The position numbers were made by a program, and so were the translations under genes. The notes beneath the pieces were generated by a model. The model was given only the letters and a program-made list of their open reading frames with translations, had not been told where the DNA came from and ran no database searches. This document shows positions 1 through 64,000 of a stretch of 64,000 nucleotides of DNA, one piece after another. The DNA is from Sulfurimonas sp. HSL3-7. GTDB lineage: Bacteria > Campylobacterota > Campylobacteria > Campylobacterales > Sulfurimonadaceae. The stretch spans positions 2,294,001-2,358,000 of the forward strand of contig NZ_CP147919.1 in assembly GCF_039645985.1 (NCBI RefSeq), given 5' to 3'. Numbering within the stretch: position 1 is the first letter of the stretch; each line of letters opens with the position of its first letter.

Positions 1-1
1 T

Positions 2-769
2 CTTGTCGAAGATGAGCTCTACAATAAGTACAAAGAGAAGATCGGTACCATCGTCAATGGTCGCGTCACCCGTGTGGATGATAAAAACAACACCTATATC
101 GAGATGGATGAAGTACGCGCGATACTCCCGATGAAAAGCCGTATCAAAGGCGAAGTCTTTAAAGTAGGCGATGTTATCAAAGCTGTTGTTCGCCGTGTAA
201 ACATTGACAAGGTCAACGGTATCCAGATCGAGCTCTCCCGCACCTCGCCTAAATTCCTTGAAGGTCTTCTAGCCCTTGAGGTGCCTGAGATCGCTGATGA
301 AGTCGTGGTGATCGAAAAATGTGCCCGTATCCCCGGAGAACGCGCAAAAGTCGCACTTATCTCTATGCACCCGCAGGTCGATCCTGTCGGTGCGACTGTA
401 GGGGTCAAAGGGGTCCGTATCAATGCTGTCAGTGAAGAGCTCATGGGCGAGAACATCGACTGTATCGAATACACAAGCGTCCCGGAACTTTTTATTGCAC
501 GCGTGATGAGTCCGGCGATCATCAGCTCTGTTGTCATCGAAGGCACGCCTGGTGATGAAGAGAACCCGCCTAAAGCCATCGTAACGCTGCCGTCGGACCA
601 GAAATCCAAAGCGATCGGTAAAAGCGGTATCAATATCCGCCTTGCCTCTATGCTGACGGGTTATACTATCGAGCTTGTTGAACAGGCCGGCGGTGCGACA
701 GCTGAGGAGACCGGCAAACCTGAAGAGAAAAAAGAAGACATCTCTTCACTCGAAGCACTTTTCGGTTAA
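2..769 (+). CDS. nusA: Transcription termination/antitermination protein NusA, 3' part
   Basis: Open from base 2 with no start codon, so the gene begins upstream of the window. NusA binds RNA polymerase and nascent RNA and modulates pausing, termination and antitermination. The visible part begins inside the S1 domain (IGTIVNGRVTRVD), continues through the KH1 region with the family signature DPVGATVGVKGVRINAV, and then KH2 with the GKSGINIRLA loop. It ends in an acidic/Lys-rich tail (EEKKEDISSLEALFG). It lacks the acidic repeats of enterobacterial NusA, as expected for this phylum. It faces the convergent permease gene across a hairpin. Confidence 0.95.
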   Translation, partial: LVEDELYNKYKEKIGTIVNGRVTRVDDKNNTYIEMDEVRAILPMKSRIKGEVFKVGDVIKAVVRRVNIDKVNGIQIELSRTSPKFLEGLLALEVPEIADEVVVIEKCARIPGERAKVALISMHPQVDPVGATVGVKGVRINAVSEELMGENIDCIEYTSVPELFIARVMSPAIISSVVIEGTPGDEENPPKAIVTLPSDQKSKAIGKSGINIRLASMLTGYTIELVEQAGGATAEETGKPEEKKEDISSLEALFG

Positions 770-790
770 ACATTACTAAGTGCTATTATA

Positions 791-827
791 AATATTGACA
801 AGGTCTCAAAACCCTGTCAAATATTTT
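791..827. terminator. Imperfect hairpin between convergent genes
   Basis: The left arm AATATTGACAAGG (791-803) pairs with CCCTGTCAAATATT, allowing one bulge and one mismatch, followed by TTTTCCCC on the plus strand. It sits 21 bases after nusA and just before the end of the convergent permease gene, so it probably terminates the plus strand and possibly both strands. Assigned by eye; no folding energy was calculated. Confidence 0.5.
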
Positions 828-840
828 CCCCTCAACACTT

Positions 841-1803
841 CTAACGTTCCCGTTTCGCATACGGGTTCAATTTCAAAAGCAACATATCCGCCATCATATT
901 GCCCAGAAGCGTTAAAAAAGCAGTAATTATCAGGATTCCCATGATCACCGGATAATCACGGCTCAGCGCACTCAGGTAAAAGAGCTGTCCCATTCCTTCG
1001 ATACTAAAGATAGTCTCCAGGATAACACTACCGCCGATGAGCCCCGGAAGCGAAAGCCCGAGCAGCGTTACGACCGGCGGTAGGAGATTGCGTAAAATAT
1101 AGCGGCGTAAAAGTAGACTCTCCGCCAGACCGCGGGAACGGGCAAAATAGTAATAGTCACTCTTGAGTATCTCCAGCGTCAACGACCTGATATAGACAAT
1201 CATGCTGCCCAGACTCACGAAGACCATCACCCCGATCGGCAAAATAAGGTGCCGCGCCATATCGCTATAATAGGCAATTCCCTCTTTCGGTTCGACCGAG
1301 TGCAGGCCTGCGATCGGCAGGAGTTCTAGCTCAACACTGAAGAAAAGCATCAGCAGCAGTGCCAAATAAAACGACGGCATCGCAAAAGAGATCAGTGAAA
1401 GCTGTCGGATGCCAGAGTCTAGCCACGATCCATGACCCAGTGCCGCTTTGATACCCAGATAGATAGAGATCACCAGGACCAGAAAGAGAGAGACGATATT
1501 TATAAGAAGGGTGATCGGCAACCGTTTTGCTATTTCGCTGCTTACATCAGCCCCGGTAACGAACGAAATACCAAAATTAAGATGGGCAAGGTTGACAACC
1601 CAGTCGATGTACTGCTGGTGAAGCGGTTTGTCCAGCCCGTAAACCGCTTTCAGCTGGGCAATGGCCTCTTCGGTCATATTGGGGTTCAGCTCCCCTGCTC
1701 CAAAAAAGCTGTTCGGTGCGGCATGAATGGCCATGAAAGAGATCAGTGAGATCAACAGCAGCATCAAGATGATATAACGTAGTTTAATCAGACCTGTCTT
1801 CAT
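841..1803 (-). CDS. ABC transporter permease, DppB/OppB type
   Basis: 320-residue inner-membrane permease of the oligopeptide/dipeptide/nickel family. It has an N-terminal membrane segment, a periplasmic loop with the family's YGLDKPLHQQYIDWV pattern, about five further membrane segments, and an EAA-type cytoplasmic loop (ARSRGLAESLLLRRYILRN) that docks the ATPase. Length is normal for OppB. Normally an OppC-like permease, two ATPases and a binding protein follow, but here the next gene downstream is nusA on the other strand and the gene upstream is unrelated. Partners must be elsewhere or the gene is an orphan. The substrate cannot be read from the sequence. Confidence 0.88.
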   Translation of the reverse strand: MKTGLIKLRYIILMLLLISLISFMAIHAAPNSFFGAGELNPNMTEEAIAQLKAVYGLDKPLHQQYIDWVVNLAHLNFGISFVTGADVSSEIAKRLPITLLINIVSLFLVLVISIYLGIKAALGHGSWLDSGIRQLSLISFAMPSFYLALLLMLFFSVELELLPIAGLHSVEPKEGIAYYSDMARHLILPIGVMVFVSLGSMIVYIRSLTLEILKSDYYYFARSRGLAESLLLRRYILRNLLPPVVTLLGLSLPGLIGGSVILETIFSIEGMGQLFYLSALSRDYPVIMGILIITAFLTLLGNMMADMLLLKLNPYAKRER

Positions 1804-1851
1804 ATAAATCTTTTCTTATCAGATAGGCAATTATAACGCGATGTGAATGAA

Positions 1852-2730
1852 TCAAAACGGCTGGTCCGGCTCCTGTAACTGAAAATCGCGTCTGATGATG
1901 CTGCCCATACCGTAAACAAAGAGCCATAAGACGATCAAAGGGATGACAATACTGTTGACGATAAAGATGGTGATCAGCGATATGATACTATCCATCGCCG
2001 TATTGAACTTATCAATGAAACGATCCGTCATCGCTTCCAGCCGCTCTTTGTACGCTTCATACTGCTTATTGATGTTCAAAGAGTCCAAGGTATACCAGGG
2101 CGCTTGTGACGCTTTCTCTTTCGTGCGCTGCTGATCCGACTTTGCCTCTTCGATCACTCCTTTCATCTCTTCAGAGGTTTCGAAAACCACTTCACTCGAA
2201 CGCTGATATTTCTCCGCTAAAACCTGCTCGTAGACAAAGGTATTAATCATCACCAGAAGAGGAACACTAAAACGCAAAACAGTTAAGAGCAGTAAAGCTT
2301 TCAGACTCCAATCATACCATTTGCCTACCCGAAATCGCGGCTGCCAGTACAGGAACAAAAAAAGCAGTACACAAAGTGCGAACATTGCTTTGAAAAGCGG
2401 CATTTTCCCCAGATGCAGCATGACCTCCTGTGCACCCAGCGAGACAGAGCTCATCAACATCACCCAGGAAAAACGCTCCACCATATCATTGATAGGATCG
2501 ACGATCTCACCCACAGCAAAATTGACGCCCACCCCGGCAGGCGTCAGGCTGACTTCTGTACCCTGAACAACTGAGACCAGACCGTTTAGACCCCTAGCCA
2601 CTGCAAAGGTAACCAAAGAACGCTTGAAGGCCGCATCCAGCTGTTCGGAACTTTTGACGTCAAAAGATTCTGAAAGCGACAGTATGACGACAAGCAAGAG
2701 CATTATTGTGACGAGTGATTTTTTTATCAT
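1852..2730 (-). CDS. Uncharacterised multi-pass membrane protein with a coiled-coil-like periplasmic segment
   Basis: 292 residues, family not recognised. A signal peptide or first membrane helix spans residues 3-22. Further hydrophobic segments lie around 88-105, 113-131, 143-165 and 248-275. Between the last two is a charged, helix-prone stretch (about 170-245: SSEVVFETSEEMKGVIEEAKS) that could form a coiled coil. Same strand and 48 bases upstream of the permease, so the two may be co-transcribed. The ATG lies after a short purine-rich leader. No catalytic motif is seen. Confidence 0.7.
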   Translation of the reverse strand: MIKKSLVTIMLLLVVILSLSESFDVKSSEQLDAAFKRSLVTFAVARGLNGLVSVVQGTEVSLTPAGVGVNFAVGEIVDPINDMVERFSWVMLMSSVSLGAQEVMLHLGKMPLFKAMFALCVLLFLFLYWQPRFRVGKWYDWSLKALLLLTVLRFSVPLLVMINTFVYEQVLAEKYQRSSEVVFETSEEMKGVIEEAKSDQQRTKEKASQAPWYTLDSLNINKQYEAYKERLEAMTDRFIDKFNTAMDSIISLITIFIVNSIVIPLIVLWLFVYGMGSIIRRDFQLQEPDQPF

Positions 2731-2856
2731 GCACTATTGTAACAGAGTCGAGCAGGCTTTTAAAAGCGGACGATAAAAGAATGCATAGGAATGCTCTGTT
2801 TTAGTACTCTTTTCAACCAAATAGAGTATCATCATTATCAAAAATAAGGATGATCA

Positions 2857-3306
2857 ATGAAAAACCTCCACAGTAAACTGGAACAGTATGCAAAACAGTG
2901 TGATGAAGTCTTTCTCTCGGAACATTTAAAAAGTTTGATAGATGAGGCGAATAAGAATATTGAACAGATCCAACCGGAAGATCTCTATGTTCTTGCGAAA
3001 GATATCATCTTGCTGGATGTAAGGGAACCCGAAGAGTTTGCATCTGGCTATATCAATGCGCATACCGTTTTAACGATTCCGCGAGGCAAACTTGAGTTTC
3101 TTGCCATTGAAAAGGTCGCCAAACAGTTTGGGCAGGATGTGCAGATCGTGACCTATTGTCTGAAAGGTGCCCGGGGATCGCTCGCTGCTCTGCAGCTGCA
3201 GAAAATGGGTTTCACCAATGTAAAAAATTTAGACGGCGGTATCTTGAAGTGGCTTCAAAAAGGCAATACCATCCACAGTTACCTGGGTGAGATATCGTTG
3301 GCTTAG
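2857..3306 (+). CDS. Rhodanese-like (sulfurtransferase) domain protein
   Basis: 149 residues. About 40 N-terminal helical residues precede one rhodanese domain: DVREPEEFASGYINAHTVLTIPRG followed, about 40 residues later, by the active-site loop YCLKGARGS with the catalytic Cys in a six-residue loop, the size typical of sulfane-sulfur rhodaneses. No signal peptide, so probably cytoplasmic. It has a good ribosome site (AAGGATGATCA before ATG). It may carry persulfide sulfur in a sulfur-metabolising cell; the actual acceptor is unknown. Confidence 0.9.
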   Translation: MKNLHSKLEQYAKQCDEVFLSEHLKSLIDEANKNIEQIQPEDLYVLAKDIILLDVREPEEFASGYINAHTVLTIPRGKLEFLAIEKVAKQFGQDVQIVTYCLKGARGSLAALQLQKMGFTNVKNLDGGILKWLQKGNTIHSYLGEISLA

Positions 3307-3337
3307 ACGATTCCGGTTTGAGCGTTTTGAAAGTCCT

Positions 3338-3979
3338 TTATATAATATAGATCAGCACCATAAAGAAATGGAAGATACTTCCGGCTAATACAAAAAGGTG
3401 CCATATCGCGTGATAATAGAGCTTATTATCCTTGATATAGAAGATAATACCAAAAGTATAAGAGAGCCCGCCTGCGACAAGCAGCCAGAGGCCGCCGTTG
3501 TCCATAGCAGCTATCAGCGGTTTTGCAGCGACCACAATAAGCCAACCCATGATCAGGTAGAGGATCAGGGAAAGTTTTTCAAAACGGTCTTGATAGGCAA
3601 ATTTCAGATAGATACCAAAAATCGCCGTCGTCCAATTGATGGCGAAAATAGTCCACCCCAACATTCCCCCTAATGTGATCAGCGAAATAGGTGTGTAGGA
3701 ACCTGCGATTAAAAAGTAGATGGACGCATGGTCGAACTGCTGAAACAGCCGTTTAGCTTTCGCATGGGTGATGGCATGATAAAGTGTGGATGAACCGTAC
3801 ATGATTATCAGGGTAGCACCGAAGATAGCGCTACTCGTGACGACCAGAGCTGTACCCTGCAAGGCTGCATAGGCTACCAATATTGCCAAACCGGCTATGC
3901 TCAGAAGCAGACCGACGCCATGCGTTATGGCGTGCCATATCTCTTCAACAATGGAAAACTCATTCGCTTTTTTGTCCAA
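3338..3979 (-). CDS. PAQR / hemolysin III family membrane protein
   Basis: 213 residues with seven predicted membrane segments and the family's conserved polar motifs: EIWHAITHGVG near the N terminus, SSTLYHAITHAKAKRLFQQFDH before the third or fourth helix, and the C-terminal YHAIWHLFVLAGSIFHFF. The conserved His/Asp residues form a metal site in the PAQR superfamily. Bacterial members (YqfA, hemolysin III) are linked to membrane homeostasis; direct haemolysis is doubtful. Convergent with the rhodanese gene, with only 31 bases between. Confidence 0.92.
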   Translation of the reverse strand: MDKKANEFSIVEEIWHAITHGVGLLLSIAGLAILVAYAALQGTALVVTSSAIFGATLIIMYGSSTLYHAITHAKAKRLFQQFDHASIYFLIAGSYTPISLITLGGMLGWTIFAINWTTAIFGIYLKFAYQDRFEKLSLILYLIMGWLIVVAAKPLIAAMDNGGLWLLVAGGLSYTFGIIFYIKDNKLYYHAIWHLFVLAGSIFHFFMVLIYII

Positions 3980-4086
3980 GGTAATACTTCGTTCTGATTT
4001 TCTCTTCTAATTATGATAGAACATTATAAATAAGACAATGCTCAATCCTCAGTATTATACCGATGCTGTAAAACAGGTCGATAACC

Positions 4087-4395
4087 TTACACCTTTTCCG
4101 ATTCGTCCGTTTCCACCTCTGCTTTGTACGCTGCCCTGGCGATGATCTCAACATAGCATTGTTCCCACTTGTCGGTATGCGCTTTGTCCAGGGCCGTAAT
4201 GATCTCAGATGCCAATACCCCATGCGCCTCTTCGCTGTTTTGACCAAACCGACAATCAAAATCCCAGAAAACAGCCTTCTCTGGCAATTTTTTACCGCGT
4301 TCGCGTTTAAGGTATTTACGGATCTCGTGCTTTATTGACTCAAGCAGACGGTCCGGATTTTTATTCTCTTGCTGCAGATGAAATATTTTTTTCAA
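4087..4395 (-). CDS. DUF6172-like small protein
   Basis: About 102 residues from the TTG at 4395. The core (DRLLESIKHEIRKYLKRER, then FWDFDCRFG) matches my recollection of the small proteobacterial family DUF6172, function unknown. An upstream in-frame GTG at 4434 would add 13 residues. The TTG is preferred because AAAGG lies six bases before it and the resulting start (KKIFHL) resembles family starts. Soluble, basic in the first half, acidic at the end. The gene lies 75 bases downstream of the diguanylate cyclase on the same strand. Confidence 0.7.
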   Translation of the reverse strand: MKKIFHLQQENKNPDRLLESIKHEIRKYLKRERGKKLPEKAVFWDFDCRFGQNSEEAHGVLASEIITALDKAHTDKWEQCYVEIIARAAYKAEVETDESEKV

Positions 4396-4470
4396 TGTTT
4401 GCCTTTTTTTTTCTAATTGTACAGGAACTTTCACTTTCTGCAGATGTTTTTCATTGACAATATCCTCTTG

Positions 4471-6759
4471 TCAGGAAACGGAAACTCTGTTTTTCCCCTC
4501 CGCCTTTGCCCGGTAGAGTGCTTGATCGACTTTAGCAATAATAGAGTCTCCCGTGTCATTCTCGGTAAACGCGGTTACGCCAAAACTTGCCGTCACAGAA
4601 ATACCCGGATCAAATTTTTCATTTTCAATCGCCTCACACATTTTTTCAGCCAAATGCCGAGCGTTCTCTATCGTACTGAGAGGACATATAATCAAAAACT
4701 CTTCACCACCCCACCTTCCGACAATGTCATTTGATCTTGAGTGTAAAGATAAGATTTCCGCTATCTTCTGTAAAACAACGTCACCCTTGGCATGACCGTG
4801 CGTATCATTTATATCTTTAAAATTATCAATATCCATCAGAACAAGGGAAAAGGGTGTTTGATATCGCCGAAAAAGATCAATAGCTTCCTGCATTCTAGTA
4901 TCCAAATAACGCCTGTTGTAGAGTTTTGTCAGCGTATCCGTTATTGAGAGTGTTTCCAACTCCCTGTTGAGTGCCAAGAGCTTATTATTGTGTTCTTTGA
5001 TGATGCGATACCGATAGGCTATCAATAACAGAATCACCCCGACGATACCCAGTATCTTCCATAATAGCGTATAATCAAACCCCCGGTCATAGCGAATGCT
5101 CATCCACTGGTTCAGAACCGTCTGTTTTGTTTTATCATCAATACTGCCGATGGCTTTATTCAAGATCTCGAGCAACATCGGGTCATCATTTCGCACACCG
5201 ATACCAAGTTCCCAGTTTTGGTCGATACGTCCTGCGATCTTAAGGGTACCGATATACTCTTTTTGCATCTGGTATCCTATGGTTGTCAGGTTATCGATAA
5301 AACCGAATAACTCCCCGTGGGCCACCGCTTTGAGACCATCTTCAATATTTTCAACCTCGACCAGCTGGATAGACGGGTACTTTGTCTTAAGCACCTGCGC
5401 CAATGCATAGCCTTTCACGACGCCGACCTTTTCACCCGACACCTCTTCGAGGTCCGTTATAAAGAACTTGTCCGTCGTTGTCGCTATGACAAGCGGGACG
5501 ATCAGATAGGGTGGTGTAAAGTTCAAGTACTTTTTGCGCTCCGGCGTCTCCATCACAAGAGAAAGAATATCGCACTTGCGGGCTTTGACATAAGCGATCG
5601 ATTCGTTCCAGCTTTTAGTGGGCACCAGCCTGATAGGTGTTTTTATTTTGGATTCGATGATCCGCATATAATCGGCGCTCATTCCGATATACTTGCCCTT
5701 TTTGATCTCTTCAAAGGGCATCCAGTTGGGATCGACACAGACGCTGATCACTTTTTTACCCTTCAGATATTTTTTCTCTTCATCGGTCAATAAAAGGGCT
5801 CTTTTACCACTTTCCTCATGCAAAACAAATGTATCAAAATCGATTTTATGTCCAAGCAGGCCCATAACATTATAAAAATCATAGATCTTTTCTATCTTGC
5901 GCAGGTCTATTTGGCCGATCTCGGCACCATCGTAGTACGCCAGTCTTTTTAATGTATTTGCCTCGAAAGTCAGGGCCTCTCTGGATTTATGTTGCGTATT
6001 GTATTTTTCTAATATTAGGGCTACAGTCTCATCAATATGATCAAAAGCATATGCCCACCCCTTTAAGGATGCGCTTCTGAAATCCAATGCTCTTTGGCGA
6101 TGATCTCTAACTTCATTTTCTGTTGTAAAGAGAATATCGCTATAAAAATCAAACCCGGAGTCTTTGGGATCGAAGATGGTGTACTCTACCTTTTTCTCTT
6201 GGAGCAGAAACGGTTCATTTGACAGGTATGAAGCCATCAGATCGGTTTTTTTATTGATCAGGTCATCAACATCAAAAGAGTGTTTTTGTAGGATCATATT
6301 GTCTATCGAAACACCGTTTCGATATGCCATGGCCTGCATAGCCACCTCTGACGCAGCATCCGTCGTCATCATGATCCGTTTACCGGCGAAATCTTTTATC
6401 GTTGTAATATTGGACTCTTTGGTAGCCAGCAGCACCACGGGAGAAGACTGGAAGATAGACGCCATAAGCACAATATCTTTGCCCTTGCTTTTGTCGATGA
6501 TCAAAGACGATCTGCCGATACCATACGTCGCTTTTTGACTGACTACGGCATCAACCGGACTAAGCGTATCGTTAAATGCCAATAACTCGACGTCAAGTCC
6601 GACCTCTTCATAAAAACCTTTCTCTTTGGCGATATAATATCCCGCGAACTGAAACTGATCAAGCCATTGAAGCTGTAATGAGACTTTCTCCAGCTTTTCG
6701 GCTTGCAACAGCAATGGTGTCAACAATAATACGGATATCACCAAAAAAAACGATTTCAA
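4471..6759 (-). CDS. Periplasmic-sensor diguanylate cyclase with two substrate-binding domains
   Basis: 762 residues. Order: signal peptide (1-20); a THI5/NMT1-like binding domain (about 24-310, with LQLQWLDQFQFAGYYIAKEKG); an SBP_bac_3-type domain (about 335-565, starting at VISVCVDPNWMPFEE); a membrane helix (about 570-592); a short coiled linker; and a GGDEF domain. The GGDEF active site is intact as GGEEF, and an RxxD inhibitory site (RSND) stands five residues before it, so it should make c-di-GMP with product inhibition. The two extracellular domains suggest sensing of small ligands such as pyrimidine- or amino-acid-like solutes. Monocistronic or followed by the DUF6172-like gene. Confidence 0.93.
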   Translation of the reverse strand: MKSFFLVISVLLLTPLLLQAEKLEKVSLQLQWLDQFQFAGYYIAKEKGFYEEVGLDVELLAFNDTLSPVDAVVSQKATYGIGRSSLIIDKSKGKDIVLMASIFQSSPVVLLATKESNITTIKDFAGKRIMMTTDAASEVAMQAMAYRNGVSIDNMILQKHSFDVDDLINKKTDLMASYLSNEPFLLQEKKVEYTIFDPKDSGFDFYSDILFTTENEVRDHRQRALDFRSASLKGWAYAFDHIDETVALILEKYNTQHKSREALTFEANTLKRLAYYDGAEIGQIDLRKIEKIYDFYNVMGLLGHKIDFDTFVLHEESGKRALLLTDEEKKYLKGKKVISVCVDPNWMPFEEIKKGKYIGMSADYMRIIESKIKTPIRLVPTKSWNESIAYVKARKCDILSLVMETPERKKYLNFTPPYLIVPLVIATTTDKFFITDLEEVSGEKVGVVKGYALAQVLKTKYPSIQLVEVENIEDGLKAVAHGELFGFIDNLTTIGYQMQKEYIGTLKIAGRIDQNWELGIGVRNDDPMLLEILNKAIGSIDDKTKQTVLNQWMSIRYDRGFDYTLLWKILGIVGVILLLIAYRYRIIKEHNNKLLALNRELETLSITDTLTKLYNRRYLDTRMQEAIDLFRRYQTPFSLVLMDIDNFKDINDTHGHAKGDVVLQKIAEILSLHSRSNDIVGRWGGEEFLIICPLSTIENARHLAEKMCEAIENEKFDPGISVTASFGVTAFTENDTGDSIIAKVDQALYRAKAEGKNRVSVS

Positions 6760-7127
6760 AAGAAAGACCTTTTGTACTATTCAACTCTTTAGATAATAGC
6801 AGATATCATCTAAATACACCTATACTGATCTCTAAGTGCACAGAAGTGAGATATACCTTTTTGCGCAAAGATACGGCACGATGATCAGGCCGCATTACGG
6901 TTGTAGTTGCATACACAAATTTATTTTCATACACGATTATCCGGCAAAAAAAGCACTGATAAGCGTCCAAAAAAGCGTCGGTGCACTAAAGTTTTCTTTG
7001 CTGCGATTTCAGGATCTTATATTGCAGCGCCACTGTCGTTGCGAGTACACGGAAGTTGTGCTTAATAGAAGAAGATAAAGCACCGACAGATACAATAGTT
7101 ACTGTCGACACCATATTGAACAAGGCC
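6760..7127. other. Intergenic stretch with no supported gene
   Basis: 368 bases between the diguanylate cyclase start and the lipoprotein stop. Short open frames exist on both strands (up to about 80 codons), but none has a ribosome site or a recognisable product. A short inverted pair (GTCGGTGC near 6975 and GCACCGAC near 7080) lies about 100 bases apart and is probably chance. The left end must hold the promoter of the diguanylate cyclase; none is clear enough to mark. Confidence 0.5.
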
Positions 7128-7712
7128 CTACTTAAGCGGCTCGCCGTTAAATGTTGTGACTTTATTGTTCTCAAACCCGACATTTTTGGTCACCCATTTG
7201 TTTCGCCAATATTTCCATGTATCATATTGTAATGTTGGCGTTGCATGTTTTGATGGATATCCACGGGCAACGAGCAGCGCCTCTTTTGTGATCCCGGCTT
7301 TATAAACGCCGTTAAAATTTTTGATAAAGGTCTGTTCATCTTTTGTAAATTTTGAAAGATCTACTTTTTCAGCGCCAAAGTTTTGTGCAGCAAGTTCTGC
7401 TGTTCCCATCTGAGAATATTTTTCAATATTGATCAAACTGATCTTGACACCCGGATAAGCCGCTTCTTCAAAAACAATTTCTTTAGATGACATTGAAAGT
7501 ATCTTCACTTCCGTATTGACCGGTATCTTTCTACCAATCGAATAGTTGACGCTCGAGATTTTCCCTTTCTCTTCCCACATCGTTACCTGCGTGTAAACCT
7601 TACCCGTCAAATTCTGCGGTATTGCTACACTTGATGTGCCGCAACCTGAAAAACTGGCAGCTCCAATCACTGCGATTGCCAATAAAACGGCTTGTTTCAT
7701 CCAACGTTTCAT
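7128..7712 (-). CDS. Putative lipoprotein of unknown function
   Basis: 194 residues from the ATG at 7712, chosen because AAGGAG lies five bases upstream; an in-frame start at 7736 lacks one. It has a type II signal peptide ending in ASFSGC, so it should be lipidated and sent to the periplasmic face of a membrane. The mature part is beta-rich (QVTMWEEKGKISSVNYSIGRKIPVNTEVKI) and ends with a section resembling SmpA/BamE- or SH3-like small lipoproteins (KEALLVARGYPSKHATPTL). No firm family. Monocistronic as seen. Confidence 0.8.
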   Translation of the reverse strand: MKRWMKQAVLLAIAVIGAASFSGCGTSSVAIPQNLTGKVYTQVTMWEEKGKISSVNYSIGRKIPVNTEVKILSMSSKEIVFEEAAYPGVKISLINIEKYSQMGTAELAAQNFGAEKVDLSKFTKDEQTFIKNFNGVYKAGITKEALLVARGYPSKHATPTLQYDTWKYWRNKWVTKNVGFENNKVTTFNGEPLK

Positions 7713-7987
7713 ATTCACTCCTTTTGATGTATACAAATATTTTACAACAAGTTTCTTTCAACAAGGAGAAAGAAAAAAAACTTTATTTACTGGATCTGGA
7801 CTCGAAGTTCTATATCAAGCTGACCATAAGGCAGCAATTTAACCTATACCGGTGCATCTCAAACAGATAGCGTCAGGGGGATAGAGAAAGAGAACCGCAG
7901 CCCAATATTTGGACACAATATATATGAAGACCTACCGTACGTCAGGAGCAGCTCTATCGCCTAGGTCTCTGTACGAAGGATAACCAT

Positions 7988-8431
7988 TTAAGATTCGAAT
8001 AATAACGGCGGTTGGTGCTGTTTGACGCGCAACCAATTAATCAATCGCAACAACTTCGGTTGACTGACGATCTTGCGTTCCAACTGGAACTTGCCTGGAT
8101 AATCCATCAGCATTAGCCCCAGTAAAATGGTCAGCCAGCCCTGTCCCGGCAGTAACAGCATGGCAAAACCTGCCATCAGAAGGATCAAGCCTATGATATT
8201 TTTTAAGATCAGGATAATATAACGAAAGAGAGGGTGCAGTTCTTTCCATTGCGGCGGTTCCCGCCGCTTGTGGGAAAAGTAGTCAGAAGGGATCTGTGCT
8301 ACAAGCCAAGGCAGAAAGAAAAGAGTGACGATAAAGAGCACCGTTGAAGCAAAACCTATACCGGTCAGCAGCACATGATGTTCAGCAATCCATTGAATCA
8401 GACTATCTAACATCTTTCTTATCACCTTCAA
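7988..8431 (-). CDS. PGPGW-type small transmembrane protein
   Basis: 147 residues with three hydrophobic segments (about 18-45, 72-92 and 97-113). The conserved family block is LLPGQGWLTILLGLMLMDYPGKF, with Gln replacing the second Pro of the eponymous PGPGW motif. The C-terminal tail is basic. The family is a predicted membrane protein of unknown role found in many proteobacteria. No operon partner is visible; the next feature on this strand is tRNA-Arg, 276 bases upstream. Confidence 0.75.
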   Translation of the reverse strand: MKVIRKMLDSLIQWIAEHHVLLTGIGFASTVLFIVTLFFLPWLVAQIPSDYFSHKRREPPQWKELHPLFRYIILILKNIIGLILLMAGFAMLLLPGQGWLTILLGLMLMDYPGKFQLERKIVSQPKLLRLINWLRVKQHQPPLLFES

Positions 8432-8707
8432 TCAGAACTTCTGTCATATCAAAACTGCAATCGCAATGTTTATCTAGGATACAGGCTTATAAATTGTAAC
8501 ACTTATTAGTTGAATAGGCGAAGGGTATTAAGAGACAACAGCACCGCTGGAAGATACTGTTTTGGACTCTATTTTCTATACTTTATGAAATAGCTTACAG
8601 TAGCTAAATCAAGATCGGTATAACAAATTGCATATTTGCTGAATACTAAGAAAATTATTTAACATTGCTAAGAATAAATTGTGTGGGAAAATAATCTTGG
8701 AGGTAAA

Positions 8708-8784
8708 TGGTGCGCCCGGAGCGATTCGAACGCCCGACCGCTGGTACCGCAAACCAGTGCTCTATCCAGCTGAGCTACGAGCGC
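8708..8784 (-). tRNA. tRNA-Arg, anticodon GCG
   Basis: 77 bases including an encoded CCA. On the minus strand: acceptor GCGCTCG pairs with CGGGCGC (one T-G pair); D stem GCTC/GAGC; anticodon stem CTGGT/ACCAG around loop TTGCGGT, giving anticodon GCG (reads CGC, and CGU by wobble); variable loop CGGTC; T stem GGGCG/CGCTC with loop TTCGAAT; discriminator A, then CCA. All arms fold. Most bacteria use ACG (edited to inosine) for this box, so GCG is worth noting. Confidence 0.95.
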
Positions 8785-8867
8785 ACACCATCTCTATTAA
8801 GAGGCCGAAATTATAGCATTTTATTCTTAAAATATTCTAAGATTCAGCAGCTTTTATTTAACCGCGT

Positions 8868-9728
8868 TTAGAAGGATATCCTATCAATAATTATGAGGGC
8901 CAGGAAGACGATACCGAGGTACCCGTTGATCGTAAAAAAAGCGCGGTCGATCTTGGTGAAATCTTTTCGGACCAGGTAATGTTCATAACCGAGCATCACT
9001 GCGCTCAAAAGGACCGCTGCCCAGGCAAAGCTCCCCAGTTCTGCAATCCAGACAAACATGGACCAGAAAAGAATCGTGATCACATGAAAGGCCGCCGAGA
9101 TCTGCATCGTCGTTTCGGCACCGTAGACCGAGGGGATGGAGTGCAGCCCGTGCTTGACGTCAAAGTCGATATCCTGCAATGAGTAGAGCAGGTCAAAGCC
9201 GGCCACCCAGAATAGCACACCCAGGCTCAGTAGTATTGTCCATTGCGGTACGGCCGCTTCGACAGCGATCGAACCGGCGATCGGTGCCAGTGCGAGAGAG
9301 AGACCCAGCACGATGTGCGCCATGGAGCTGAAACGTTTAAAATAGGAGTAGGAACCCAGGACAATAAGCATCGGAACACTCAGGTAAAAGGCCAGGTCAT
9401 TGATCATGTAGGCAACAACTATGAAGATCAGTGCATTGACAACCGTGAAGAGCATGATCGAGCCTGCATCCAGGCGCCCGTCCACGCTCGGACGGTTTTG
9501 CGTTCTCGGGTTCTTGGCATCAAACGCCCTGTCGGCATAACGGTTCAGCCCCATCGCAAAATTTCGCGCACTGATCGCGGCCAGAACGCCCAGGAAGAGC
9601 AGCCCGAAACCGAACCACCCCTTGGCTGATACGATCATCGCAATAAAGATAAAGGGCAGGGAGAAGATAGAGTGTTGGAACATCACCAACTCGTTGAAAT
9701 ATTTAAGCCGCTGTATCATTCGTTGCAC
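8868..9728 (-). CDS. UbiA-family prenyltransferase (MqnP/UbiA type, quinone biosynthesis)
   Basis: 286 residues from the GTG at 9728, preferred because AAAGGA lies six bases before it; ATGs at 9746 and 9719 are alternatives. Integral membrane enzyme with about eight helices. Both Asp-rich prenyl-diphosphate/Mg sites are present: NRYADRAFD and YSLQDIDFD. It attaches a polyprenyl chain to an aromatic quinone precursor. Campylobacterota make menaquinone by the futalosine pathway, so the MqnP role is more likely than 4-hydroxybenzoate prenylation, but the sequence alone does not settle this. Confidence 0.9.
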   Translation of the reverse strand: MQRMIQRLKYFNELVMFQHSIFSLPFIFIAMIVSAKGWFGFGLLFLGVLAAISARNFAMGLNRYADRAFDAKNPRTQNRPSVDGRLDAGSIMLFTVVNALIFIVVAYMINDLAFYLSVPMLIVLGSYSYFKRFSSMAHIVLGLSLALAPIAGSIAVEAAVPQWTILLSLGVLFWVAGFDLLYSLQDIDFDVKHGLHSIPSVYGAETTMQISAAFHVITILFWSMFVWIAELGSFAWAAVLLSAVMLGYEHYLVRKDFTKIDRAFFTINGYLGIVFLALIIIDRISF

Positions 9729-9846
9729 TTCTCTTCCTTTGAGCATCTTGTTTGATCATTTGAATGTATGATCCATTTAAAGTCCCGTAATTTTACCGTA
9801 AAAGAGGCTGTCGTTTTCTTGTCTCGACATCTGTTATACTTCCAAC

Positions 9847-10737
9847 ATGAAACAGATCGCGATCATCGGCCCGACAGCTTCAGGTAAAAGTGACCTTGCC
9901 ATTGAGATGGCCTTGCAGCACAACGCCTACATCCTCTCCATCGACTCACTCAGCATCTATAAAGAGATCGATATTGCCTCCGCCAAACCATCTGCTCATG
10001 AGTTGGCGAAGGTAAAACACTTCGGTATCAACGAGATCTATCTCGATACCCATTTCAGTGTAGCAACCTTTATACAGCTCTACAAAAAAGCCTATCAAAA
10101 AGCCCTGCATGACGGCAAGAACCTTATTATCGTCGGTGGCACCAGTTTTTACCTTAAAAGCCTGACATCGGGTCTGTCACAGCTTCCGGAGTACTCCGAA
10201 GCGACCAAAGCGCATACAGCCAGGATGCTGCTCGATCTGCCCCGTGCCTATGCTTATCTGCAAGAGAGAGATCCAGAGTATATGAAGGCCATAGAAGCCA
10301 CTGACGCCTATCGTATAGAGAAGATGCTCCTGCTTGTCCTTGAGAGCGGTATGGGCCCTACAGCGTGGTTCAACGCCCATCCTCCCAAACCGGTCATTGA
10401 ACAACTCGATATCTTTAATATCGACGTTGAACGCGCCCTGCTGCGCGAACGTATCGTCAAACGTACTTACAAGATGGCGGCATCGGGTCTTATCGACGAA
10501 GTGGCGATACTGGAGCACAAGTACGGCCGTAACCACAATGCGATGAAGGCGATCGGCATCATAGAGGTGTTGGCCTACCTCGATGGCGAGTGCACGAAAG
10601 AGGCGATGATAGAGAACATCATCACCCACACCGCGCAGCTGGCAAAACGGCAGCAGACGTTTAACAGGACACAGTTTGAAGAGGCGGTTTCGGCAAGCCT
10701 GAGTGCCCTGCCTCAGCTGATCGCCGAAGTATTTTAA
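9847..10737 (+). CDS. miaA: tRNA dimethylallyltransferase
   Basis: 296 residues. MiaA transfers a dimethylallyl group to N6 of A37 in tRNAs reading UNN codons. It has a P-loop (GPTASGKS, residues 8-15), the catalytic-region motif [17 protein letters not shown] (usually DSMQVYRGLDIGTAKP) and [13 protein letters not shown]. Length is typical. A TATACT box (9835-9840) lies only six bases before the ATG and no ribosome site is visible, so the transcript could be leaderless. Next gene is smpB, about 105 bases downstream. Confidence 0.96.
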
Positions 10738-10841
10738 AATCAGTCTGCCTGCCTAAAAAGCTGCATAGTTTTTTAAAGCTACCCATAAATTGTTTAGTAT
10801 CTTTGCTGTATGATACGGCTACAAAAAGTGAAGGAATATCT

Positions 10842-11294
10842 TTGGGCGAGACCATTGCTAAAAACAAAAAAGCGTATCATGATTATCATATTGAAGAGAA
10901 GCTTGAAGCCGGTATTGTACTGAAAGGGAGCGAGATCAAAGCGATCCGTGCCGGACGTGTCAACCTCAAAGACAGCTTCATCCGCATCGACAACGGCGAA
11001 GCGGTTCTCTATAATGCCCATATCGGTCTGCTCGAGACCACCCATCACTACTACCGCCATGAAGAGCGCGGACCGCGAAAACTGCTGCTGCACAAAAAAC
11101 AGATCAATAAACTCGCACAGGCTGTCAGCCGCGACGGCATGACTATCGTGCCGCTAAGTATGTACTACAACGACAAAAACATCGTCAAAGTCCAGATCGG
11201 GATCGCCAAGGGTAAAAAGCTCCACGACAAGCGCCAGGACCTCAAAGAGAAAGATATGAAACGCGATATTGATAGAGCGATGAAAGAGTTCTAG
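10842..11294 (+). CDS. smpB: SsrA-binding protein SmpB
   Basis: 150 residues from the TTG at 10842, chosen because AAGGA (10831-10835) precedes it by six bases and the protein then has the normal SmpB length. SmpB carries tmRNA into stalled ribosomes for trans-translation. Diagnostic blocks: [51 protein letters not shown] and the C-terminal basic [16 protein letters not shown] tail. A TATGAT box at 10809-10814 could be its own -10. tmRNA itself is not in the window. Confidence 0.96.
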
Positions 11295-11298
11295 CAAT

Positions 11299-11315
11299 TT
11301 GCCGCGAAGCGGCAA
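11299..11315 (+). terminator. Short GC-rich hairpin after smpB
   Basis: TTGCCGC, loop GAA, GCGGCAA form a perfect seven-pair stem five bases after the smpB stop. There is no T-run behind it, so it is a weak or factor-dependent terminator, or just an RNA 3'-end stabiliser. Confidence 0.45.
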
Positions 11316-11366
11316 CTTCAGTGCCAAAGCGGCCAGCGCAGGAAGGTGGGCAAGTTCCTATAACGC

Positions 11367-11696
11367 TTAAACGCCCTTTATCGCCTGAAGCAGCGTAATC
11401 CCGACCGCAGCGATACCGACGGCTATTGCGGTCCAGTCCGATGCTTTGATCATCTTGTAGATCCGTTTGAGTTCATCATCATTAAGTTCTTCAAAACGGC
11501 GCGAACGGATAAACTTGACGGCATTACGGAAAGAGTCGTCGCCTACCTGGATTTTCCATCGCGGCCGTCCCATCTGTTCGTAAAGATCATGGTGCGCCGA
11601 ATTCAAACGATTAAAAAACGCCTGCGTCGCCAGAATCTGTACCACCATCGCAACAACAAAAACCAATGCCGAAAGTGTAAAAATCGTGTTAAGCAT
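11367..11696 (-). CDS. Small two-helix membrane protein, last gene of the ligase/peptidase operon
   Basis: 109 residues. N-terminal membrane helix (about 3-27), a basic/acidic cytoplasmic-type core (GRPRWKIQVGDDSFRNAVKF, RFEELNDDELKRIYKM) and a C-terminal hydrophobic helix (about 88-106). The topology recalls UspB-like small membrane proteins, but I see no clear family signature. Its ATG overlaps the TGA of the M14 carboxypeptidase gene by one base (TGATG), so it is translated by coupling and is likely part of the same system, perhaps as a membrane anchor. Confidence 0.8.
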   Translation of the reverse strand: MLNTIFTLSALVFVVAMVVQILATQAFFNRLNSAHHDLYEQMGRPRWKIQVGDDSFRNAVKFIRSRRFEELNDDELKRIYKMIKASDWTAIAVGIAAVGITLLQAIKGV

Positions 11697-14287
11697 CAGT
11701 TCTCTATGTTATAGGCGAGTACGGCCGGTTCTGAGATGTGCGGCACCTCATCATAAGCAAAGACTGCATAATATTTACCCACATCCAGATCACCGAAATT
11801 ATCATAGGTATAGTTGTCAGGCCCACCGTAGAGTTTTTGACCATCATAGGCTGATGAAGGGACGTGGAACGGGTTCTTGACCACGATCACCCCTTTAAAC
11901 GCCTCGTCAACCGGGTTATCCCAGTCCAGGCGGATCATTCCGTTCTCGACACTTGCTCTCAGATTCGTCGCCTTTTCGATACCGTAACGGCGTTTTTTAA
12001 TGTAATCAAGAATTAGACGCGGCCGGCACTCCCGTTTGGCATCGAGCCAGTTCACAGATTCCGATTTGGCAAAAGACTTCGACGAGGAGGCTTTGATCAC
12101 AAAGAGGATCTTCTCATTGGCTTGGATCGTATCGACCATCTCCTGGATGGAAAGCGTGTCGAAAACAAAACGCTGCGCCTTGTCCTGACGCAGATCGGCC
12201 ACGCTGACTTCATAACCGACACGTTCGATCACCTCGCGTTCTCTCATCTTTTTAAAGCTCTTCTCCCCATCGCCCATCTTAACCATCTCGATGTGATAGC
12301 GGATACTTGCATTGGCATTGATCTGCCTTGCATCAAGTTCAAGATAGGCATCGGAGACGATCGTATTTTGCATATCCAGTATCTGTGTCATATCAAACTC
12401 GATGCAGCCGTATATACGGCTGCCGTTTTGATCGAATCCCGCCACAAGGCTGGACTCTTTGACCTCCTGTTCCGTGATCGTATATTCCTGTTGCGAGTAG
12501 AGTTCCAACTTCGCTTCCTGGAGGGTATAGGTAACCTCAAGTTTAGGACGAAATGTCAAACCGCCGCTGTGCGGTCCGTAACCGATATCCCACTGCATCA
12601 TCTGCGAAGCTCTGTCTATCGGCAGTTTTGTCGGTCCCTCCATACGAAAGACCGCCTTGCGCCGTTTAAGCGCATCCTGCAATACGTTTCGTTCCTGCTT
12701 ATTGAAACGATAGGTCCGCCAGACCCCTTGTGAAAGCTGGGATGATTTGGTCGCCATGCCGATATAGCCCAGGACTTTGGCATTTTTGACCTCATCAAAA
12801 CTGGCCAGATTATCAATGGTACGTTCATCGACCAGTCCCACACGCCATTCGCCGAATTTCTCGACATGTACGGAAACACGGTTCATCGGATAATACGAGA
12901 TCTGCGCACTTTTGATCAGTGCGTTTTCAGGTACGCTCTCCAGCGAGAAGCTGCTTATACCGTAACACTCACCCTTGTATTCCGAAATACCGACGAACAG
13001 TGAGTTCTCGCCGAAATGCTCTTTGTTTTTCGTTGTCTTCTCCCCCACATAACCGATCTCGCTTCTGAGCGGATAGAGTATCTTCGAAAACATCGTTGTT
13101 TCTGGATCGGTACGGACACCCAGAACCGGGGCGAATGCCGACTTGATATGACGGACTTTGCAAACGGCACGGATAAAGTAGTGGTAGTTCGTCGCTGATT
13201 CAAGCTGTCTGTCCACAAAACTGTGCGAGAGGGTCGTACCGACGCGGTTTGATGACTGAGTGTACCCTTTTAGTTTTTTGGAACGGTAGATCTCAAAATA
13301 GACCTTCTCATCTTCCGGGTAATCCCAACTGAGTTCCACGTCCCTGCTGCCGACCGATGTGGCGATAAAATTACCGACTCTGGGCAGACTTTTCGTCTTG
13401 TCATAATTGGGCACTTCCGAAAGCGCATAGGTCAGAGCTGCGATGTTCTCATTGATGTGCTCGAGCATGTTCTCCTGATAATCGGAGATATTGCGTGAAC
13501 CCACTTCGACCGTCAGCGCCAGGGCTCCCTGCGAATAATAAAACTCGCGCCCGCTGCCTGAGATGAGATGGGTCGGCGGTTTACCCATATGCACGCCGTA
13601 TTCACGCCCCGATACTTTTCTGATCTCTTCGGCCATATTGGCAGAGAGCGTGTTCAGATCCGTCGCATCAATGGCATCTTCGTGAATGAAGTTATGTGCC
13701 GGGAAAAAGACATTCCCCTGAGAGTGGTAATCAAGTGCGATCGTAATGTTCGGATGCGCCAGCACAAAATCTCTGAGTGCGGCTGTCTCAGGTTCTGAAA
13801 AAGGCTGGGGTCCGGAATAGACATTTGACGAAGTGTTTTTGCTTGGCGCGTAACCGATAGAGAAATTGCGGTTAAGGTCTACTCCGAACGTCCCGTCCGC
13901 ATTGTGGCGACGGTTCTTGCGCCAAAATGAGAAGTGGTTGCGTGAGTACTCAAATCCGTCCGGGTTCGCACACGGCACCACGTAGAAAGTGGCGCGTTCC
14001 AGCAACTGGTTCAGCTGCGGATCAAACTCGATATGCTCCAATAAGTGGTGGGCATACTTCACAGCCAACTCTATACCGATCCACTCACGCGCGTGAATAC
14101 TCCCGGTATAAAAGAGGGCCGGCTTACTGTCGGCATCTTCCATCCCTTTCGAGATAGTCACAGCGATCATATCACGCTCTTCCCAGGTCTTGCCTATGGT
14201 GGTTACTTTAAAAAGATCGGGATGAGACGCTTGGGCAGAAAGAAAAAAATCGACACATTCCTGATAAGAGATATACTGTTGGCGCAC
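11696..14287 (-). CDS. Modular M14 zinc carboxypeptidase with fibronectin-like and CBM96-like domains
   Basis: 863 residues from a GTG with AAGGA five bases upstream. The M14 domain (about 5-285) has a full active site: Zn ligands H65 and E68 (HAREW), H188 (DYHSQG), catalytic E261 (LTVEVGSRN), and substrate-binding NPDG and DLNRNF. Then come a fibronectin III-like domain (about 295-385), two beta-rich DNRLRE/CBM96-like modules (about 405-590 and 600-760, each ending in RP-LE/LILDY patterns) and a second fibronectin-like domain (about 770-860). No signal peptide is visible, unusual for this architecture. It should trim C-terminal residues from a peptide; the operon suggests the ligase product is its substrate. 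Confidence 0.93.
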   Translation of the reverse strand: MRQQYISYQECVDFFLSAQASHPDLFKVTTIGKTWEERDMIAVTISKGMEDADSKPALFYTGSIHAREWIGIELAVKYAHHLLEHIEFDPQLNQLLERATFYVVPCANPDGFEYSRNHFSFWRKNRRHNADGTFGVDLNRNFSIGYAPSKNTSSNVYSGPQPFSEPETAALRDFVLAHPNITIALDYHSQGNVFFPAHNFIHEDAIDATDLNTLSANMAEEIRKVSGREYGVHMGKPPTHLISGSGREFYYSQGALALTVEVGSRNISDYQENMLEHINENIAALTYALSEVPNYDKTKSLPRVGNFIATSVGSRDVELSWDYPEDEKVYFEIYRSKKLKGYTQSSNRVGTTLSHSFVDRQLESATNYHYFIRAVCKVRHIKSAFAPVLGVRTDPETTMFSKILYPLRSEIGYVGEKTTKNKEHFGENSLFVGISEYKGECYGISSFSLESVPENALIKSAQISYYPMNRVSVHVEKFGEWRVGLVDERTIDNLASFDEVKNAKVLGYIGMATKSSQLSQGVWRTYRFNKQERNVLQDALKRRKAVFRMEGPTKLPIDRASQMMQWDIGYGPHSGGLTFRPKLEVTYTLQEAKLELYSQQEYTITEQEVKESSLVAGFDQNGSRIYGCIEFDMTQILDMQNTIVSDAYLELDARQINANASIRYHIEMVKMGDGEKSFKKMREREVIERVGYEVSVADLRQDKAQRFVFDTLSIQEMVDTIQANEKILFVIKASSSKSFAKSESVNWLDAKRECRPRLILDYIKKRRYGIEKATNLRASVENGMIRLDWDNPVDEAFKGVIVVKNPFHVPSSAYDGQKLYGGPDNYTYDNFGDLDVGKYYAVFAYDEVPHISEPAVLAYNIEN

Positions 14288-14309
14288 GACGTTCCTTAGA
14301 TGATATAAG

Positions 14310-14348
14310 TGAGAGATGAGAGAAATAGCAACTTGATGCCATCTCTCA
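14310..14348 (-). other. Intra-operon hairpin between ATP-grasp 2 and the carboxypeptidase
   Basis: TGAGAGATG (14310-14318) and CATCTCTCA (14340-14348) form a perfect nine-pair stem with a 21-base loop in the 74-base gap between genes. No T-run follows on the minus strand, so it is more likely an RNA processing or stability element than a terminator. Confidence 0.4.
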
Positions 14349-14361
14349 ATAAAGGGTACCT

Positions 14362-15699
14362 CTAAAAAGGTAATTTGGCGAACAGTTTTGACCAGATACT
14401 GGACTGCTCTTTCGTGATGTAATCATACTCTTCAAGCTCTTCAAAGTTGCTGACCTTTTCATCGTCGATCAGTTTTTTGATCTCCAACGCCGTCTCCTCT
14501 TCCATGGAGTAGAGCGACATCAGTTCGGTCAATGTTACGTCTTTGAATTCAACTTTTCCGTCACCCTGCACTGTCGATGTGCTCTCTTCACTTTTTTCGA
14601 AAGCCTCCTTAACGACCGTTGGCAGTTTCTCCTCTTTCAGTGGCGCAATTGAGTCCGGGATATCACTCTCAACCGACTCATCAGTACGTTCCATGTCAAA
14701 ATTGCCTTTGTCGGCCAACCAGTACGCCCCGTCAGCAGACGGTTCATACTTGGCGAAATAGAGGTGACGCAGGGTACGCAGCACGGACGAGTCCATTTTG
14801 CCCAACTCTTCCCATGAGAAAAGCGGTACATGCGGCATTCTGAATGTTCCCCCGCTTAGGTCCCACATGATGTATTGACAGATCCAGTCACGGATGTAAG
14901 GAAAGGCTGCAAATGCTGTTGCACACTCTAAAATATACGGTTCATCGGTATTTTCATCAATAGCAATATCACATGCCCAATATTCCGCTTTAGCCGCTTT
15001 GGAAGCTTTAACCGCTAATTCAAGTGCGTTCATCGGTACGTTTTCGTAACTCATTGACCCGCCCTGAGAGGTGTTCGTAATCCACTGCCCCTCTCCCGAA
15101 AAACGCCAGAAAGCACAAACCGGTTTATGCCCGATCAGCATAACGCGGATGTCCCCGCTGTATTTTAGAGGGATCGCATCTTGCGTGTAGATCGGGTTGT
15201 ATTTTTTCTCATCTAAAAGTGCTTTCGCCTCAGCATAAGAGTCTGCTTTGTGTACAAAATACCCCCCGTAGTTTGAGGGGCCATACGAACGTTTGATGAT
15301 CTGCGGGTATTTTGCCTTTTTAAGATAGTCGTACCCCTCATCTTTATCATAGAAGATCCCTGTTTTCGGTGCCTGAATATCATATTTCTCACAAAAGAGT
15401 GTCACGTTCTCTTTTGATTTGTTCGGAAACTGCGTCTCTAACGACGGGATAAAACGGACATGCGGCAATGCTTTTGCGATCTCTCTGAATGTCTCATAGG
15501 CTGTCGCCGGGATATTACCGACCAAAACATCGATGTTTTTACGACGGACCTCATTGATAAAGCGCGTTTTATCATTTTTCCAGTGGTAGGTCACTATCTC
15601 TATCTTATCCGGCCACCCTTTAAAGTTGCTTTTGTCAAAAAAGCGCAGTACATAATCCATATAGAGCAAACCGAGTTTCGGTAATTTTTTATTTCCCAT
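14362..15699 (-). CDS. RimK-like ATP-grasp protein 2, with degenerate metal site and C-terminal helical extension
   Basis: 445 residues. An N-terminal pre-ATP-grasp region (about 1-90) is followed by an ATP-grasp core (about 95-300) with PQIIKRSYGPSNYGGYFV as nucleotide lysine/glycine loop and CDIAIDENTDEPYILECA as metal-binding strand. The usual E-x-N metal pair reads E258-C259-A260, so the Asn is missing. A poorly conserved acidic linker (about 320-395) leads to a helical tail (about 396-445: TLTELMSLYSMEEETALEI) that resembles a helix-hairpin-helix. Second ligase of the operon, nine bases after ATP-grasp 1. It may be a catalytically altered partner or recogniser. Confidence 0.85.
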   Translation of the reverse strand: MGNKKLPKLGLLYMDYVLRFFDKSNFKGWPDKIEIVTYHWKNDKTRFINEVRRKNIDVLVGNIPATAYETFREIAKALPHVRFIPSLETQFPNKSKENVTLFCEKYDIQAPKTGIFYDKDEGYDYLKKAKYPQIIKRSYGPSNYGGYFVHKADSYAEAKALLDEKKYNPIYTQDAIPLKYSGDIRVMLIGHKPVCAFWRFSGEGQWITNTSQGGSMSYENVPMNALELAVKASKAAKAEYWACDIAIDENTDEPYILECATAFAAFPYIRDWICQYIMWDLSGGTFRMPHVPLFSWEELGKMDSSVLRTLRHLYFAKYEPSADGAYWLADKGNFDMERTDESVESDIPDSIAPLKEEKLPTVVKEAFEKSEESTSTVQGDGKVEFKDVTLTELMSLYSMEEETALEIKKLIDDEKVSNFEELEEYDYITKEQSSIWSKLFAKLPF

Positions 15700-15708
15700 T
15701 AATCATCC

Positions 15709-16632
15709 TTATTTTTTTGTGATTCGATCGATCATATTGACGATCAGATCGATCTTTTTATCGTTAAAATCGAGCCCCATTGCCTCTTGTTCCGGTGTTG
15801 CGAAAGCAGGAATCCCGTTGACCTCAAGGACCACATATTCCTCTTTTTCTTCATCGTACAGGATATCCACACCGGCAATTTCCAAGCCGATCGCCTTCGT
15901 TGCACGTTTTGCCAGTTCGACAATCTCATCATTGGCCTCACGCAAGATGACACTGCCGCCGGATGTGATATTTGTTCGCCAGTCTCGACCGCCCGCCTTA
16001 CGTCCGTAGCAAGCGACAAACTCACCGTCAACAATATCAACCCGAAAATCTGAATAGTCATTTTTGATGAAACGTTCCACATAAACATTACGGGCATCGC
16101 TTTTATTGATAAACGGAAGCAGCGTATCGAGTGTTACGCGGTTTTCGATCAGGGCCATACCGTTACCGCCCCAGCCGTCGATCGGCTTATAGACCATTTT
16201 TCCCCATTCGTCATATTGGTCAACCATCCCGTTCATATCCTCTTTATGGCAGAGGTAGAAATCAGGCGTCCGGACACCGGCCTTTGCTAGCATCATGTTT
16301 GATTGGAACTTGTCTTCGGCGATAGCAAAAGACCTAAAATTGTTGAGTGTCGGAATAAACTCGCTGAGCACCTGGTACATATAGACCTGTGCAACGGTCT
16401 GCTCACCGGCATTGTAGGAAAAGAAAGCGTCAAGTGCCGTCATATCAAGACCTTTGCAGTGGATTCCCTCTTTGGAGCCTTCGGCAAAACGCAGATCTAG
16501 TCCTGTAACCGAATTGATACCGCGCTCCAACAGTTTTAAGATTAACTTCTGCTCGATCTCCGGTCCGCCGCTGTTTTGATACATCCATATACCGACCTTG
16601 CGATCGCATTCCAAACTATCAGAAACTAACAT
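15709..16632 (-). CDS. RimK-like ATP-grasp amide ligase 1
   Basis: 307 residues. ATP-grasp ligase related to RimK/glutathione-synthetase-like enzymes, which activate a carboxylate as acyl phosphate and join it to an amine. Visible sites: nucleotide lysine K149 with the flexible loop PIDGWGGNGMALIE, E186 (VERF), basic substrate region GRKAGGRDWRTNITSGG, and metal ligands D256 (VDIL) and E270/N272 (VLEVNG). Full canonical set, so likely active. Its ribosome site (AAGGAG) is encoded in the last codons of the M20 gene, only two bases separate the genes, and translation should be coupled. Confidence 0.92.
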   Translation of the reverse strand: MLVSDSLECDRKVGIWMYQNSGGPEIEQKLILKLLERGINSVTGLDLRFAEGSKEGIHCKGLDMTALDAFFSYNAGEQTVAQVYMYQVLSEFIPTLNNFRSFAIAEDKFQSNMMLAKAGVRTPDFYLCHKEDMNGMVDQYDEWGKMVYKPIDGWGGNGMALIENRVTLDTLLPFINKSDARNVYVERFIKNDYSDFRVDIVDGEFVACYGRKAGGRDWRTNITSGGSVILREANDEIVELAKRATKAIGLEIAGVDILYDEEKEEYVVLEVNGIPAFATPEQEAMGLDFNDKKIDLIVNMIDRITKK

Positions 16633-16634
16633 CC

Positions 16635-17741
16635 CTACTCCTTAAACCCCAGGTTTTCAATAAAATAGCCTATCAACTGTTTTGAAAGCGCAATACGTTC
16701 TACAAAACTCTGCTTGTTGGCACGTTCATGCACCGTATGGTCGCCGTCACCGAAGGGGCCCAGTCCATCAAGCGTAATAACGCCGCAGGAACTGACGATA
16801 TTGGCGTCACTGACCCCGCCACGCTCTTCTGTCGGCAGTTTATGACCCGTTATCCGCTCAAGATCATCAACAAAATCGAATGAACTTTTCGAGCTCATCA
16901 TCACGTCACGCTGTATGCCGCCACTCAGTACGTTTTTTGTACCTTCTATATACGAAGTCTTGGCTATCTCATCGATGGCCTTTAACACACGGTCACGCTC
17001 ATCTGTTGTCTTGTAGCGCAATTCAAACGTGAGATGTGCATGAGGCGAGATAGTATTCGCACCGATTCCCCCTTCTATCTTGCCAACATTGACTGTCGTT
17101 CCTTTCTTCAAGTCCGTCAATGCAACAAGCCGCTGCAGTTTACAGGCGGCTTCGAGATTGGCGTCAACCCCATCGGCATAAAAATTGCCCGCGTGTTTGG
17201 CCACACCTGTTATATCGATAAAGAAGGTACCGACACCCTTGCGTCCCGTTACCACTTCGCCGTTTGGACCGGCTGCCTCATAGACCAGACAATAATCATA
17301 TTCCGGGGCCAACTGCGCCGTAAGGAGTTTGGAATCATCGCTGCCGGTCTCCTCGTCGCTCACAAAAAGAACATCGACATTGGTGATCGCCATCCCCTCT
17401 TCTCTGAGCTGACGCAATGCCTCGAGGGCAACGATATTACCGCCCTTCATATCACAGACGCCCGGACCGTAGACCCATTCGGCATCCTCGCTGAAGCCCT
17501 CGAACTTACCCTCGGGGAAAACGGTATCGAGATGCCCGAGCAATAGAAGTCTTTTGCCCCCTTTATAAGGCGAACGATAAAGACGATGTTCGCCGATAAG
17601 TTCCCGCTGATACTGTTTAATTTCAAAACCAAGTTCACTGAGCCACGCATCAAAAACAGTGCCGACCTTATCGACACCGCTTTTATTCTTGGTAAAAGAG
17701 TTGATTTCAATAACTTTTTTAAGATCGGCCAGATAGTCCAC
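16635..17741 (-). CDS. M20-family metallopeptidase (carboxypeptidase G2-like), first gene of the operon
   Basis: 368 residues from a GTG with AAGGA five to six bases upstream. Di-zinc M20 aminoacylase/carboxypeptidase: H70-L-D72 (GHLDTVFPEG), bridging D97 (YGPGVCDMKGG), catalytic E130/E131 (VSDEETGSDDS), E155 (VYEAAG) and the C-terminal His (DGDHTVHERANK). A dimerisation domain sits between. CPG2-like members remove C-terminal Glu or other acidic residues from conjugates. No signal peptide, so cytoplasmic. It is the promoter-proximal gene of a five-gene unit with two ATP-grasp ligases, an M14 carboxypeptidase and a small membrane protein. Confidence 0.93.
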   Translation of the reverse strand: MDYLADLKKVIEINSFTKNKSGVDKVGTVFDAWLSELGFEIKQYQRELIGEHRLYRSPYKGGKRLLLLGHLDTVFPEGKFEGFSEDAEWVYGPGVCDMKGGNIVALEALRQLREEGMAITNVDVLFVSDEETGSDDSKLLTAQLAPEYDYCLVYEAAGPNGEVVTGRKGVGTFFIDITGVAKHAGNFYADGVDANLEAACKLQRLVALTDLKKGTTVNVGKIEGGIGANTISPHAHLTFELRYKTTDERDRVLKAIDEIAKTSYIEGTKNVLSGGIQRDVMMSSKSSFDFVDDLERITGHKLPTEERGGVSDANIVSSCGVITLDGLGPFGDGDHTVHERANKQSFVERIALSKQLIGYFIENLGFKE

Positions 17742-17811
17742 AGTTTTCCTTCTTTGAAAATAGAAACTGTATTAGAAACTTATTACAAATCAATAACAGT
17801 AAATATGGACA

Positions 17812-17817
17812 ATTATA
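17812..17817 (-). promoter_or_regulatory. -10 box (TATAAT) for the peptidase/ATP-grasp operon
   Basis: On the minus strand TATAAT stands about 70 bases before the GTG of the M20 gene in an AT-rich stretch. It is a perfect -10 and lies downstream of the rplS terminator, so the operon has its own promoter. No convincing -35; Campylobacterota promoters often lack one. Confidence 0.55.
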
Positions 17818-17875
17818 CTAAGTTGGGATAAAAGAAAGGGAGAAAAGAGTGATTAAAAAATAAACGGGGAGAAAG

Positions 17876-17897
17876 TTAACTGCCCGAAGGCAGTTAA
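17876..17897 (-). terminator. Terminator of the rpsP-rplS block (UUCG tetraloop)
   Basis: On the minus strand TTAACTGCC-TTCG-GGCAGTTAA forms a perfect nine-pair stem closed by a UUCG tetraloop seven bases after the rplS stop, followed by CTTTCTCCCCG and a T-rich tail. Separates the ribosomal block from the M20 operon. Confidence 0.8.
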
Positions 17898-17904
17898 TGA
17901 TAAA

Positions 17905-18261
17905 TTACTTGCGTAATTCTTTGATACGTGCTTTTTTACCAGCAAGATCGCGAAGGTAGAAAAGTTTCGCACGACGTACACGACCGCGGCGAATTACTGT
18001 GATCTCGTTGATAGAGTCAGAGTAGATTGGGAAGATACGCTCGATACCGACTGCGTTGGCACCGATTTTACGTACTGTGATCGTTTGACCAGTCCCTTGA
18101 CCACGTTTAGCAATACATACACCCTCGTAGTTTTGAATACGAGTTTTCTCACCTTCTTTAATAGTAACAGCAAGACGTACAGTATCACCAGCACGGAAGT
18201 CAGGAATATTTTTCGAAGCTACTTGCGCATTTTCGAAATTTTCGATGTACTTATTTCTCAT
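17905..18261 (-). CDS. rplS: 50S ribosomal protein L19
   Basis: 118 residues. Begins [20 protein letters not shown] and contains the L19 signatures [25 protein letters not shown]-type [13 protein letters not shown] and [21 protein letters not shown]19 sits at the 30S-50S interface. Its start overlaps the end of trmD by 11 bases, the usual trmD-rplS coupling. Last gene of the block; a strong hairpin follows. Confidence 0.98.
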
Positions 18262-18952
18262 AAGATGTCCTTTTTTTGTGCTTTAATAGCTGCTCAGGCC
18301 TGAAGAACTTGGTTTTAGCTTCAGACATGGCAAATTTCAGTGCGGCAATTTTACTGTGATTTCCCTTTATATATTCTGATGGAACCGCACTTCCTTCATA
18401 TAAAGCTGGTTTTGAAAATGATGGTGCTTCCAAAAGTGGCGTTTCGAAGCTCTCTGTATCGAGAGATTCGATATTGCCAAGGACACCCTCAATATTGCGG
18501 GCGATCGCGTCGCTCATCACAAGTGACGGCAACTCACCGCCTGTCAAAACATAATCACCGATGCTAAAGAGCTCATCCGCAAATGTCTCGATAACACGTT
18601 CATCTATCCCTTCATAACGACCACTTACAAAGGCGATACGACTTTTTTTAGCCAGCCGTTTAGCATCGTTTTGTCTAAACGGTTTGCCCACGGGAGTGGT
18701 AAAGATGATATGCACATCACCCTCTTCTTTCAGTGCCTTAAGCGCATCAAAAAGCGGCTGGGGTGTCATCACCATACCGGCCCCGCCACCTGTTGCCGTA
18801 TCATCGACTTTCAGGTGTTTGTTGGCTGTATAGTCACGCGGGTTGACAAAATCAACGTCAAAAAGCGCTTTATCCATCGCTCTTTTGAGTATTGAATCCT
18901 GAAAATACCCCTCTATCAGGTTTTGAAAGAGTGTGACATAGGTAAAACGCAA
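18251..18952 (-). CDS. trmD: tRNA (guanine37-N1)-methyltransferase
   Basis: 233 residues. SPOUT-class enzyme that methylates G37 next to the anticodon, preventing +1 frameshifts. Signatures: [17 protein letters not shown] at the N terminus, [26 protein letters not shown] and [15 protein letters not shown] (the knot and SAM-binding region), then the C-terminal [18 protein letters not shown]. Placed between rimM and rplS as in most bacteria. Confidence 0.98.
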
Positions 18953-18961
18953 AGCAATTCC

Positions 18962-19504
18962 CTATGAGGCAGACAAAATATCGACAGCACCCGACACGTC
19001 AATGCGTTTGGCCTCGATATCTGTCTTGAGAATAAACGGTTCATGGTACGGGACCAGAAAATTTTTACTCTCACCCGCATCAACAAGAGCATCGTCTGTT
19101 TTGATGCTCAAGTAATCGGTTATCCCTATGCGCTCGATCTCTTTCACGACACCAAGACGTCGGTCCGCTTCATAGACTTCACAGCCTACGATATCGAACC
19201 AGAAGTGCTGACCTTCTTCAAGTTCACACTGCTCACGTGTTGCTTGCATTGTCGTGTAAAGTTTGGTATTGGTCAGTTTCTTGGCACTTTCCATGCTTTC
19301 GAAACCCTCTATACGAATCAGGCCCCGATCTTCATTGATGCTATGGATAGTCAGTGTTTTCCCATCTTTTGTGTAGAAGGTTGCCCCGGCCACAAATTGT
19401 TCGGGAAAATCACTTTTGTCATGAAACTTCATATCACCGTGCAGACCGACAGTCCGGCCCAGCGTAGCAATATGAAGAAGATCTTTAGTCAATGGCTTCG
19501 ACAT
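18962..19504 (-). CDS. rimM: Ribosome maturation factor RimM
   Basis: 180 residues from the ATG at 19504, which gives the normal family length; an open frame extends upstream to 19567 but only inside khpA. RimM helps 30S assembly near S19. N-terminal beta-barrel (LHIATLGRTVGLHGDMKF), middle FWFDIVGCEVYEADRRLGVV and PRC-barrel end (FLVPYHEPFILKTDIEAKRI). The start overlaps khpA by 20 bases; the gap to trmD is nine bases. Confidence 0.95.
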   Translation of the reverse strand: MSKPLTKDLLHIATLGRTVGLHGDMKFHDKSDFPEQFVAGATFYTKDGKTLTIHSINEDRGLIRIEGFESMESAKKLTNTKLYTTMQATREQCELEEGQHFWFDIVGCEVYEADRRLGVVKEIERIGITDYLSIKTDDALVDAGESKNFLVPYHEPFILKTDIEAKRIDVSGAVDILSAS

Positions 19505-19724
19505 TGATCCGGTAACCCTTACCGTCTTTGGCTTTGCAGCCGGAGATAAGCGTTTTGATCGCACCAATCATCTTGCCCTCTTTGCCGATGAGTTTACCTA
19601 CATCAGCCTGGTTTGCATGTAAAATGATTTCAATCATGTCATCACCTTCATGTGCCTCAACCTGAATATCCTCAGGGTAGTTGGCGATCATCCTGGCGAA
19701 TTGTGCGACGAAATCAGTAACCAT
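19485..19724 (-). CDS. khpA: KH-domain RNA-binding protein KhpA
   Basis: 79 residues, a single type II KH domain. The RNA-contacting GxxG loop is GKEG (DVGKLIGKEGKMIGAIKTLI). In other bacteria KhpA works with KhpB/Jag in RNA binding and cell-shape control. Between rpsP and rimM, its conserved location; two-base gap from rpsP. Confidence 0.95.
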   Translation of the reverse strand: MVTDFVAQFARMIANYPEDIQVEAHEGDDMIEIILHANQADVGKLIGKEGKMIGAIKTLISGCKAKDGKGYRINVEAID

Positions 19725-19726
19725 GA

Positions 19727-19957
19727 CTACTTACCAGTAATCTTTTTAACGCGATCGCTCATCTTGGCGCCGACGCTTAACCAGTAGTCAAGACGCTCAT
19801 TGTCTACCACAAGTGTCTTTTCATCGTTCATCGGGTTGTAGTGACCGATAAGTTCGATCCATCCACCGTCACGACGTTTACGTGAATCTGTTACCGCGAT
19901 ACGGTAAAACGGCTGTTTCTTACGACCCATACGAGTCAGTCTGATAACTGTTGCCAT
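19727..19957 (-). CDS. rpsP: 30S ribosomal protein S16
   Basis: 76 residues, starting [20 protein letters not shown] with [21 protein letters not shown], the S16 signature. S16 is needed for 30S assembly. First of the tight rpsP-khpA-rimM-trmD-rplS run. Confidence 0.98.
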
Positions 19958-20017
19958 AATTTTGTCCTTCTCTGCGCATGTCCTATTTCAACATGCTGTA
20001 TATGTTTAATTTTGCCC

Positions 20018-20062
20018 AACGGCAAGACTGATGATACCCTACATATCATCAGTCTTGCCGTT
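20018..20062. repeat. Perfect 19-pair inverted repeat between ffh and rpsP
   Basis: 20018-20036 (starting AACGGCAAGACTGATGAT) and 20044-20062 are exact reverse complements around a seven-base loop (CCCTACA). No T-run follows on either strand, so it is not an obvious intrinsic terminator. It lies between ffh (upstream on the minus strand) and rpsP and would form a very stable hairpin in the shared transcript, possibly for RNase III processing or differential stability. Confidence 0.85.
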
Positions 20063-20113
20063 AAACGCAAAAGAGTGGCTTCCGAAGAAGACACGATCTG
20101 CGTTCTTCAACGT

Positions 20114-21457
20114 TTAACGCGGGAATCCGCCGCCTTTCATCTGCCCCATCATGGCCTGAAGGTCCTGCATCCCTTTTTTACCGGAAAAACGTTTCGCCAT
20201 CTTCGCCGCATTTTTAAACTGTTTCAAAACACGGTTGACCTCCATCTGGCTCATACCGCAACCCGCAGCGATACGCATTTTACGGCTGTTGTTGAGAAGG
20301 TCAGGGTCTTCACGTTCTTTCGGGGTCATAGAGGAGACCATCGCTTTGATCTGGCGGATCTCTTTCGAGTTCTCCATATCAAAGTCTTTTAACGCTTTGG
20401 AGACATCACCCATACCCGGTATCATCCCCATGATCGACTTCATCGAACCCATCTTTTTCATCGACTCCATCTGCTCCAAAAAGTCGTTGAAATTGAACTT
20501 CCCTTTTTTGATCTTTTTGGAGAGCTCTTTGGCTTTCTTCTCATCAATGACGTTGGCTGTTCTTTCCGCCAGTCCTTCGATATCACCGAAGCCCATAAGA
20601 CGGTTGACGATACGCTCAGGCAGGAAGACCTCAAGGTCTTCCATTTTCTCACCGCTACCGATAAAACGCAGCGGCACCTCGACCTGTGAAGCGATCCCCA
20701 GAGCAACACCGCCTTTCGAGTCACCGTCATACTTGCTCAGAATAACCCCGTCAATACCGATCTGCTCTTTAAAGCTTGTCGCAGTACGTACGGCATCCTG
20801 ACCTGTCATCGAGTCGGCGACATAGAAGATCTCTGCAGGGTTGGCCACATCTCTGACCGCCTTAAGCTCACCCATCAACGCCTCGTCGATAGCAAGACGA
20901 CCCGCAGTATCGATCAACACGACATCATAGAGACTGGCACGCGCTTTTTCAAGACCGGCTTTAACGACAGAGACCGGTTCACCCTGCTCATCTTCAAAAA
21001 GATCGACCTCGATTTTTTGCGTAATCTGACGTAGCTGCTCTACGGCAGCCAGACGCTGAAGGTCGGCCGCGATAATCAGTACTTTTTTCTTTTTCTGCTC
21101 TTTAAGATAGGTGGCAAGCTTCCCGGTCGTTGTTGTCTTACCGGAACCCTGCAGACCTGTCATCAGGATGACAGTCGGCGGGTTTGGCGCGAAGACAAAA
21201 CCGCGGTTACCCTTGACATCCAAAATAGCATTAAGGCTCTCTTGCATTGCAGAAAGGAACTGGTCTTTTCCGATTCCGGCCATTTTGGTCTTATGTTCGA
21301 CCTCAGCGATGAGAGAACGTACGACACTGTGGTGTACGTCGGCTTTCAACAGTGACTTTTTAAGCTCGTCAAGGGCTTTTTTAAGTGCCTTTTCATCATC
21401 ATGAAAACGGATTTTCTTAATAGCTGATGTAAACGAATCGGTCAATGTTTCAAACAC
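20114..21457 (-). CDS. ffh: Signal recognition particle protein Ffh
   Basis: 447 residues from a GTG with AAGGAG eight bases upstream. GTPase of the SRP that brings membrane-protein nascent chains to FtsY. N domain (1-90), G domain with GLQGSGKTTTTGKLATYL, the DTAGR motif (VVLIDTAGRLAIDE) and SKYDGDSKGG, then a Met-rich M domain (about 325-447) ending in MMGQMKGGGFPR. Leads the ribosomal block. Confidence 0.98.
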   Translation of the reverse strand: MFETLTDSFTSAIKKIRFHDDEKALKKALDELKKSLLKADVHHSVVRSLIAEVEHKTKMAGIGKDQFLSAMQESLNAILDVKGNRGFVFAPNPPTVILMTGLQGSGKTTTTGKLATYLKEQKKKKVLIIAADLQRLAAVEQLRQITQKIEVDLFEDEQGEPVSVVKAGLEKARASLYDVVLIDTAGRLAIDEALMGELKAVRDVANPAEIFYVADSMTGQDAVRTATSFKEQIGIDGVILSKYDGDSKGGVALGIASQVEVPLRFIGSGEKMEDLEVFLPERIVNRLMGFGDIEGLAERTANVIDEKKAKELSKKIKKGKFNFNDFLEQMESMKKMGSMKSIMGMIPGMGDVSKALKDFDMENSKEIRQIKAMVSSMTPKEREDPDLLNNSRKMRIAAGCGMSQMEVNRVLKQFKNAAKMAKRFSGKKGMQDLQAMMGQMKGGGFPR

Positions 21458-21816
21458 GCGATCTCTCCTTTTTTTTATTATTCAGTTCAACATTAAGAAT
21501 GCTGCTAGAAAAAGTAGCGGATTATATCCAAAACATACTTTACTGTTGCTTTCAATAAAACTTAAGGCCTTTTGCAACAACGATACCGTTCTGTTTCGGA
21601 TCAATATGGAGGGAGCAATATTCGTGATACACTCTTGCAATGCAAACATATAGGGATCAATACCATTTCAGGTATCTCACTGCTGCAGATAAGAAAACTT
21701 CCAGGATTCGTTATAAGGGCTTAGATGCGTTACAATCCACCTTGTTTTCCCTCCATTGACAACAGATTGTTTTGACACGGTATTCCGGCTCACCTGTGCA
21801 AAGTCAAAAATAGAGT
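21458..21816. other. Intergenic stretch, no gene seen
   Basis: 359 bases between the pseudo hybrid kinase and ffh. No open frame over 40 codons with a start site and no clear dyad. It must hold the ffh promoter, but I cannot assign a -10 with confidence. Confidence 0.5.
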
Positions 21817-23091
21817 CTAGAATTCGGATTTCTCTTGATAGAGAAGGACCAGAAGGTCATAAACTTTCTGGATAGTGACCGGTTTATGGATCTCCGCATC
21901 CAATATATCAAGTGTCTCTTCGATAGTGTGTCTGAATTCTTGGTTTTTATTTAGCGAGACCACTTTAATTTCCCTTGACGACTTGATCTCTTGCAGCTTT
22001 TTGACCAGGTTATGCGAGTAATAACGCTCTTGTATCACCACCAAATCGTAGTCATCGAGCATCTCCAGCGCACCGAAAAGCTCTTTCGATGAGAGGACAT
22101 CAACCTCATTTTTAAAATAGGCAAACATGTTTTTTTCAGCCAGAGCAGACTCTTTGTGATCATCCACAATCAGGATGCTGTGTTCAATCATGGTTTTGGA
22201 AGGAAGACGGTGATATCTCATTTCGCTTGGATTGAGCATATGCAGCTTCAAGTTGATCACGAACATACTGTCGTTATGATTATAAAGTTCGAAGGTAATA
22301 TCGCCCTGCATCAAACGGGCATACTCTCTTGCCAGATAAAGTTCCAGTCCGAATGGCGGGGTCTCATTGATAAAAGGGGTGAAGATATCGAGATTCTCTT
22401 CTTGATAATTATGCCGTGCATACGGAATATGGAACTCTAAATGAACCGATTCATCACCGAGGTTTAACCGTTTAATACGCATCTCTATGACATAAGAACT
22501 GCTTTTCAGAACAACACTTTGGAGGACAAAGAAAAGCATATCTGTTATTCGATCTGCATCACCGATAAGTTGAGCAGGCACGTTGGCATTTATATCAAAT
22601 ACGACCTCGAAATTACGCTCTTCTTCGAGGGCATGCAACTTAGCAGTTACTGCCTCTAAAACCGTATTAAAATCAAAAGAGCCTGTCTTGACCTCGAGCT
22701 TGCCCGATTTCAGTTCTATGTACCCTTGGTAGAGAGGCATGCAGCGTTCACGTTCTTCTGGTGAGACATGATGTTCATTGAACAGGGTTTCCAAAGCCTG
22801 ATCCAGTGGATCGTCACCCGTTGAAGCCTCTTTTTGAACGCTATCGACTTTCGACGACACCTTTGCTTTTTTTGGCTTGTGCTGAACAGGGAAACTACCG
22901 TTTTCCCCTTGCAACGATGCCTTGACCCTCAATATACGAAGGATGAACGGCATCGCGATCAGGAACAATACAACAAAAACGACAATTTTCAGAATAAAGA
23001 TATTCTCTTCTACTCTTATCTCTTGTAACGTTTTTTGGGCATAAAGCTGTACCGAAAGTAACAGAGCAAAGAGTACAAACAGAAATCGCAT
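21817..23091 (-). CDS. Membrane-anchored pseudo hybrid histidine kinase
   Basis: 424 residues from ATG 23091 (a GTG at 23103 is an alternative). Signal peptide (to about QLYAQ) and one membrane helix (about 34-55), a basic linker, a segment like a dimerisation/ATPase region (about 120-290: FDINANVPAQLIGDADRITD resembles an HATPase N box) but with no His-phosphorylation box and no clear G boxes, and a C-terminal receiver-like domain (about 305-424: HSILIVDDHKES). The phospho-acceptor Asp after beta strand 3 is absent (DLVVIQERYY). Probably a non-catalytic signalling scaffold. It interrupts a block otherwise conserved in the phylum. Confidence 0.75.
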   Translation of the reverse strand: MRFLFVLFALLLSVQLYAQKTLQEIRVEENIFILKIVVFVVLFLIAMPFILRILRVKASLQGENGSFPVQHKPKKAKVSSKVDSVQKEASTGDDPLDQALETLFNEHHVSPEERERCMPLYQGYIELKSGKLEVKTGSFDFNTVLEAVTAKLHALEEERNFEVVFDINANVPAQLIGDADRITDMLFFVLQSVVLKSSSYVIEMRIKRLNLGDESVHLEFHIPYARHNYQEENLDIFTPFINETPPFGLELYLAREYARLMQGDITFELYNHNDSMFVINLKLHMLNPSEMRYHRLPSKTMIEHSILIVDDHKESALAEKNMFAYFKNEVDVLSSKELFGALEMLDDYDLVVIQERYYSHNLVKKLQEIKSSREIKVVSLNKNQEFRHTIEETLDILDAEIHKPVTIQKVYDLLVLLYQEKSEF

Positions 23092-23175
23092 GATCACATC
23101 CACTATGAGTTATTGATTTTTAATCTTAACATACACTTATTTCAACCAGCTTAATACTGGAAAGGTGCCGTAAAA

Positions 23176-24114
23176 TCATGAAGAGTAGTGGGCAAAGATC
23201 TTCGGTTCATCGGCAACAAAAGTCTTGCCGAGCAGTACCACTTTTTTTGCATGCAGCATCACGCGCGTGCTTCGCTTGGCACCATAAAGTTCATCGCCGA
23301 CAATTGGATACCCGATCGAACGCAGATGGACACGGATCTGATGCGTACGCCCCTCCTGGATCACTACTTTGACCTTGGAGTATTTACCTACGACCTCCAT
23401 AGGTGTCACCTCGGTGTGGGCCGGTTTCCCCTTTGGCGAGATCTTGGAATAGGCTTTGTTGTGACGTTTTTCCGTCAATATCGCCTTGTCGATCACCTCG
23501 GGCTCGGTAAACATCCCCTCAACCCAGGCCGTATACTCTTTATAAACATTATGTTTCTTGAATTCACTGATAGCTTTATGGCGGAACTCCTCATTTTTGA
23601 CCAGGATCAGGACTCCGCTTGTCTCGCGGTCAAGACGATGCAGCAGCTTTGCTCCCGGAAACTGATGCTCAACTTCATCTGCATTAAGAAACGCCGGTTT
23701 ATTGACCACGATAAGATCATCATCTTCGTAGATAGGTACGACTTTGGCAACCTCGGAGACCTTGAATGTTGACTTCAACGGCAGTTCTCCGCGTGCTACC
23801 ATCACCTTTTTATTGCCGACATAGACCAGACCGCGATCAATAAGCGCCTTTGCCTGGGAGTTGGAGATGGACTCTTGCAGCGCTAAAAGCTTATACGCCT
23901 TTTCCATCTTCTCACTGCTTTTTACTGCTCTGGCTGCACTCTCCTGTACAAACTCATCACCCATCTTTTCACTGCTCTTTTTGCTGACAGGCGCCTTTTT
24001 GGAACGCTTGCTGTCTGCTTTTGCAAAAGCTTTGGCCCTTACCTTGGCTTTGCCTTCCTCTTTTTTGTTTTTTGCACGTTGCTGGCTTGCAATACTTTTT
24101 TTACTGTTATTCAT
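23176..24114 (-). CDS. RluA-family pseudouridine synthase with Lys-rich N-terminal extension
   Basis: 312 residues. The first 70 residues are Lys/Ala-rich and disordered, then an S4-like RNA-binding domain (about 72-120: LLALQESISNSQAKALIDRG) and the catalytic domain with DDDLIVVNKPAFL, the active-site Asp in LLHRLDRETSGVLIL, and RTHQIRVHLRSIGYPIVGD. It isomerises specific uridines in rRNA or tRNA; the target cannot be read. The basic tail may aid rRNA binding. Next to kdtA as in Campylobacter. Confidence 0.92.
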   Translation of the reverse strand: MNNSKKSIASQQRAKNKKEEGKAKVRAKAFAKADSKRSKKAPVSKKSSEKMGDEFVQESAARAVKSSEKMEKAYKLLALQESISNSQAKALIDRGLVYVGNKKVMVARGELPLKSTFKVSEVAKVVPIYEDDDLIVVNKPAFLNADEVEHQFPGAKLLHRLDRETSGVLILVKNEEFRHKAISEFKKHNVYKEYTAWVEGMFTEPEVIDKAILTEKRHNKAYSKISPKGKPAHTEVTPMEVVGKYSKVKVVIQEGRTHQIRVHLRSIGYPIVGDELYGAKRSTRVMLHAKKVVLLGKTFVADEPKIFAHYSS

Positions 24115-24149
24115 AATCTGCCTTCATCTCGTCATATTTTTACGAAGTT

Positions 24150-25313
24150 TTATTGGTTTAAATAGTTAATTATACTCTCTAAATCGATCTTTTCATCCAT
24201 AAAGGAGGCGTCCATCGATCTTGCTTTGTGCAGGGCCTTCAATATCTCCGTTGGTTCGACCTCTTGCACATTGTGCACATACTTGAAAAGTTCCTGCTGC
24301 ATAAAAGCATGTTTTCCCGTAATGATCTTGCACCCGAAACGGGCAGGTTCCAGTGGATTGTGTCCGCCTACATCGGCCCTGAACGCACCCCCTAAAACAG
24401 CGACATCGCTGATGGCATAGACATTGTTCAACTCACCCATCGCATCGACCAGGATGATATCGGCTTCGAAATCCTCTTTTTCGCTCCAGCGCGACAGTGT
24501 CTGATCATCCTTCTTCATTGCTAAAAGCAGTCCGTAAACGCGTTCGAAACGTTCCGGATGACGGGGGACGACAATCAGTTTTGAGCGGTGCTCTTCGCTG
24601 TAGTTCAGATAGGCCTCAACAATCGCGCGCTCTTCGCCCTCATGGGTGCTTGCAGCAACAATAATCTCGGAAGAAGGTTTTTCGTAACGTTTTGTTGCGG
24701 TGATCTTTTGCGCCAATTTTATGTTTCCAACCACCTCGATGTTTCTGGCACCCAGCAGCTCAAAACGTTTTTTGTCCGCCTCGCTTTGACAGAAAATCTT
24801 GTCCGTACGCGCAAACAGACGCCGGTAAAACCAATCCAGCTTACGGTATTTCGGAAAGCTCCGCTCCGTCATCCTGGCATTCAGCAAGACAACTTTAGCC
24901 CCTTTCGCGCGGGCAACTGCAAAGAGCAGATACCAGAACTCCGCCTCCAGGACGACCAGCATCTTGTGTTTTCCGACCCAAAAGGGAAGCAGACTTTCAA
25001 AGGGCAGATACCGCACCTCAGCCTCATATTTAAGGGCTTCAGCATGACCCGTATGCGTAATGGTCGAAATACTGATCTCCCGCTCTTGCAACTTCTCTAA
25101 AACAGGCTTCAGTGCTCTTGCTTCGCCCAAAGAGCAGACATGGAACCAGATATCTTTTTTTTTGAAACGTGGATTTTCTTTTAAAAAAAAACGTGCCGGA
25201 AGCGATTCTCTGTATTTTGTTTTAAATGATAAGAGGAGTAAAAAAGGCAGTGCGATTAGATAAAGAAGTGTCGCAATAAGGAAATAAAGAAGTGTAAATG
25301 GCTTCATCATCAC
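24150..25313 (-). CDS. waaA: 3-deoxy-D-manno-octulosonic acid transferase
   Basis: 387 residues from the GTG at 25313 (AAGGAG six bases before); ATG at 25310 is nearly equivalent. GT30 glycosyltransferase that attaches Kdo to lipid A precursor at the inner membrane. N-terminal membrane anchor (about 4-25), then WFHVCSLGEARALKPVLEKL, ARMTERSFPKYRKLDW and the C-terminal GGAFRADVGGHNPLEPARFG block typical of WaaA/KdtA. Shortish N-terminal half but all family blocks are present. Confidence 0.94.
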   Translation of the reverse strand: MMMKPFTLLYFLIATLLYLIALPFLLLLSFKTKYRESLPARFFLKENPRFKKKDIWFHVCSLGEARALKPVLEKLQEREISISTITHTGHAEALKYEAEVRYLPFESLLPFWVGKHKMLVVLEAEFWYLLFAVARAKGAKVVLLNARMTERSFPKYRKLDWFYRRLFARTDKIFCQSEADKKRFELLGARNIEVVGNIKLAQKITATKRYEKPSSEIIVAASTHEGEERAIVEAYLNYSEEHRSKLIVVPRHPERFERVYGLLLAMKKDDQTLSRWSEKEDFEADIILVDAMGELNNVYAISDVAVLGGAFRADVGGHNPLEPARFGCKIITGKHAFMQQELFKYVHNVQEVEPTEILKALHKARSMDASFMDEKIDLESIINYLNQ

Positions 25314-25342
25314 ACTACACTCCTTGTACAACGAAGTGCTAA

Positions 25343-26068
25343 TTACGCTTCAGCTGCCTCAGTAGACGGTTCTATATAAAGAATACGGCCGCAGTGAGGG
25401 CAGGTCGTGATCTCTTCGCCTTTGATAACCTCGGCATAGACTTTGTCATTGATGACCATGTAACAGCCCATACATGCCTGGTTTTTCACTTCAACCGCGG
25501 TGGTGTTTTTAGCCCATCGACGGATCTTCTGATAAAACGAAAGACCTTTCTGGTTCATCTGGGAAACCAGTTTCTCTTTTGCTTCAAAGACTTTTTGGCG
25601 TTCCGTGTTGATCTCAGCCAACTTGGCATCGACCTCTTCTTTTACACTCGAGAGGTTCGCATCGATCTCTTCCATCTGCCCTTGCAGTTCAGCGATCTTG
25701 CCTTGTTTATTTTCCACCACTTTTTCTAAACGCTCGATCTCTTCGTTGGCAAATGAGACCTGCTCTTTGGCGATCTCTTCTTCAAGCTGCAGTGATTTCA
25801 TCTCACGTTCAGTCTTGACATCACCGCTTTTTTTGCTGTTCTCTTCCAGTTTGGCGGAAAGCTCTGCAATATGAAGTTCATTCTTTTGCTTTTTGACCTG
25901 TTCTGCTTTGATCTCTTCATCAAGTGTCGCGATCTCAGTTGCGATGTTCTCTTTTTTGGCAAGAGCTGCTTCATACTTGATATTAGCTGCTTCGATCTGT
26001 GGTTCAAAGGCATCGATCTCTTTATCGATCTTAGAAAGTTCAATCAGTTGTTCTAGGTGCTTATTCAA
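25343..26068 (-). CDS. Zinc-ribbon coiled-coil protein, HP0958/FlgZ-like
   Basis: 241 residues: a long coiled coil (about 5-180, many Glu/Lys heptads) followed by a C4 zinc ribbon (NQACMGCYMVIN and TTCPHCGRILY). This architecture is that of Helicobacter pylori HP0958, which stabilises the flagellar sigma factor RpoN and binds flagellin mRNA; from memory the neighbour is the same Nif3-like gene there. So a flagellar regulatory role is likely, by homology and context only. Confidence 0.88.
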   Translation of the reverse strand: MNKHLEQLIELSKIDKEIDAFEPQIEAANIKYEAALAKKENIATEIATLDEEIKAEQVKKQKNELHIAELSAKLEENSKKSGDVKTEREMKSLQLEEEIAKEQVSFANEEIERLEKVVENKQGKIAELQGQMEEIDANLSSVKEEVDAKLAEINTERQKVFEAKEKLVSQMNQKGLSFYQKIRRWAKNTTAVEVKNQACMGCYMVINDKVYAEVIKGEEITTCPHCGRILYIEPSTEAAEA

Positions 26069-26127
26069 TCTTTTTCCTTAAAAATGTTGCAAGGACGCTA
26101 TTGCGGGCTCTGCATGGGCTAGGTAAG

Positions 26128-26148
26128 AGTGCCCTTAATTTGGGCACT
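26128..26148 (-). other. Hairpin between the Nif3-like and zinc-ribbon genes
   Basis: AGTGCCC (26128-26134), loop TTAATTT, GGGCACT (26142-26148): a perfect seven-pair stem just after the Nif3-like stop on the minus strand. No T-run after it, so attenuation or processing rather than full termination. Confidence 0.45.
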
Positions 26149-26154
26149 GGGCAT

Positions 26155-26880
26155 CTACAAATAGGTAAATGGGTTTTTTGATGATGAAATTATAACCGTT
26201 AATCCTAAATTTTTCAAATCTTTCTGCAATATCTCGCCAAAATAGCGTTCGCTCTCAAAGTGGCCGATGTCGATCATATTCAGACCCAGCACTTTTGCCT
26301 CCATCGCATCATGATACTTGATATCGCCGGTCAGGAAACAGTCCGCCTCGATCTCGCGCATCAAAGAGGCGCCGGAACCGGTGCAGAGTGCCACCCGTCT
26401 GATCACTCTATCATGTGCGACAACACTCTTCGGATGGGTAAGACCGAAGGCCTGAACAACATCGGCTGCAAAATCCTCGAAAGAGCGCTCAAGATCAAAA
26501 TAGATCAGATACTCATTTTGTTCCGCTATCTTTTTGCCCAGGACTTTCTCGGCGACATAGGCATTAAGGTGCGTCTGATCAAAATTGGTATGCATCGCGA
26601 TATTGGCGATCTTTTTCTCGATCATCTTCACGAGCAGTTTGCTCGGGTAGGTCGCGTAATCCATCGTCTTGATCCCGCTGAAAATCAACGGGTGGTGGGT
26701 GATGATCAGGCTCCCCTCCTCCACGCTCTCCAGAAGCGCTTCGTCGATATCGATGCTGAGCACTATCTTGGAGACCTCCTGATCCATGCTGCCGACGATG
26801 AGGCCGGAGTTGTCCCAGGAGGCCTGCAGTGCAAAAGGAGAGAGTGCATCCAGGACCTTGTATATTTCGCCGACTGTCAT
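26155..26880 (-). CDS. Nif3-like dinuclear metal-centre protein
   Basis: 241 residues. Family signatures: SWDNSGLIVGS near the N terminus, LIITHHPLIFSGIKTM (metal His pair), MHTNFDQTHLN, and the C-terminal GDIKYHDAMEAKVLGLNMIDIGHFESE with the other metal ligands. The family binds two metals; GTP cyclohydrolase-type and hydrolase activities have been proposed but the cellular role is unclear. Its ATG overlaps the NYN gene's stop (ATGA). Confidence 0.93.
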   Translation of the reverse strand: MTVGEIYKVLDALSPFALQASWDNSGLIVGSMDQEVSKIVLSIDIDEALLESVEEGSLIITHHPLIFSGIKTMDYATYPSKLLVKMIEKKIANIAMHTNFDQTHLNAYVAEKVLGKKIAEQNEYLIYFDLERSFEDFAADVVQAFGLTHPKSVVAHDRVIRRVALCTGSGASLMREIEADCFLTGDIKYHDAMEAKVLGLNMIDIGHFESERYFGEILQKDLKNLGLTVIISSSKNPFTYL

Positions 26881-27626
26881 TCGTAGCTCCTCTTTCGTTT
26901 AAGCCGTACACGAACCGTCTGTGTCCGTGAAAGCGGATCAACCTCTTTAAACTCGAAAAGCTTCGTGTTCTCTATCAGATCGCGCAGCTTCTTGAAACCG
27001 TAGTTCCTCGGATCGAAATCGGGGGATTTGTTCAATATGTTCTGTCCCACGGAACCGAGATGGGACCAGCCCGCTTCATCGGTCGTATCTTCTACTGCAT
27101 GGCGAAGCATATTAAGCACTTTGAGATCGATCTTTTGTGATTTCGACGGTGTTTTTTTCTCTCTGGTTTCACTCGCTTCATCGGTCTCGCGCAGTATCTC
27201 GGTATAGATAAACTTGTCGCAGGCACTGACAAATGCCTTGGGTGTCTTCTTCTCACCGAAACCGTACACTTTTAGCCCCGCTTCGCGAATACGGCTGGCC
27301 AGCCTTGTAAAGTCGCTGTCACTCGAAACGATGCAGTAACCGTCAAGTTTCTCGCTGTAGAGCAGGTCCATCGCATCGATGATCAGCGCCGAATCGGTCG
27401 CATTCTTTCCCGTGGTGTAGGCAAACTGCTGCACCGGGTTGATGCCGTGTTCAAGCAGGGTCGTTTTCCACCCCTTCAGCCGGGTGTCCGTCCAGTCGCC
27501 GTAGATCCGCTTGACACTCGCAACACCGTACTGGGCGATCTCGTCAAGCAGCCCGGCGATGATGGAGGATTGCGCGTTGTCGGCATCGATCAGCACCGCA
27601 AGGCGTGATTGGCTCTTATCGTCCAT
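26877..27626 (-). CDS. NYN-domain nuclease-like protein with C-terminal LOTUS/OST-HTH-like domain
   Basis: 249 residues from ATG 27626 (GGAG seven bases before); the open frame extends further upstream but only inside the TPR gene. The NYN/PIN-like domain (1-150) has the acidic metal residues in VLIDADNAQ, NATDSALIIDAMDLL and VSSDSDFTRLASRIRE. The C-terminal part (about 170-235: LKVLNMLRHAVEDTTDEAGW, PRNYGFKKLRDLIEN) fits a LOTUS/OST-HTH RNA-binding domain. Probably an RNase or RNA-binding regulator. Overlaps the TPR gene by 11 bases and Nif3-like by four. Confidence 0.9.
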   Translation of the reverse strand: MDDKSQSRLAVLIDADNAQSSIIAGLLDEIAQYGVASVKRIYGDWTDTRLKGWKTTLLEHGINPVQQFAYTTGKNATDSALIIDAMDLLYSEKLDGYCIVSSDSDFTRLASRIREAGLKVYGFGEKKTPKAFVSACDKFIYTEILRETDEASETREKKTPSKSQKIDLKVLNMLRHAVEDTTDEAGWSHLGSVGQNILNKSPDFDPRNYGFKKLRDLIENTKLFEFKEVDPLSRTQTVRVRLKRKRSYE

Positions 27627-28185
27627 CGAGCTTCTCCAGTTCCTCTTTAGCTGCCTCCAGATCCGGTGCGATCTCCAGCGCCTTCTGATACATCGCTTTG
27701 GCCTGGTCAAACTCGCCCATCTCCACCAGAAGGTTGGCATAATTGAAATAGGTCACCTCGTAGTTCGCATCAAGTTCTATCGCACGTCTGTAATGGTCTT
27801 GCGACTCATCAAGACGCCCCAATGCACGGAGTTGCGAGGCAATTGCCAAATGGGTCACGTCCTCTTCTCTTAAACGAAGCGACTCATTATAGAGCTTTAG
27901 CGCTTCATCATGATTTCCCATGGCGCTCAGGACAAACCCCAGGCGGTTGGCCAGTTCAGGAATGGAGCTGTCATGTGCATAGGCTTTTTGAAGCAGCTCT
28001 CTTGCTTCAAGCAGACGCCCTGCATCATAGGCCTTGTCCGCTTCATCGACAAGCGCATCGATATCGATCTGTTCAAGCATGGAGTGCTCATTTGCGTCTG
28101 TATCCTGCAGACCCTGCATATGTTCATAGACCTTGTAGGCGAAAAAAGCGGTCGCCGCCAGTAAAATAATCTGCATTATTGTCAT
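27616..28185 (-). CDS. Membrane-anchored TPR-repeat protein
   Basis: 189 residues: an N-terminal membrane helix (about 4-18) and four to five TPR-like repeats (about 44-185, e.g. ALKLYNESLRLREEDVTHLA, SQDHYRRAIELDANYEVTYF, AKAMYQKALEIAPDLEAAKE). TPRs mediate protein-protein contacts. First gene of the TPR-NYN-Nif3-zinc ribbon run; overlapping stops and starts indicate coupling. Confidence 0.9.
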   Translation of the reverse strand: MTIMQIILLAATAFFAYKVYEHMQGLQDTDANEHSMLEQIDIDALVDEADKAYDAGRLLEARELLQKAYAHDSSIPELANRLGFVLSAMGNHDEALKLYNESLRLREEDVTHLAIASQLRALGRLDESQDHYRRAIELDANYEVTYFNYANLLVEMGEFDQAKAMYQKALEIAPDLEAAKEELEKLDGR

Positions 28186-28318
28186 TCTTGTCCTTTTACG
28201 TCAAAAGTATACTAAGCCAACGGTTAACAATGCTTTTGTTTCAGAGCTTCTTAACACTCTACTAACACTTTTATTCTATACTTCGGCCACATTAAATTAA
28301 TATATAAAGGTGGTAAAT

Positions 28319-28888
28319 ATGAAAACAACGAACAATCGAAGGAACTTCATCAAACTCTTGGGTCTGGGTGCCGTGGCAAGCACATCGACGTTATTGGCTG
28401 CAGGCCGTGGCAAAAGCAGTCAGGTGACCGTGTTGACTGAGGAGCAAAAAGACACCCTCTTCTTCATCTTCCAGGAGGAGAAAGTGGCCAGAGATGTCTA
28501 TATTACTCTGGGCAAACTCTATCCGGACGAGTCGACATTTGCCAACATTCAGCTCTCGGAGCAGGAGCATATCCTTTCGGCCCAGGTACTGTGTGAACGC
28601 TACGGCATCGATACCTCAAGCGTCAACCTGTCGCTCGAAGAGGACTATGTCGGACAGTTCGAACTGCTGGCAATGCAGGAGCTCTATAACCAGTGTATCG
28701 AACTCGGACAGGAGTCACACCTTGAAGCACTCAAAGTCGGCCGTCTGATCGAAGTCACCGACATCGATGACCTTGATGATGCTGCCGAGGGAATGCCATC
28801 TGATGTCGTCTCGGTCTACGAAAGTCTGAAAGAGGGAAGTCTTAACCACCTGGATGCCTTTGAAACAGCTATTGCGAGAGCGGAATAG
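28319..28888 (+). CDS. Tat-exported DUF2202 (ferritin-like) protein
   Basis: 189 residues from ATG 28319 (AAGGTGG upstream). A twin-arginine signal (NRRNFIKLLGLGAVAST) suggests folded export to the periplasm. The mature domain fits DUF2202, a four-helix ferritin-like fold: EEKVARDVYITLGKLY, NIQLSEQEHILSAQVLCERY, QESHLEALKVGRLIE and GSLNHLDAFETAIA supply the expected Glu/His metal residues. Function unknown; metal or oxidative-stress handling is a reasonable guess. A TATACT at 28277-28282 may be its -10. Confidence 0.88.
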   Translation: MKTTNNRRNFIKLLGLGAVASTSTLLAAGRGKSSQVTVLTEEQKDTLFFIFQEEKVARDVYITLGKLYPDESTFANIQLSEQEHILSAQVLCERYGIDTSSVNLSLEEDYVGQFELLAMQELYNQCIELGQESHLEALKVGRLIEVTDIDDLDDAAEGMPSDVVSVYESLKEGSLNHLDAFETAIARAE

Positions 28889-28899
28889 AGGAAGACAGG

Positions 28900-29316
28900 A
28901 TGTCAGCCGTCAATGAGCATGTCAAAGAGACACTCAAAGCGTCTCTGCGCACCTACTACAATGCGCTGAAAAAAGGGGATCTTCAAACGATCTCTGCGCT
29001 TATGACAAAAGAGTCCTATCAGCTCACATTGGAGTCTTTGGGCTTCAAACGTGCCTTCAGAGATGATGATTTCAAAAAGCTTCTCAGAGAGAGCGCAGAG
29101 AACAACACCGCACTAAAAGAGGTGGAGAGATTCGTCGGGGCCGATCTGGCACAAGAGGCGAGAGAGCACCGGACCGAAGTGATACGCTTTGAATCAAAGG
29201 GTTCGGACCGTATCACACTCCATTACGAAGAGGACTGCCGTCCGAAAAAGCTTTACTTCTCATTATCTTCTTCAGGGTGGAAAATCGACTACAAAGCCGG
29301 CCGAAAAAAATCATAA
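28900..29316 (+). CDS. Small soluble protein of unknown function
   Basis: 138 residues, eleven bases after the DUF2202 gene on the same strand, so probably co-transcribed. Starts with helices (KETLKASLRTYYNALKKGDLQTISALMTKESY) and ends in beta strands (SDRITLHYEEDCRPKKLYFSL), a layout like NTF2/SnoaL-fold or DUF4878-type proteins. No signal peptide and no catalytic motif. Not assigned. Confidence 0.75.
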   Translation: MSAVNEHVKETLKASLRTYYNALKKGDLQTISALMTKESYQLTLESLGFKRAFRDDDFKKLLRESAENNTALKEVERFVGADLAQEAREHRTEVIRFESKGSDRITLHYEEDCRPKKLYFSLSSSGWKIDYKAGRKKS

Positions 29317-29432
29317 TACTCTTTTACACTACAGGCGATGTTGTATCGGCACTGCTACCGTACCTTCGTACACATCCACAATTTATCAGACACCCATAAA
29401 ACCCCTGAAAACAGTATCTTGGACGCTTATGC

Positions 29433-29438
29433 TATAAT
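29433..29438 (+). promoter_or_regulatory. Extended -10 box before ppk
   Basis: TATGCTATAATCA contains a TGn extended -10 (TGCTATAAT) 33 bases before the ppk start. No -35 is needed for an extended -10; TTGGAC nearby is too close to serve. Confidence 0.55.
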
Positions 29439-29471
29439 CACGAAAACTGATATACAAACAATGAGCACACT

Positions 29472-31568
29472 ATGATCAATCTAAAAGACCCGAAATTTTA
29501 TAACAACCGTGAACTGTCATGGCTTCAATTCAATACCCGTGTCCTGAAACAGGCACAGGATGAGACCCAGCCTCTGCTTGAACGCCTGAAATTTTTGGCC
29601 ATCTATGGTACCAATCTCGACGAATTTTATATGATCCGTGTTGCCGGGCTCAAAAAGCTCTTTACCGCCGGAGTAATGGTCTCGGGAGCCGATCGTCTGA
29701 CCCCACTTCAGCAGTTGCGCGAGATCCGTAAATATCTGCATCAAGAGCTACAGGTGGTCGAGTATACCCTTACAGAGATCCTGAAAAAACTCGAAAAAGA
29801 GGGAATCTTCGTCAAATCCTATGACCAGGTCAGTCCGCAGCATAAGCATCAGCTCAACCGCTATTTTACGGAACAGATCTACCCGGTTATCGTACCGATC
29901 GCCGTCGATGCGACCCACCCTTTTCCCCACCTCAACAACCTGAGTTTTGGTCTCATCGTCAACCTCACAGACCTTGACAATGAACAGATAGAGCGCAACG
30001 GCATCGTACGTATACCGCGGGTATTGCCGCGTTTTGTCGAGCTGGAAAACGGTATCTACGTACCTATTGAAAGTGTTGTCTCCGAACATATCAGTGACCT
30101 CTTTCCGGGGTACAAACTGCAAAACCATATCACCTTCCGTGTGACGCGCAATGCCGACATCGAAATTGAAGAGGAGGAGGCAGATGACTTTATGGAGATC
30201 CTCGAAGAGGGACTTCGCCTACGTAAAAAAGGGGAGCTTGTGCGTCTGGAGCTCAGCCATGAGACAAATCCCGACCTGCTCAACTTCTTTAACCGCCACA
30301 CCAATATCTTCAAGGACGATATCTACCGTTTTTCCAGCACGCTAAACCTGGGCAGTCTCTGGCAGATTGTGGGAAACAAAGACTTCGCACACCTTACCGT
30401 TGCGCCGTTCAAGCCCCGTCTTTTGCCGCCATTCGACACCACAGAGAATATCTTCAGCATTATTGATAAACAGGACACCCTGATGTATCACCCCTATGAG
30501 AGTTTTGAACCGGTTGTCAAACTGATCCAGACGGCATCAAAGGATCCTGATGTTGTCTCCATCAAGATGACGCTTTATCGCTCCGGCACGAACTCCCCTA
30601 TCGTCAACGCGCTGATGCAGGCAGCGGAATCGGGCAAACAGGTCACCACTATGGTGGAGCTCAAAGCCCGTTTTGATGAAGAGAACAACCTTATCTGGGC
30701 CAAAGCGCTCGAAAATGCCGGTGCGCATGTCATCTACGGTATTCCCGGCTTCAAAGTCCACGCCAAAGCGACGCTGATCACCCGACGTGCCGACGGCAAA
30801 CTCAAACAGTACGCCCACCTTGCAACCGGTAACTACAACCCGCAAACCGCCAAGATCTACACCGACACCTCCTATATCACCTGTAATGAAGAGATTACCA
30901 ACGACCTGACCCGATTTTTTCACTTTTTGACCGGATTCAGCAAAAAAGGAAAACTCAACAAGCTCTATATGTCACCGACACAGATCAAACCCAAGATCCT
31001 CTCAATGATCCAGAACGAAGCCAAAAAAGGAAGTGAAGGCCATATTATCGCCAAAGTCAATTCGCTTGTCGACGACGATGTCATCCGCGGGCTCTACAAG
31101 GCGTCTCAGGCCGGCACGAAGATCGATCTTATCGTACGGGGAATCTGCTGTCTTAAACCGGGAGTGCCGGGTGTAAGTGACAATATCCGGGTAATCTCGA
31201 TCATCGGAAAATATCTTGAACATGCCCGTGTTTTTTACTTTAAACACTCTTCGCCGCAGCTCTATATCTCAAGCGCCGACTGGATGCCGCGTAATCTTGT
31301 CCGCCGCATCGAACTGCTGAGCGGTATAGCCGATCAGGCAAGCGCCGACAAACTGCTCAATATTCTACAGCTGCAGATATCGGACAACGTGCTTGCCCAC
31401 GAGCTTCATAGTGACGGCAGCTACCAAAAGGTTAAAAATGATTCCAGCAAGGTCATCAATAACCAAAAGCTCTTCGAGAGTCATACAAACAAAGTCTACC
31501 GAGCACTCAAAAAAGAGACGCCCAACTATGTACAAAAGTTGGCTGCACGGCTCTTAAAAGAGAGCTGA
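29472..31568 (+). CDS. ppk: Polyphosphate kinase
   Basis: 698 residues, full-length PPK1. Polymerises ATP gamma-phosphate into inorganic polyphosphate. N-terminal NNRELSWLQFNTRVL, then LDEFYMIRVAGLKK, PFKPRLLPPFDTTENIFSII, DPDVVSIKMTLYRSGTNSP and the catalytic phospho-His region GFKVHAKATLI with RADGKLKQYAHLATGNYNP, and the C-terminal LYISSADWMPRNLVRRIELL. First gene of a likely ppk-gammaCA-TRIC unit. Confidence 0.98.
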   Translation: MINLKDPKFYNNRELSWLQFNTRVLKQAQDETQPLLERLKFLAIYGTNLDEFYMIRVAGLKKLFTAGVMVSGADRLTPLQQLREIRKYLHQELQVVEYTLTEILKKLEKEGIFVKSYDQVSPQHKHQLNRYFTEQIYPVIVPIAVDATHPFPHLNNLSFGLIVNLTDLDNEQIERNGIVRIPRVLPRFVELENGIYVPIESVVSEHISDLFPGYKLQNHITFRVTRNADIEIEEEEADDFMEILEEGLRLRKKGELVRLELSHETNPDLLNFFNRHTNIFKDDIYRFSSTLNLGSLWQIVGNKDFAHLTVAPFKPRLLPPFDTTENIFSIIDKQDTLMYHPYESFEPVVKLIQTASKDPDVVSIKMTLYRSGTNSPIVNALMQAAESGKQVTTMVELKARFDEENNLIWAKALENAGAHVIYGIPGFKVHAKATLITRRADGKLKQYAHLATGNYNPQTAKIYTDTSYITCNEEITNDLTRFFHFLTGFSKKGKLNKLYMSPTQIKPKILSMIQNEAKKGSEGHIIAKVNSLVDDDVIRGLYKASQAGTKIDLIVRGICCLKPGVPGVSDNIRVISIIGKYLEHARVFYFKHSSPQLYISSADWMPRNLVRRIELLSGIADQASADKLLNILQLQISDNVLAHELHSDGSYQKVKNDSSKVINNQKLFESHTNKVYRALKKETPNYVQKLAARLLKES

Positions 31569-31594
31569 CCCCGAAAACCGAAAAAGGAACCGCA

Positions 31595-32125
31595 ATGATT
31601 TACAAGTTTAAAGAGTGGACGCCTGCACTCGGATCAGACAGCTGGGTCGCGCCTTCAGCCGATGTCGTCGGCAATGTCACGATGGGAAAAGAGTGTTCGA
31701 TCTGGTTCGGCTGTGTCGTTCGCGGCGATGTCCACTACATCAGAATAGGCGACCGGACCAATATTCAGGATCTAAGCATGATCCATGTGACCCACTATAA
31801 AAAAGAGGACATGAGTGACGGCAATCCGACTGTCATCGGCTCAGATGTCACCATCGGCCACAGGGTCATGCTGCACGGCTGTACGATAGAAGACGCCTGT
31901 CTGATCGGGATGAGTGCAACTATTCTTGACGGTGCTGTGATCGGTAAAGAGTCTATCGTCGGTGCCGGTGCACTGGTGACGAAGAACAAGGTCTTTCCTC
32001 CCCGTTCGCTTATTATGGGCAGTCCTGCAAAAGCGGTACGCACACTGAGCGATGAAGAGGTCGAAGAGCTCTATGCCTCTGCCAAACGCTATGTCGCCTT
32101 TTCAAGAGAGTATCTAGATATTTAA
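31595..32125 (+). CDS. Gamma-carbonic-anhydrase-like left-handed beta-helix protein
   Basis: 176 residues with hexapeptide repeats (VVGNVTMGKECSIWFGCVV, IRIGDRTNIQDLSMIHV, IGSDVTIGHRVMLHGC). The three Zn ligands of gamma-CA/YrdA/PaaY enzymes are present: His in MIHVTH and both His in GHRVMLHGC. Ends with a C-terminal helix (EEVEELYASAKRYVAFSREY) that completes the trimer. Activity is uncertain since many relatives are inactive. Lies 26 bases after ppk. Confidence 0.92.
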   Translation: MIYKFKEWTPALGSDSWVAPSADVVGNVTMGKECSIWFGCVVRGDVHYIRIGDRTNIQDLSMIHVTHYKKEDMSDGNPTVIGSDVTIGHRVMLHGCTIEDACLIGMSATILDGAVIGKESIVGAGALVTKNKVFPPRSLIMGSPAKAVRTLSDEEVEELYASAKRYVAFSREYLDI

Positions 32126-32128
32126 GCA

Positions 32129-32743
32129 ATGGATGTTTTTCTCTTCACCGATATCATAGGCATCATCGCATTCAGCCTTAGCGGTTTTTTGGTCGGTGTA
32201 CGAAACAGACTCGATCTTTTGGGCATCGTCATCGCAGCATCGCTGACGGCTCTCGGAGGAGGCATTCTCCGTGATGTCCTGCTTCACCGTACCCCCTTTG
32301 CTTTCAGCGAATACTACCCTGCTGCAACGCTCCTTATCACGATTATCATTGCCTTTGCTTTTCAGTCTTTGCGTGCCGACAAGATCGAACACAAATGGCT
32401 TTTTGTCGTCAGCGATACGATTGGTTTGATCGCCTTCAGCATCACCGGAGCGCTGCTCGCCATTGATGCTGACTACAATGTCTTCGGTGTCATCATCCTG
32501 AGCTTCCTGACGGCGGTAGGCGGTGGCGTGACGCGTGATGTTATGATCAACCAGGTACCATCCGTACTGGTAAGCGATTTTTACGGCTCAATCGCATTGA
32601 TCGTCGGCATCATGCTTGCCGGGCTGAACGCTATTGGTCTGATGAGCGATCTGGCCGTCATGCTTGTCGGTCTGGGCAGTATCGTACTGCGCCTTGTCGC
32701 CTACAGACAGAAGTGGCAGCTGCCGAAGATCAGTGCACAGTAA
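32129..32743 (+). CDS. TRIC/UPF0126-family membrane protein
   Basis: 204 residues, seven membrane segments formed by two UPF0126 repeats. Each has the glycine-rich kink: LTALGGGILRDVLL and LTAVGGGVTRDVMI. Bacterial relatives (YadS, TRIC-type) form trimeric cation channels; some YicG/YadS members import glycine. Three bases after the carbonic-anhydrase-like gene. A tandem repeat begins just after its stop. Confidence 0.92.
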   Translation: MDVFLFTDIIGIIAFSLSGFLVGVRNRLDLLGIVIAASLTALGGGILRDVLLHRTPFAFSEYYPAATLLITIIIAFAFQSLRADKIEHKWLFVVSDTIGLIAFSITGALLAIDADYNVFGVIILSFLTAVGGGVTRDVMINQVPSVLVSDFYGSIALIVGIMLAGLNAIGLMSDLAVMLVGLGSIVLRLVAYRQKWQLPKISAQ

Positions 32744-32744
32744 G

Positions 32745-32805
32745 TTAAGTGTTAAGTGTTAAGTGTTAAGTGTTAAGTGTTAAGTGTTAAGTGTTAAGTG
32801 TTAAG
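32745..32805. repeat. Heptanucleotide tandem repeat (TTAAGTG)8 plus partial unit
   Basis: Eight perfect TTAAGTG units (32745-32800) plus TTAAG, starting one base after the stop of the TRIC-type gene and lying between convergent genes. It is a simple-sequence repeat prone to slippage. Being in a 3' region it cannot switch a reading frame here, but it adds repeated TTAA/TAA stops to both frames. Confidence 0.97.
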
Positions 32806-32827
32806 AAAGATAGCGCAGCGCATCTTT
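32806..32827. terminator. Hairpin between convergent TRIC-type gene and argJ
   Basis: AAAGAT (32806-32811) and ATCTTT (32822-32827) flank a GC-rich loop AGCGCAGCGC; the As before and Ts after give it a bidirectional-terminator look. Stem is short. Confidence 0.4.
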
Positions 32828-32949
32828 CAAAAGTCTGAACTTGTAAAAGTTTCAGATTTGGTGTAGATTGTGCAAAATGTTTAGCCGACTGCGCACTGCT
32901 GTACGCCGAGAGCTAAACTTTTGCGCAAGATGCGCCGAAGCTGGAACTT

Positions 32950-34131
32950 TTAAGTACGGTAGTCGGCGTTTATTTTGACGTATTCGTTGCCAAGATCACA
33001 GCCATAAGCCCTGAAGCTTCCGCCGCCGATGCCAAGATCGACATTGATGGTAAACGCATCCCGCCTCATGATCTCTGCAGCCTTTGCCTCGACCTCGTCA
33101 TTGAAGAGGTTCTCCCCCTGTTTAAACAGCAGAACATCTTCATAGGCGATCGTGAGCTTCTCCTCTTCACAGAGAGCGCCGCTGGCGCCCACCGACATCG
33201 CGATTCGGCCCCAGTTCGGGTCTTCGCCGAAAAGTGCTGTTTTGATCAGCAGCGAGTTGCTGAGTGCTTTGGCAACCTTTTCTGCTTCCGTATTACTATA
33301 TGCACCGGTCACATGATAGGTCACAAGCTTTGTTGCCCCTTCCCCGTCACGAACCAGTTCTTTCGCCAAAAAGTCCATCACCATAAAGAGCGCCTCTTCA
33401 AAAGCCTCTTCATCGTAACAGACAGCGCGCGAATTTGCCATCAGAAACACAGTGTCATTGGTCGACGTATCGCCATCTACACTCGCCGCATTGAAGGTCT
33501 TGGCATTGACACGTTCCAGGATTTCCTGCATCTTGATGTAGCTGATCTGGGCATCGGTCGTGATATAGCAGAGCATTGTCGCCATTGCAGGGTTGATCAT
33601 CCCTGCCCCCTTGGCCATGGCACCTATCGTAAAGATTTTGCCATCTTCTAGTTCAACGTCGACTGCAATCTCTTTTGAGAAACGGTCTGTGGTCATGATC
33701 GCCTCTGCTGCCGCATGAGGATTTTTGACACTCAGATCGAACTTCTCTGCACCGGCAATGATCTTCTCTTTCGGCAGACGGACACCAATCACCCCGGTCG
33801 AACTCATCAGCGGATTGACAAGACCGCTTTTTGTTTTTTTAACGCTTTCAAGGATCTCCTCTATATCCGCCAGGCCGGCTTTACCGGTCATCGCGTTGGC
33901 ATTTTTGGAATTGATCATTACGAAGTTGGTCTGCTTCACACCTTTGGCATGGTGAATCGGCGCCGCAGCCATCTTGTTGGTCGTCATCACGGACGCCAGT
34001 GCACATACCTCGTCACTGTAGACAAACGCCATATCTTTTGCGCCCTCTTTTTTCAGGCCTGCCGCAATACCGTCGGCATAGAACCCCAGAGGAGCACAGA
34101 CGCCTTCACTGTTACTTGTGATCTTATACAT
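32950..34131 (-). CDS. argJ: Bifunctional ornithine acetyltransferase / N-acetylglutamate synthase
   Basis: 393 residues. ArgJ recycles the acetyl group between N-acetylornithine and glutamate in arginine synthesis. Signatures: VMTTNKMAAAPIHHAK, NSKNANAMTGKAGL, MSSTGVIGVRLP and the self-cleavage site MATMLCYITTDA, where the chain is cut before Thr to create the nucleophile. C terminus EYVKINADYRT is typical. ATG with GAGGAG upstream; overlaps the K+ channel gene by eight bases. Confidence 0.97.
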   Translation of the reverse strand: MYKITSNSEGVCAPLGFYADGIAAGLKKEGAKDMAFVYSDEVCALASVMTTNKMAAAPIHHAKGVKQTNFVMINSKNANAMTGKAGLADIEEILESVKKTKSGLVNPLMSSTGVIGVRLPKEKIIAGAEKFDLSVKNPHAAAEAIMTTDRFSKEIAVDVELEDGKIFTIGAMAKGAGMINPAMATMLCYITTDAQISYIKMQEILERVNAKTFNAASVDGDTSTNDTVFLMANSRAVCYDEEAFEEALFMVMDFLAKELVRDGEGATKLVTYHVTGAYSNTEAEKVAKALSNSLLIKTALFGEDPNWGRIAMSVGASGALCEEEKLTIAYEDVLLFKQGENLFNDEVEAKAAEIMRRDAFTINVDLGIGGGSFRAYGCDLGNEYVKINADYRT

Positions 34132-35254
34132 ATTTTAACTCCTCAGGTTTTTGACGTTTTTGAACAATACCTTTAGTAATGTTGATCCCTCTCTGCGTTC
34201 CGATAACCAACAGTTTTGATTCGCTTGTCACCAGTTTGTTGCCGTCGGGCATCGGTACAAACTTGCCGTCTTTCTTCGTCATACCGACGACCGAGACATT
34301 GGCGATCTGACGCAGATGGGTCTCTTTGAGTTTGCGCAGAACTATCCAGCTGTATTTCGGAACATAGACCTCTTCCATATCCAGCGGCGTATCACTTTTG
34401 TAGAGAAACTCTTCAAGTAGGTTTTCCATGTCCGGTCGTGCGGCCATAGCCGTAATACGCTGCGCGGTCAGTTTGGTTGCAGAGACAACCGTATCTGCTC
34501 CCAGTTTTTTAAGTTTGTCCACATCACTTTGCGTTTCAGCCGACGAGATCACATTATAGGGTTTCGGTATAAAGTGCTCTTTTTCGAAGAGACGTACCGA
34601 AGCGATGATCGCGATATTGTCCGCGATAGAACCCGAAAGTGTGATCAGCCCCTCCGCAGAGCTCAGATGTGACATCAGCATCGAGCGTTCTGTATGCGGC
34701 TCTTCCTGAATATAATAGGGATATTTATACTTCTCAGCTATCTGTTCCATATCGTCTCGCGGATCGACCACGACAAAAGGAATATGGTTGGCACGCAGTT
34801 GCTGTGTCACCTCGATTGTATAGTCGTTATGATAACAGACGACAAAATGTTTTTTAAGCCGCGCGATCTTATACAACATACTGCGCTCCTTCAACGTATT
34901 TCTTAGATGCCCCCGATTTAACTCCGAAACCATAATACCCACTGCCATGGAGAAGACGGCAAATCCCGCGATGATAAGGGTGATCGTAAAGATGCGCCCC
35001 CCGTGCGAAATAGGCGCTATCTCTCCGAACCCGACAGTCGTAAAGGTAATTCCCGTCTGATAGATCGCATCCATAATGGTAAAATCATCAATGACAATAT
35101 AGCCGATTGTTCCAATCAACATAGTCATGACAGTGAAGATTATCGGTAGACGAAATGCGTGAAGGTTGACGTAAAAATTAGGTAAAATGGATGGTTCGGG
35201 TTTGGGAGATGCCTCCCAGTGTAGAAAGTTTCGAAGCCTGGTAATCAGGTTCAA
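34124..35254 (-). CDS. RCK-domain potassium channel
   Basis: 376 residues from a TTG start. Two membrane helices (about 32-55 and 85-110) flank a pore loop with the selectivity filter TTVGFGE, followed by a TrkA-N/RCK Rossmann domain (about 130-250: FVVCYHNDYTIEVTQQL) and a TrkA-C-like end (about 290-370: WIVLRKLKETHLRQIANVSVVG). Similar to two-TM RCK channels such as that of Helicobacter. The filter is GFG rather than GYG, a known variant. Located between rpmB and argJ, 16 bases after rpmB. Confidence 0.9.
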   Translation of the reverse strand: MNLITRLRNFLHWEASPKPEPSILPNFYVNLHAFRLPIIFTVMTMLIGTIGYIVIDDFTIMDAIYQTGITFTTVGFGEIAPISHGGRIFTITLIIAGFAVFSMAVGIMVSELNRGHLRNTLKERSMLYKIARLKKHFVVCYHNDYTIEVTQQLRANHIPFVVVDPRDDMEQIAEKYKYPYYIQEEPHTERSMLMSHLSSAEGLITLSGSIADNIAIIASVRLFEKEHFIPKPYNVISSAETQSDVDKLKKLGADTVVSATKLTAQRITAMAARPDMENLLEEFLYKSDTPLDMEEVYVPKYSWIVLRKLKETHLRQIANVSVVGMTKKDGKFVPMPDGNKLVTSESKLLVIGTQRGINITKGIVQKRQKPEELKYV

Positions 35255-35270
35255 AATATAACCTTATCGG

Positions 35271-35459
35271 TTACGAGTTCTTTTTCAATGTGCGAAGCTC
35301 TTTTGCAGAAATCTTGATCTTTTTAGTAGTACCGTCTTCTAGTGTTACGCGTACTGTTCTAAGGTTTGGCAAAAAACGACGTTTAGTTCTGTTTTTCGCG
35401 TGAGATACATTGTTTCCGCTCATTGGGCCTTTACCACTGATTGCACATTTTCTTGCCAT
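35271..35459 (-). CDS. rpmB: 50S ribosomal protein L28
   Basis: 62 residues with the L28 hallmarks [33 protein letters not shown] split across its first half (start MARKC, then [17 protein letters not shown]). Ends in a Lys-rich tail. Begins an rpmB-channel-argJ run on the minus strand. Confidence 0.97.
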
Positions 35460-35785
35460 AGGTAATTCCTTGCGTATTTTTTAAGTTGCGCATTATATCT
35501 TTGAAAAACAAAAAATGAGCTTAACAAATCTGATGGTTCAACTTATTGTTTTGGTTATAGTGCAATTATAGCATAGGAATGCCTAAAGCAAAACCTGAAA
35601 ACGCGAAATTTTACAAGCTTTGCGACAGAAACAATCCCCTTTGCTGCACTGCGTGAATGCCAGGCCTATTGATGCGAAGTGATACGAGGATTACGTTTCA
35701 ACAGAGCACCCCAGATCAAATGCATTAACAATCCTAACTCGCATAAGCTTATTTCGGTAAAATTACAAAAAACAAAGTAGTAGTA
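35460..35785. other. Divergent intergenic region rpmB / rpe
   Basis: 326 bases between divergent rpmB and rpe. AT-rich near rpmB, with repeated AATTATAGCAT-like patches around 35560-35575 that could hold -10 boxes. No gene or strong dyad seen. Confidence 0.5.
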
Positions 35786-36427
35786 ATGTTAGTAGCACCA
35801 AGTGTACTCTCTGCCGATTTCGGCAATCTCGAGCGTGATGTCAAAGCCATCTGCGATGCCGGTTGTGATCTTGTCCATGTTGATGTGATGGATGGCCATT
35901 TCGTTCCCAACCTTACCATAGGCCCTGTTGTCGTATCAGCAATCGCCAAAGCCGCAACAAAACCGCTGGATATCCACCTGATGGTGGAGAACAACACCTT
36001 CTTTGTCGATCTATTCGCACCGCTTAAGCCAGGTTATATCTCTTTCCATATTGAAGAGGAGAAAAACCCGCACCGTCTTGTGCAATACATCCGTTCCCTT
36101 GGTATCAAACCTGCCATTGTTTTGAATCCGCATACCCCTGCAGAAGCAGTAGAATACTTGCTCAATGATGTGGACATGGTCTTGGTCATGAGTGTCAATC
36201 CTGGATTTGGCGGACAAAGTTTTATTCCGACGGTGGTTGAAAAGATCAAACGCCTTAAAGCACTTCGCGACATGATCAATCCCGATTGTCTTATCGAGAT
36301 CGACGGCGGCGTCAGTGATAAAAACATTGCTATGCTCAAGGAAGCAGGCGTCGATGTCTGTGTGGCCGGTTCTTATGTTTTTAAACATGACTCATATGAA
36401 ACTGCAATTTCCAACCTGCATATCTAA
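35786..36427 (+). CDS. rpe: Ribulose-phosphate 3-epimerase
   Basis: 213 residues, TIM barrel interconverting ribulose-5-P and xylulose-5-P in the pentose phosphate/Calvin routes. LVAPSVLSADFGNLERDV, metal/catalytic CDLVHVDVMDGHFVPNLTIG, MSVNPGFGGQSF and IDGGVSDKN with VAGSYVF are diagnostic. First of rpe-trpF-exonuclease. Confidence 0.98.
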   Translation: MLVAPSVLSADFGNLERDVKAICDAGCDLVHVDVMDGHFVPNLTIGPVVVSAIAKAATKPLDIHLMVENNTFFVDLFAPLKPGYISFHIEEEKNPHRLVQYIRSLGIKPAIVLNPHTPAEAVEYLLNDVDMVLVMSVNPGFGGQSFIPTVVEKIKRLKALRDMINPDCLIEIDGGVSDKNIAMLKEAGVDVCVAGSYVFKHDSYETAISNLHI

Positions 36428-36516
36428 GTCATGATTTCATCTCTTCTCTGTGGTCATCAGCGCTTTTATGGGAAGAGTTTGATTACGGCACCTTGTCGCT
36501 TTCAAAGGAGCTATAA

Positions 36517-37116
36517 GTGTATAAAGTAAAGATATGCGGTATCACCAGCTATCACGATGCCATAATGGCAGTCGAAGCCGGTGCAGATGCACTCGGCTTT
36601 GTTTTCTACCCGCAATCACCCCGATACATAAGCCCACAAGACGCAAAAAATATCATTGAGAGACTCCCTCCGTTTGTCGAAAAAGTCGGTCTTTTTGTCA
36701 ATGAAGATGCCGATACGATCAATGCCATAAGCCAGCAAAGCGGCATAACTCTCGCACAGATCCATTTTGAGGCACCGCAAGAGACCCTTGATGAGCTGAG
36801 AGTACCCTATATCATGGTCACCCGGGCAAAGAGCGAAGATGACATCGCAGAACTTGATGGCAGATACCGTCTCGTTGATGCCTATTGTGAAGCCTACGGC
36901 GGTATGGGCAAACGCCTCAACCTTGATTGGTTTAAAGGCAAGGACAACCGTCATATCATCCTGGCCGGCGGCTTGAGTCCGGAAAATGTCCATGAGACCC
37001 TTCAATACGGTTTTTACGGCGTCGATGTCAGCTCAAGCGTGGAAAAGGAAAAAGGGGTAAAAGACCCTGAAAAGGTAAGAACCTTTATCGCCAATGCAAA
37101 AAAGAGCGCCACCTGA
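36517..37116 (+). CDS. trpF: Phosphoribosylanthranilate isomerase
   Basis: 199 residues from a GTG with AAAGGAG (36504-36510) six bases before. TrpF isomerises phosphoribosylanthranilate in tryptophan synthesis. VKICGITSYHDAIMAVEAGADALGF is split by its two motifs, KICG (catalytic Cys) and GADALGFVFYPQSPR; the C-terminal DVSSSVEKEKGVKDP holds the phosphate loop and catalytic Asp. It is separate from other trp genes here and overlaps the exonuclease gene by one base. Confidence 0.96.
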   Translation: MYKVKICGITSYHDAIMAVEAGADALGFVFYPQSPRYISPQDAKNIIERLPPFVEKVGLFVNEDADTINAISQQSGITLAQIHFEAPQETLDELRVPYIMVTRAKSEDDIAELDGRYRLVDAYCEAYGGMGKRLNLDWFKGKDNRHIILAGGLSPENVHETLQYGFYGVDVSSSVEKEKGVKDPEKVRTFIANAKKSAT

Positions 37117-37910
37117 TGCGCCCGTTTGATCATAAAACGACCCTAAAGTTGGCCTCGAAAGGAGCAGATATCACAGAGCTTCGCCCCTTTTTAGAAGAGC
37201 CTCTTGAGCTTGAGCTTCTGATGGTACCGGCACAAGGTCTGGAGATCATTACTAAAGACAACCGCTACTACTTTAAGACCAACACCCTCCCCATAGAGAA
37301 CGCAACCTTCTGTATTGTCGATATCGAGACCAATGGCTCAAAACCGCAAAAACACCAGATAATCGAGATCGGTGCTGTCAAAGTCCGAAATGGCAAGATC
37401 GTCGGTCAGTATGAAAGTCTGGTGCAGTGCAATGAGATCTCCAGGCATATCACAGATCTAACGGGTATCAGTCTGGAGGAGACGAAAGAAGCCCCTTCAA
37501 TACAGCGTGTTCTCAATGAGTTCAGAACCTTTATCGGCACTGATATCTTTATCGCTCATGATGTAAAATTTGACTACGGCTTTATTTCTGCGATGTTTGA
37601 ACGGTACAATATGCAGCCGATGCTTAACCGTCATCTCTGCAGTATCGATCTCGCTGAGAGGACCTTCTCTTCATACCGCTACGGGCTCAACTATCTCAAC
37701 GAGTCCCTTCAGCTTCACCACAGTGCGACGCACCATCGTGCACTCTCAGATGCGATAACGACAACAAACCTCTTTTTGAAATCCTTAAAACTGCTGCCTG
37801 ACGAGGTCACAACAGTGGAGGAGTTAATACACTTTTCCAAACAGGCAAAGCGGTTTAAACGTCCTAAATTTGATCCGATGCAAAAAGAAGAGAATAAAGA
37901 AGAGAGCTGA
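37116..37910 (+). CDS. DEDDh 3'-5' exonuclease, DnaQ-like
   Basis: 264 residues. An N-terminal region of about 65 residues (possibly a small helical domain) precedes an exonuclease domain with FCIVDIETNGS (Exo I, DE), HDVKFDYGFISAMF (Exo II, D) and HHRALSDAITT (Exo III, H and D). Resembles the proofreading epsilon subunit of DNA polymerase III; in this phylum a similar gene is annotated dnaQ next to rpe. TGATG overlap with trpF. Confidence 0.9.
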   Translation: MRPFDHKTTLKLASKGADITELRPFLEEPLELELLMVPAQGLEIITKDNRYYFKTNTLPIENATFCIVDIETNGSKPQKHQIIEIGAVKVRNGKIVGQYESLVQCNEISRHITDLTGISLEETKEAPSIQRVLNEFRTFIGTDIFIAHDVKFDYGFISAMFERYNMQPMLNRHLCSIDLAERTFSSYRYGLNYLNESLQLHHSATHHRALSDAITTTNLFLKSLKLLPDEVTTVEELIHFSKQAKRFKRPKFDPMQKEENKEES

Positions 37911-37943
37911 AAGGTAAGGGCTTGTTAGATGTCTCGGAAGTGC

Positions 37944-38879
37944 TTACTCAGCGTAAGCACCCATGCCTGTTAGACGGCTGTAACGTTTCTCCATACGCTC
38001 TTCAGAGCTTAAAGCACTGAGTTCGTTAACGCATTTGAGGAAGTAGTCACCGATGGCATCAGCTGCACCCTCTTTGTTTCGGTGGGCACCGATAAGCGGT
38101 TCATCGATAATATCATCGATAAGATCCAGCTCTTTTAGATCTGAACTGGTAATTTTAAGCGCTTTAGTCGCCGCTTCTACCTTGCTCGGGTCATTCCATA
38201 AAATCGCCGAACACCCTTCCGGGGAGATGACAGAGAAGACAGAGTAGCGCATCATCGCCAGCTTGTCTGCCACACCGATAGCTAGGGCACCGCCAGAACC
38301 GCCTTCGCCGATAACGACCGAGACGGTAATCGTGTTTAACTGTGCCAGTTCGAGAAGATTGCGGGCAATCGCTTCTGACTGGTTACGCTCTTCAGCACCC
38401 AAGCCCGGATAAGCACCCGGGGTATCAATCAGCATCAACAACGGAATATTGAATTTTTCAGCCAGTTTGGCAACACGAAGTGCTTTGCGGTAACCTTCAG
38501 GATTTGGCATACCAAAGTTGCGTTTGAGCTTGTTCTTTGTACCGCGACCTTTTTGTTCACCGATTACAATCGTACGCTGATCACCGATATAGCCCATATA
38601 ACAAACAATAGCTGCATCATCTGCAAAGTGACGATCACCATGAAGCTCAACTTTGTCGTGCATCAAAAGATTGATATAGTCAAGTGCATAAGGACGATCA
38701 GCATGACGCGCCAGTTGAAGTTCTTGATAAGGCGAGAGGTTTTTGTAGGTCTTGGCTACCTCTTTGTCAAGATCATTTTGAAGGATCTCGGCAGCGTGTT
38801 TGTCATGACGTACTTCTGCTGAGATGATATCTTCCTGGATCTGCTTGATCTTCTGTTCAAAGTCGAGGTATGTAGCCAA
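37944..38879 (-). CDS. accA: Acetyl-CoA carboxylase carboxyltransferase subunit alpha
   Basis: 311 residues from a TTG with AAGGAC upstream. Half of the carboxyltransferase that makes malonyl-CoA. Signatures: [20 protein letters not shown] is cut by motifs [65 protein letters not shown] and [12 protein letters not shown]. Last gene of the fabG-acpP-fabF-accA run. Confidence 0.98.
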
Positions 38880-38894
38880 AACTAAAGTCCTTGC

Positions 38895-40112
38895 TTATAT
38901 CTTTTTGAAAATAACAACACCGTTAGTGCCGCCAAATCCAAATGAGTTACTCATTACACAGTTTAGTTCTGCTTTACGCGCCTCGTTCGGAACGATATCT
39001 AGATCACAGTTTTCATCCGGCGTCTCATAGTTGATCGTTGGCGGAATAATACCGTCACGCATCGCCATAATAGAAACTACCGCTTCAATACCGCCCGCAG
39101 CACCAAGGCAGTGGCCTGTCTGACCTTTGGTCGAGGACATCGGAGGGCAGTTCTCCTTGCCGCCGAAAAGTTCTTTGACTGCGGCTGTTTCGTTCTTGTC
39201 ATTGACCGGTGTTGATGTACCGTGAGCATTGACATAATCAACTTTTGGCTCACCGGCCATTTTGTAAGCAGCTTTCATGGCACGAAGCGGGCCATCAAGG
39301 CTTGGTGTCGTAATATGGTTAGCGTCACCGCTCTCGCCAAACCCGACCAGTTCGGCATAGATAGTGGCACCACGGGCTACGGCTGCTTCATACTCTTCAA
39401 GTACAAGCGCGCCTGCGCCCTCACCCATAACGAAACCATTACGGTTAGCATCAAATGGACGTGAAGCTGTTTTAGGCTCTTCATTGTTTGTTGAAAGCGC
39501 TTTCATTGAAGCAAAACCGCCGATTCCGACACCGGTGATCGCTGATTCCGCTGCAACAACAAGCATTCGGTCTGCCCCATTGCACAGAATAGTCTTTGCT
39601 GCTTCGGAGATGGCATGCGTACCTGCGGCACATGCGGTTACAGCCGAAAGGTTAGGCCCTCTCAGGTTATGATCGATCGTCACGAATCCACCCAGCATAT
39701 TGACCAGTGCACCCGGAATGAAGAACGGAGAGATACGGCGCGGTCCGCGCTCATTGTAGATAATCGAGTTTTTCTCGATAGACGGAAGGCCACCGATACC
39801 TGAAGCCGCTGCAATACCGAAACGGTCCATATCGATACCGTCGCCAAAGGCAGCATCTTGCATCGCTTCCTGCGCCGCTTTCAGACCAAGCTGGATAAAA
39901 CGGTCCGCTTTTTTTACCTCTTTTGGATCCATTACAGTTGTTGGGTCAAAATCTTTTACTTCTGCTGCAATCTGTGCAGACTGATTAGAGGCATCAAACA
40001 ATGTGATTGTATCGATGCCACAGACACCGTCACAAATAGCTTTAAAAGCGCTCTCTTTATCATGACCAACAGCATTGATCATACCGATACCTGTTACAAC
40101 AACTCTTTTCAC
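38895..40112 (-). CDS. fabF: Beta-ketoacyl-ACP synthase II
   Basis: 405 residues from GTG with AGGAG upstream. Elongating condensing enzyme. Catalytic triad Cys-His-His in VTACAAGTHAIS, VNAHGTSTPVND and GQTGHCLGAAGG. N terminus KRVVVTGIGMINAVGHDKE is typical. Between acpP and accA. Confidence 0.98.
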   Translation of the reverse strand: MKRVVVTGIGMINAVGHDKESAFKAICDGVCGIDTITLFDASNQSAQIAAEVKDFDPTTVMDPKEVKKADRFIQLGLKAAQEAMQDAAFGDGIDMDRFGIAAASGIGGLPSIEKNSIIYNERGPRRISPFFIPGALVNMLGGFVTIDHNLRGPNLSAVTACAAGTHAISEAAKTILCNGADRMLVVAAESAITGVGIGGFASMKALSTNNEEPKTASRPFDANRNGFVMGEGAGALVLEEYEAAVARGATIYAELVGFGESGDANHITTPSLDGPLRAMKAAYKMAGEPKVDYVNAHGTSTPVNDKNETAAVKELFGGKENCPPMSSTKGQTGHCLGAAGGIEAVVSIMAMRDGIIPPTINYETPDENCDLDIVPNEARKAELNCVMSNSFGFGGTNGVVIFKKI

Positions 40113-40209
40113 ATTGATCTCCTATGACAAATGTTCTTAAATAGTAGCTTTTACAAGCCATCATCTAAAGACATATTTATGATTCTGGTAAAAGGCCGAA
40201 GCCTTCTAC

Positions 40210-40440
40210 TTATGCTTTGCTTTCTACGTAGTTTAGAACGTCTTGAACCGTCTGAATCTTCTCTGCTTCATCATCAGGGATCTCGATATCAAACTTCTCT
40301 TCAAGAGCCATTACCAGTTCTACAACATCGAGGCTGTCGGCACCAAGATCTTCTACGAACTTTGAGTCTTCTTTAACCTCATCCGGGTTAACGCTTAGTT
40401 GTTCAACAACTACTTCTTTGATGTCATCTAAAAGTGCCAT
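40210..40440 (-). CDS. acpP: Acyl carrier protein
   Basis: 76 residues from ATG 40440 (AGGAG five bases before); an open frame continues upstream but has no start site or homology. The Ser that receives phosphopantetheine is in [11 protein letters not shown]. Very acidic, four-helix. Core carrier of fatty-acid synthesis. Confidence 0.98.
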
Positions 40441-40629
40441 TATAGCTCCTACATATAAAAAAAATTCGAAGAAGTATAGCACAATAAACTTAAGTAATAA
40501 GTGAATTTTGAGGGGATTTTGGACTCTTCGCGCCTCAGAGAAAAGCATTGAATAAAAAGATGCCTTCGGGCTGTTTCCAAAACCTTAATGCAGGGCTGAA
40601 AATAAAAAAACGTAATCAGGGATGGCCGC

Positions 40630-41376
40630 TTAGGCCATGTTCATCCCGCCATTGACCTTGAGCGTCTCACCCGTGATATACGAAGCATGATCGGAAAGCA
40701 AGAAAGCCGCCGCTTCCGCCACCTCTTTCGCGTCACCGAAACGTCCCATCGGGATCTTCGCCGTAAAGCCGTCTTTGATCTCGTCGCTGAGTTCATCTGT
40801 CATATCCGTTGCGATAAAACCCGGAGTGATCGTGTTGTAACGGATGCCGCTGCTTGCCGCTTCAATAGCAAATGATTTTGTCATCGCAATCACACCGCCT
40901 TTGGAAGCAGCGTAGTTTGTCTGGCCTGCATTTCCGGTCTCACCTACAATCGAAGCGATGTTGACTACGGAGCCGAACTTCTTTTTACGCATCACTTTCA
41001 TCGACTCGCGGCAACCGACAAATGCGGACGTCAGGTTAGCATTGATCACAGACATGAAATCTTCTGTTTTCATACGAAGCGCCAACTTATCATTGGTAAT
41101 ACCCGCATTGTTTACGAGGTACGAGAACTCGCCGTCCGTTGAGACAATGGTTTTGATCCCGTCTACAAATGCAGTCTCATCGCTCACATCAAAGCCGATC
41201 ACTTCAGCATCACCGCCATTGGCAATGATCTCGGCTTTTACCGCCTCGGCCGCCTCGGCACCGCTGCGGTAGTGTACCCACACTTTAAGACCGTAGCTGC
41301 CAAGCACCTTGGCAATCTCGGCACCGATACCACGGCTTGAACCGGTAACTAAAACATTTTTCCCGCTAAATCTCAT
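40630..41376 (-). CDS. fabG: 3-oxoacyl-ACP reductase
   Basis: 248 residues, short-chain dehydrogenase fold. NADPH site TGSSRGIGAEI, NNAGIT, catalytic Ser (NIASIVGE) and YxxxK (NYAASKGG), and C-terminal DHASYITGETLKVNGGMNMA. Reduces ketoacyl-ACP. ATG with AAGGAAGCAG before it. Confidence 0.98.
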   Translation of the reverse strand: MRFSGKNVLVTGSSRGIGAEIAKVLGSYGLKVWVHYRSGAEAAEAVKAEIIANGGDAEVIGFDVSDETAFVDGIKTIVSTDGEFSYLVNNAGITNDKLALRMKTEDFMSVINANLTSAFVGCRESMKVMRKKKFGSVVNIASIVGETGNAGQTNYAASKGGVIAMTKSFAIEAASSGIRYNTITPGFIATDMTDELSDEIKDGFTAKIPMGRFGDAKEVAEAAAFLLSDHASYITGETLKVNGGMNMA

Positions 41377-41437
41377 CTGCTTCCTTTATCTATTTCATAG
41401 TTTTATAATCTGACATTATAGGCAAAAAGTACTGACA

Positions 41438-42913
41438 CTAGATTAGTGCATGATCCATCTCGGCAGGTTTTTCAAGACCCATCAGTTTCAGAACCGTCGG
41501 CGCGATATTGTTAAGTGCACCCGACTCGACTTTCTCAACACCGTCGGCCACCACAAAACACCACACTTTTCCGACCGTGTGATTGGTCAGGACATTCCCT
41601 GCATCATCACGCATCTCTTCACAGTTGCCATGATCTGATGTCAGCACAAATGCATACTCTTTCGCCTGTGCCTTCTCAAGGATGCGGCCAAGCTCATGGT
41701 CAACCGTCTCGACAGCTTTGACTGCCGCATCGAAATCTCCGGTGTGACCGACCATATCGCCGTTGGCAAAGTTCACGACAATAAAATCATAGTCTTCGTC
41801 CATCGCATTCAACACTGCGTCACCAACCTCCGGGGCACTCATCTCCGGCTGCATATCATAGGTCCTGACATCCGGGCTGGGAATCAGCACGCGCGTCTCA
41901 TTCAGGTACGGCTCATCGATCCCGCCGTTGAAAAAGAAAGTGACATGGGCATATTTCTCTGTTTCAGCCGTATGAAGCTGGCGCAGGCCTGCTTTCGAGA
42001 TTACCTCGGAGAGGGTGTTGACCGGCACCTCTTTTTTGAAAAGGACCGGATAGGTAAAACTTTTGTCATATTCGGTGATCGTTGCGAGATTGACTTTAAT
42101 CTCTTTTCGCTTGAAATGCTCAAACGTATCCGCACCAAGTGCTGTTACCAACTCACGCATACGGTCACTTCGAAAATTGAAGGTCAACACGGCATCCCCT
42201 TCGTTCATCCCCGTGTACCCGTCAAAAGCAGTCGGAACGATAAATTCGTCAAGTTCTTTCTTTCCATACGAGTTGTCGATGTAATCACTTGGCGTATTGT
42301 CTGTTTTCGGCACGGCATTAACAATAGCGTCATACGCTTTTTGGACACGTTCCCAGCGGTTATCCCTGTCCATACCGTAAAAACGTCCGCCCAGTGTCGC
42401 GATCTTTATCTTATCACTTAAATGCGCTTCAAGCTGATGCAGATAGAGCTGCGCAGATGTAGGCGAGACATCACGTCCATCGCTCAAAAGGTGCAGCCAT
42501 ACTGTTTTATCGGCTTTTGCTGCGATCTCGGCTAAACCGATCAGATGGTCGATGTGCGAATGAACACCGCCATCACTCATCAGCCCTATCAGGTGCAGAG
42601 TCTCTGATTTTCCCAACAGCTCTTTGAAGACCGGATTTGCCGCTATGGTCTCTTCCTGGATCGCCAATGATATTTTGACAAGATCCTGATAGAGTACGCG
42701 GCCTGCACCGATACTCATGTGACCTACCTCAGAATTACCCATCTGCCCTTCAGGAAGTCCGACGCTCAGACCAAAGGTGTCGATCAGGGAGTGCGGTGCT
42801 TCTTTAAAAAGCTTATCATACGTCGGTTTGCGTGCGTTATAGAAGGCATTAGCCTCCGTTTTTGCAGAGTAGCCTATACCATCTGTAATAACAAGTATCG
42901 CTTTTTTAGCCAA
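41438..42913 (-). CDS. gpmI: 2,3-bisphosphoglycerate-independent phosphoglycerate mutase
   Basis: 491 residues from TTG 42913 with AAAGGAG five bases before; an ATG at 42946 would add 11 residues but has no site. Interconverts 2- and 3-phosphoglycerate using Mn. ILVITDGIG at the N terminus (usually DGWG), phospho-Ser in GQMGNSEVGHMSIGAGR, LLSDGRDVSP, GRFYGMDRDNRWERV, and metal residues in NFANGDMVGHTGD and TSDHGNCEEM. Divergent from mraY. Confidence 0.97.
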   Translation of the reverse strand: MAKKAILVITDGIGYSAKTEANAFYNARKPTYDKLFKEAPHSLIDTFGLSVGLPEGQMGNSEVGHMSIGAGRVLYQDLVKISLAIQEETIAANPVFKELLGKSETLHLIGLMSDGGVHSHIDHLIGLAEIAAKADKTVWLHLLSDGRDVSPTSAQLYLHQLEAHLSDKIKIATLGGRFYGMDRDNRWERVQKAYDAIVNAVPKTDNTPSDYIDNSYGKKELDEFIVPTAFDGYTGMNEGDAVLTFNFRSDRMRELVTALGADTFEHFKRKEIKVNLATITEYDKSFTYPVLFKKEVPVNTLSEVISKAGLRQLHTAETEKYAHVTFFFNGGIDEPYLNETRVLIPSPDVRTYDMQPEMSAPEVGDAVLNAMDEDYDFIVVNFANGDMVGHTGDFDAAVKAVETVDHELGRILEKAQAKEYAFVLTSDHGNCEEMRDDAGNVLTNHTVGKVWCFVVADGVEKVESGALNNIAPTVLKLMGLEKPAEMDHALI

Positions 42914-43048
42914 ACTCGCTCCTTTAAAGGTAAAATGTGCACTCATTATATTAGAATATCGCTTTTACCTTGATTATTATTTTAGAGCACTCTACAAAAG
43001 CAAGCTTCTTCCGGAAACACTTTTAACTGCTCACATTATGGACTATCG

Positions 43049-44110
43049 ATGCTCTATTGGTTTTACGAACTTTTCAATATCAATCTTTTTCAGTACATCA
43101 CTGTTCGTGCAGGATTTGCCTTTTTTATTGCACTTGTTTTGACGATGTTTTTTATGCCGCGTTTCATTCGATGGGCGCAGAAGACTTCCAGTGTTCAGCC
43201 CATTAACGACTGGGCGCCCGACACCCATCAAGCCAAGGCAAAGACCCCGACAATGGGCGGGATCGTATTTGTCATGGCAACTATCATCGCCTCATTGATG
43301 AGCATAAAGCTTTTTGACGCCTATGCTGTCGGGGGTCTTTTGACGCTGCTTTTTTTCTCCTTGATCGGTTTTCAGGATGATTACTCAAAAATAAAACAAA
43401 ACGCCAATCTTGCCGGTCTCAGTGCCAGAATGAAACTCCTGTTCCAATTCATTGCGGCGGGGATCGTCGCTCTTTTTCTGTGCAACTTTTCCAATATGAA
43501 CACCGACCTCTATGTCCCTTTTGTCAAGGCTCCTCTTTTTGATATGGGGTACTACTCTATCTTCTTCTGGGCTGTGATCATGGTGGGTGCTTCCAATGCC
43601 GTCAACCTTACCGACGGGTTGGATGGGCTGGCAACTGTTCCTTCGATCTTTGCACTCTTGACCCTGGCTGTACTGGTCTATATTACCGGGAATGCAGTCA
43701 TCAGCGACTACCTTCTTCTGCCGAACTTCCCCGTCGGCGAAGTCGCTATCATCGCCAGTGCCCTGATCGGTGCCCTTGTCGGTTTTCTATGGTTCAACTG
43801 CCACCCTGCCGCCGTCTTTATGGGCGACAGCGGTTCACTGACACTGGGCGCATTTATCGGTTATATGGGGGTTATCTCGAAAAGCGAGTTCCTACTCCTT
43901 TTGATCGGCTTCATCTTTGTGGTCGAGACCATCTCAGTCATCCTGCAGGTTGGCAGCTACAAGCTGCGAAAAAAACGGGTCTTTCTAATGGCACCGATCC
44001 ACCACCACTTTGAGATGAAGCAGTGGGCGGAGAACAAGATCATTGTCCGTTTTTGGATCATAGCCATGCTCTCCAACATGCTGGCACTGATCACATTGAA
44101 ATTTCGTTAG
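43049..44110 (+). CDS. mraY: Phospho-N-acetylmuramoyl-pentapeptide transferase
   Basis: 353 residues, about ten membrane helices. Makes lipid I from UDP-MurNAc-pentapeptide and undecaprenyl phosphate. [18 protein letters not shown] (catalytic Asp pair), [24 protein letters not shown] and [12 protein letters not shown] are diagnostic. One base before murD. Confidence 0.98.
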
Positions 44111-44111
44111 G

Positions 44112-45374
44112 ATGAACACGACAGTGAAACGAGGCCAAGAACATATCAACCTTACCCTTTTTGGCTATGGTATCACAACCAAGGCCATTGCCAAACATTA
44201 CGGACCTGCCGATTTTTATGACGACAAAGTAACCAAACCCTTTAAAGACGAAAACGGCAACAGGCTGCACCCAAGCCATGCATTCAATCCGAACTACTCT
44301 TACCTGGAGGTCCCTTCGCCGGGAATGCCGCCAAAACACCCGCTTATCCGACAGGCGAAAAACCTTCTGAGCGAATATGACCTTTTTTTAGGCAGCTCCT
44401 CGCCGTTAAGGCTAAATCAGCAACCCTTTACCATCTGGATCAGCGGCACCAACGGCAAGACGACGACAACACAGATGCTGCAACACCAGCTTGCGGAAAA
44501 AGGCTCACAATCCGGCGGTAATATCGGTACACCACTGGCTGACCTTGATGGTCATGCCCCCATCTGGATCCTGGAGACAAGTTCCTTTACCCTCCACTAC
44601 ACCAATGAAGCAAAGCCCGACATCTACCTGCTTCTGCCGGTCGCTCCCGATCATCTCTCATGGCACGGCAGCTACGAAGAGTATGTCAACGCGAAACTCA
44701 AACCGCTCTCCAGTATGCGAGAAGGTGAAGTTGCCATCGTTCCCAAAGAATTTTCAGCGGTAGAGACAGACGCTTTTTTGATAACCTATGAAAATGCCGA
44801 AGAGCTGGCAGCCTATTTTGGTATAGACCCTGCCAAGGTGAAGTTCAAAGGCGCCTTTCTGCTCGATGCCATCATCGCTATGGGTGTGGAAAAAGTACTT
44901 TATGACACGGTGGACTACGACAAGATCAATGCCTTTATGCTTGATCCTCACCGTCAAGAGGAGCTTCACGACTTTTACGGGCGCCTCTGGGTCAACGACA
45001 CCAAGGCCACCAACATCGATGCCACACTGGCCGCACTGGAGCGCTACAAAGACCGGCACATCCATCTGATCCTCGGCGGCGATGACAAGGGGGTTGACCT
45101 CCACCCGCTTTTCGAAGCGCTCAAAAACTATGATGTCGAGATCTACACGCTTGGAACGAATGAAGAGCGCCTCAACCTTCTCGCGACAGAGTTTGAGATA
45201 AGATTCACATCCAGTTCGACTATTGAACAAGCGGTTGAAGATATTGCAAAATACCATGATGCAAAGAGTGTCGCCCTCCTCTCTCCAGCGGCTGCAAGTC
45301 TTGACCAATTTCCATCTTACGCTGTTCGCGGCGAGCGATTTAAAGAAGCCGTGCGCAACTTAGGTGAAAACTAA
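44112..45374 (+). CDS. murD: UDP-N-acetylmuramoylalanine--D-glutamate ligase
   Basis: 420 residues. Adds D-Glu to UDP-MurNAc-L-Ala. ATP loop SGTNGKTTTTQML, GGNIGTPLADL, LETSSFTLHY, HLSWHGSYEEYVNAK and C-terminal VNDTKATNIDATLAAL and LLSPAAASLDQF. N-terminal domain is shorter and divergent (LTLFGYGITTKAIAKHYG), as in other Campylobacterota. Followed by tRNA-Phe genes. Confidence 0.97.
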   Translation: MNTTVKRGQEHINLTLFGYGITTKAIAKHYGPADFYDDKVTKPFKDENGNRLHPSHAFNPNYSYLEVPSPGMPPKHPLIRQAKNLLSEYDLFLGSSSPLRLNQQPFTIWISGTNGKTTTTQMLQHQLAEKGSQSGGNIGTPLADLDGHAPIWILETSSFTLHYTNEAKPDIYLLLPVAPDHLSWHGSYEEYVNAKLKPLSSMREGEVAIVPKEFSAVETDAFLITYENAEELAAYFGIDPAKVKFKGAFLLDAIIAMGVEKVLYDTVDYDKINAFMLDPHRQEELHDFYGRLWVNDTKATNIDATLAALERYKDRHIHLILGGDDKGVDLHPLFEALKNYDVEIYTLGTNEERLNLLATEFEIRFTSSSTIEQAVEDIAKYHDAKSVALLSPAAASLDQFPSYAVRGERFKEAVRNLGEN

Positions 45375-45397
45375 GCTAAACTTCAAGGTAGCGTCGA

Positions 45398-45403
45398 TAT
45401 AAT
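45398..45403 (+). promoter_or_regulatory. -10 box (TATAAT) before the tRNA-Phe pair
   Basis: TATAAT 24 bases before the mature 5' end of the first tRNA-Phe, in the gap after murD. Position fits a tRNA promoter with a short leader. No clear -35. Confidence 0.5.
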
Positions 45404-45427
45404 TCGGCCTCTTGATAAGATAGAGAT

Positions 45428-45503
45428 GGCTCATTAGCTCAGTTGGTAGAGCAAACGACTGAAAATCGTTGTGTCCTTGGTTCGATTCCGAGATGAGCCA
45501 CCA
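45428..45503 (+). tRNA. tRNA-Phe (GAA), copy 1
   Basis: 76 bases with encoded CCA. Acceptor GGCTCAT/ATGAGCC, D stem GCTC/GAGC, anticodon stem AACGA/TCGTT around CTGAAAA (anticodon GAA), variable GTGTC, T stem CTTGG/CCGAG with TTCGATT, discriminator A. Followed 20 bases later by a near-identical copy. Confidence 0.97.
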
Positions 45504-45523
45504 CGTATTAAGAACTTCTTTTT

Positions 45524-45599
45524 GGCTTATTAGCTCAGTTGGTAGAGCAAACGACTGAAAATCGTTGTGTCCTTGGTTCGATTCCGAGATAAGCCACCA
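45524..45599 (+). tRNA. tRNA-Phe (GAA), copy 2
   Basis: 76 bases with encoded CCA. Identical to copy 1 except at acceptor pair 5-68, which is T-A here (GGCTTAT/ATAAGCC) and C-G there: a compensated change, so both fold. Probably one transcript from the TATAAT at 45398. Confidence 0.97.
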
Positions 45600-45916
45600 C
45601 TTCCCAAACACTTATACCTTGACAAACATTTCAAAATAGACGAACCAACCTGATTTTAGCTGCCGTGACACAAGTCAACTCCATACACAACGTACACCGC
45701 TTGGAAAATATTGACAACTGCACCCAAAGACACCTTCAACAAATCGTACATGATTACATCTAGAAAGAAAACGGTAGAGCGCTGATTAAAAAGTTTAAGA
45801 AGTCGAAAGCAGAGCAGTTAAACGCGCATAGTGAAACGAAAATGAAACACCCGTGACGGTGCGAAAATAGCCGTTTGGAGAGATACAGGTTGCAAAGACC
45901 TGTTCTCAACCATCTG
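45600..45916. other. Intergenic stretch, no gene seen
   Basis: 317 bases between tRNA-Phe copy 2 and the cytochrome remnant. A 68-codon minus-strand frame exists but has no ribosome site or recognisable content. No strong hairpin. Confidence 0.5.
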
Positions 45917-46690
45917 CTAACATCTGTTTTTTCTCCCCTTGTTGAACTCATCATTGTCCGATACATCTTTACATCCCGGATCGCTCATATCTACCAATCC
46001 GTCACCGTCATTGTCGATACCGTCACTGCATGCAGCAGCTGCCGGCGGCGGTGTGCTTCCGCCTGTGCCGGTGATGGAGAGCGATGACGAAGCGATCTGA
46101 GATGTTTTGATCTGGGATGCATCGAACATTGATTTGAATGATGCCGCCTCTGCGGAGCTGTCAGCAAAAAGATCCTGTGCAAAGGCGTAGCCAAGCGTCT
46201 GATAGAGCAGTTGCGTATCTGCCGTATAGGTACCGCCGGCCAGACCGCCGATGCGGTAGGTAACGGTATCGCTGCCACCGATAAAATCAACATCATCATA
46301 GGCACTTCCGACAACACGAAAGTCACTTGGTGCGGTGGTTTTATCGAAGCCTTTCGGCAGGATACGGTTGTCTTTCTTGTAGGTCATACCGCGCAGAAGA
46401 GTATAAGTCACTTCACCAAGGTTGTTGCCCATGACCATTTCATAAATCTGTACCTGCTCTTCCGAGGTGATAAGATCGTAATGCGGTTCAAATACTGTAC
46501 GGTCGGCATCGGAATCGGCACCGACAATACTTCCGTCTGCATTGACCTTTCCGGATTCAAAAACGACCTTGCCTGAACCATCTGTCACTTTAACATGCAG
46601 AAATGCCCGGCGTGACGGAAAGCTGGTAGGAAGTTTATGGCCTGTATTGCTGTTGATTTTCAAGGTCATTTCCATGACACCATCATCCAA
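45917..46690 (-). pseudogene. C-terminal remnant of a multihaem cytochrome c-type protein
   Basis: 257 codons from a TTG with no convincing ribosome site. Content matches the C-terminal part of large multihaem c-type cytochromes of sulfur and metal bacteria: NSNTGHKLPTSFPSRRAFLHV, VQIYEMVMGNNLGEVTYTLL, LYQTLGYAFAQDLF, ending in an Asp-rich module CSDGIDNDGDGLVDMSDPGC. No CxxCH haem site remains and no signal peptide; upstream frames are broken by stops (a TAA stands six codons before the TTG). Read as a 5'-deleted gene. If translated it would be a cytoplasmic fragment. Confidence 0.75.
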
Positions 46691-46896
46691 GGACTTTTAT
46701 ATATCTTCACACTGTCGGGGAACATGTAAAAGAGGATGAGCAAGGTTTTAAAAAGTGAGAAGAGCGTTTCTTGCAAGAATCCCAGGACCGGATATATGAT
46801 GAAAACGGGGAGAGATGGTCTATACCGGATATATAGAAGATGGCCACAGAGAAAAGGCTCGGCATCTGATTCAAAGTACAGAGAGAGCTTCTTTGG

Positions 46897-47661
46897 TTAG
46901 GACAGTTCTACCGCCTTTTTGTATGCCCTTTCAATAGCATCCATACAGGCCGCTCTGACATTGCCGTCTTCCAACGCACCGTACCCTGCTGCCGTCGTGC
47001 CGCCGGGACTCATCACACCGTCTTTCAAGAGAGCCGGATGAACATCCTGTATCAGTTCACCGAAACCGCCGAATAACCCACGCATGATCGCCATCGCGTC
47101 GTCACGTTTGAGCCCCTGCTTAACCGCCCCGTCGGTCAGTGCTTCGGCGATGAGAGCCAGATAGGCGGGACCTGAACCGGCCAGCCCGGTGGCGATATCG
47201 ATCTCTTTTTCACTTGAGAGCCAGCGCGTCGTACCGATTGCGCCGAAAAGCACCTCGGCATCCTCTTGGTAGTCTGCATCGCCGGTCAGCGTCGTCATGG
47301 AACGCTGTACTGTTGCGGCAAGATTTGGCATGGCGCGCACCACCGCTTCCGTCTTGATATGGTTTGCGAGCGCGGCCAGTGTCGTTCCGGCCAGCACAGA
47401 GTAGAGCACCTTTGCCCTGCCTCTAAGCTGCTGGCCGACTTCGACCAGGTTATACGGCTTGACGCACAGGAGCACCGTCTTTCCCTCGATATCGAAGTTG
47501 TTAAGAAACGATTTCTCTATCGAACAGCCGAGCGCCTCTTCAAAGGCCTCCAATTTTGCCATATTACGGCCAACCACCTCGATGGTATACTGATCTTTCA
47601 AGCCCTGGGCTATAGAGAGTGCCATGTTGCCGTTACCGATAAATGTGATTGTAGTTTTCAT
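46897..47661 (-). CDS. proC: Pyrroline-5-carboxylate reductase
   Basis: 254 residues. Last step of proline synthesis. NAD(P) site ITFIGNGNMALSIAQGL, VLLCVKPYNLVEV, RAMPNLAATV and the C-terminal GLAGSGPAYLALIAEALTDG and MSPGGTTAAGYGALE signature. Length normal. Single gene on the minus strand. Confidence 0.97.
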   Translation of the reverse strand: MKTTITFIGNGNMALSIAQGLKDQYTIEVVGRNMAKLEAFEEALGCSIEKSFLNNFDIEGKTVLLCVKPYNLVEVGQQLRGRAKVLYSVLAGTTLAALANHIKTEAVVRAMPNLAATVQRSMTTLTGDADYQEDAEVLFGAIGTTRWLSSEKEIDIATGLAGSGPAYLALIAEALTDGAVKQGLKRDDAMAIMRGLFGGFGELIQDVHPALLKDGVMSPGGTTAAGYGALEDGNVRAACMDAIERAYKKAVELS

Positions 47662-47781
47662 CTGTCATCTTTTATGTTTTACGTATTTTAACACAGAGTT
47701 TGAAAAGTCGTAAGCTGTGATTCTAAAAGAGAGTGAAGCGAACCAGAAGGTTCACCCCTGTCTGTTGAAGCTGAACTGAAA

Positions 47782-48681
47782 TTAAACTTTCAGTGAAAGA
47801 AGGTAATTGACGACGTTGTCGACAAAGGCATCATGTTTGCGCTCTTTGCCGTAAGCGATATAGAGCTTGCGCTCGATCTTGTGTCCTTTGATGCGGGCTT
47901 CAAACAGTGTCCCGTTTGCCACCTCATCCTGGATGACATGGCGGGAGATGACAGAGACGACAGGACGCGCAGCATCTTTCGGCGAGCGCATAACGGACTC
48001 TTTGATCGCTGTCGGGCTCTGTACAACACCGATAACGTTGAAGCTTGCGCACTCCACTCCGATCTCCTCAAAAGTCTCTGAAGTCAAACGGCGGGTATGC
48101 GACTTCTCATCGCGGCAGATCCAGTCAAAATTATACATATCTTCACGGCGAAGCTGTTTAGGGATCGGCTGGTTTGAGAAGACGACGAGTTCATCTTCCA
48201 TCCATTCGCGATAAATAATGCCATCTTTGAATACCGGTGATTCGATCAGAGCGATATCGATCTTTTTGTCTTCGATCGCGTCAATAAGCTCTTCGGACAT
48301 CCCAACATTCATATAAACTTCGTTGTTTATCTTCTCTTTGATCTCACCAAGGTAGCGAGGCATGATGTAATTGCCGATCGCATATGATGAGCCTATGACA
48401 AAAGTAAACTCCTTATTGATGATCTTCAATAACTCTTTTTCACTTGAGTTGATCGCTTTTTCAAGGCGGACTGCAATACGGTAAAGGTCTTCACCCTCTT
48501 TCGTCAATTTGATACCGTTTTTTTTACGCTCAACGATCTTCGTATCGAGATATTCTTCGATAAATTTGATCTGCTGCGTAACTGCAGGCTGAGAGATACC
48601 AAGCTTAGCAGAAGCTTTTGAAAAACTCTTCTCCTTGATAACCGTCAAAAACGTGTGGAGTTTGGCAAAATCTTTTAACAT
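47782..48681 (-). CDS. LysR-family transcriptional regulator
   Basis: 299 residues. Helix-turn-helix at about 18-40 (SFSKASAKLGISQPAVTQQI), linker helix, then a periplasmic-binding-type effector domain (about 90-299). CysB/CbbR-like in its N terminus. Divergent from uvrD across a 290-base AT-rich region where it could bind. Target unknown. Confidence 0.95.
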   Translation of the reverse strand: MLKDFAKLHTFLTVIKEKSFSKASAKLGISQPAVTQQIKFIEEYLDTKIVERKKNGIKLTKEGEDLYRIAVRLEKAINSSEKELLKIINKEFTFVIGSSYAIGNYIMPRYLGEIKEKINNEVYMNVGMSEELIDAIEDKKIDIALIESPVFKDGIIYREWMEDELVVFSNQPIPKQLRREDMYNFDWICRDEKSHTRRLTSETFEEIGVECASFNVIGVVQSPTAIKESVMRSPKDAARPVVSVISRHVIQDEVANGTLFEARIKGHKIERKLYIAYGKERKHDAFVDNVVNYLLSLKV

Positions 48682-48934
48682 AAGCTCTCCTTTTATATAA
48701 GATAATCTAAATTTTAAACATTATAACGTAGTATTATAAATAAATAGACATAAAAAGAATAACCTCTTCTTATTAATGTGATATTTTTACTATAATTCAA
48801 TAATATGATTTATATAAATAATCCGTAGAAAACATCATATAACTGTGATGTGCCACTTCCTGTACGAATCTGGTTTTAAAAGGTGTTCAATAAAGCAATA
48901 TGCCCTCTCTATACATTATTTAAATCTATTTGGA

Positions 48935-48940
48935 TATAAT
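48935..48940 (+). promoter_or_regulatory. -10 box (TATAAT) before uvrD
   Basis: TTTGGATATAATTAAAT places TATAAT 31 bases before the uvrD ATG, downstream of T-rich sequence. Lies in the LysR-uvrD divergent region. Confidence 0.45.
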
Positions 48941-48971
48941 TAAATATCTACGCTAAAAGATTACAGACTCT

Positions 48972-51020
48972 ATGGATAAAATTTTCAACAATTTAAACGA
49001 ATCTCAAAGTTCGGCTGTCAAACAGATTGACGGCCCCCTGCTTATCCTGGCGGGGGCAGGAAGCGGTAAAACCAAAACTATTACCTCCCGTCTAGCCTAT
49101 CTTTTAGATATCGTCGGTATCGCTCCCAATAATACACTGACGCTGACATTTACCAATAAAGCGGCTAAAGAGATGCAGGAACGTGCATTTGCCATGATCA
49201 ATCCGACTTCATATCCGCCGCTGCTGTGTACCTTCCACAAATTCGGTCTTCTCTTTTTAAAATTCAATATCCATCTTTTGGGGCGTCTGAACAATTTTGT
49301 CGTGATCGATACGGATGACAAAAAACGGATTTTGAAAAAGATCAACGCCGAATTGCCTTTACCGCTTATTGCCAGCGAGATTTCCCGGTACAAAAACTCT
49401 CTGATCACACCTGAGCAGGCCTATGCACAGGCTGAACTCAAGAACTACAAACAGATCGCCAAGATCTATGAAGAGTATGAGGCTTATCTTTTAGAGAACA
49501 ACCTTGTCGATTTTGATGATCTGCTCGCACTCACCTACCGGCTTCTAGATGAAAATGAAGAGCTTGCACAACGTACCAGCGAACAGTACCAGTACATCAT
49601 GATCGATGAGTATCAGGACACCAACGAACTGCAGTTCCGCCTGCTTCAGAAGCTTTGTATGACACATGACAACCTCTGTGTCGTCGGCGATGACGACCAG
49701 AGTATCTATGGCTGGCGCGGGGCACATGTTCGCAATATCCTGGAGTTTCACGAGGATTTTGAAAACACCACCGTTGTCAAACTTGAGCACAACTACCGTT
49801 CACGTGCTGCCATCTTGGAGGTTGCTAACGAGCTGATCCAGCATAACCGCTCCCGTCTTGGCAAGAAGCTGATCCCGACCCGGGAAGGCGGCGACGCTGT
49901 TGTTACATTGAGCTCCAATGATGAGAACGAGGAAGCGCGCAAGATCGCAGCCAAGATCGCAGCACTTATCAACAAAGGGGTCGCACCCCGAGAGATCGCC
50001 GTACTCTATCGTGTCAATGCCCTTTCACGTTCACTCGAAGAGGGGCTTAACCGTGCCGGGATCCCTTATAAACTGGTAGGTGGCCTGCGGTTTTACGATC
50101 GCGCCGAGGTCAAGGACCTGATCTCCTATCTTCGTCTCGTCACCAACCCGCATGACAACTTTTCGATGAAGCGCATTATCAACAAGCCTAAACGCGGCCT
50201 CGGCAAGGCCAGCGTCGAGAAGGTGGAGTTGGCAGCAATAGCCCAACAGGTTTCGATGTACGACTTTATCAAGAACAGTTCTATCGCAGAGCTCGAAGCA
50301 TTGGTCAAAAAGAAGAATACCCAGACGCTCAAAAAATTCGCCGAAGATATAGACGAAGTCGTCATGATCGCCGAACATTCGACCTACGATTTCATCGATG
50401 CCCTCGAAGATCGTTTCAGACTCAAGGATATCTATAAGAACATGCCGGACGAGACTGAACGTGTCGCCAATATGGATGAGTTTTACGGCCTCTTCCGCGA
50501 CTTCATCAAGCAGTCTCCCGAGGCGACGCTCGACGAGTTCCTGAACGAGCTTACACTTCAGAGCGATCAGGACGAAGTCGAGGGCGAGAGCATCTACATC
50601 ATGAGTATCCATGCCTCCAAAGGACTCGAGTTCGAGCACCTCTTCATCATCGGTCTCGAAGAGGGGTTCCTGCCGCTGATCGGCGACGGCAGCGACACCG
50701 AAGAGGAGCGCCGCCTTGGCTATGTCGCCTTTACCCGTGCCAAAGACACGCTGACCCTCTCACATGTCAACAGCCGCTTCTACAAAGGGCGCCGTACGGA
50801 CCTGAACAAAAGCCGTTTTCTGACCGAAGCAGGTCTGTGTGAAGGTTCGCTCAAAGTCGAACAGAACACCGCTTTCAAAAAGGGCGACCTCGTCCGCCAC
50901 AAGATCTTCGGTCCGGGACGCGTGCTCGGTGTCTCCAAGGCGGGGCGCGAGTTCAAACTCAAGATCAACTTCGGCGGAACCCAGCGCGATATTCTCGCCT
51001 CGTTTGTGGAGCGCCTCTAA
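48972..51020 (+). CDS. uvrD: UvrD/Rep/PcrA-type DNA helicase
   Basis: 682 residues, superfamily 1A 3'-5' helicase for excision repair and replication-conflict removal. Motifs: LAGAGSGKTKTITSRLAYL (I), LTFTNKAAKEMQERA (Ia), IMIDEYQDTNELQFRLL (II), GDDDQSIYGWRGA (III), KLEHNYRSRAAILEVANEL (IV), SIHASKGLEFEHLFIIG (V), RLGYVAFTRAKDTLTLSH (VI). C-terminal Tudor-like KGDLVRHKIFGPGRVLGV that contacts RNA polymerase in PcrA. First of uvrD-truB-ispE. Confidence 0.96.
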   Translation: MDKIFNNLNESQSSAVKQIDGPLLILAGAGSGKTKTITSRLAYLLDIVGIAPNNTLTLTFTNKAAKEMQERAFAMINPTSYPPLLCTFHKFGLLFLKFNIHLLGRLNNFVVIDTDDKKRILKKINAELPLPLIASEISRYKNSLITPEQAYAQAELKNYKQIAKIYEEYEAYLLENNLVDFDDLLALTYRLLDENEELAQRTSEQYQYIMIDEYQDTNELQFRLLQKLCMTHDNLCVVGDDDQSIYGWRGAHVRNILEFHEDFENTTVVKLEHNYRSRAAILEVANELIQHNRSRLGKKLIPTREGGDAVVTLSSNDENEEARKIAAKIAALINKGVAPREIAVLYRVNALSRSLEEGLNRAGIPYKLVGGLRFYDRAEVKDLISYLRLVTNPHDNFSMKRIINKPKRGLGKASVEKVELAAIAQQVSMYDFIKNSSIAELEALVKKKNTQTLKKFAEDIDEVVMIAEHSTYDFIDALEDRFRLKDIYKNMPDETERVANMDEFYGLFRDFIKQSPEATLDEFLNELTLQSDQDEVEGESIYIMSIHASKGLEFEHLFIIGLEEGFLPLIGDGSDTEEERRLGYVAFTRAKDTLTLSHVNSRFYKGRRTDLNKSRFLTEAGLCEGSLKVEQNTAFKKGDLVRHKIFGPGRVLGVSKAGREFKLKINFGGTQRDILASFVERL

Positions 51021-51023
51021 AAA

Positions 51024-51881
51024 ATGGCCAAACTCAAACGCGACAATATCGACCGCCTCTTTGTGGCGTACAAGCCCTCAGGCGTCGGTTCGAACAAATT
51101 CCTTTCCCAGCTCAAATGGAAATACAATGCGGCCAAAGCCGGTTTTTCAGGGACACTGGACCCCTTTGCCAAAGGGATCCTGATCGTCGCCTTCGGCAAA
51201 TACACCTCCCTCTTCCGTTTTCTGGACAAAACACCCAAAAGCTACCGTGCGACCCTCTGGCTGGGGGCACACTCCGACACGCTGGATATCGAGGCCGTCT
51301 CAAAGATCGACATGATCGAACCGCTGGATGAGCAGAAGGTCAACGAGGCCGTCAAATCGCTAGAAGGCGGGCTGGAGTACCACCCGCCGATCTTCAGCGC
51401 CAAGAAGATCGACGGCAGACGTGCCTATGACCTCGCCCGTGAGGGCAAGGAGGTCAAACTCAACACCATCCACTCCACGATATATAAGACGAAGCTGCTG
51501 CACTACTGCCACCCCTTCGTCACGTTTGAAGCGACCGTCTCGGAAGGGACCTATATACGCTCTCTTGGACGCCTGATTGCTGAGCGGCTTGAGGTACCCG
51601 GCGGCATTCTCTCCGCCTTGGAGCGCCTACATGAGGGACAGTTCCACTATGAGCACGAAAAGGCGCTCGACATCAAAAAATGTCTCAATATGCCACAAAA
51701 CGTCTACACCAAAGAGAATAGTACTATACTCTTGGGACAGAAGCTTCACCGAGAAGATTTTGAAGTGACTGAAAACGGGACATACTGGGTCGACAATGGC
51801 GACAGTATCTCTATCTTTGAGTTCGACGATGAGGGTGTCCACTACCTTTTAAACAGAGTGAGTCTGCATGAAGAGTTATAA
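51024..51881 (+). CDS. truB: tRNA pseudouridine(55) synthase
   Basis: 285 residues. Forms pseudouridine 55 in the T loop. DRLFVAYKPSGVGSNKFL, catalytic Asp in GFSGTLDPFAKGIL, YHPPIFSAKKIDGRRAYDLAR and EGTYIRSLGRLIAE. Three bases after uvrD; overlaps ispE by 14 bases. Confidence 0.96.
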   Translation: MAKLKRDNIDRLFVAYKPSGVGSNKFLSQLKWKYNAAKAGFSGTLDPFAKGILIVAFGKYTSLFRFLDKTPKSYRATLWLGAHSDTLDIEAVSKIDMIEPLDEQKVNEAVKSLEGGLEYHPPIFSAKKIDGRRAYDLAREGKEVKLNTIHSTIYKTKLLHYCHPFVTFEATVSEGTYIRSLGRLIAERLEVPGGILSALERLHEGQFHYEHEKALDIKKCLNMPQNVYTKENSTILLGQKLHREDFEVTENGTYWVDNGDSISIFEFDDEGVHYLLNRVSLHEEL

Positions 51882-52635
51882 AGCCTATGCCAAAGTCAAC
51901 ATCTTTTTAAAGGTCACCGGAAAACGCGGTGACTACCACGAGATCCTCTCGCGTTTTGTTCTGGTAAACGACCTCTACGACACCCTCACCTTTGCACCGA
52001 AAGATAACGAGGACTTCGTCATCGATGGCGACTTTAACTGTGAGACCTCACAAAACACCATATATAAAGCCTTTAAAGCCCTTTTGGAAGCCACCAGGTC
52101 GGAGAGTCTGAAACGTCTTATGCAGAGCCATGCCATAAAGGTCGAGAAGAAGATACCCTCCTTCGCCGGACTCGGCGGCGGCAGCTCCGATGCTGCCACC
52201 TACCTGCTGATGTGCAACGAAGTGCTTCACCTGGGACTCAGCCGCGACGAACTGGCTGCTATAGGGTCCAAAGTCGGCGCCGATGTTCCTTTCTTTGTCT
52301 ACGGCTACCAAAGTGCCAACGTCTCCGGCATCGGCGAGATCGTCAAACCCTTCGATGAACCGCCGTTGCATATTAAGACCGTTACGCCGAAGATCGAGAT
52401 ATCGACACCAAAGGTCTATCAGGCCTTTCGTGAACACTTCTACAAAGAACTGAGCATTGACAAGCAGTACAGATTTGCCGAAATGCCTTCGCTCGAAGTA
52501 TTGAAACAGATGACGCCGACCGAGGCAAACGACCTCTTCGAACCGGCACTCCTTCTCTACCCCAAACTTGAACAGCACCGTAAAGAGGGATGGTACTTCT
52601 CCGGCAGTGGCAGCAGCTTTTTTGCGGTGGAGTAG
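51868..52635 (+). CDS. ispE: 4-diphosphocytidyl-2-C-methyl-D-erythritol kinase
   Basis: 255 residues, GHMP kinase of the MEP isoprenoid pathway. KAYAKVNIFLKVTGKRGDYH at the N terminus, ATP loop PSFAGLGGGSSDAATYL, KVGADVPFFVYG and the C-terminal FSGSGSSFFAVE. Coupled to truB. No csrA or smpB follows as in Campylobacter (from memory). Confidence 0.96.
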   Translation: MKSYKAYAKVNIFLKVTGKRGDYHEILSRFVLVNDLYDTLTFAPKDNEDFVIDGDFNCETSQNTIYKAFKALLEATRSESLKRLMQSHAIKVEKKIPSFAGLGGGSSDAATYLLMCNEVLHLGLSRDELAAIGSKVGADVPFFVYGYQSANVSGIGEIVKPFDEPPLHIKTVTPKIEISTPKVYQAFREHFYKELSIDKQYRFAEMPSLEVLKQMTPTEANDLFEPALLLYPKLEQHRKEGWYFSGSGSSFFAVE

Positions 52636-52822
52636 AAACTACACTATTTTTGCTCTATATCTCTATCTATACTCTCACATTAAAATAGGGAAGCAAAGAA
52701 AATAAGTTCCGTAACTTATATACTTAGTCTATAAAGCGAACAGTCTGTATATTTGAAAGTTCAAGACAAAAGGATCTGGATTAATATTGGTAACTGAACA
52801 CTCCTCCCGTCTTTGACTATTT

Positions 52823-55800
52823 TTACTGTTGCATTGCTGTCAAACCGGTAAAGTCCACTACTTGCAATATGTTTTTACTCCCTACCAACATGAAAGAGCT
52901 GTTAGGAATCTGTGCAAATGTTGTCACAGGACTCCTCAATATCTTCTCTCCTAATATAATCTCTCTTCTATCTGCAGAAATACTCAACAGACCAAGCAAA
53001 TAGTCTCCGCCAAACAATAAAGAGCTGTTATCTGATAGCAGTTGCATATGATTGATACTGAAGTAACTCTCTCCATCTTCATAATTGGAATCATTATACG
53101 AAGCAAGCTCGTTTCGATTAACATCATTAATTATGAGTCCCGCCGAGTCACCACCACCATAGTACATACTCTTATTGTCTTCATCAAATATCAATTCTTT
53201 TATATTAGCTGGAAACTCAACGACTTGTGTCGCATCTTCAATACTTTCTTGACTCATTGTTGAAAGTGCGAAGAAGTCTTGAATGTTGACGCGTGTAACA
53301 TATTGAGGTAAAGATTCATATCGTTTATGCATCTCAATGTCTGCATAAGCCCCATCCTCTGAAAACTTAATACTCGTGATCTCTCTTTGAGGATCTTCAA
53401 ACAACTCTATCTCAGAGACAAGAACACTCACGTTTACTATAACTGTAGCCGTCTCTGATTGTCCGTATCGATTTGAGGCATCGACGCTAAGTGAAAATGT
53501 TGGTGTACTAAAGTGATGCAGTTCAATCCCTCCGGAGAAAGTGATCTCTCCACTTTTGTTCACCTGAAAATATTCAGCACCATCACCATTCAGAGAGATA
53601 GCCTCTATACTGTTAGCATCATCAACGCCAAGGTCTAAACTACCTACTACCGTGCCAGCACTGCTCATGCTGTTAATCGAACCTTTAAAGTCTGCGATTA
53701 CCGGCACACTGTGAACACTAATGGTAGCGTTTACCTCCCGCGTGCCAATAGTGTTAGAAACATTTATCTGCAGTTGGTACAAAGCCGGGCCGGAGAACAG
53801 CGATGACACGGTACGAACAGTACCCGCACTGTCTATACTAAACTTCTCTGCGCCCTCGCCTGCCAATGAAAAGCCGGTGATTCCGCTGCCGCTATATACG
53901 ACTTCGACCTGCCCGACGACGGTATTAATGGACGCATCTGCTTCTACAGTTGCTTTGAACGGCAATATGCCAGGTACTTTTTCCTGATGCTCAAACCCAC
54001 CAACATTGACAAGGTGAATTCCGGAGTTTCCGGATGCTACTATAGCTTGATCAGTATTCCCCAACAATGCTACATCTTTGATGCCGCCAGGAACCGCTAT
54101 CGAACCTAGCAGTTGCAAGGCCGTGACATCGGCAACATCGACAACATGCAGTTGTGATCCGCCAAGATAGAGGTAGTTATTACCATAAGAAAGAGTTGTT
54201 ATCGGCTCAGGAAGTATAAGACTCGAAATCAGTTCAGGTCGCATTATATCTTGAAGATTGTACAACTTCAAAAGCGATTGTCCTTCTGGCGTGTGACCCG
54301 TTACGAATAAATAGCGATTGTCCTTCGATAGTGTCATTTTCGCATCATAAGGTGCTAGTATCGTACTGGTTATATTTATAATGGAAAGATCACCGATGTC
54401 ATAAATATCAATATTTTCGTAATTACCAGAAACGAACATATACTTTTCATCCGATGAAACAACGACACCCCGCCTGTTCTGTGTATAAACCTCATACAAT
54501 GAACCCAATGTCCCATTGTCTTCAATTTTTAGGATATCGATATAGTCATAGGTACCGACAAACACCATGTTTTTCAACGGTAGTATTTCTATAAAATTAA
54601 AATAATTCTCTATGCTGTAAGTATCCAGATAAAGAGGTGATACGGAGGGCTCCGTATCAAAAAGTTCCATTTTCTTATAGCTTCCTACTACAAGATTTGA
54701 GCCGGCTTCATTGATGGCAATACCGGAAACTCGCCCATAGTTACCAGATGTTCTGCCGACAAAAGAGAGTTTGTCTTTTTGTGAAAAGTCGACAATAGCG
54801 GCACCATAATAGTTGTTATCAGCCACATAGGCGACACTGCTGTTTTTGTCGATTGCCAACTCTACCGCATTGTCTACAGTATCAAGTGTCGCGACGATGC
54901 GATCTTGCACTTCTATCTCCAACAATGCCAAACTCTCTCCGTTGACTACAATGCTAAGATCGTAAAACGCTTGTTCACTCGCATTTAGCAGGGTATCATT
55001 TGCTACGAACAGCGCACCTTCTTTGGTGATATTGAAGTCTTCGCTTCCGAGGCCGCTAAGCGCAATAGTGGCAATTTGAGTGCCGTTTTCTTTAATTTTC
55101 AACCGGCCTATCTTTGTACCCCCGACCAAACCGTCGAGCAAGGTTAGGTCCAAGGAATCGACGGTCGGCGTCCTTTTAAGTTTTACTGCAATATTGATTG
55201 GCAAGCTACTGCCATGAGCATTGGTTGCTATAGCACTTAACTGGTATAAATTTTTTGAGAAGTAATTTAACTCCACACCATCCCTAAGATATACCATGCC
55301 ATCTAAATCAATCCTAAACGTTGTGTTATCATCCAGAACGACTTTGCTGATTGGGGCGTCTCCAGGTGTGCCCATCTTTAAGAATGCGACGAGAGAACCG
55401 GCACTTATATTATCGTCGACAACGACTTCAACACTTTCGGCTTCAGGTGCGTCGAGTACATTTTCAACAACAACCATAAATTTTGATTCTGATGTATACT
55501 CTTGTGAATTTACACAAAGTGTTAAGTCGTATACCTTTTGTCGTTCAAAATCTATTGCTGCTCCATCTTTAAATCCCACAAAACCCGTTGAGTTTATCTC
55601 AAACAACTCACTGCCATCTCCGCTTAAACTGAAGCGAGCTTCTCCCTCAGGCAAACCAACATCAAGTTTCAAGCCAAAATCACGCAAGATGCTATCTTCG
55701 CCTACAGAAACGACATATTGCAGCAAAATAGATTCGTATACGATTTTATACGCATCTGCATAGATATCTTGACCATGATAGATTTTTTGCGCAACAGGTT

Positions 55801-57724
55801 CATAATACTCAGAATAACTCTTTCTTAGCATTCTCTTATCATATCGGGGCATCCAATTGATAAGGTCGGTATACCCAATTTCATCAGAACTAGAGATCAG
55901 CAGTTTTTTTGCGACCTCATCAAGTCGGGAACTTATGATTGAGCTATCATTGTCATTTGCAAAGAGTTCCTTTGTAACCTGGTACGCAATTTCGGTCAGT
56001 ATGTTGATCTTAAAGTGACTGGTTTTTAAAAAACTTCCTTTATACAGACCATGCAAATCACCTGTTTTCACAGTCGGTCTTATGTCTATAACACCGTCAT
56101 CATCCGTGTCCACATCTACACCACCCATAACATTTACAAGATAATATCTGTCATCCTCAAGCGTATTCAATATCTCTTGTGAAAGCAAGATGACACCTGT
56201 TGAGCCAAGCGAGCTTCCAAGGGTAGTACTGGTTTCATGAAGTATGGCACCATTTGTCACATCAATTATGGAGACATTGGCTCCGCCGATGGGGCCCATA
56301 TTCGCGGTATTTAGCTTCGATTTCACGTCAAAAACCAGACTATCATGATCATCTGAATTATTTTCAGTTTGATTCGTCACCACTCCACCGTCACCTGTCG
56401 AAGCTTCCGGGTAACATATTTCTAAACCTTCTTCATAACTTAATTGATCAGAAACCCAACAGCCTCCCACTCCTACAGTTTGATGTTGACCACCTCCACT
56501 ACTGGAAACAACTTCGTCCGTCGAATCGCTTCCTATAGGAATAATGTTTTTAAAATGACTAGTTATTAATTGTAATCCGCTTCTATTAACGTCTTCATTT
56601 GCTAAAACACTTATCATGCTGTTTGCTTTGACTTCTATATCGGCTATATGGCCCAGATCTAACAAATCGCTTGTCGATATGTCGACATCGATAGTCAATG
56701 CATCATTCGGTGTTTTTACTGCCAAACGAACAGATTGGGGAAGGTTTTCTTCATCTACCTTTCCACTATGGTTGACATAAATACCGTAAGTGCCTTCTGC
56801 GACATCATCAATAGACTCTACATAATAACGACTGTCAGCAGCACATCCTACTCTTCTCTCTTTTTGGCCCAGCTCTGATGAGAGTTGCAACTGTATATCA
56901 CTGCTTTGCCATGAAAGTTGAATGTCTATTGGGTACTCTTTGCGTTCTACTGGCGGATAAACAGTATTAAAATAATTCATCGCATACTCTGGAAAGGATG
57001 CTATTTTGTCTTGTGTAACCACATTGCTATAGCGGTAATAATCAAAATAGTGATATGTTGGAAGTTTAAAACTATAGCCCTCAATAATAAATTTATCACT
57101 ATTTATTATATTTTGGCTCATGCTCGATGGTACGAATGTTATTGGATCATTATCTAATGTTGCCAAAGCTCCTCTCCCATCACTCATACCGCTCACATGA
57201 TCGGCAGGGTTCGCGGTTCCTAGCATGTAAAATGACTTTTTTTGACACTCGCTCAGTGTATCATACGCTTCGTTTGTAAAGAAATTACCCTGCGAGTGGG
57301 CAATGACGATGACTTGGTTTCCGGCATTGATACTTTTTTTATAGTTACTGATCTGCTCTGTCAGGTCGTTAGAGTGAGTACTGCTAAGTCCTGTAAAATA
57401 ATCGATATAATAATCGGCTAAAGCCTTATCGGCATCGGAAAGAAACGAGAGCCAATACTTACTCCAACCGTTCTGCTCGAAAAGCTGTGACGCGCCTTCG
57501 ATAAAATCCCAGAAACCGCGGCTAGTGTTGTAGGCCGATTTAAAAGGCTCGCTACTGTAGATTTCGGGATTGGAGGCTTTTAGGTCTTCTTCTAGTAAAT
57601 CGCGAGCTTCATCTGTATCTTTTTTATCTGTTAAAACTCCCGTAGCAAGATAGATATCTGCTTTGGCATGAAGAGAGCTTATGCCAAAAAAACAAAAAAT
57701 AAAAACAAGGAGATGCTTTTTCAT
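52823..57724 (-). CDS. Exported 1633-residue alpha/beta-hydrolase with cadherin-like and beta-propeller modules (hydrolase A)
   Basis: Positions below count from an in-frame ATG two codons further upstream (57730). The chosen start, ATG 57724, overlaps the lipoprotein stop (ATGA) and has AGGGG upstream. Signal peptide to about 22 (ISSLHA). Hydrolase-like domain (about 24-262) with nucleophile motif VIAHSQGN (S146) and candidate Asp (D193/D195, TLDNDP) and His (H227, PTYHYFD). Then an unassigned beta region, a module with VDTDDDGVIDIRPTV (about 500-700), cadherin-like repeats with LSGDGSELFEI pattern, an LVIVD/NHL-like propeller (about 960-1290), two more cadherin-like repeats, and a C-terminal propeller-like part. 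Likely surface or secreted. No LPxTG or clear secretion tail seen. Partner is lipoprotein A, translated by coupling. Confidence 0.85.
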   Translation of the reverse strand: MKKHLLVFIFCFFGISSLHAKADIYLATGVLTDKKDTDEARDLLEEDLKASNPEIYSSEPFKSAYNTSRGFWDFIEGASQLFEQNGWSKYWLSFLSDADKALADYYIDYFTGLSSTHSNDLTEQISNYKKSINAGNQVIVIAHSQGNFFTNEAYDTLSECQKKSFYMLGTANPADHVSGMSDGRGALATLDNDPITFVPSSMSQNIINSDKFIIEGYSFKLPTYHYFDYYRYSNVVTQDKIASFPEYAMNYFNTVYPPVERKEYPIDIQLSWQSSDIQLQLSSELGQKERRVGCAADSRYYVESIDDVAEGTYGIYVNHSGKVDEENLPQSVRLAVKTPNDALTIDVDISTSDLLDLGHIADIEVKANSMISVLANEDVNRSGLQLITSHFKNIIPIGSDSTDEVVSSSGGGQHQTVGVGGCWVSDQLSYEEGLEICYPEASTGDGGVVTNQTENNSDDHDSLVFDVKSKLNTANMGPIGGANVSIIDVTNGAILHETSTTLGSSLGSTGVILLSQEILNTLEDDRYYLVNVMGGVDVDTDDDGVIDIRPTVKTGDLHGLYKGSFLKTSHFKINILTEIAYQVTKELFANDNDSSIISSRLDEVAKKLLISSSDEIGYTDLINWMPRYDKRMLRKSYSEYYEPVAQKIYHGQDIYADAYKIVYESILLQYVVSVGEDSILRDFGLKLDVGLPEGEARFSLSGDGSELFEINSTGFVGFKDGAAIDFERQKVYDLTLCVNSQEYTSESKFMVVVENVLDAPEAESVEVVVDDNISAGSLVAFLKMGTPGDAPISKVVLDDNTTFRIDLDGMVYLRDGVELNYFSKNLYQLSAIATNAHGSSLPINIAVKLKRTPTVDSLDLTLLDGLVGGTKIGRLKIKENGTQIATIALSGLGSEDFNITKEGALFVANDTLLNASEQAFYDLSIVVNGESLALLEIEVQDRIVATLDTVDNAVELAIDKNSSVAYVADNNYYGAAIVDFSQKDKLSFVGRTSGNYGRVSGIAINEAGSNLVVGSYKKMELFDTEPSVSPLYLDTYSIENYFNFIEILPLKNMVFVGTYDYIDILKIEDNGTLGSLYEVYTQNRRGVVVSSDEKYMFVSGNYENIDIYDIGDLSIINITSTILAPYDAKMTLSKDNRYLFVTGHTPEGQSLLKLYNLQDIMRPELISSLILPEPITTLSYGNNYLYLGGSQLHVVDVADVTALQLLGSIAVPGGIKDVALLGNTDQAIVASGNSGIHLVNVGGFEHQEKVPGILPFKATVEADASINTVVGQVEVVYSGSGITGFSLAGEGAEKFSIDSAGTVRTVSSLFSGPALYQLQINVSNTIGTREVNATISVHSVPVIADFKGSINSMSSAGTVVGSLDLGVDDANSIEAISLNGDGAEYFQVNKSGEITFSGGIELHHFSTPTFSLSVDASNRYGQSETATVIVNVSVLVSEIELFEDPQREITSIKFSEDGAYADIEMHKRYESLPQYVTRVNIQDFFALSTMSQESIEDATQVVEFPANIKELIFDEDNKSMYYGGGDSAGLIINDVNRNELASYNDSNYEDGESYFSINHMQLLSDNSSLLFGGDYLLGLLSISADRREIILGEKILRSPVTTFAQIPNSSFMLVGSKNILQVVDFTGLTAMQQ

Positions 57725-58839
57725 TCCCATTCCCCCTGAAGAATCTTCGTTTCGTTAAAATCACATCTAGTTTTATGAGTATTTCTATCTCTACCTGGAT
57801 ATACTCCTCCGCTTAATGCTTGATTATATTCATAATAGGCACGATTGCGCTCTCTTGTATTTAAAATGAGTGGTCTTGACTCTTTATAAAGACTTTTTCC
57901 TCTTGGAATAAGTTTTTTTGAATCTTGATGCATATAGTAAGATTGACAATCCGTTTGATTTTCCATCAATTTATCAGTCTCCCTCGCCTTAGAAGGATCC
58001 ACAAGTATTATCTGAAAGGCTCTGGCATTCTGCATAGCAACCGCTTGTACTATCGGGTGATCGTACTCTGCAAATATCCATCGCTCTACATCATCTCTCA
58101 CCCCGTTGTTGTTTGAGTCTATTCCAAGAAGTGTAGAGTTGTTTATGGTTTCATCCGGTTCAGGCGGAAGCTTGTGTCCGTTTATCTCTTTGTAAATCTC
58201 TAAAGCAAGAGAGTTTGAAGTTACTGTGTTTAGTTTTGCTTGGAGGATTATGTTTGTATCTTTCATGGCATGTAAAGATCTTTGAGTGATTTGTGCTGCG
58301 TTTGTGTCGGAGAGGTTCCACTCAACTTCTTCTGTTACATCTTTTGTGGTGTTGTCTTGGTAGGTAGCTATGACTTTGAGTGTTGTGTTTTCATCTACGT
58401 TGAGTGAGTTTTTTTCTACCGTGAGTTTGAGAGATTTCAGGCTAGGAGTAGCCCCTTGTTCCACCTCTGGCGAGGTCGTATCAGCCTCATTCACTTCTAC
58501 AACCTTAGGAAGCACCGTAACATGAACCTGCTTTTTAACTGTAATATTCGTCGTCTCCAACTGTGCCGTAACCGCTTCAAGCTCAAAGACTAAACTCTCT
58601 TGTGTCGTAACACCCGGAGCTATAAAACTAGCCGTGCTTGTATTTGCATTCACAAGGATGACGGAAGTCCCGCTTAACTGGCTCCAACTATAAGCCTTTG
58701 ACCCACTGGCATGTAACTCTACCGTATCATCTGAGTATGCTGTAAGATTAGTATCAACTTGAAGTATTTCTTTGTCAGAGCTACATGCCAAGAAAAAAGT
58801 TGCTGTTAAAAGTGCTAAAAAGAGGTGAAGAAGTTTCAT
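57721..58839 (-). CDS. Lipoprotein A with PKD-like, Big2-like and C-terminal repeat-family domain
   Basis: 372 residues. Type II signal, lipobox FFLAC (C19). An Ig/PKD-like domain (about 28-115: VELHASGSKAYSWSQLSG), a Big2-like domain (about 130-215: LKLTVEKNSLNVDENTTLKV), then a C-terminal module of about 150 residues shared with lipoproteins B and C: NGHKLPPEPDETINNSTLLG, an EF-hand-like DSNNNGVRDDVE loop, and two conserved Cys (QTDCQSYY, RCDFNETKI). Likely on the outer membrane, bound to its hydrolase. Stop overlaps the hydrolase start by four bases; ribosome site AAAGGACTC before the ATG. Confidence 0.85.
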   Translation of the reverse strand: MKLLHLFLALLTATFFLACSSDKEILQVDTNLTAYSDDTVELHASGSKAYSWSQLSGTSVILVNANTSTASFIAPGVTTQESLVFELEAVTAQLETTNITVKKQVHVTVLPKVVEVNEADTTSPEVEQGATPSLKSLKLTVEKNSLNVDENTTLKVIATYQDNTTKDVTEEVEWNLSDTNAAQITQRSLHAMKDTNIILQAKLNTVTSNSLALEIYKEINGHKLPPEPDETINNSTLLGIDSNNNGVRDDVERWIFAEYDHPIVQAVAMQNARAFQIILVDPSKARETDKLMENQTDCQSYYMHQDSKKLIPRGKSLYKESRPLILNTRERNRAYYEYNQALSGGVYPGRDRNTHKTRCDFNETKILQGEWE

Positions 58840-58923
58840 GAAAGAGTCCTTTTTAATGGTGTTTTTTGTTGTTTTATATCATAGCTTGTTTGAACATGCG
58901 TTAAAGTTAAAGTTTGTTCTATT

Positions 58924-59289
58924 TTAAGTTTTTTTTGTAGTTCCTAGCATGCAAACTGCCTTTTGTTCACATGGGCTTAGTGCATCATACGCCTCATTTG
59001 TAAAGTAGTTTCCCTGTGAGTGGGCAATTACGATTACTTGGTTACCCGCATTGATGCTATTTTTATAATTTTTTATCTGCTCGGTCAGGTCGTTGGTATG
59101 ATTATTGCTAAGTCCTGCAAAATAATCTATGTAATGTTTTTCCAAAACTTGATCAGTCGCAATAACAAAAGAGTTCCAATACATACTCCAGCCGTTCTGT
59201 TCGAAAAGCTGAGCTGCAGCTTCGATGAAGTCCCAAAGATCGTGCTTAGTGTTGTAGGCAGCTTTAAAATCTTGACTACCGAAGGACAA
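58924..59289 (-). pseudogene. Truncated hydrolase B
   Basis: About 120 codons closely matching residues 60-175 of hydrolase A: AAYNTKHDLWDFIEAAAQLF, LSNNHTNDLTEQIKNYKNSI and VIVIAHSQGNYFTNEAYD with the nucleophile kept. The signal peptide and first ~60 residues are missing where the RAYT element sits, and the frame ends in a poly-A run (LGTTKKT then stop) where hydrolase A reads LGTANPADH. The long modular C-terminal part is absent. The only start is a TTG inside the flanking repeat. Not functional. Confidence 0.85.
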
Positions 59290-59331
59290 GGGGTCAGGTG
59301 ATACCTAAGGACAAGGGGTCAGGTGATACCT
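59282..59331. repeat. 25-bp tandem direct repeat at the left end of the RAYT element
   Basis: Two perfect 25-base units (59282-59306 and 59307-59331), each AAGGACA plus AGGGGTCAGGTGATACCT. The inner copy, extended to 59335, is the inverted partner of the right end at 60120-60141. REP-like structure. Confidence 0.93.
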
Positions 59332-60098
59332 ATACCTCTCACTTTTTTTATTACTCTATTTATTTGTGGTTGAGATAATTCTAGACACTCGGCTATAGCA
59401 TGTTGAGAGTACCCTGCTTCATATGCTTTTAAAATCTTATGATCTCTGTCTGCCTGATCCTTGACCTGTTGGAACCTGTGTTTTAAGCTCTTGCTATCAA
59501 GCTTTTTCTCTTTTATGGATGTGACAACAAGGGTGGATGCTTTTTGGATCTCTTCTAATATTCTCTCATCAACACCACATTCAAAAAACTCTACCCTATC
59601 TTTTCGATCTGTAAACTTTTCAAATACAAATGAACATTTTAAACACCCAATAGGTTCTCTCTGCTCAACAAATGACAGATATGAACTATATTCATATTTG
59701 CCCAATGCCTTGACCATCTTCGCCTTGACAGGGTTGTTCTCTATATAGCTTATCAACGTATAAAGATAAGCTTCATCCGTCACATACCAGGACTTAAACC
59801 GCCCTTGCCAGAGGTGGCCTGAACGCTTATATTTTTTATTGAAATAGATAGCATAAGAAGCATTAAGATGTTTCATGAACTTTGAAAGATTCTCTTTTCT
59901 CGTCTCAATCAGCAAATGGTAATGGTTGCTCATCAACACATACCCATGCAATTGAACATCATAAAGCTGACACCCACTACAGAGCAGCTCCAAAAACATT
60001 GTATAGTCATCTTTAACTTTATAGACTATGCGCTGCTCTACCCCTCTATTGACGATATGATAGTACCCAACCATATCAACCCTCGGTCGTCTTGGCAT
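59319..60098 (-). CDS. REP-associated tyrosine transposase (Y1_Tnp, HUH)
   Basis: 259 residues. Starts PRRPRVDMVGYYHIVNRGVE. HUH metal/nicking motif HYH in LMSNHYHLLIET; nucleophile Tyr in SYIENNPVKAKMV; conserved KRSGHLWQGRFKSW. A C-terminal helix-turn-helix (AIAECLELSQPQINRVIKKV) is an extra DNA-binding part found in some RAYTs. Intact frame. RAYTs mobilise REP/BIME sequences; whether this one is active is unknown. Confidence 0.93.
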   Translation of the reverse strand: MPRRPRVDMVGYYHIVNRGVEQRIVYKVKDDYTMFLELLCSGCQLYDVQLHGYVLMSNHYHLLIETRKENLSKFMKHLNASYAIYFNKKYKRSGHLWQGRFKSWYVTDEAYLYTLISYIENNPVKAKMVKALGKYEYSSYLSFVEQREPIGCLKCSFVFEKFTDRKDRVEFFECGVDERILEEIQKASTLVVTSIKEKKLDSKSLKHRFQQVKDQADRDHKILKAYEAGYSQHAIAECLELSQPQINRVIKKVRGIGIT

Positions 60099-60128
60099 CT
60101 CCTCTCCTTTTATAGCATAGTATAGGTA

Positions 60129-60731
60129 TCACCTGACCCCTAATTTTTGAAGATCCATAATTTTACTTACATTAAAATCGCATGAACCTTTCTCGTCTGA
60201 AATACTAGGAAGTGTTGTAATCCCGCCGCTAAAAAATGCATCGAAATTCTTATACGCAACTTGTCGCTCTTGTGTATTTAGTACTATTCTTTCATATGCA
60301 CGATCCAAAATAAATTCATCTACTAATATTGAATCTCCAAATCGTTTCGCATCAAATTGAAAATAAAACTCACAATTTTGTGCAGCATCCAAAAGTTTTG
60401 ATGTCTCACTTGCCTTACTTGGATTTTCTAAAACTTTCTGCCACGCACGACCGGCTTGCATCGCAATCTCAGTATAAATAGGATGTTTGTCTTTATACTT
60501 TTTAAGTATCCAAATCTCGACATCATCTCTCACACCATTGTTATTGCTATCGATACCTAACAGTGTGGAGTTATTGATCGCTGGATCAGGTGCTGGCGGC
60601 AAGGTATAACCGTGAATCACTTCAACAGTTTCATTTTTGCTTGTTGAGTACCCGTCGCTCTGGCTGCATCCACTCATGAAGATCGATGTAAGTAACAGTG
60701 TTATTGCAAGTAAATTACTATGTGTTATCAT
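60129..60731 (-). CDS. Lipoprotein B (shared C-terminal module)
   Basis: 200 residues. Type II signal, lipobox IFMSGC (C22). A short linker replaces the PKD/Big2 domains of lipoprotein A, then the shared module: LPPAPDPAINNSTLLGIDSN, DSNNNGVRDDVE, conserved Cys in AQNCEFYF and GSCDFNVSKI. The middle is divergent from A and C. The last four residues (LGVR) and stop come from the RAYT end, so the native tail was replaced. Ribosome site AGGAAAA before ATG. Likely still makes a protein. Confidence 0.82.
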   Translation of the reverse strand: MITHSNLLAITLLLTSIFMSGCSQSDGYSTSKNETVEVIHGYTLPPAPDPAINNSTLLGIDSNNNGVRDDVEIWILKKYKDKHPIYTEIAMQAGRAWQKVLENPSKASETSKLLDAAQNCEFYFQFDAKRFGDSILVDEFILDRAYERIVLNTQERQVAYKNFDAFFSGGITTLPSISDEKGSCDFNVSKIMDLQKLGVR

Positions 60732-60837
60732 ATTTTTTCCTATTTTTTTATGTATTAAGTATGTTGTCCAAACTATTCTTAAGGAAACTGTATTATGTTA
60801 CTGGTATCAACTGTAATTTTACAAATAAGCAATCACA

Positions 60838-61085
60838 ATCTCTTGGTACCCGCATTGATGCTATTTTTATAATTTTTTATCTAAGTAATCTTGTATTAGC
60901 AATTGCTTCAAATTCCTCTGTATCTATACCATTGGCAAAATATACATCAATCTTTCGTTCATCAATAATTGTGTCTAAAGGACTATTGGGGACAGGCTAC
61001 TTTTACTATTGGGGACAGGCATATGTCTTGGTGAAGCATGCAGTGTAAGCGTCAAGAATAATATGACAAAAACTATTTTACTCAT
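60838..61085 (-). pseudogene. Decayed hydrolase C
   Basis: Starts with an ATG (61085) overlapping the lipoprotein C stop by eight bases and encodes a signal peptide (MSKIVFVILFLTLTLHA). The frame then runs into a REP-like double repeat and a stop. Beyond it, in another frame, RKIDVYFANGIDTEEFEAIA matches hydrolase A's ADIYLATGVLTD region. After a deletion, 35 bases (60848-60882) are identical to hydrolase B 59044-59078 (the KNYKNSINAG region), with one base lost just after. Several lesions; not functional. Confidence 0.8.
60982..61020. repeat. REP-like direct repeat in hydrolase C
   Basis: ACTATTGGGGACAGGC occurs at 60982-60997 and 61005-61020, separated by TACTTTT (23-base period). It interrupts the decayed hydrolase right after its signal-peptide region. 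The look (GGGGACAGG core) resembles ends of another RAYT family, different from the AGGGGTCAGG ends at 59.3/60.1 kb. Confidence 0.85.
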
Positions 61086-61713
61086 CGTCTTCATCATCTA
61101 TTATGATTGCCCGAGTAACATTAAAGTCGCAAGAACTTTCTACTTTATAACTTTTAGGAGTCCAATATACTCCGCCGCTTAAAGCTTGATTATACTTTAT
61201 GTATTTTTCAACTCTTGCTCTTGTGTTAAATACATAATCTTCGGCAGATAAGCTGTAGAGATCTATTCCATGCTCATGAAAAATATATGAGATACATCCA
61301 ATATCATATTTATCGAGTTTTTCCCATTTCGTGGCATTTTCAATGAGATCATCGGCTTCTAAACGTTTTTGTTGCTGTCGAGCAGACATCATCAAAGACT
61401 GTCTTTCTATCTCCAACTCATGTTCGAGATAAATCTTCCGTTCCACATCGTCGCGAACGCCATTTTTATTGACATCGACGCCGGCAAGGGTAAAATTGTT
61501 GATTGCTGGGTCCGGTTCAGGCGGCAGTACGTGACCGTTAATGACTAGCGGCACGTCAGCAGTTGTATTGTCGTCTGGGTTTTGAGCAGTTGTGTTATTA
61601 TCATATTCTTCATAGGGCTCAATTTCTGATGTGGAACGCTGTCCACTCGTTGAATACCCATTACTCTGACTGCATCCGCTAATGAAGATAGATGCAAGAA
61701 TAACTGCTATCAC
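61078..61713 (-). CDS. Lipoprotein C, ancestral start frameshifted
   Basis: 211 codons from a GTG at 61713; lipobox IFISGC (C14), Asp/Asn/Thr-rich linker (about 35-65), then the shared module: GHVLPPEPDPAINNFTLAG, DVNKNGVRDDVE, conserved Cys in YDIGCISYI and SSCDFNVTRAI. Middle region differs strongly from A and B. The homologous ATG at 61734 (same AGGAAAAAAT leader as lipoprotein B) is followed at once by TAA because one base is missing. From the GTG the signal would lack its positive N-region, so export may fail. Possibly a pseudogene. Confidence 0.65.
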   Translation of the reverse strand: MIAVILASIFISGCSQSNGYSTSGQRSTSEIEPYEEYDNNTTAQNPDDNTTADVPLVINGHVLPPEPDPAINNFTLAGVDVNKNGVRDDVERKIYLEHELEIERQSLMMSARQQQKRLEADDLIENATKWEKLDKYDIGCISYIFHEHGIDLYSLSAEDYVFNTRARVEKYIKYNQALSGGVYWTPKSYKVESSCDFNVTRAIIIDDEDDE

Positions 61714-61801
61714 TATTTGGCTTTTTTGTTACATATTTTTTCCTGTTCTTTTATGATTTTTAATGGTAGCAAAGTAATTCTTAAAGCATATACAATCAGC
61801 C

Positions 61802-62050
61802 TGGTTTTCCTCCAGCGGTTATAGTTATGATGAAGACGGCTACCTGAAAACCAAGAGCACGACAGCAGGCACAAGCAGTTACAACTATGGAAGCTTGGGC
61901 GAACTCAAAGAGGTCTCCCTGCCTAATGGCGACATCATCACCTACAAGCAGACCGCCGACAACCAGAGAGTCGCCAAGCTGAAAAACGGTGAGGGAGAAG
62001 AGCTGGCCGGTGGTTTTATATTAGAACATACTTTTGCAGCATCACTTTGA
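61802..62050 (+). pseudogene. RHS/YD-repeat remnant
   Basis: Plus-strand frame without a start codon: YSYDEDGYLKTKSTTAGTSS, then YNYGSLGELKEVSLPNGDII, then TYKQTADNQRVAKLKNGEGE. These are typical YD repeats of RHS proteins. The fragment is GC-richer than the AT-rich island around it and ends by running into the 3' end of the WbqC-like gene (stop 62048-62050). No N-terminal domain or toxin tip. Remnant of an RHS or wall-associated polymorphic-toxin gene. Confidence 0.8.
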
Positions 62051-62705
62051 TCTCTTCTCTGGAATTGAACATCATGATATCGATGATGGACATGTTCGGT
62101 AAAAATGCATTGTGGAATTGTTTGTACTGAACTGATTCAGTTTTAATAAAATTCAATTTTATACCATGCTCTTTAAATACTTTTTTACTGTACAGTTTCT
62201 GCCCGCCTATAGCATTGATATATTGATCTGCACCCAATCTTTTGCAGATGTCAATCGTCCTCTCCTGGGCTTTTAATGCCGTTTTTCCCTGAAGATCGCT
62301 CAGGTAGATGAATTTGGTATCCATCTCCAAATATCGGGCAATCCTTTCAATAGAAAAGCCCACGTATTTCGCTAAATTCTTTTCCTCGTTTAAACATATC
62401 TCTTCCAACATCGGATAGACCTCGTTGAAATAGGGCGCTTTTTTATAGGCATTCGAAATCGATTTCAATATCTTTTTTGCATTATGCCCAACGCAGACCT
62501 CATTGATTAGCTTGCCGGTATGCACACCCAGAACCTCAAGTGTATAGCGATGCCGCTTGCCGTCTATGAGAATATCGTTTCGGTTGATATAGCCTTTTTT
62601 TCTGTATTGCATACTGTCGGAAAGTACAAAAATATCTACTCGATTAATCAGTTGCCAGTATGCGATATAGGGGAAAAAATATGGTTGATTGCTTCCTACT
62701 GTCAT
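62016..62705 (-). CDS. WbqC-family protein
   Basis: 229 residues from ATG 62705 (AAAGGG six bases before); an upstream extension to 62792 would overlap the aminotransferase and is rejected. Begins TVGSNQPYFFPYIAYWQLIN, the WbqC signature, with DIFVLSDSMQYRKKGYINRN. The family is found in O-antigen and surface-sugar clusters; its chemistry is not settled. Follows the aminotransferase on the same strand. Its 3' end abuts the RHS remnant. Confidence 0.88.
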   Translation of the reverse strand: MTVGSNQPYFFPYIAYWQLINRVDIFVLSDSMQYRKKGYINRNDILIDGKRHRYTLEVLGVHTGKLINEVCVGHNAKKILKSISNAYKKAPYFNEVYPMLEEICLNEEKNLAKYVGFSIERIARYLEMDTKFIYLSDLQGKTALKAQERTIDICKRLGADQYINAIGGQKLYSKKVFKEHGIKLNFIKTESVQYKQFHNAFLPNMSIIDIMMFNSREEIKVMLQKYVLI

Positions 62706-62766
62706 ACATAACCCTTTAGTTGATTGACCTAACACTGCCCAGATTTTTATCTCAATGACAATAATT

Positions 62767-63840
62767 TCAACGTAATTTCTGTAATGTCTCAATAATAATC
62801 TTACTGACCTTCGGTTCTACTCCAGAGTGCATCGGAATAACTAAAATTCTGCTTGCTATGTCTCTGGATATACGCATGACTTTTCGATGTTCTACGTACG
62901 GAAGTGTGTCCAAAGAGGGATAAAAATATTGCCGTGCAGCTATCTCTTGTTCCAACAAAGCCGCCCGGACTTTTTTCATTTCGTCTTCCGATCTAAAGAC
63001 GACAGGAAAATAGGTATAACTTTGTGTCGCATCCTCATTCTTTTTTTGTAACTGAACATAGTCTTTTAGTTGCTGCGTATAAAATTCATGGCTTTTCTTT
63101 CGCATGTTGTGGATAATATCTTCTTCATCAAGCATACACAGACCCATTGCCGCTTCAAGCTCATTTATTTTTCCGTTAATGCCAAGCAGAGCTACGGAAT
63201 CGGGACCGTCCTTGCCATAATCCCTCACAATTTTAGCTTTTTCGTATAACGCATCATCTTTGATGACAATAGCAGCCCCTTCAATAGTATGAAATATTTT
63301 CGTGGCATGGAAACTGATAATAGACATATCGCCATAGTTTAATATATGCTTGCCTTTGTACTTGACATCAAAAGCATGCGATGCATCGTAAATTACTTTC
63401 AGGTTATGCTTCTCAGCTATCTGGTCAATCTCCTCTATTTCGCACGCATTGCCAAAGACATGACATGGGGCTATCGCACATGTCTTTTCGGTAATAGCAC
63501 TTTCTATATTCTTTGGATCGATGTTATACGACTCACTATCGATGTCTGCATACACCGGGGTCAATCTCTCTGCCGCTATAGCACTGGTTGTTGATACAAA
63601 ACTGAACGGCGTTGTCACAACTTCGCCTTCCATTTCCAGAAGTCTGTAAGCAAACTGCAAAGCATTTGTTCCGCTTGAGATACAAAGAAGATTTTTAACA
63701 CCAAAATACTCTTCTAATTTTTTCTCAAGCTTCTGAACCAATGGCCCGTTATTGGTTAACCATCCGCTTTCATAGATCTCATCTACATATGCTTTGAACT
63801 TTTCTTTATGCGGCATATATATTTTCGTTACGTAAGTCAT
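62767..63840 (-). CDS. DegT/DnrJ/EryC1-family sugar aminotransferase
   Basis: 357 residues, PLP enzyme that makes amino sugars on nucleotide-sugar precursors. Substrate/PLP blocks: SSGTNALQFAYRLL, TTPFSFVSTTSAIAAE, APCHVFGNACEIEEI, VIYDASHAFDVKYKGK, and the PLP Lys in ISFHATKIFHTIEGAAI. Length normal. With the WbqC-like gene it indicates a surface polysaccharide or glycosylation locus that continues beyond the window. Confidence 0.95.
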   Translation of the reverse strand: MTYVTKIYMPHKEKFKAYVDEIYESGWLTNNGPLVQKLEKKLEEYFGVKNLLCISSGTNALQFAYRLLEMEGEVVTTPFSFVSTTSAIAAERLTPVYADIDSESYNIDPKNIESAITEKTCAIAPCHVFGNACEIEEIDQIAEKHNLKVIYDASHAFDVKYKGKHILNYGDMSIISFHATKIFHTIEGAAIVIKDDALYEKAKIVRDYGKDGPDSVALLGINGKINELEAAMGLCMLDEEDIIHNMRKKSHEFYTQQLKDYVQLQKKNEDATQSYTYFPVVFRSEDEMKKVRAALLEQEIAARQYFYPSLDTLPYVEHRKVMRISRDIASRILVIPMHSGVEPKVSKIIIETLQKLR

Positions 63841-64000
63841 TCTTTCCCTCTCATTTCAATTGAAAATTACTAACAAACTCATGTAAATCAACCAAAATTC
63901 TATTTTAACAACCTAGTCTAGTGTTTTATGACTGTAAAGATTATTCCATTATAACAAAAAGTTTACCACCATCTATGAGGGGAGCAGACCCGCTTCGTTT
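63841..64000. other. Window end, no gene seen
   Basis: 160 AT-rich bases upstream of the aminotransferase; presumably its promoter region or the next gene's tail. Nothing assignable. Confidence 0.5.

Follow-up and report, generated by a model that had tools for sequence, protein, structure and literature searches.

The locus described here lies in a 64,000-nucleotide stretch of the genome of Sulfurimonas sp. HSL3-7 (2.87 Mb, single contig), a stretch to which we refer as the window. It comprises five open reading frames (ORFs) arranged head-to-tail on the minus strand and transcribed from position 17741 to 11367, namely, an M20 metallopeptidase, two RimK-type ATP-grasp ligases (LIG1 and LIG2), an M14 carboxypeptidase, and a small membrane protein (TM) (Table 1). 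The successive distances between them are 2, 9, 74, and −1 bases, and an AAGGAG motif ahead of LIG1 overlaps the final codons of M20. The coordinates thus bear out the gene arrangement described in the initial annotation of this DNA, including its placement of the LIG1 ribosome site inside the M20 gene. The same annotation had described a TATAAT hexamer as promoter-like, which did not hold up as evidence of a promoter: because the hexamer occurs 45 times in the window against 31.7 expected and a sigma-70 scan found no promoter-like pair at this copy, a promoter at the site is unproven.

Table 1. Features of the locus, in order of transcription (positions are those of the window)
Feature	Positions	Strand	Remarks
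TATAAT hexamer 5' of M20	17812-17817	minus	promoter candidate only
M20 metallopeptidase, carboxypeptidase G2-like	16635-17741	minus	368 aa; GTG start; first gene; PF01546/PF07687
LIG1, RimK-type ATP-grasp ligase	15709-16632	minus	307 aa; MptN and rimK_fam nearest among curated families
LIG2, divergent RimK-type ATP-grasp ligase with helical C-terminal domain	14362-15699	minus	445 aa; PF08443
M14 zinc carboxypeptidase (CPA/CPB type) with FN3 and beta-rich regions	11696-14287	minus	863 aa; GTG start
TM, small two-helix membrane protein	11367-11696	minus	109 aa; no Pfam match

Profile searches uphold the families to which the four enzymes had been assigned. The M20 protein matched PF01546 (75.9 bits) and PF07687, and its best match in the PDB was carboxypeptidase G2 (CPG2; PDB code 1cg2; E = 6.8e-34, 120.6 bits), the next family following at 53.8 bits. 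Seven residues that align with the metal-binding and base positions (H70, D72, D97, E130, E131, E155, and H335) are invariant in 30 homologs; the PRK06133 glutamate carboxypeptidase model was matched at 182.7 bits, short of its cutoff of 349. The closest solved relative and the retained metal residues thus predict a CPG2-like enzyme. The M14 protein matched PF00246 (199 bits) and recovered CPA4 and its relatives with E values of about 1e-33, and its modeled fold matches CPA4, CPT, CPB, and CPO (Foldseek E = 2.7e-17 to CPA4). The catalytic residues (H65, E68, H188, R126, N139, R140, and E261) are invariant across 30 homologs, and the catalytic domain is followed C-terminally by an FN3 match, beta-rich regions, and a weak match to DNRLRE. 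No signal peptide was seen by eye in this protein.

The M14 protein also carries a feature that bears on its specificity. The residue at CPA position 255, a determinant of specificity, is Ile in CPA4 and CPA and Asp in CPB, and human carboxypeptidase O prefers acidic residues, with Arg at this position as the cause of its acid specificity. An HMMER alignment pairs the M14 segment SGSGREFYY with SGSSIDWAY of CPA4 and places R247 at position 255; this placement comes from one alignment, the gap shifts when MAFFT aligns the protein together with two distantly related M14 proteins from bacteria, and the loop is modeled at low confidence. Residue 247 is Arg in 29 of 30 homologs and Lys in the remaining one, i.e., basic in all. 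A literature search on carboxypeptidase O specificity gave no direct match, and a short-fragment PDB search aimed at that enzyme found nothing. The near-invariant Arg is a hint that M14 may select acidic C termini.

Both ligases fall within the RimK-like ATP-grasp superfamily (PF08443 at 83.0 bits for LIG1 and 55.6 bits for LIG2, against a gathering score of 21). LIG1 scored 137.4 bits with NF040720 (MptN; cutoff 350) and 128.1 bits with TIGR00768 (rimK_fam; cutoff 143.4), reaching neither cutoff, and had RimK as its best match in the PDB; it is nearest to the MptN and RimK glutamate ligases. It additionally gave partial matches, far under the cutoffs, to the cyanophycin synthetase and N-acetylglutaminylglutamine synthetase models, and its metal-binding residues D256, E270, and N272 are invariant across 31 homologs. 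LIG2 is more divergent (69.4 bits with TIGR00768, under the same cutoff); its AlphaFold2 model (mean pLDDT 71.6) recovered RimK (top Foldseek match), ArgX, and LysX from the PDB. The proposed RimK-type nature of the two ligases stands at the level of the superfamily; the cutoffs of the RimK-family, MptN, cyanophycin synthetase, and graspetide maturase models went unreached.

The ATP-grasp core of LIG2 is strongly conserved, with ~70% identity across families, and D244 and E258 are invariant; the last metal motif reads E-C-A rather than E-x-N in every homolog. We do not take LIG2 to be a dead enzyme, given that the active enzyme PurK likewise reads ExA and that the rest of the LIG2 site is invariant; the lost Asn of the ExN motif is compatible with activity but could mark LIG2 as a noncatalytic partner. 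Past residue 330, a variable linker leads into a helical domain, in which Pfam detects a helix-hairpin-helix (HHH) module in most relatives (HHH_5 and HHH_3 in 22 and 21 homologs, respectively, of 42). Pfam detected no such module in the tail of the LIG2 of the window itself, the model of which has helices at residues 401 to 442 with a pLDDT near 80.

To determine how these genes are distributed, each protein was searched across the same 249 Campylobacterota genomes. M20, LIG1, LIG2, and M14 form a conserved four-gene unit, and TM lies outside it. LIG2 is present in 23 genomes, 22 with an intact gene and 1 (G037) with a remnant that carries in-frame stops and sits between efp and dnaE. The M14 protein occurs in 22 genomes, exactly the set with intact LIG2; LIG1 is found in 21 of these 22 plus G105, and close M20 orthologs (at least 57% identity) are found in 21 of the 22 plus G105 and G061. 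The 22 positive genomes fall in 14 of the 56 sampled genera, in a patchy, all-or-nothing pattern. The naive chance of two identical sets of 22 among 249 genomes is ~10^-31, a figure that ignores shared ancestry, so that the true significance is smaller. Nevertheless, the arrangement is far from a chance one: the positives are spread over families, and together with the exceptional genomes described below they demonstrate that linked gain or loss has happened repeatedly.

Eighty loci emerged from a scan of 84,980 species genomes, and the addition of regions from the genomes of the phylum brought the LIG2-bearing loci to 101. Neighborhoods were counted at the 51 loci with at least 3.5 kb on each side of LIG2: M20, LIG1, and M14 all lie within 6 kb in 44 of them, LIG2 stands alone in 6, and it is accompanied only by M14 in 1. 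LIG1, LIG2, and M14 are nearly always codirectional and either overlap or lie a few bases apart (LIG1-LIG2 gaps mostly −8 to +25 bp), and M20 lies in front on the same strand in 46 complete loci and is divergent in 22. No fifth gene is linked throughout the ~100 loci, the neighbors of which vary (e.g., the rplS-trmD-rimM operon, argG, and other sites). A second, solitary form of LIG2 occurs downstream of efp in Sulfurimonas-type genomes, at a distance of 11 to 103 bp (11 loci). In G009 and G129, this efp-site LIG2 is the sole LIG2, with M20, LIG1, and M14 in a tight cluster ~0.8 Mb off; both genomes keep all four genes though these are split, and we therefore take the function to be retained despite the separation.

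Three exceptional genomes, G105 (M20 and LIG1 only), G218 (LIG2 and M14 only), and G061 (M20 only), offer a thin hint that M20 may be paired with LIG1 and M14 with LIG2. The first two would also fit a reading in which these are two separate coupled pairs, each peptidase opposing its ligase, acting on different substrates. We consider this rather improbable: it draws on just two genomes, and in G009 and G129 it is LIG1 and M14 that are adjacent, with LIG2 elsewhere.

A lack of co-conservation, named in the initial annotation as a finding that would refute its reading, is thus not borne out for the four enzymes; it applies to the membrane protein, which is missing from most homologous loci. Homologs of TM are confined to a few close relatives, two of which show a weak similarity to UspB, under the Pfam cutoff. 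This lineage-specific distribution rules TM out as a core component and does not sustain the suggestion that it belongs to the system; TM is probably a lineage-specific accessory.

Beyond Campylobacterota, the unit was recovered in two contexts. The named related contigs from the genome scan are all campylobacterotal with the single exception of a Cycloclasticus metagenome-assembled genome (MAG), in which the unit, as read by eye, sits in a gammaproteobacterial context, preceded on the contig by rplT, pheS, pheT, and ihfA; this gene order led us to reject contamination as the source of the match. A search of 369 genomes of the class of this MAG found no further unit. A search of a plasmid collection with LIG2 gave a sole match, Photobacterium sp. 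DA100 (Vibrionaceae), which carries the four genes on a 2.1-Mb replicon (identities of 57, 55, 66, and 45%) with M20 divergent. A tree built from the concatenated sequences of the four proteins (midpoint rooted, one method) places Photobacterium and Cycloclasticus next to each other inside the clade with divergent M20. Horizontal transfer has thus occurred, yet it is rare. A high-salt-induced M20 peptidase of Photobacterium damselae (PMC10308900) could not be tied to the M20 of the unit and was left unused as evidence.

The patchy distribution and horizontal transfer would also suit a conflict-related system, i.e., one that makes a graspetide-like peptide, graspetides being matured by ATP-grasp ligases, or one that acts against phages. 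We regard this as very unlikely. The PADLOC models matched none of the five proteins, and searches for phage matches and for relatives on viral contigs returned nothing, which also led us to reject a phage or viral origin of the genes. At the loci of the unit, no precursor peptide gene was found in the LIG1-LIG2-M14 gaps, which are mostly too short to hold one, or as a conserved flanking gene; the graspetide maturase models themselves match weakly or not at all.

MptN and RimK are glutamate ligases, and CPG2 takes off C-terminal glutamate. Three of the four proteins (LIG1, M20, and, as a hint, M14) thus lead independently to glutamate, or to some other acidic residue. The best explanation of the unit, which we put forward tentatively, is a reversible cycle in which an acidic residue, probably glutamate, is ligated to a putative acceptor by an amide bond and trimmed off again, in the manner of the eukaryotic TTLL ligases and CCP carboxypeptidases. 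In such a cycle, LIG1 and LIG2 would use ATP to activate a carboxylate of the acceptor through the acyl-phosphate chemistry of ATP-grasp enzymes and would couple to it an amino acid, most likely glutamate, the two ligases taking two different steps (e.g., chain start and chain extension). The M14 and M20 carboxypeptidases would strip the added residues, with their labor divided to match the ligases. The four-gene unit, its co-inheritance, the enzyme families, the retention of catalytic residues, and horizontal transfer are established computationally, and the class of chemistry is well supported; we infer the identity of the residue as glutamate, the reversal of these very bonds by the peptidases, the protein nature of the acceptor, and the biological role of the cycle. 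The make-and-trim cycle of the initial annotation is accordingly retained as the best reading of four co-conserved genes, less the share in it that was given to the membrane protein.

The proposed cycle would resemble TTLL/CCP or RimK in its mode rather than a biosynthesis that depends on a carrier of its own. The LysX/ArgX-LysW-LysK systems are of the latter type and are similar in combining a RimK-like ligase with an M20 hydrolase, LIG2 in particular resembling LysX and ArgX; they differ in that the unit has an M14 enzyme and no LysW, and neither ligase reaches the LysX cutoff. LysW was found in none of the 22 positive genomes by a search that was positive in 4 of 14 controls, and a LysW-carrier pathway was rejected on this absence. 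As to the acceptor, our guess is a protein that acts on nucleic acids or in translation, because of the HHH tail found on LIG2 in most relatives and the proximity of efp and rplS, although the adjacency to these genes may be inherited synteny alone. A more specific version, in which the unit would be a bacterial counterpart of TTLL/CCP, i.e., a mobile system for reversible protein glutamylation with one ligase to initiate, one to elongate, and two erasers, targeted by the HHH domain of LIG2 to a nucleic-acid-bound or translation protein (e.g., EF-P or a ribosome-associated factor), seems to us improbable as it stands.

In eukaryotes, the reversible attachment of amino acids to proteins has been studied thoroughly, with tubulin as the example, and the well-known bacterial case is RimK acting on ribosomal protein S6. 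In tubulin glutamylation, initiating and elongating ATP-grasp ligases are countered by M14 deglutamylases (PMC9117372), which is the closest parallel to the division of labor envisaged here. The differences are that the ligases of the unit are RimK type and not TTL type, that its M14 enzyme is CPA/CPB type and not a CCP, that it has an additional M20 enzyme, and that it is bacterial. If the proposed cycle is correct, a mobile unit of writers and erasers would be simple enough genetically to serve as a testable model, and conserved genes that now bear generic family names only would be accounted for.

A different product, a storage or compatible-solute peptide, would account for some of the same observations: the ligases would build a free oligopeptide or a cyanophycin-like polymer out of free amino acids, and the peptidases would mobilize it. 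The unit combines two ligases with two exopeptidases and contains no gene for a carrier or an acceptor, LIG1 gave the partial matches to the synthetases of cyanophycin and N-acetylglutaminylglutamine mentioned above, and every named host is a marine or vent/sediment-type bacterium. Moreover, the MptN-like ligase MyfB adds long glutamate chains and makes polyglutamate in vitro (PMC8141765). The genes that make and hydrolyze an amide polymer are likewise clustered in the case of cyanophycin synthetase and cyanophycinase, from which the unit differs in having four genes with neither the CphA architecture nor a cyanophycinase. Weighing against a free polymer, both ligases score far under the curated cutoffs of these two synthetase models, the Mur-ligase half is absent, and an HHH tail on LIG2 would be unexpected for an enzyme of a free metabolite; we consider this reading possible but doubtful. 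Were it true, it would represent a new storage or osmoprotectant chemistry in marine sulfur-oxidizing bacteria. The co-inheritance of the genes makes the question testable under either reading.

Glutamate is also added to cofactors, by MptN, CofF, MyfA, and MyfB, so that LIG1 and LIG2 might glutamylate a folate-, pterin-, or furan-type coenzyme that M20 and M14 then trim. That MptN is the top curated match of LIG1, that CPG2 is a folate hydrolase, and that MyfA and MyfB form a pair of two ATP-grasp enzymes (PMC8141765) speak for such a role. Yet none of the ~100 loci links a cofactor biosynthesis gene to the unit, the scatter over 14 of 56 genera speaks against a coenzyme that is essential, and the MptN and MyfA-MyfB systems differ further in that the unit includes peptidases and that LIG1 stands at 137 against the MptN cutoff of 350. 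A coenzyme side chain is hence unlikely.

Against this background, we return to reversible ligation and trimming on an acceptor and to its novelty. The remark in the initial annotation that the gene set corresponds to no named pathway agrees with our results: LIG1, LIG2, and M20 reached no NCBIfam equivalog or subfamily cutoff, and a literature search, itself incomplete, found no description of the four-gene set or of HHH-fused RimK-like ligases, parts of which may be listed in older amidoligase surveys (Iyer et al. 2009). The families are known; the four-gene set, the RimK-like core with HHH tails, and the paired erasers appear not to have been described in the searchable literature. RimK itself, which LIG1 matches best in the PDB and which heads the Foldseek matches of LIG2, shares the ATP-grasp fold with both ligases, and the unit departs from it in having two distinct ligases, two carboxypeptidases, and the HHH tail on LIG2. 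The same genome encodes a separate canonical RimK (G000:C1:2420977; 220 bits).

The four-gene unit (the CPG2-like metallopeptidase M20, the RimK-type ATP-grasp ligases LIG1 and LIG2, and the carboxypeptidase M14) has been lost as a whole from one of the compared Campylobacterota genomes, G037. This follows from a LIG2 remnant interrupted by stop codons, together with the absence from this genome of LIG1, M14, and any close M20.

In Sulfurimonas-type genomes, a solitary LIG2 variant lies immediately 3′ of efp, separated from it by 11 to 103 bp and often with dnaE on its downstream side (loci L043, L049, L096, L098, L112, L118, L119, L122, and L124 to L127). This variant might act on EF-P as its substrate. 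A duplicate LIG1 adjoins the unit at three further loci (L073, L085, and L091). In the Cycloclasticus metagenome-assembled genome (L130, G249:C8), the contig is gammaproteobacterial and the unit directly succeeds an rplT-pheS-pheT-ihfA operon; the spot directly after this operon is a possible integration site of the unit.

The genome containing the window (G000) encodes three additional ATP-grasp ligases outside the unit. The small two-helix membrane protein that is the unit's neighboring fifth open reading frame showed, in two relatives, a weak likeness to UspB that stays under the Pfam cut-off (E = 0.0009 and 0.009). In Photobacterium damselae, the transcript for an M20 metallopeptidase (A0J47_RS07600) is ~27-fold up at high salt (PMC10308900).

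Coordinates of the LIG2 remnant, the additional ATP-grasp ligases, and the small membrane protein
Feature	Position	Locus	Context	Remark
LIG2 remnant	G037:C1:157170-157472	L030/L052	Between efp and dnaE	Two in-frame stops
Canonical RimK	G000:C1:2420977	L001	Near AstE/AspA-like deacylase gene	Context by eye, not HMM
Glutathione-synthase-like ligase	G000:C1:677909	L004	Neighbor resembles DUF1704 (QEGLA) carboxypeptidase family	Context by eye, not HMM
ATP-grasp ligase	G000:C1:610968	L007	Neighbors are a multipass membrane protein and a TPR protein	Context by eye, not HMM
Small membrane protein	Window 11367-11696

What the first reader, a model, noticed from the sequence alone, without database searches (positions are those of the whole stretch)
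52823..61734. Triplicated lipoprotein-hydrolase gene pair with conserved translational coupling
Seen: three copies of a lipoprotein with a shared C-terminal module (NGHxLPPEPD, DxNNNGVRDDVE, two Cys), each followed by an exported hydrolase with the AHSQGN motif or its remains. The stop/start overlap is four bases in copy A and eight in copy C, so the pairing is old. The lipoprotein cores differ strongly between conserved ends while the hydrolase N-terminal domains are close. Only one hydrolase is intact. Inference: effector plus cognate protector or docking lipoprotein, with spare lipoproteins kept as in effector/immunity arrays, or a surface enzyme with its anchor.
Basis: partly seen in the sequence, partly recalled or inferred. 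Interest (0 to 1): 0.76.

Follow-up and report, generated by a model that had tools for sequence, protein, structure and literature searches.

The report
Exported hydrolase with dedicated lipoprotein partner
Next to a gene for an exported cutinase-like enzyme sits a gene for a small envelope protein that this enzyme is never found without; the two-gene set (sometimes fused into one gene) turns up, so far nameless, in four bacterial phyla and on plasmids, and the partner is often kept after the enzyme is lost, which suggests that it restrains or matures the enzyme.

Summary
There are three copies of an exported, mostly lipobox-bearing protein (LP), but only copy A has an intact hydrolase (HY). 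The HY fragment after LP-B is A-type, cut off from LP-B by an inserted Y1 transposase. The fragment after LP-C is a mosaic, and LP-C's own ATG is followed by a stop codon. The pairing itself is confirmed. In Campylobacterota every intact HY has an intact LP directly upstream, usually overlapping or 1-3 nt away. LP and HY distances correlate (r=0.66, 0 of 5000 permutations). The same pair lies on plasmids of beta- and gammaproteobacteria and is fused in one reading frame in three Deinococcus plasmids (and, frame-broken, in a Nitrospirota one). HY models as a cutinase-fold serine hydrolase. LP models as a confident helical domain with a Ca-loop-like motif and no PDB match. Neither matches Pfam, NCBIfam, PADLOC or PHROGs. 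The link is one-sided: of 104 intact LPs, 33 sit beside a truncated HY and 29 beside none. Such LPs, including some in genomes without HY, remain under purifying selection. Best reading: LP is a trans-acting pro-domain (inhibitor/immunity, perhaps also foldase) for an exported hydrolase. No binding, inhibition or enzyme activity has been shown.

The parts
52823..57724 (-). HY-A: exported cutinase-fold serine hydrolase with signal peptide, catalytic domain at the N-terminus, then long cadherin/repeat region (1633 aa from the ATG at 57724; 1635 aa from 57730)
   Evidence: ATG overlaps the LP-A stop by 4 nt
56960..57724 (-). HY-A catalytic domain (about residues 1-255); Ser in AHSQGN is residue 144 (57293-57295), acid D193, His in the HYF motif
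   Evidence: alignments; model; fold comparison
57721..58839 (-). LP-A: lipobox signal, PKD/Ig-like stalk, C-terminal LP module
57745..58185 (-). LP module of LP-A (residues about 219-365): helical domain, invariant D-x-N-x-N-x-x-R-D-D-V-E loop and two Cys
58084..58119 (-). Ca-loop-like motif DSNNNGVRDDVE of LP-A (residues 241-252)
   Evidence: invariant columns; calcium binding itself is inferred from the motif
58938..59283 (-). HY fragment 'B': internal part of an A-type HY with AHSQGN, N- and C-terminus missing
59319..60098 (-). Y1 (REP-associated tyrosine-type) transposase gene inserted between LP-B and the HY fragment
   Evidence: flanking 16-nt copies at 59290, 59315 and 60125
60129..60731 (-). 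LP-B: short lipoprotein with intact module, no intact HY of its own
60847..61085 (-). HY remnant 'C': signal peptide (ATG at 61085 overlaps the LP-C stop by 8 nt), repeat scar, IDERKIDVYFANG piece, 36 nt shared with fragment B
   Evidence: (E 2.7e-8)
61078..61713 (-). LP-C: intact module; native ATG at 61734 is followed by TAA, only a GTG start remains

Best explanation
LP and HY form one exported two-part system. HY is secreted through Sec and folds as a cutinase/lipase-type alpha/beta hydrolase, usually with a Ser-Asp-His triad. LP is made just before HY, apparently from the same message, is exported to the envelope (often lipid-anchored), and binds the HY catalytic domain as a trans-acting pro-domain that keeps it inactive until it has left the cell or met its target, possibly helping it to fold. 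Extra and orphan LPs would be kept because they neutralise HY enzymes of relatives (orphan immunity). Shown here: adjacency, order, start/stop overlap, fusion, co-divergence, predicted fold of HY, one-sided decay, purifying selection on orphan LPs. Inferred: direct binding, inhibition, substrate, target, calcium binding and export route.
For: HY-first searches: every intact HY has an intact LP immediately upstream (class sample: strong HY hits in 9 of 298 genomes, all among the 21 LP genomes and adjacent). Pooled: 86 of 87 HY reading frames follow an LP, gaps mostly -4 to +3 nt. Same pair on plasmids of Methylibium, Paraburkholderia, Cupriavidus, Comamonas, Aeromonas, Photobacterium and Vibrio; fused in one frame in three Deinococcus plasmids and, frame-broken, in Nitrospirota. 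LP/HY distance correlation r=0.655, 0/5000 permutations. One-sided decay: 104 intact LPs have 42 full, 33 truncated and 29 absent HYs; no full HY with a broken LP. In arrays holding a full HY, it follows the last complete LP; spare LPs lie upstream. Orphan LPs have dN/dS 0.14-0.50, paired ones 0.25-0.38; complete genomes G016 and G047 have LPs but no HY. HY fold: VIA Z about 14 to cutinases.
Against: No binding, inhibition or enzyme assay exists. HY has its own signal peptide and no known delivery machinery, unlike known injected effectors. LP is fused to HY in Deinococcus, which is odd for an immunity protein and fits a foldase or pro-domain better. The LP module is more conserved (mean identity 40%) than HY (29%), unlike typical fast-evolving immunity proteins. 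Six of 44 HYs have lost the Ser nucleophile. HY is longer than LP, so some of the excess decay could be target size; dN/dS between paralogues is a crude measure.
Confidence: 0.45

Rival explanations
1. LP is a dedicated foldase and/or envelope anchor for HY (works like the lipase-specific foldase Lif): it helps the exported hydrolase fold or holds it at the membrane, with no inhibitory role.
For: LP-HY fusions with LP in the propeptide position; strict LP-first order and coupling; HY never without LP; many LPs have a lipobox and long stalks. Lif is a membrane-based steric chaperone likened to propeptides (PMC3352829).
Against: LPs persist under purifying selection without HY, even in complete genomes lacking HY; spare LPs in arrays; somewhat under half of the LPs seem to lack a lipid anchor; no sequence match to known foldases.
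Confidence: 0.3
2. LP has an independent envelope function (scaffold, adhesion or inhibition of foreign hydrolases), and HY is an optional cargo that some lineages dock onto it.
For: LP is commoner than HY (21 versus 9 of 298 genomes), better conserved and selected alone.
Against: Exclusive adjacency of HY to LP, co-divergence and fusions show a specific relation; many lone LPs still carry HY remnants next to them, so loss is common.
Confidence: 0.15
3. Ordinary tandem duplication and decay of a surface-protein gene with no functional link between the two products.
For: The window copies are decaying, with a transposase insertion and a lost start codon.
Against: Conservation of the two-gene unit across four phyla, fusion, co-divergence and selection.
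Confidence: 0.04

Closest known systems
Lipase and lipase-specific foldase (LipA-Lif/LipH)
   Same: Exported alpha/beta hydrolase paired with a dedicated envelope-bound periplasmic partner; adjacent genes; steric chaperones are functionally akin to propeptides (PMC3352829)
   Different: LP is unrelated by sequence, has a different motif set (Ca-loop-like, two Cys), precedes the enzyme gene, occurs alone under selection and in arrays; HY has no Pfam lipase match
Type VI lipase effectors with periplasmic immunity proteins (Tle/Tli, e.g. V. cholerae TseL modules with orphan immunity genes, PMC7702109)
   Same: Lipase-fold enzyme, exported partner, rows of spare partner genes left after effector loss, mobile and patchy distribution
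   Different: HY carries its own Sec signal peptide; no injection machinery was seen in what was examined (not searched systematically); LP comes first; orphans lie upstream; LP-HY fusions exist
Fungal and bacterial cutinases/lipases
   Same: Fold of the HY catalytic domain (VIA Z about 14, 170 residues, 3-4 A), Ser-His-Asp triad
   Different: About 10% identity, no Pfam match, encoded with LP, giant C-terminal repeats in some members

Membership tests
Alpha/beta hydrolase, cutinase/lipase fold | Fold | tested here: met
   Model m9519178826eb matches cutinases at VIA Z 13-14.7 over 160-178 residues
Alpha/beta hydrolase, cutinase/lipase fold | Ser nucleophile elbow plus Asp and His | tested here: met
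   HSQG, D193 and H in HY-A; Ser present in 38 of 44 intact HYs; six have Gly or Ala there
Named lipase/cutinase families of Pfam or NCBIfam | Profile match above cut-off | tested here: not met
   No match of the HY domain
Lipase-specific foldase (Lif) | Sequence family of the chaperone | tested here: not met
   No Pfam or NCBIfam match of LP
Lipase-specific foldase (Lif) | Enzyme needs the partner to fold | not testable with these tools
   needs expression with and without LP
Type VI lipase effector/immunity (Tle/Tli) | Effector without Sec signal, delivered by a type VI apparatus | tested here: not met
   Intact HYs begin with a hydrophobic signal-like stretch (model helix 2-16); neighbourhood of T6SS genes was not systematically tested
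Type VI lipase effector/immunity (Tle/Tli) | Partner neutralises the enzyme | not testable with these tools
   genomic pattern only
Polymorphic toxin (CDI/Rhs) | Toxin domain at the C-terminus of a large delivery protein | tested here: not met
   HY domain is N-terminal, right after the signal peptide
Known anti-phage defence systems | PADLOC profile match | tested here: not met
   no match of LP or HY
EF-hand/TSP3-like calcium loop (LP) | D-x-N-x-N-G-x-x-D-x-x-E loop | tested here: met
   its D, N, N, D and E positions are invariant and its G is nearly invariant in 85 sequences; calcium binding not testable

The most novel reading that the evidence does not exclude
LP defines a new, probably calcium-dependent helical protein family that acts in trans as a pro-domain inhibitor of exported cutinase-fold hydrolases. 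Together they form a mobile Sec-exported toxin-immunity (or zymogen-like) system of several phyla, with orphan LP arrays as a record of past encounters.
Probability: 0.33. Interest if true: 0.75.

Novelty: new variant of a known kind. Interest (0 to 1): 0.6.

Why it matters
Two protein families that none of the curated libraries searched here describes turn out to form one linked module in Campylobacterota, Pseudomonadota plasmids, Deinococcota and Nitrospirota. This gives a function-linked grouping to many 'hypothetical proteins' on environmental and clinical plasmids, and a testable case of how an exported hydrolase is held in check or matured by a partner that outlives it. The natural fusions make the interaction directly testable by structure prediction and by one-tube biochemistry.

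Tried and rejected
Pfam, NCBIfam, PADLOC and PHROGs with LP and HY: nothing relevant. PHROG hits concern only the extra C-terminal domain of the proteobacterial and D. aetherius HYs. PDB by sequence profile: no relative. LP model against PDB: Foldseek best E 4.7, VIA Z at most 3.6, only the usual helical noise; this does not prove a new fold. Phase variation of HY by homopolymers: rejected; truncations are mostly deletions, few 8-mers. Phage carriage: no LP in viral contigs; the phage hits listed touch only the C-terminal domain. The window HY-A domain finds nothing on plasmids by tblastn; the link to plasmid HYs comes through profiles and LP. My lipobox regular expression under-counts (one search lists some clear lipoboxes as absent). 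One apparent case of full HY with broken LP (L173) was an ORF-start artefact. One search's Fisher test kept it as broken and is therefore conservative. The literature searches found nothing on this pair.

Full report
What is in the window. On the - strand between 62.0 and 52.8 kb lie, in order of transcription, LP-C (61078-61713), a HY remnant, LP-B (60129-60731), a Y1 transposase gene (59319-60098), a HY fragment (about 58938-59283), LP-A (57721-58839) and the intact HY-A (52823-57724). HY-A starts inside the LP-A stop (ATGA). LP-C ends in ATGAGTAA, where a second HY frame starts, but that frame dies after about 36 codons. The HY piece after LP-B is 69% identical to HY-A and is cut off from LP-B by the transposase. 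LP-B's closest relatives elsewhere carry another HY type. LP-C's original ATG is followed at once by TAA. The window therefore shows one live pair and the debris of others, not three parallel pairs.

The pair is real and old. A HY-first search of 100 related genomes found HY in 15 of them; each intact HY has an intact LP immediately upstream, and one hit without an LP lies at a contig end. In an even sample of 298 genomes of the class, LP occurs in 21 and strong HY hits in 9; all nine are LP genomes and the genes are neighbours (two further weak partial HY hits, E 1e-5 and 9e-4, are in genomes without an LP hit and are probably chance). Over all collected loci 86 of 87 HY frames follow an LP, mostly with gaps of -4 to +3 nt. 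LP and HY distances among 44 intact pairs correlate at r=0.655, never reached in 5000 permutations.

It crosses phyla. tblastn against plasmids with LP gave Methylibium, Vibrio and Paraburkholderia besides Sulfurovum. From there HY and LP searches gave Cupriavidus, Comamonas, Aeromonas, Photobacterium, Vibrio, Acinetobacter (LP only), Thiomicrorhabdus (LP only), Deinococcus and the Nitrospirota Candidatus Manganitrophus. Profiles built only from Campylobacterota recognise most of these LPs at E 1e-9 to 1e-24 and most HYs at 1e-11 to 1e-21; two fused Deinococcus LP parts and a few fragments score weaker, and the Manganitrophus LP is only marginal (0.0096). Every full plasmid HY examined has LP directly upstream, or LP and HY lie in one reading frame: Deinococcus aetherius, Deinococcus sp. 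D7000 and Deinococcus sp. QL22. In Manganitrophus the fused frame is broken inside HY. Nearly all are annotated 'hypothetical protein', or misnamed 'ParA' in Photobacterium and Vibrio.

What the parts are. The HY catalytic domain models well (core pLDDT above 90) and matches cutinases (VIA Z about 14). The invariant or near-invariant residues include H, Q and G of the HSQG elbow and the acid D193; six of 44 HYs have Gly or Ala in place of the Ser. The C-terminal parts vary greatly in length (HYs from about 180 to over 2000 residues), with cadherin and beta-propeller repeats in Campylobacterota. The LP module models at pLDDT 94.9 as a helical domain, with a conserved D-x-N-x-N-G-x-R-D-D-V-E loop and two invariant Cys. 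It has no PDB match by fold or sequence. Neither has a Pfam, NCBIfam, PADLOC or PHROG family. At least 59 of 108 LPs have a lipobox and the rest mostly a plain signal peptide, so export, not lipidation, is the shared feature.

Who depends on whom. Of 104 intact Campylobacterota LPs away from contig ends, 42 have a full HY, 33 a truncated or remnant HY and 29 none. No full HY has a broken LP. In arrays with a full HY, that HY follows the last complete LP and the spare LPs lie upstream, as tandem duplication of LP plus the start of HY would give. The same one-sided decay recurs on Photobacterium and Aeromonas plasmids. Lone LPs are not decaying: dN/dS 0.14-0.50, like paired LPs, and complete genomes with LPs but no HY exist (G016 with four LPs, G047). 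HYs are also under purifying selection (dN/dS 0.08-0.37), except a pair lacking the Ser (0.61).

Interpretation. HY needs LP; LP does not need HY next to it. LP made first, spare LPs kept, patchy and plasmid-borne distribution and HY decay all fit a toxin-immunity logic, like the orphan immunity genes beside V. cholerae lipase modules (PMC7702109). LP fused in the propeptide position, strict order and good LP conservation fit a pro-domain or foldase logic, like Lif, classed with propeptide steric chaperones (PMC3352829). A trans-acting pro-domain that both binds and restrains HY covers most observations; I give it 0.45. The step from genomics to binding and inhibition is inference.

Limits. 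The LP-first locus set is biased toward intact LPs; the HY-first and class-wide searches are the unbiased controls. HY is longer than LP, so part of the excess decay may be target size; selection on orphan LPs is the stronger argument. Many loci come from metagenome-assembled genomes. The plasmid collection samples few phyla, and the whole-genome scan was limited to one, so true breadth is unknown.

Noticed in passing
window 61817-62014 (+): Remnant of an Rhs/YD-repeat protein (GYSYDEDGYLKTKSTTAGTSSYNYGSLGELKEVSLPNGDIITYKQTADNQRVAKLKNG), the only copy found in the genome, on the opposite strand just upstream of the LP array.
   Followed up: partly
window 59290-60140: Y1 (REP-associated tyrosine) transposase gene with 16-nt GGTATCACCTGACCCC copies on both sides, one side doubled; a different 15-nt repeat CCTGTCCCCAATAGT, doubled, sits in HY remnant C and may mark a second such element.
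   Followed up: partly
L097 6886-7514 (own genome G000:C1:2486888-2487345) and L069: Another LP copy lies beside the ribosomal protein genes rpsM/rpsK in two genomes of the genus: broken in the window's genome, LP intact with truncated HY in G007.
   Followed up: no
L182 4365-6125, L184 5911-7215, L186 4464-6185: Several proteobacterial HYs and the D. aetherius fusion share a C-terminal domain (GDxDLHxxEPxGxHVFY-like) that also occurs in large phages of Klebsiella, Serratia and Erwinia.
   Followed up: no
L188, L195 (Photobacterium and Vibrio plasmids): LP genes are annotated 'chromosome partitioning protein ParA', evidently a propagated misannotation.
   Followed up: no
L088, L089, L092, L138, L139, L152: HYs whose nucleophile Ser is Gly or Ala although the rest of the elbow and the LP partner are kept: possible pseudoenzymes.
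   Followed up: partly
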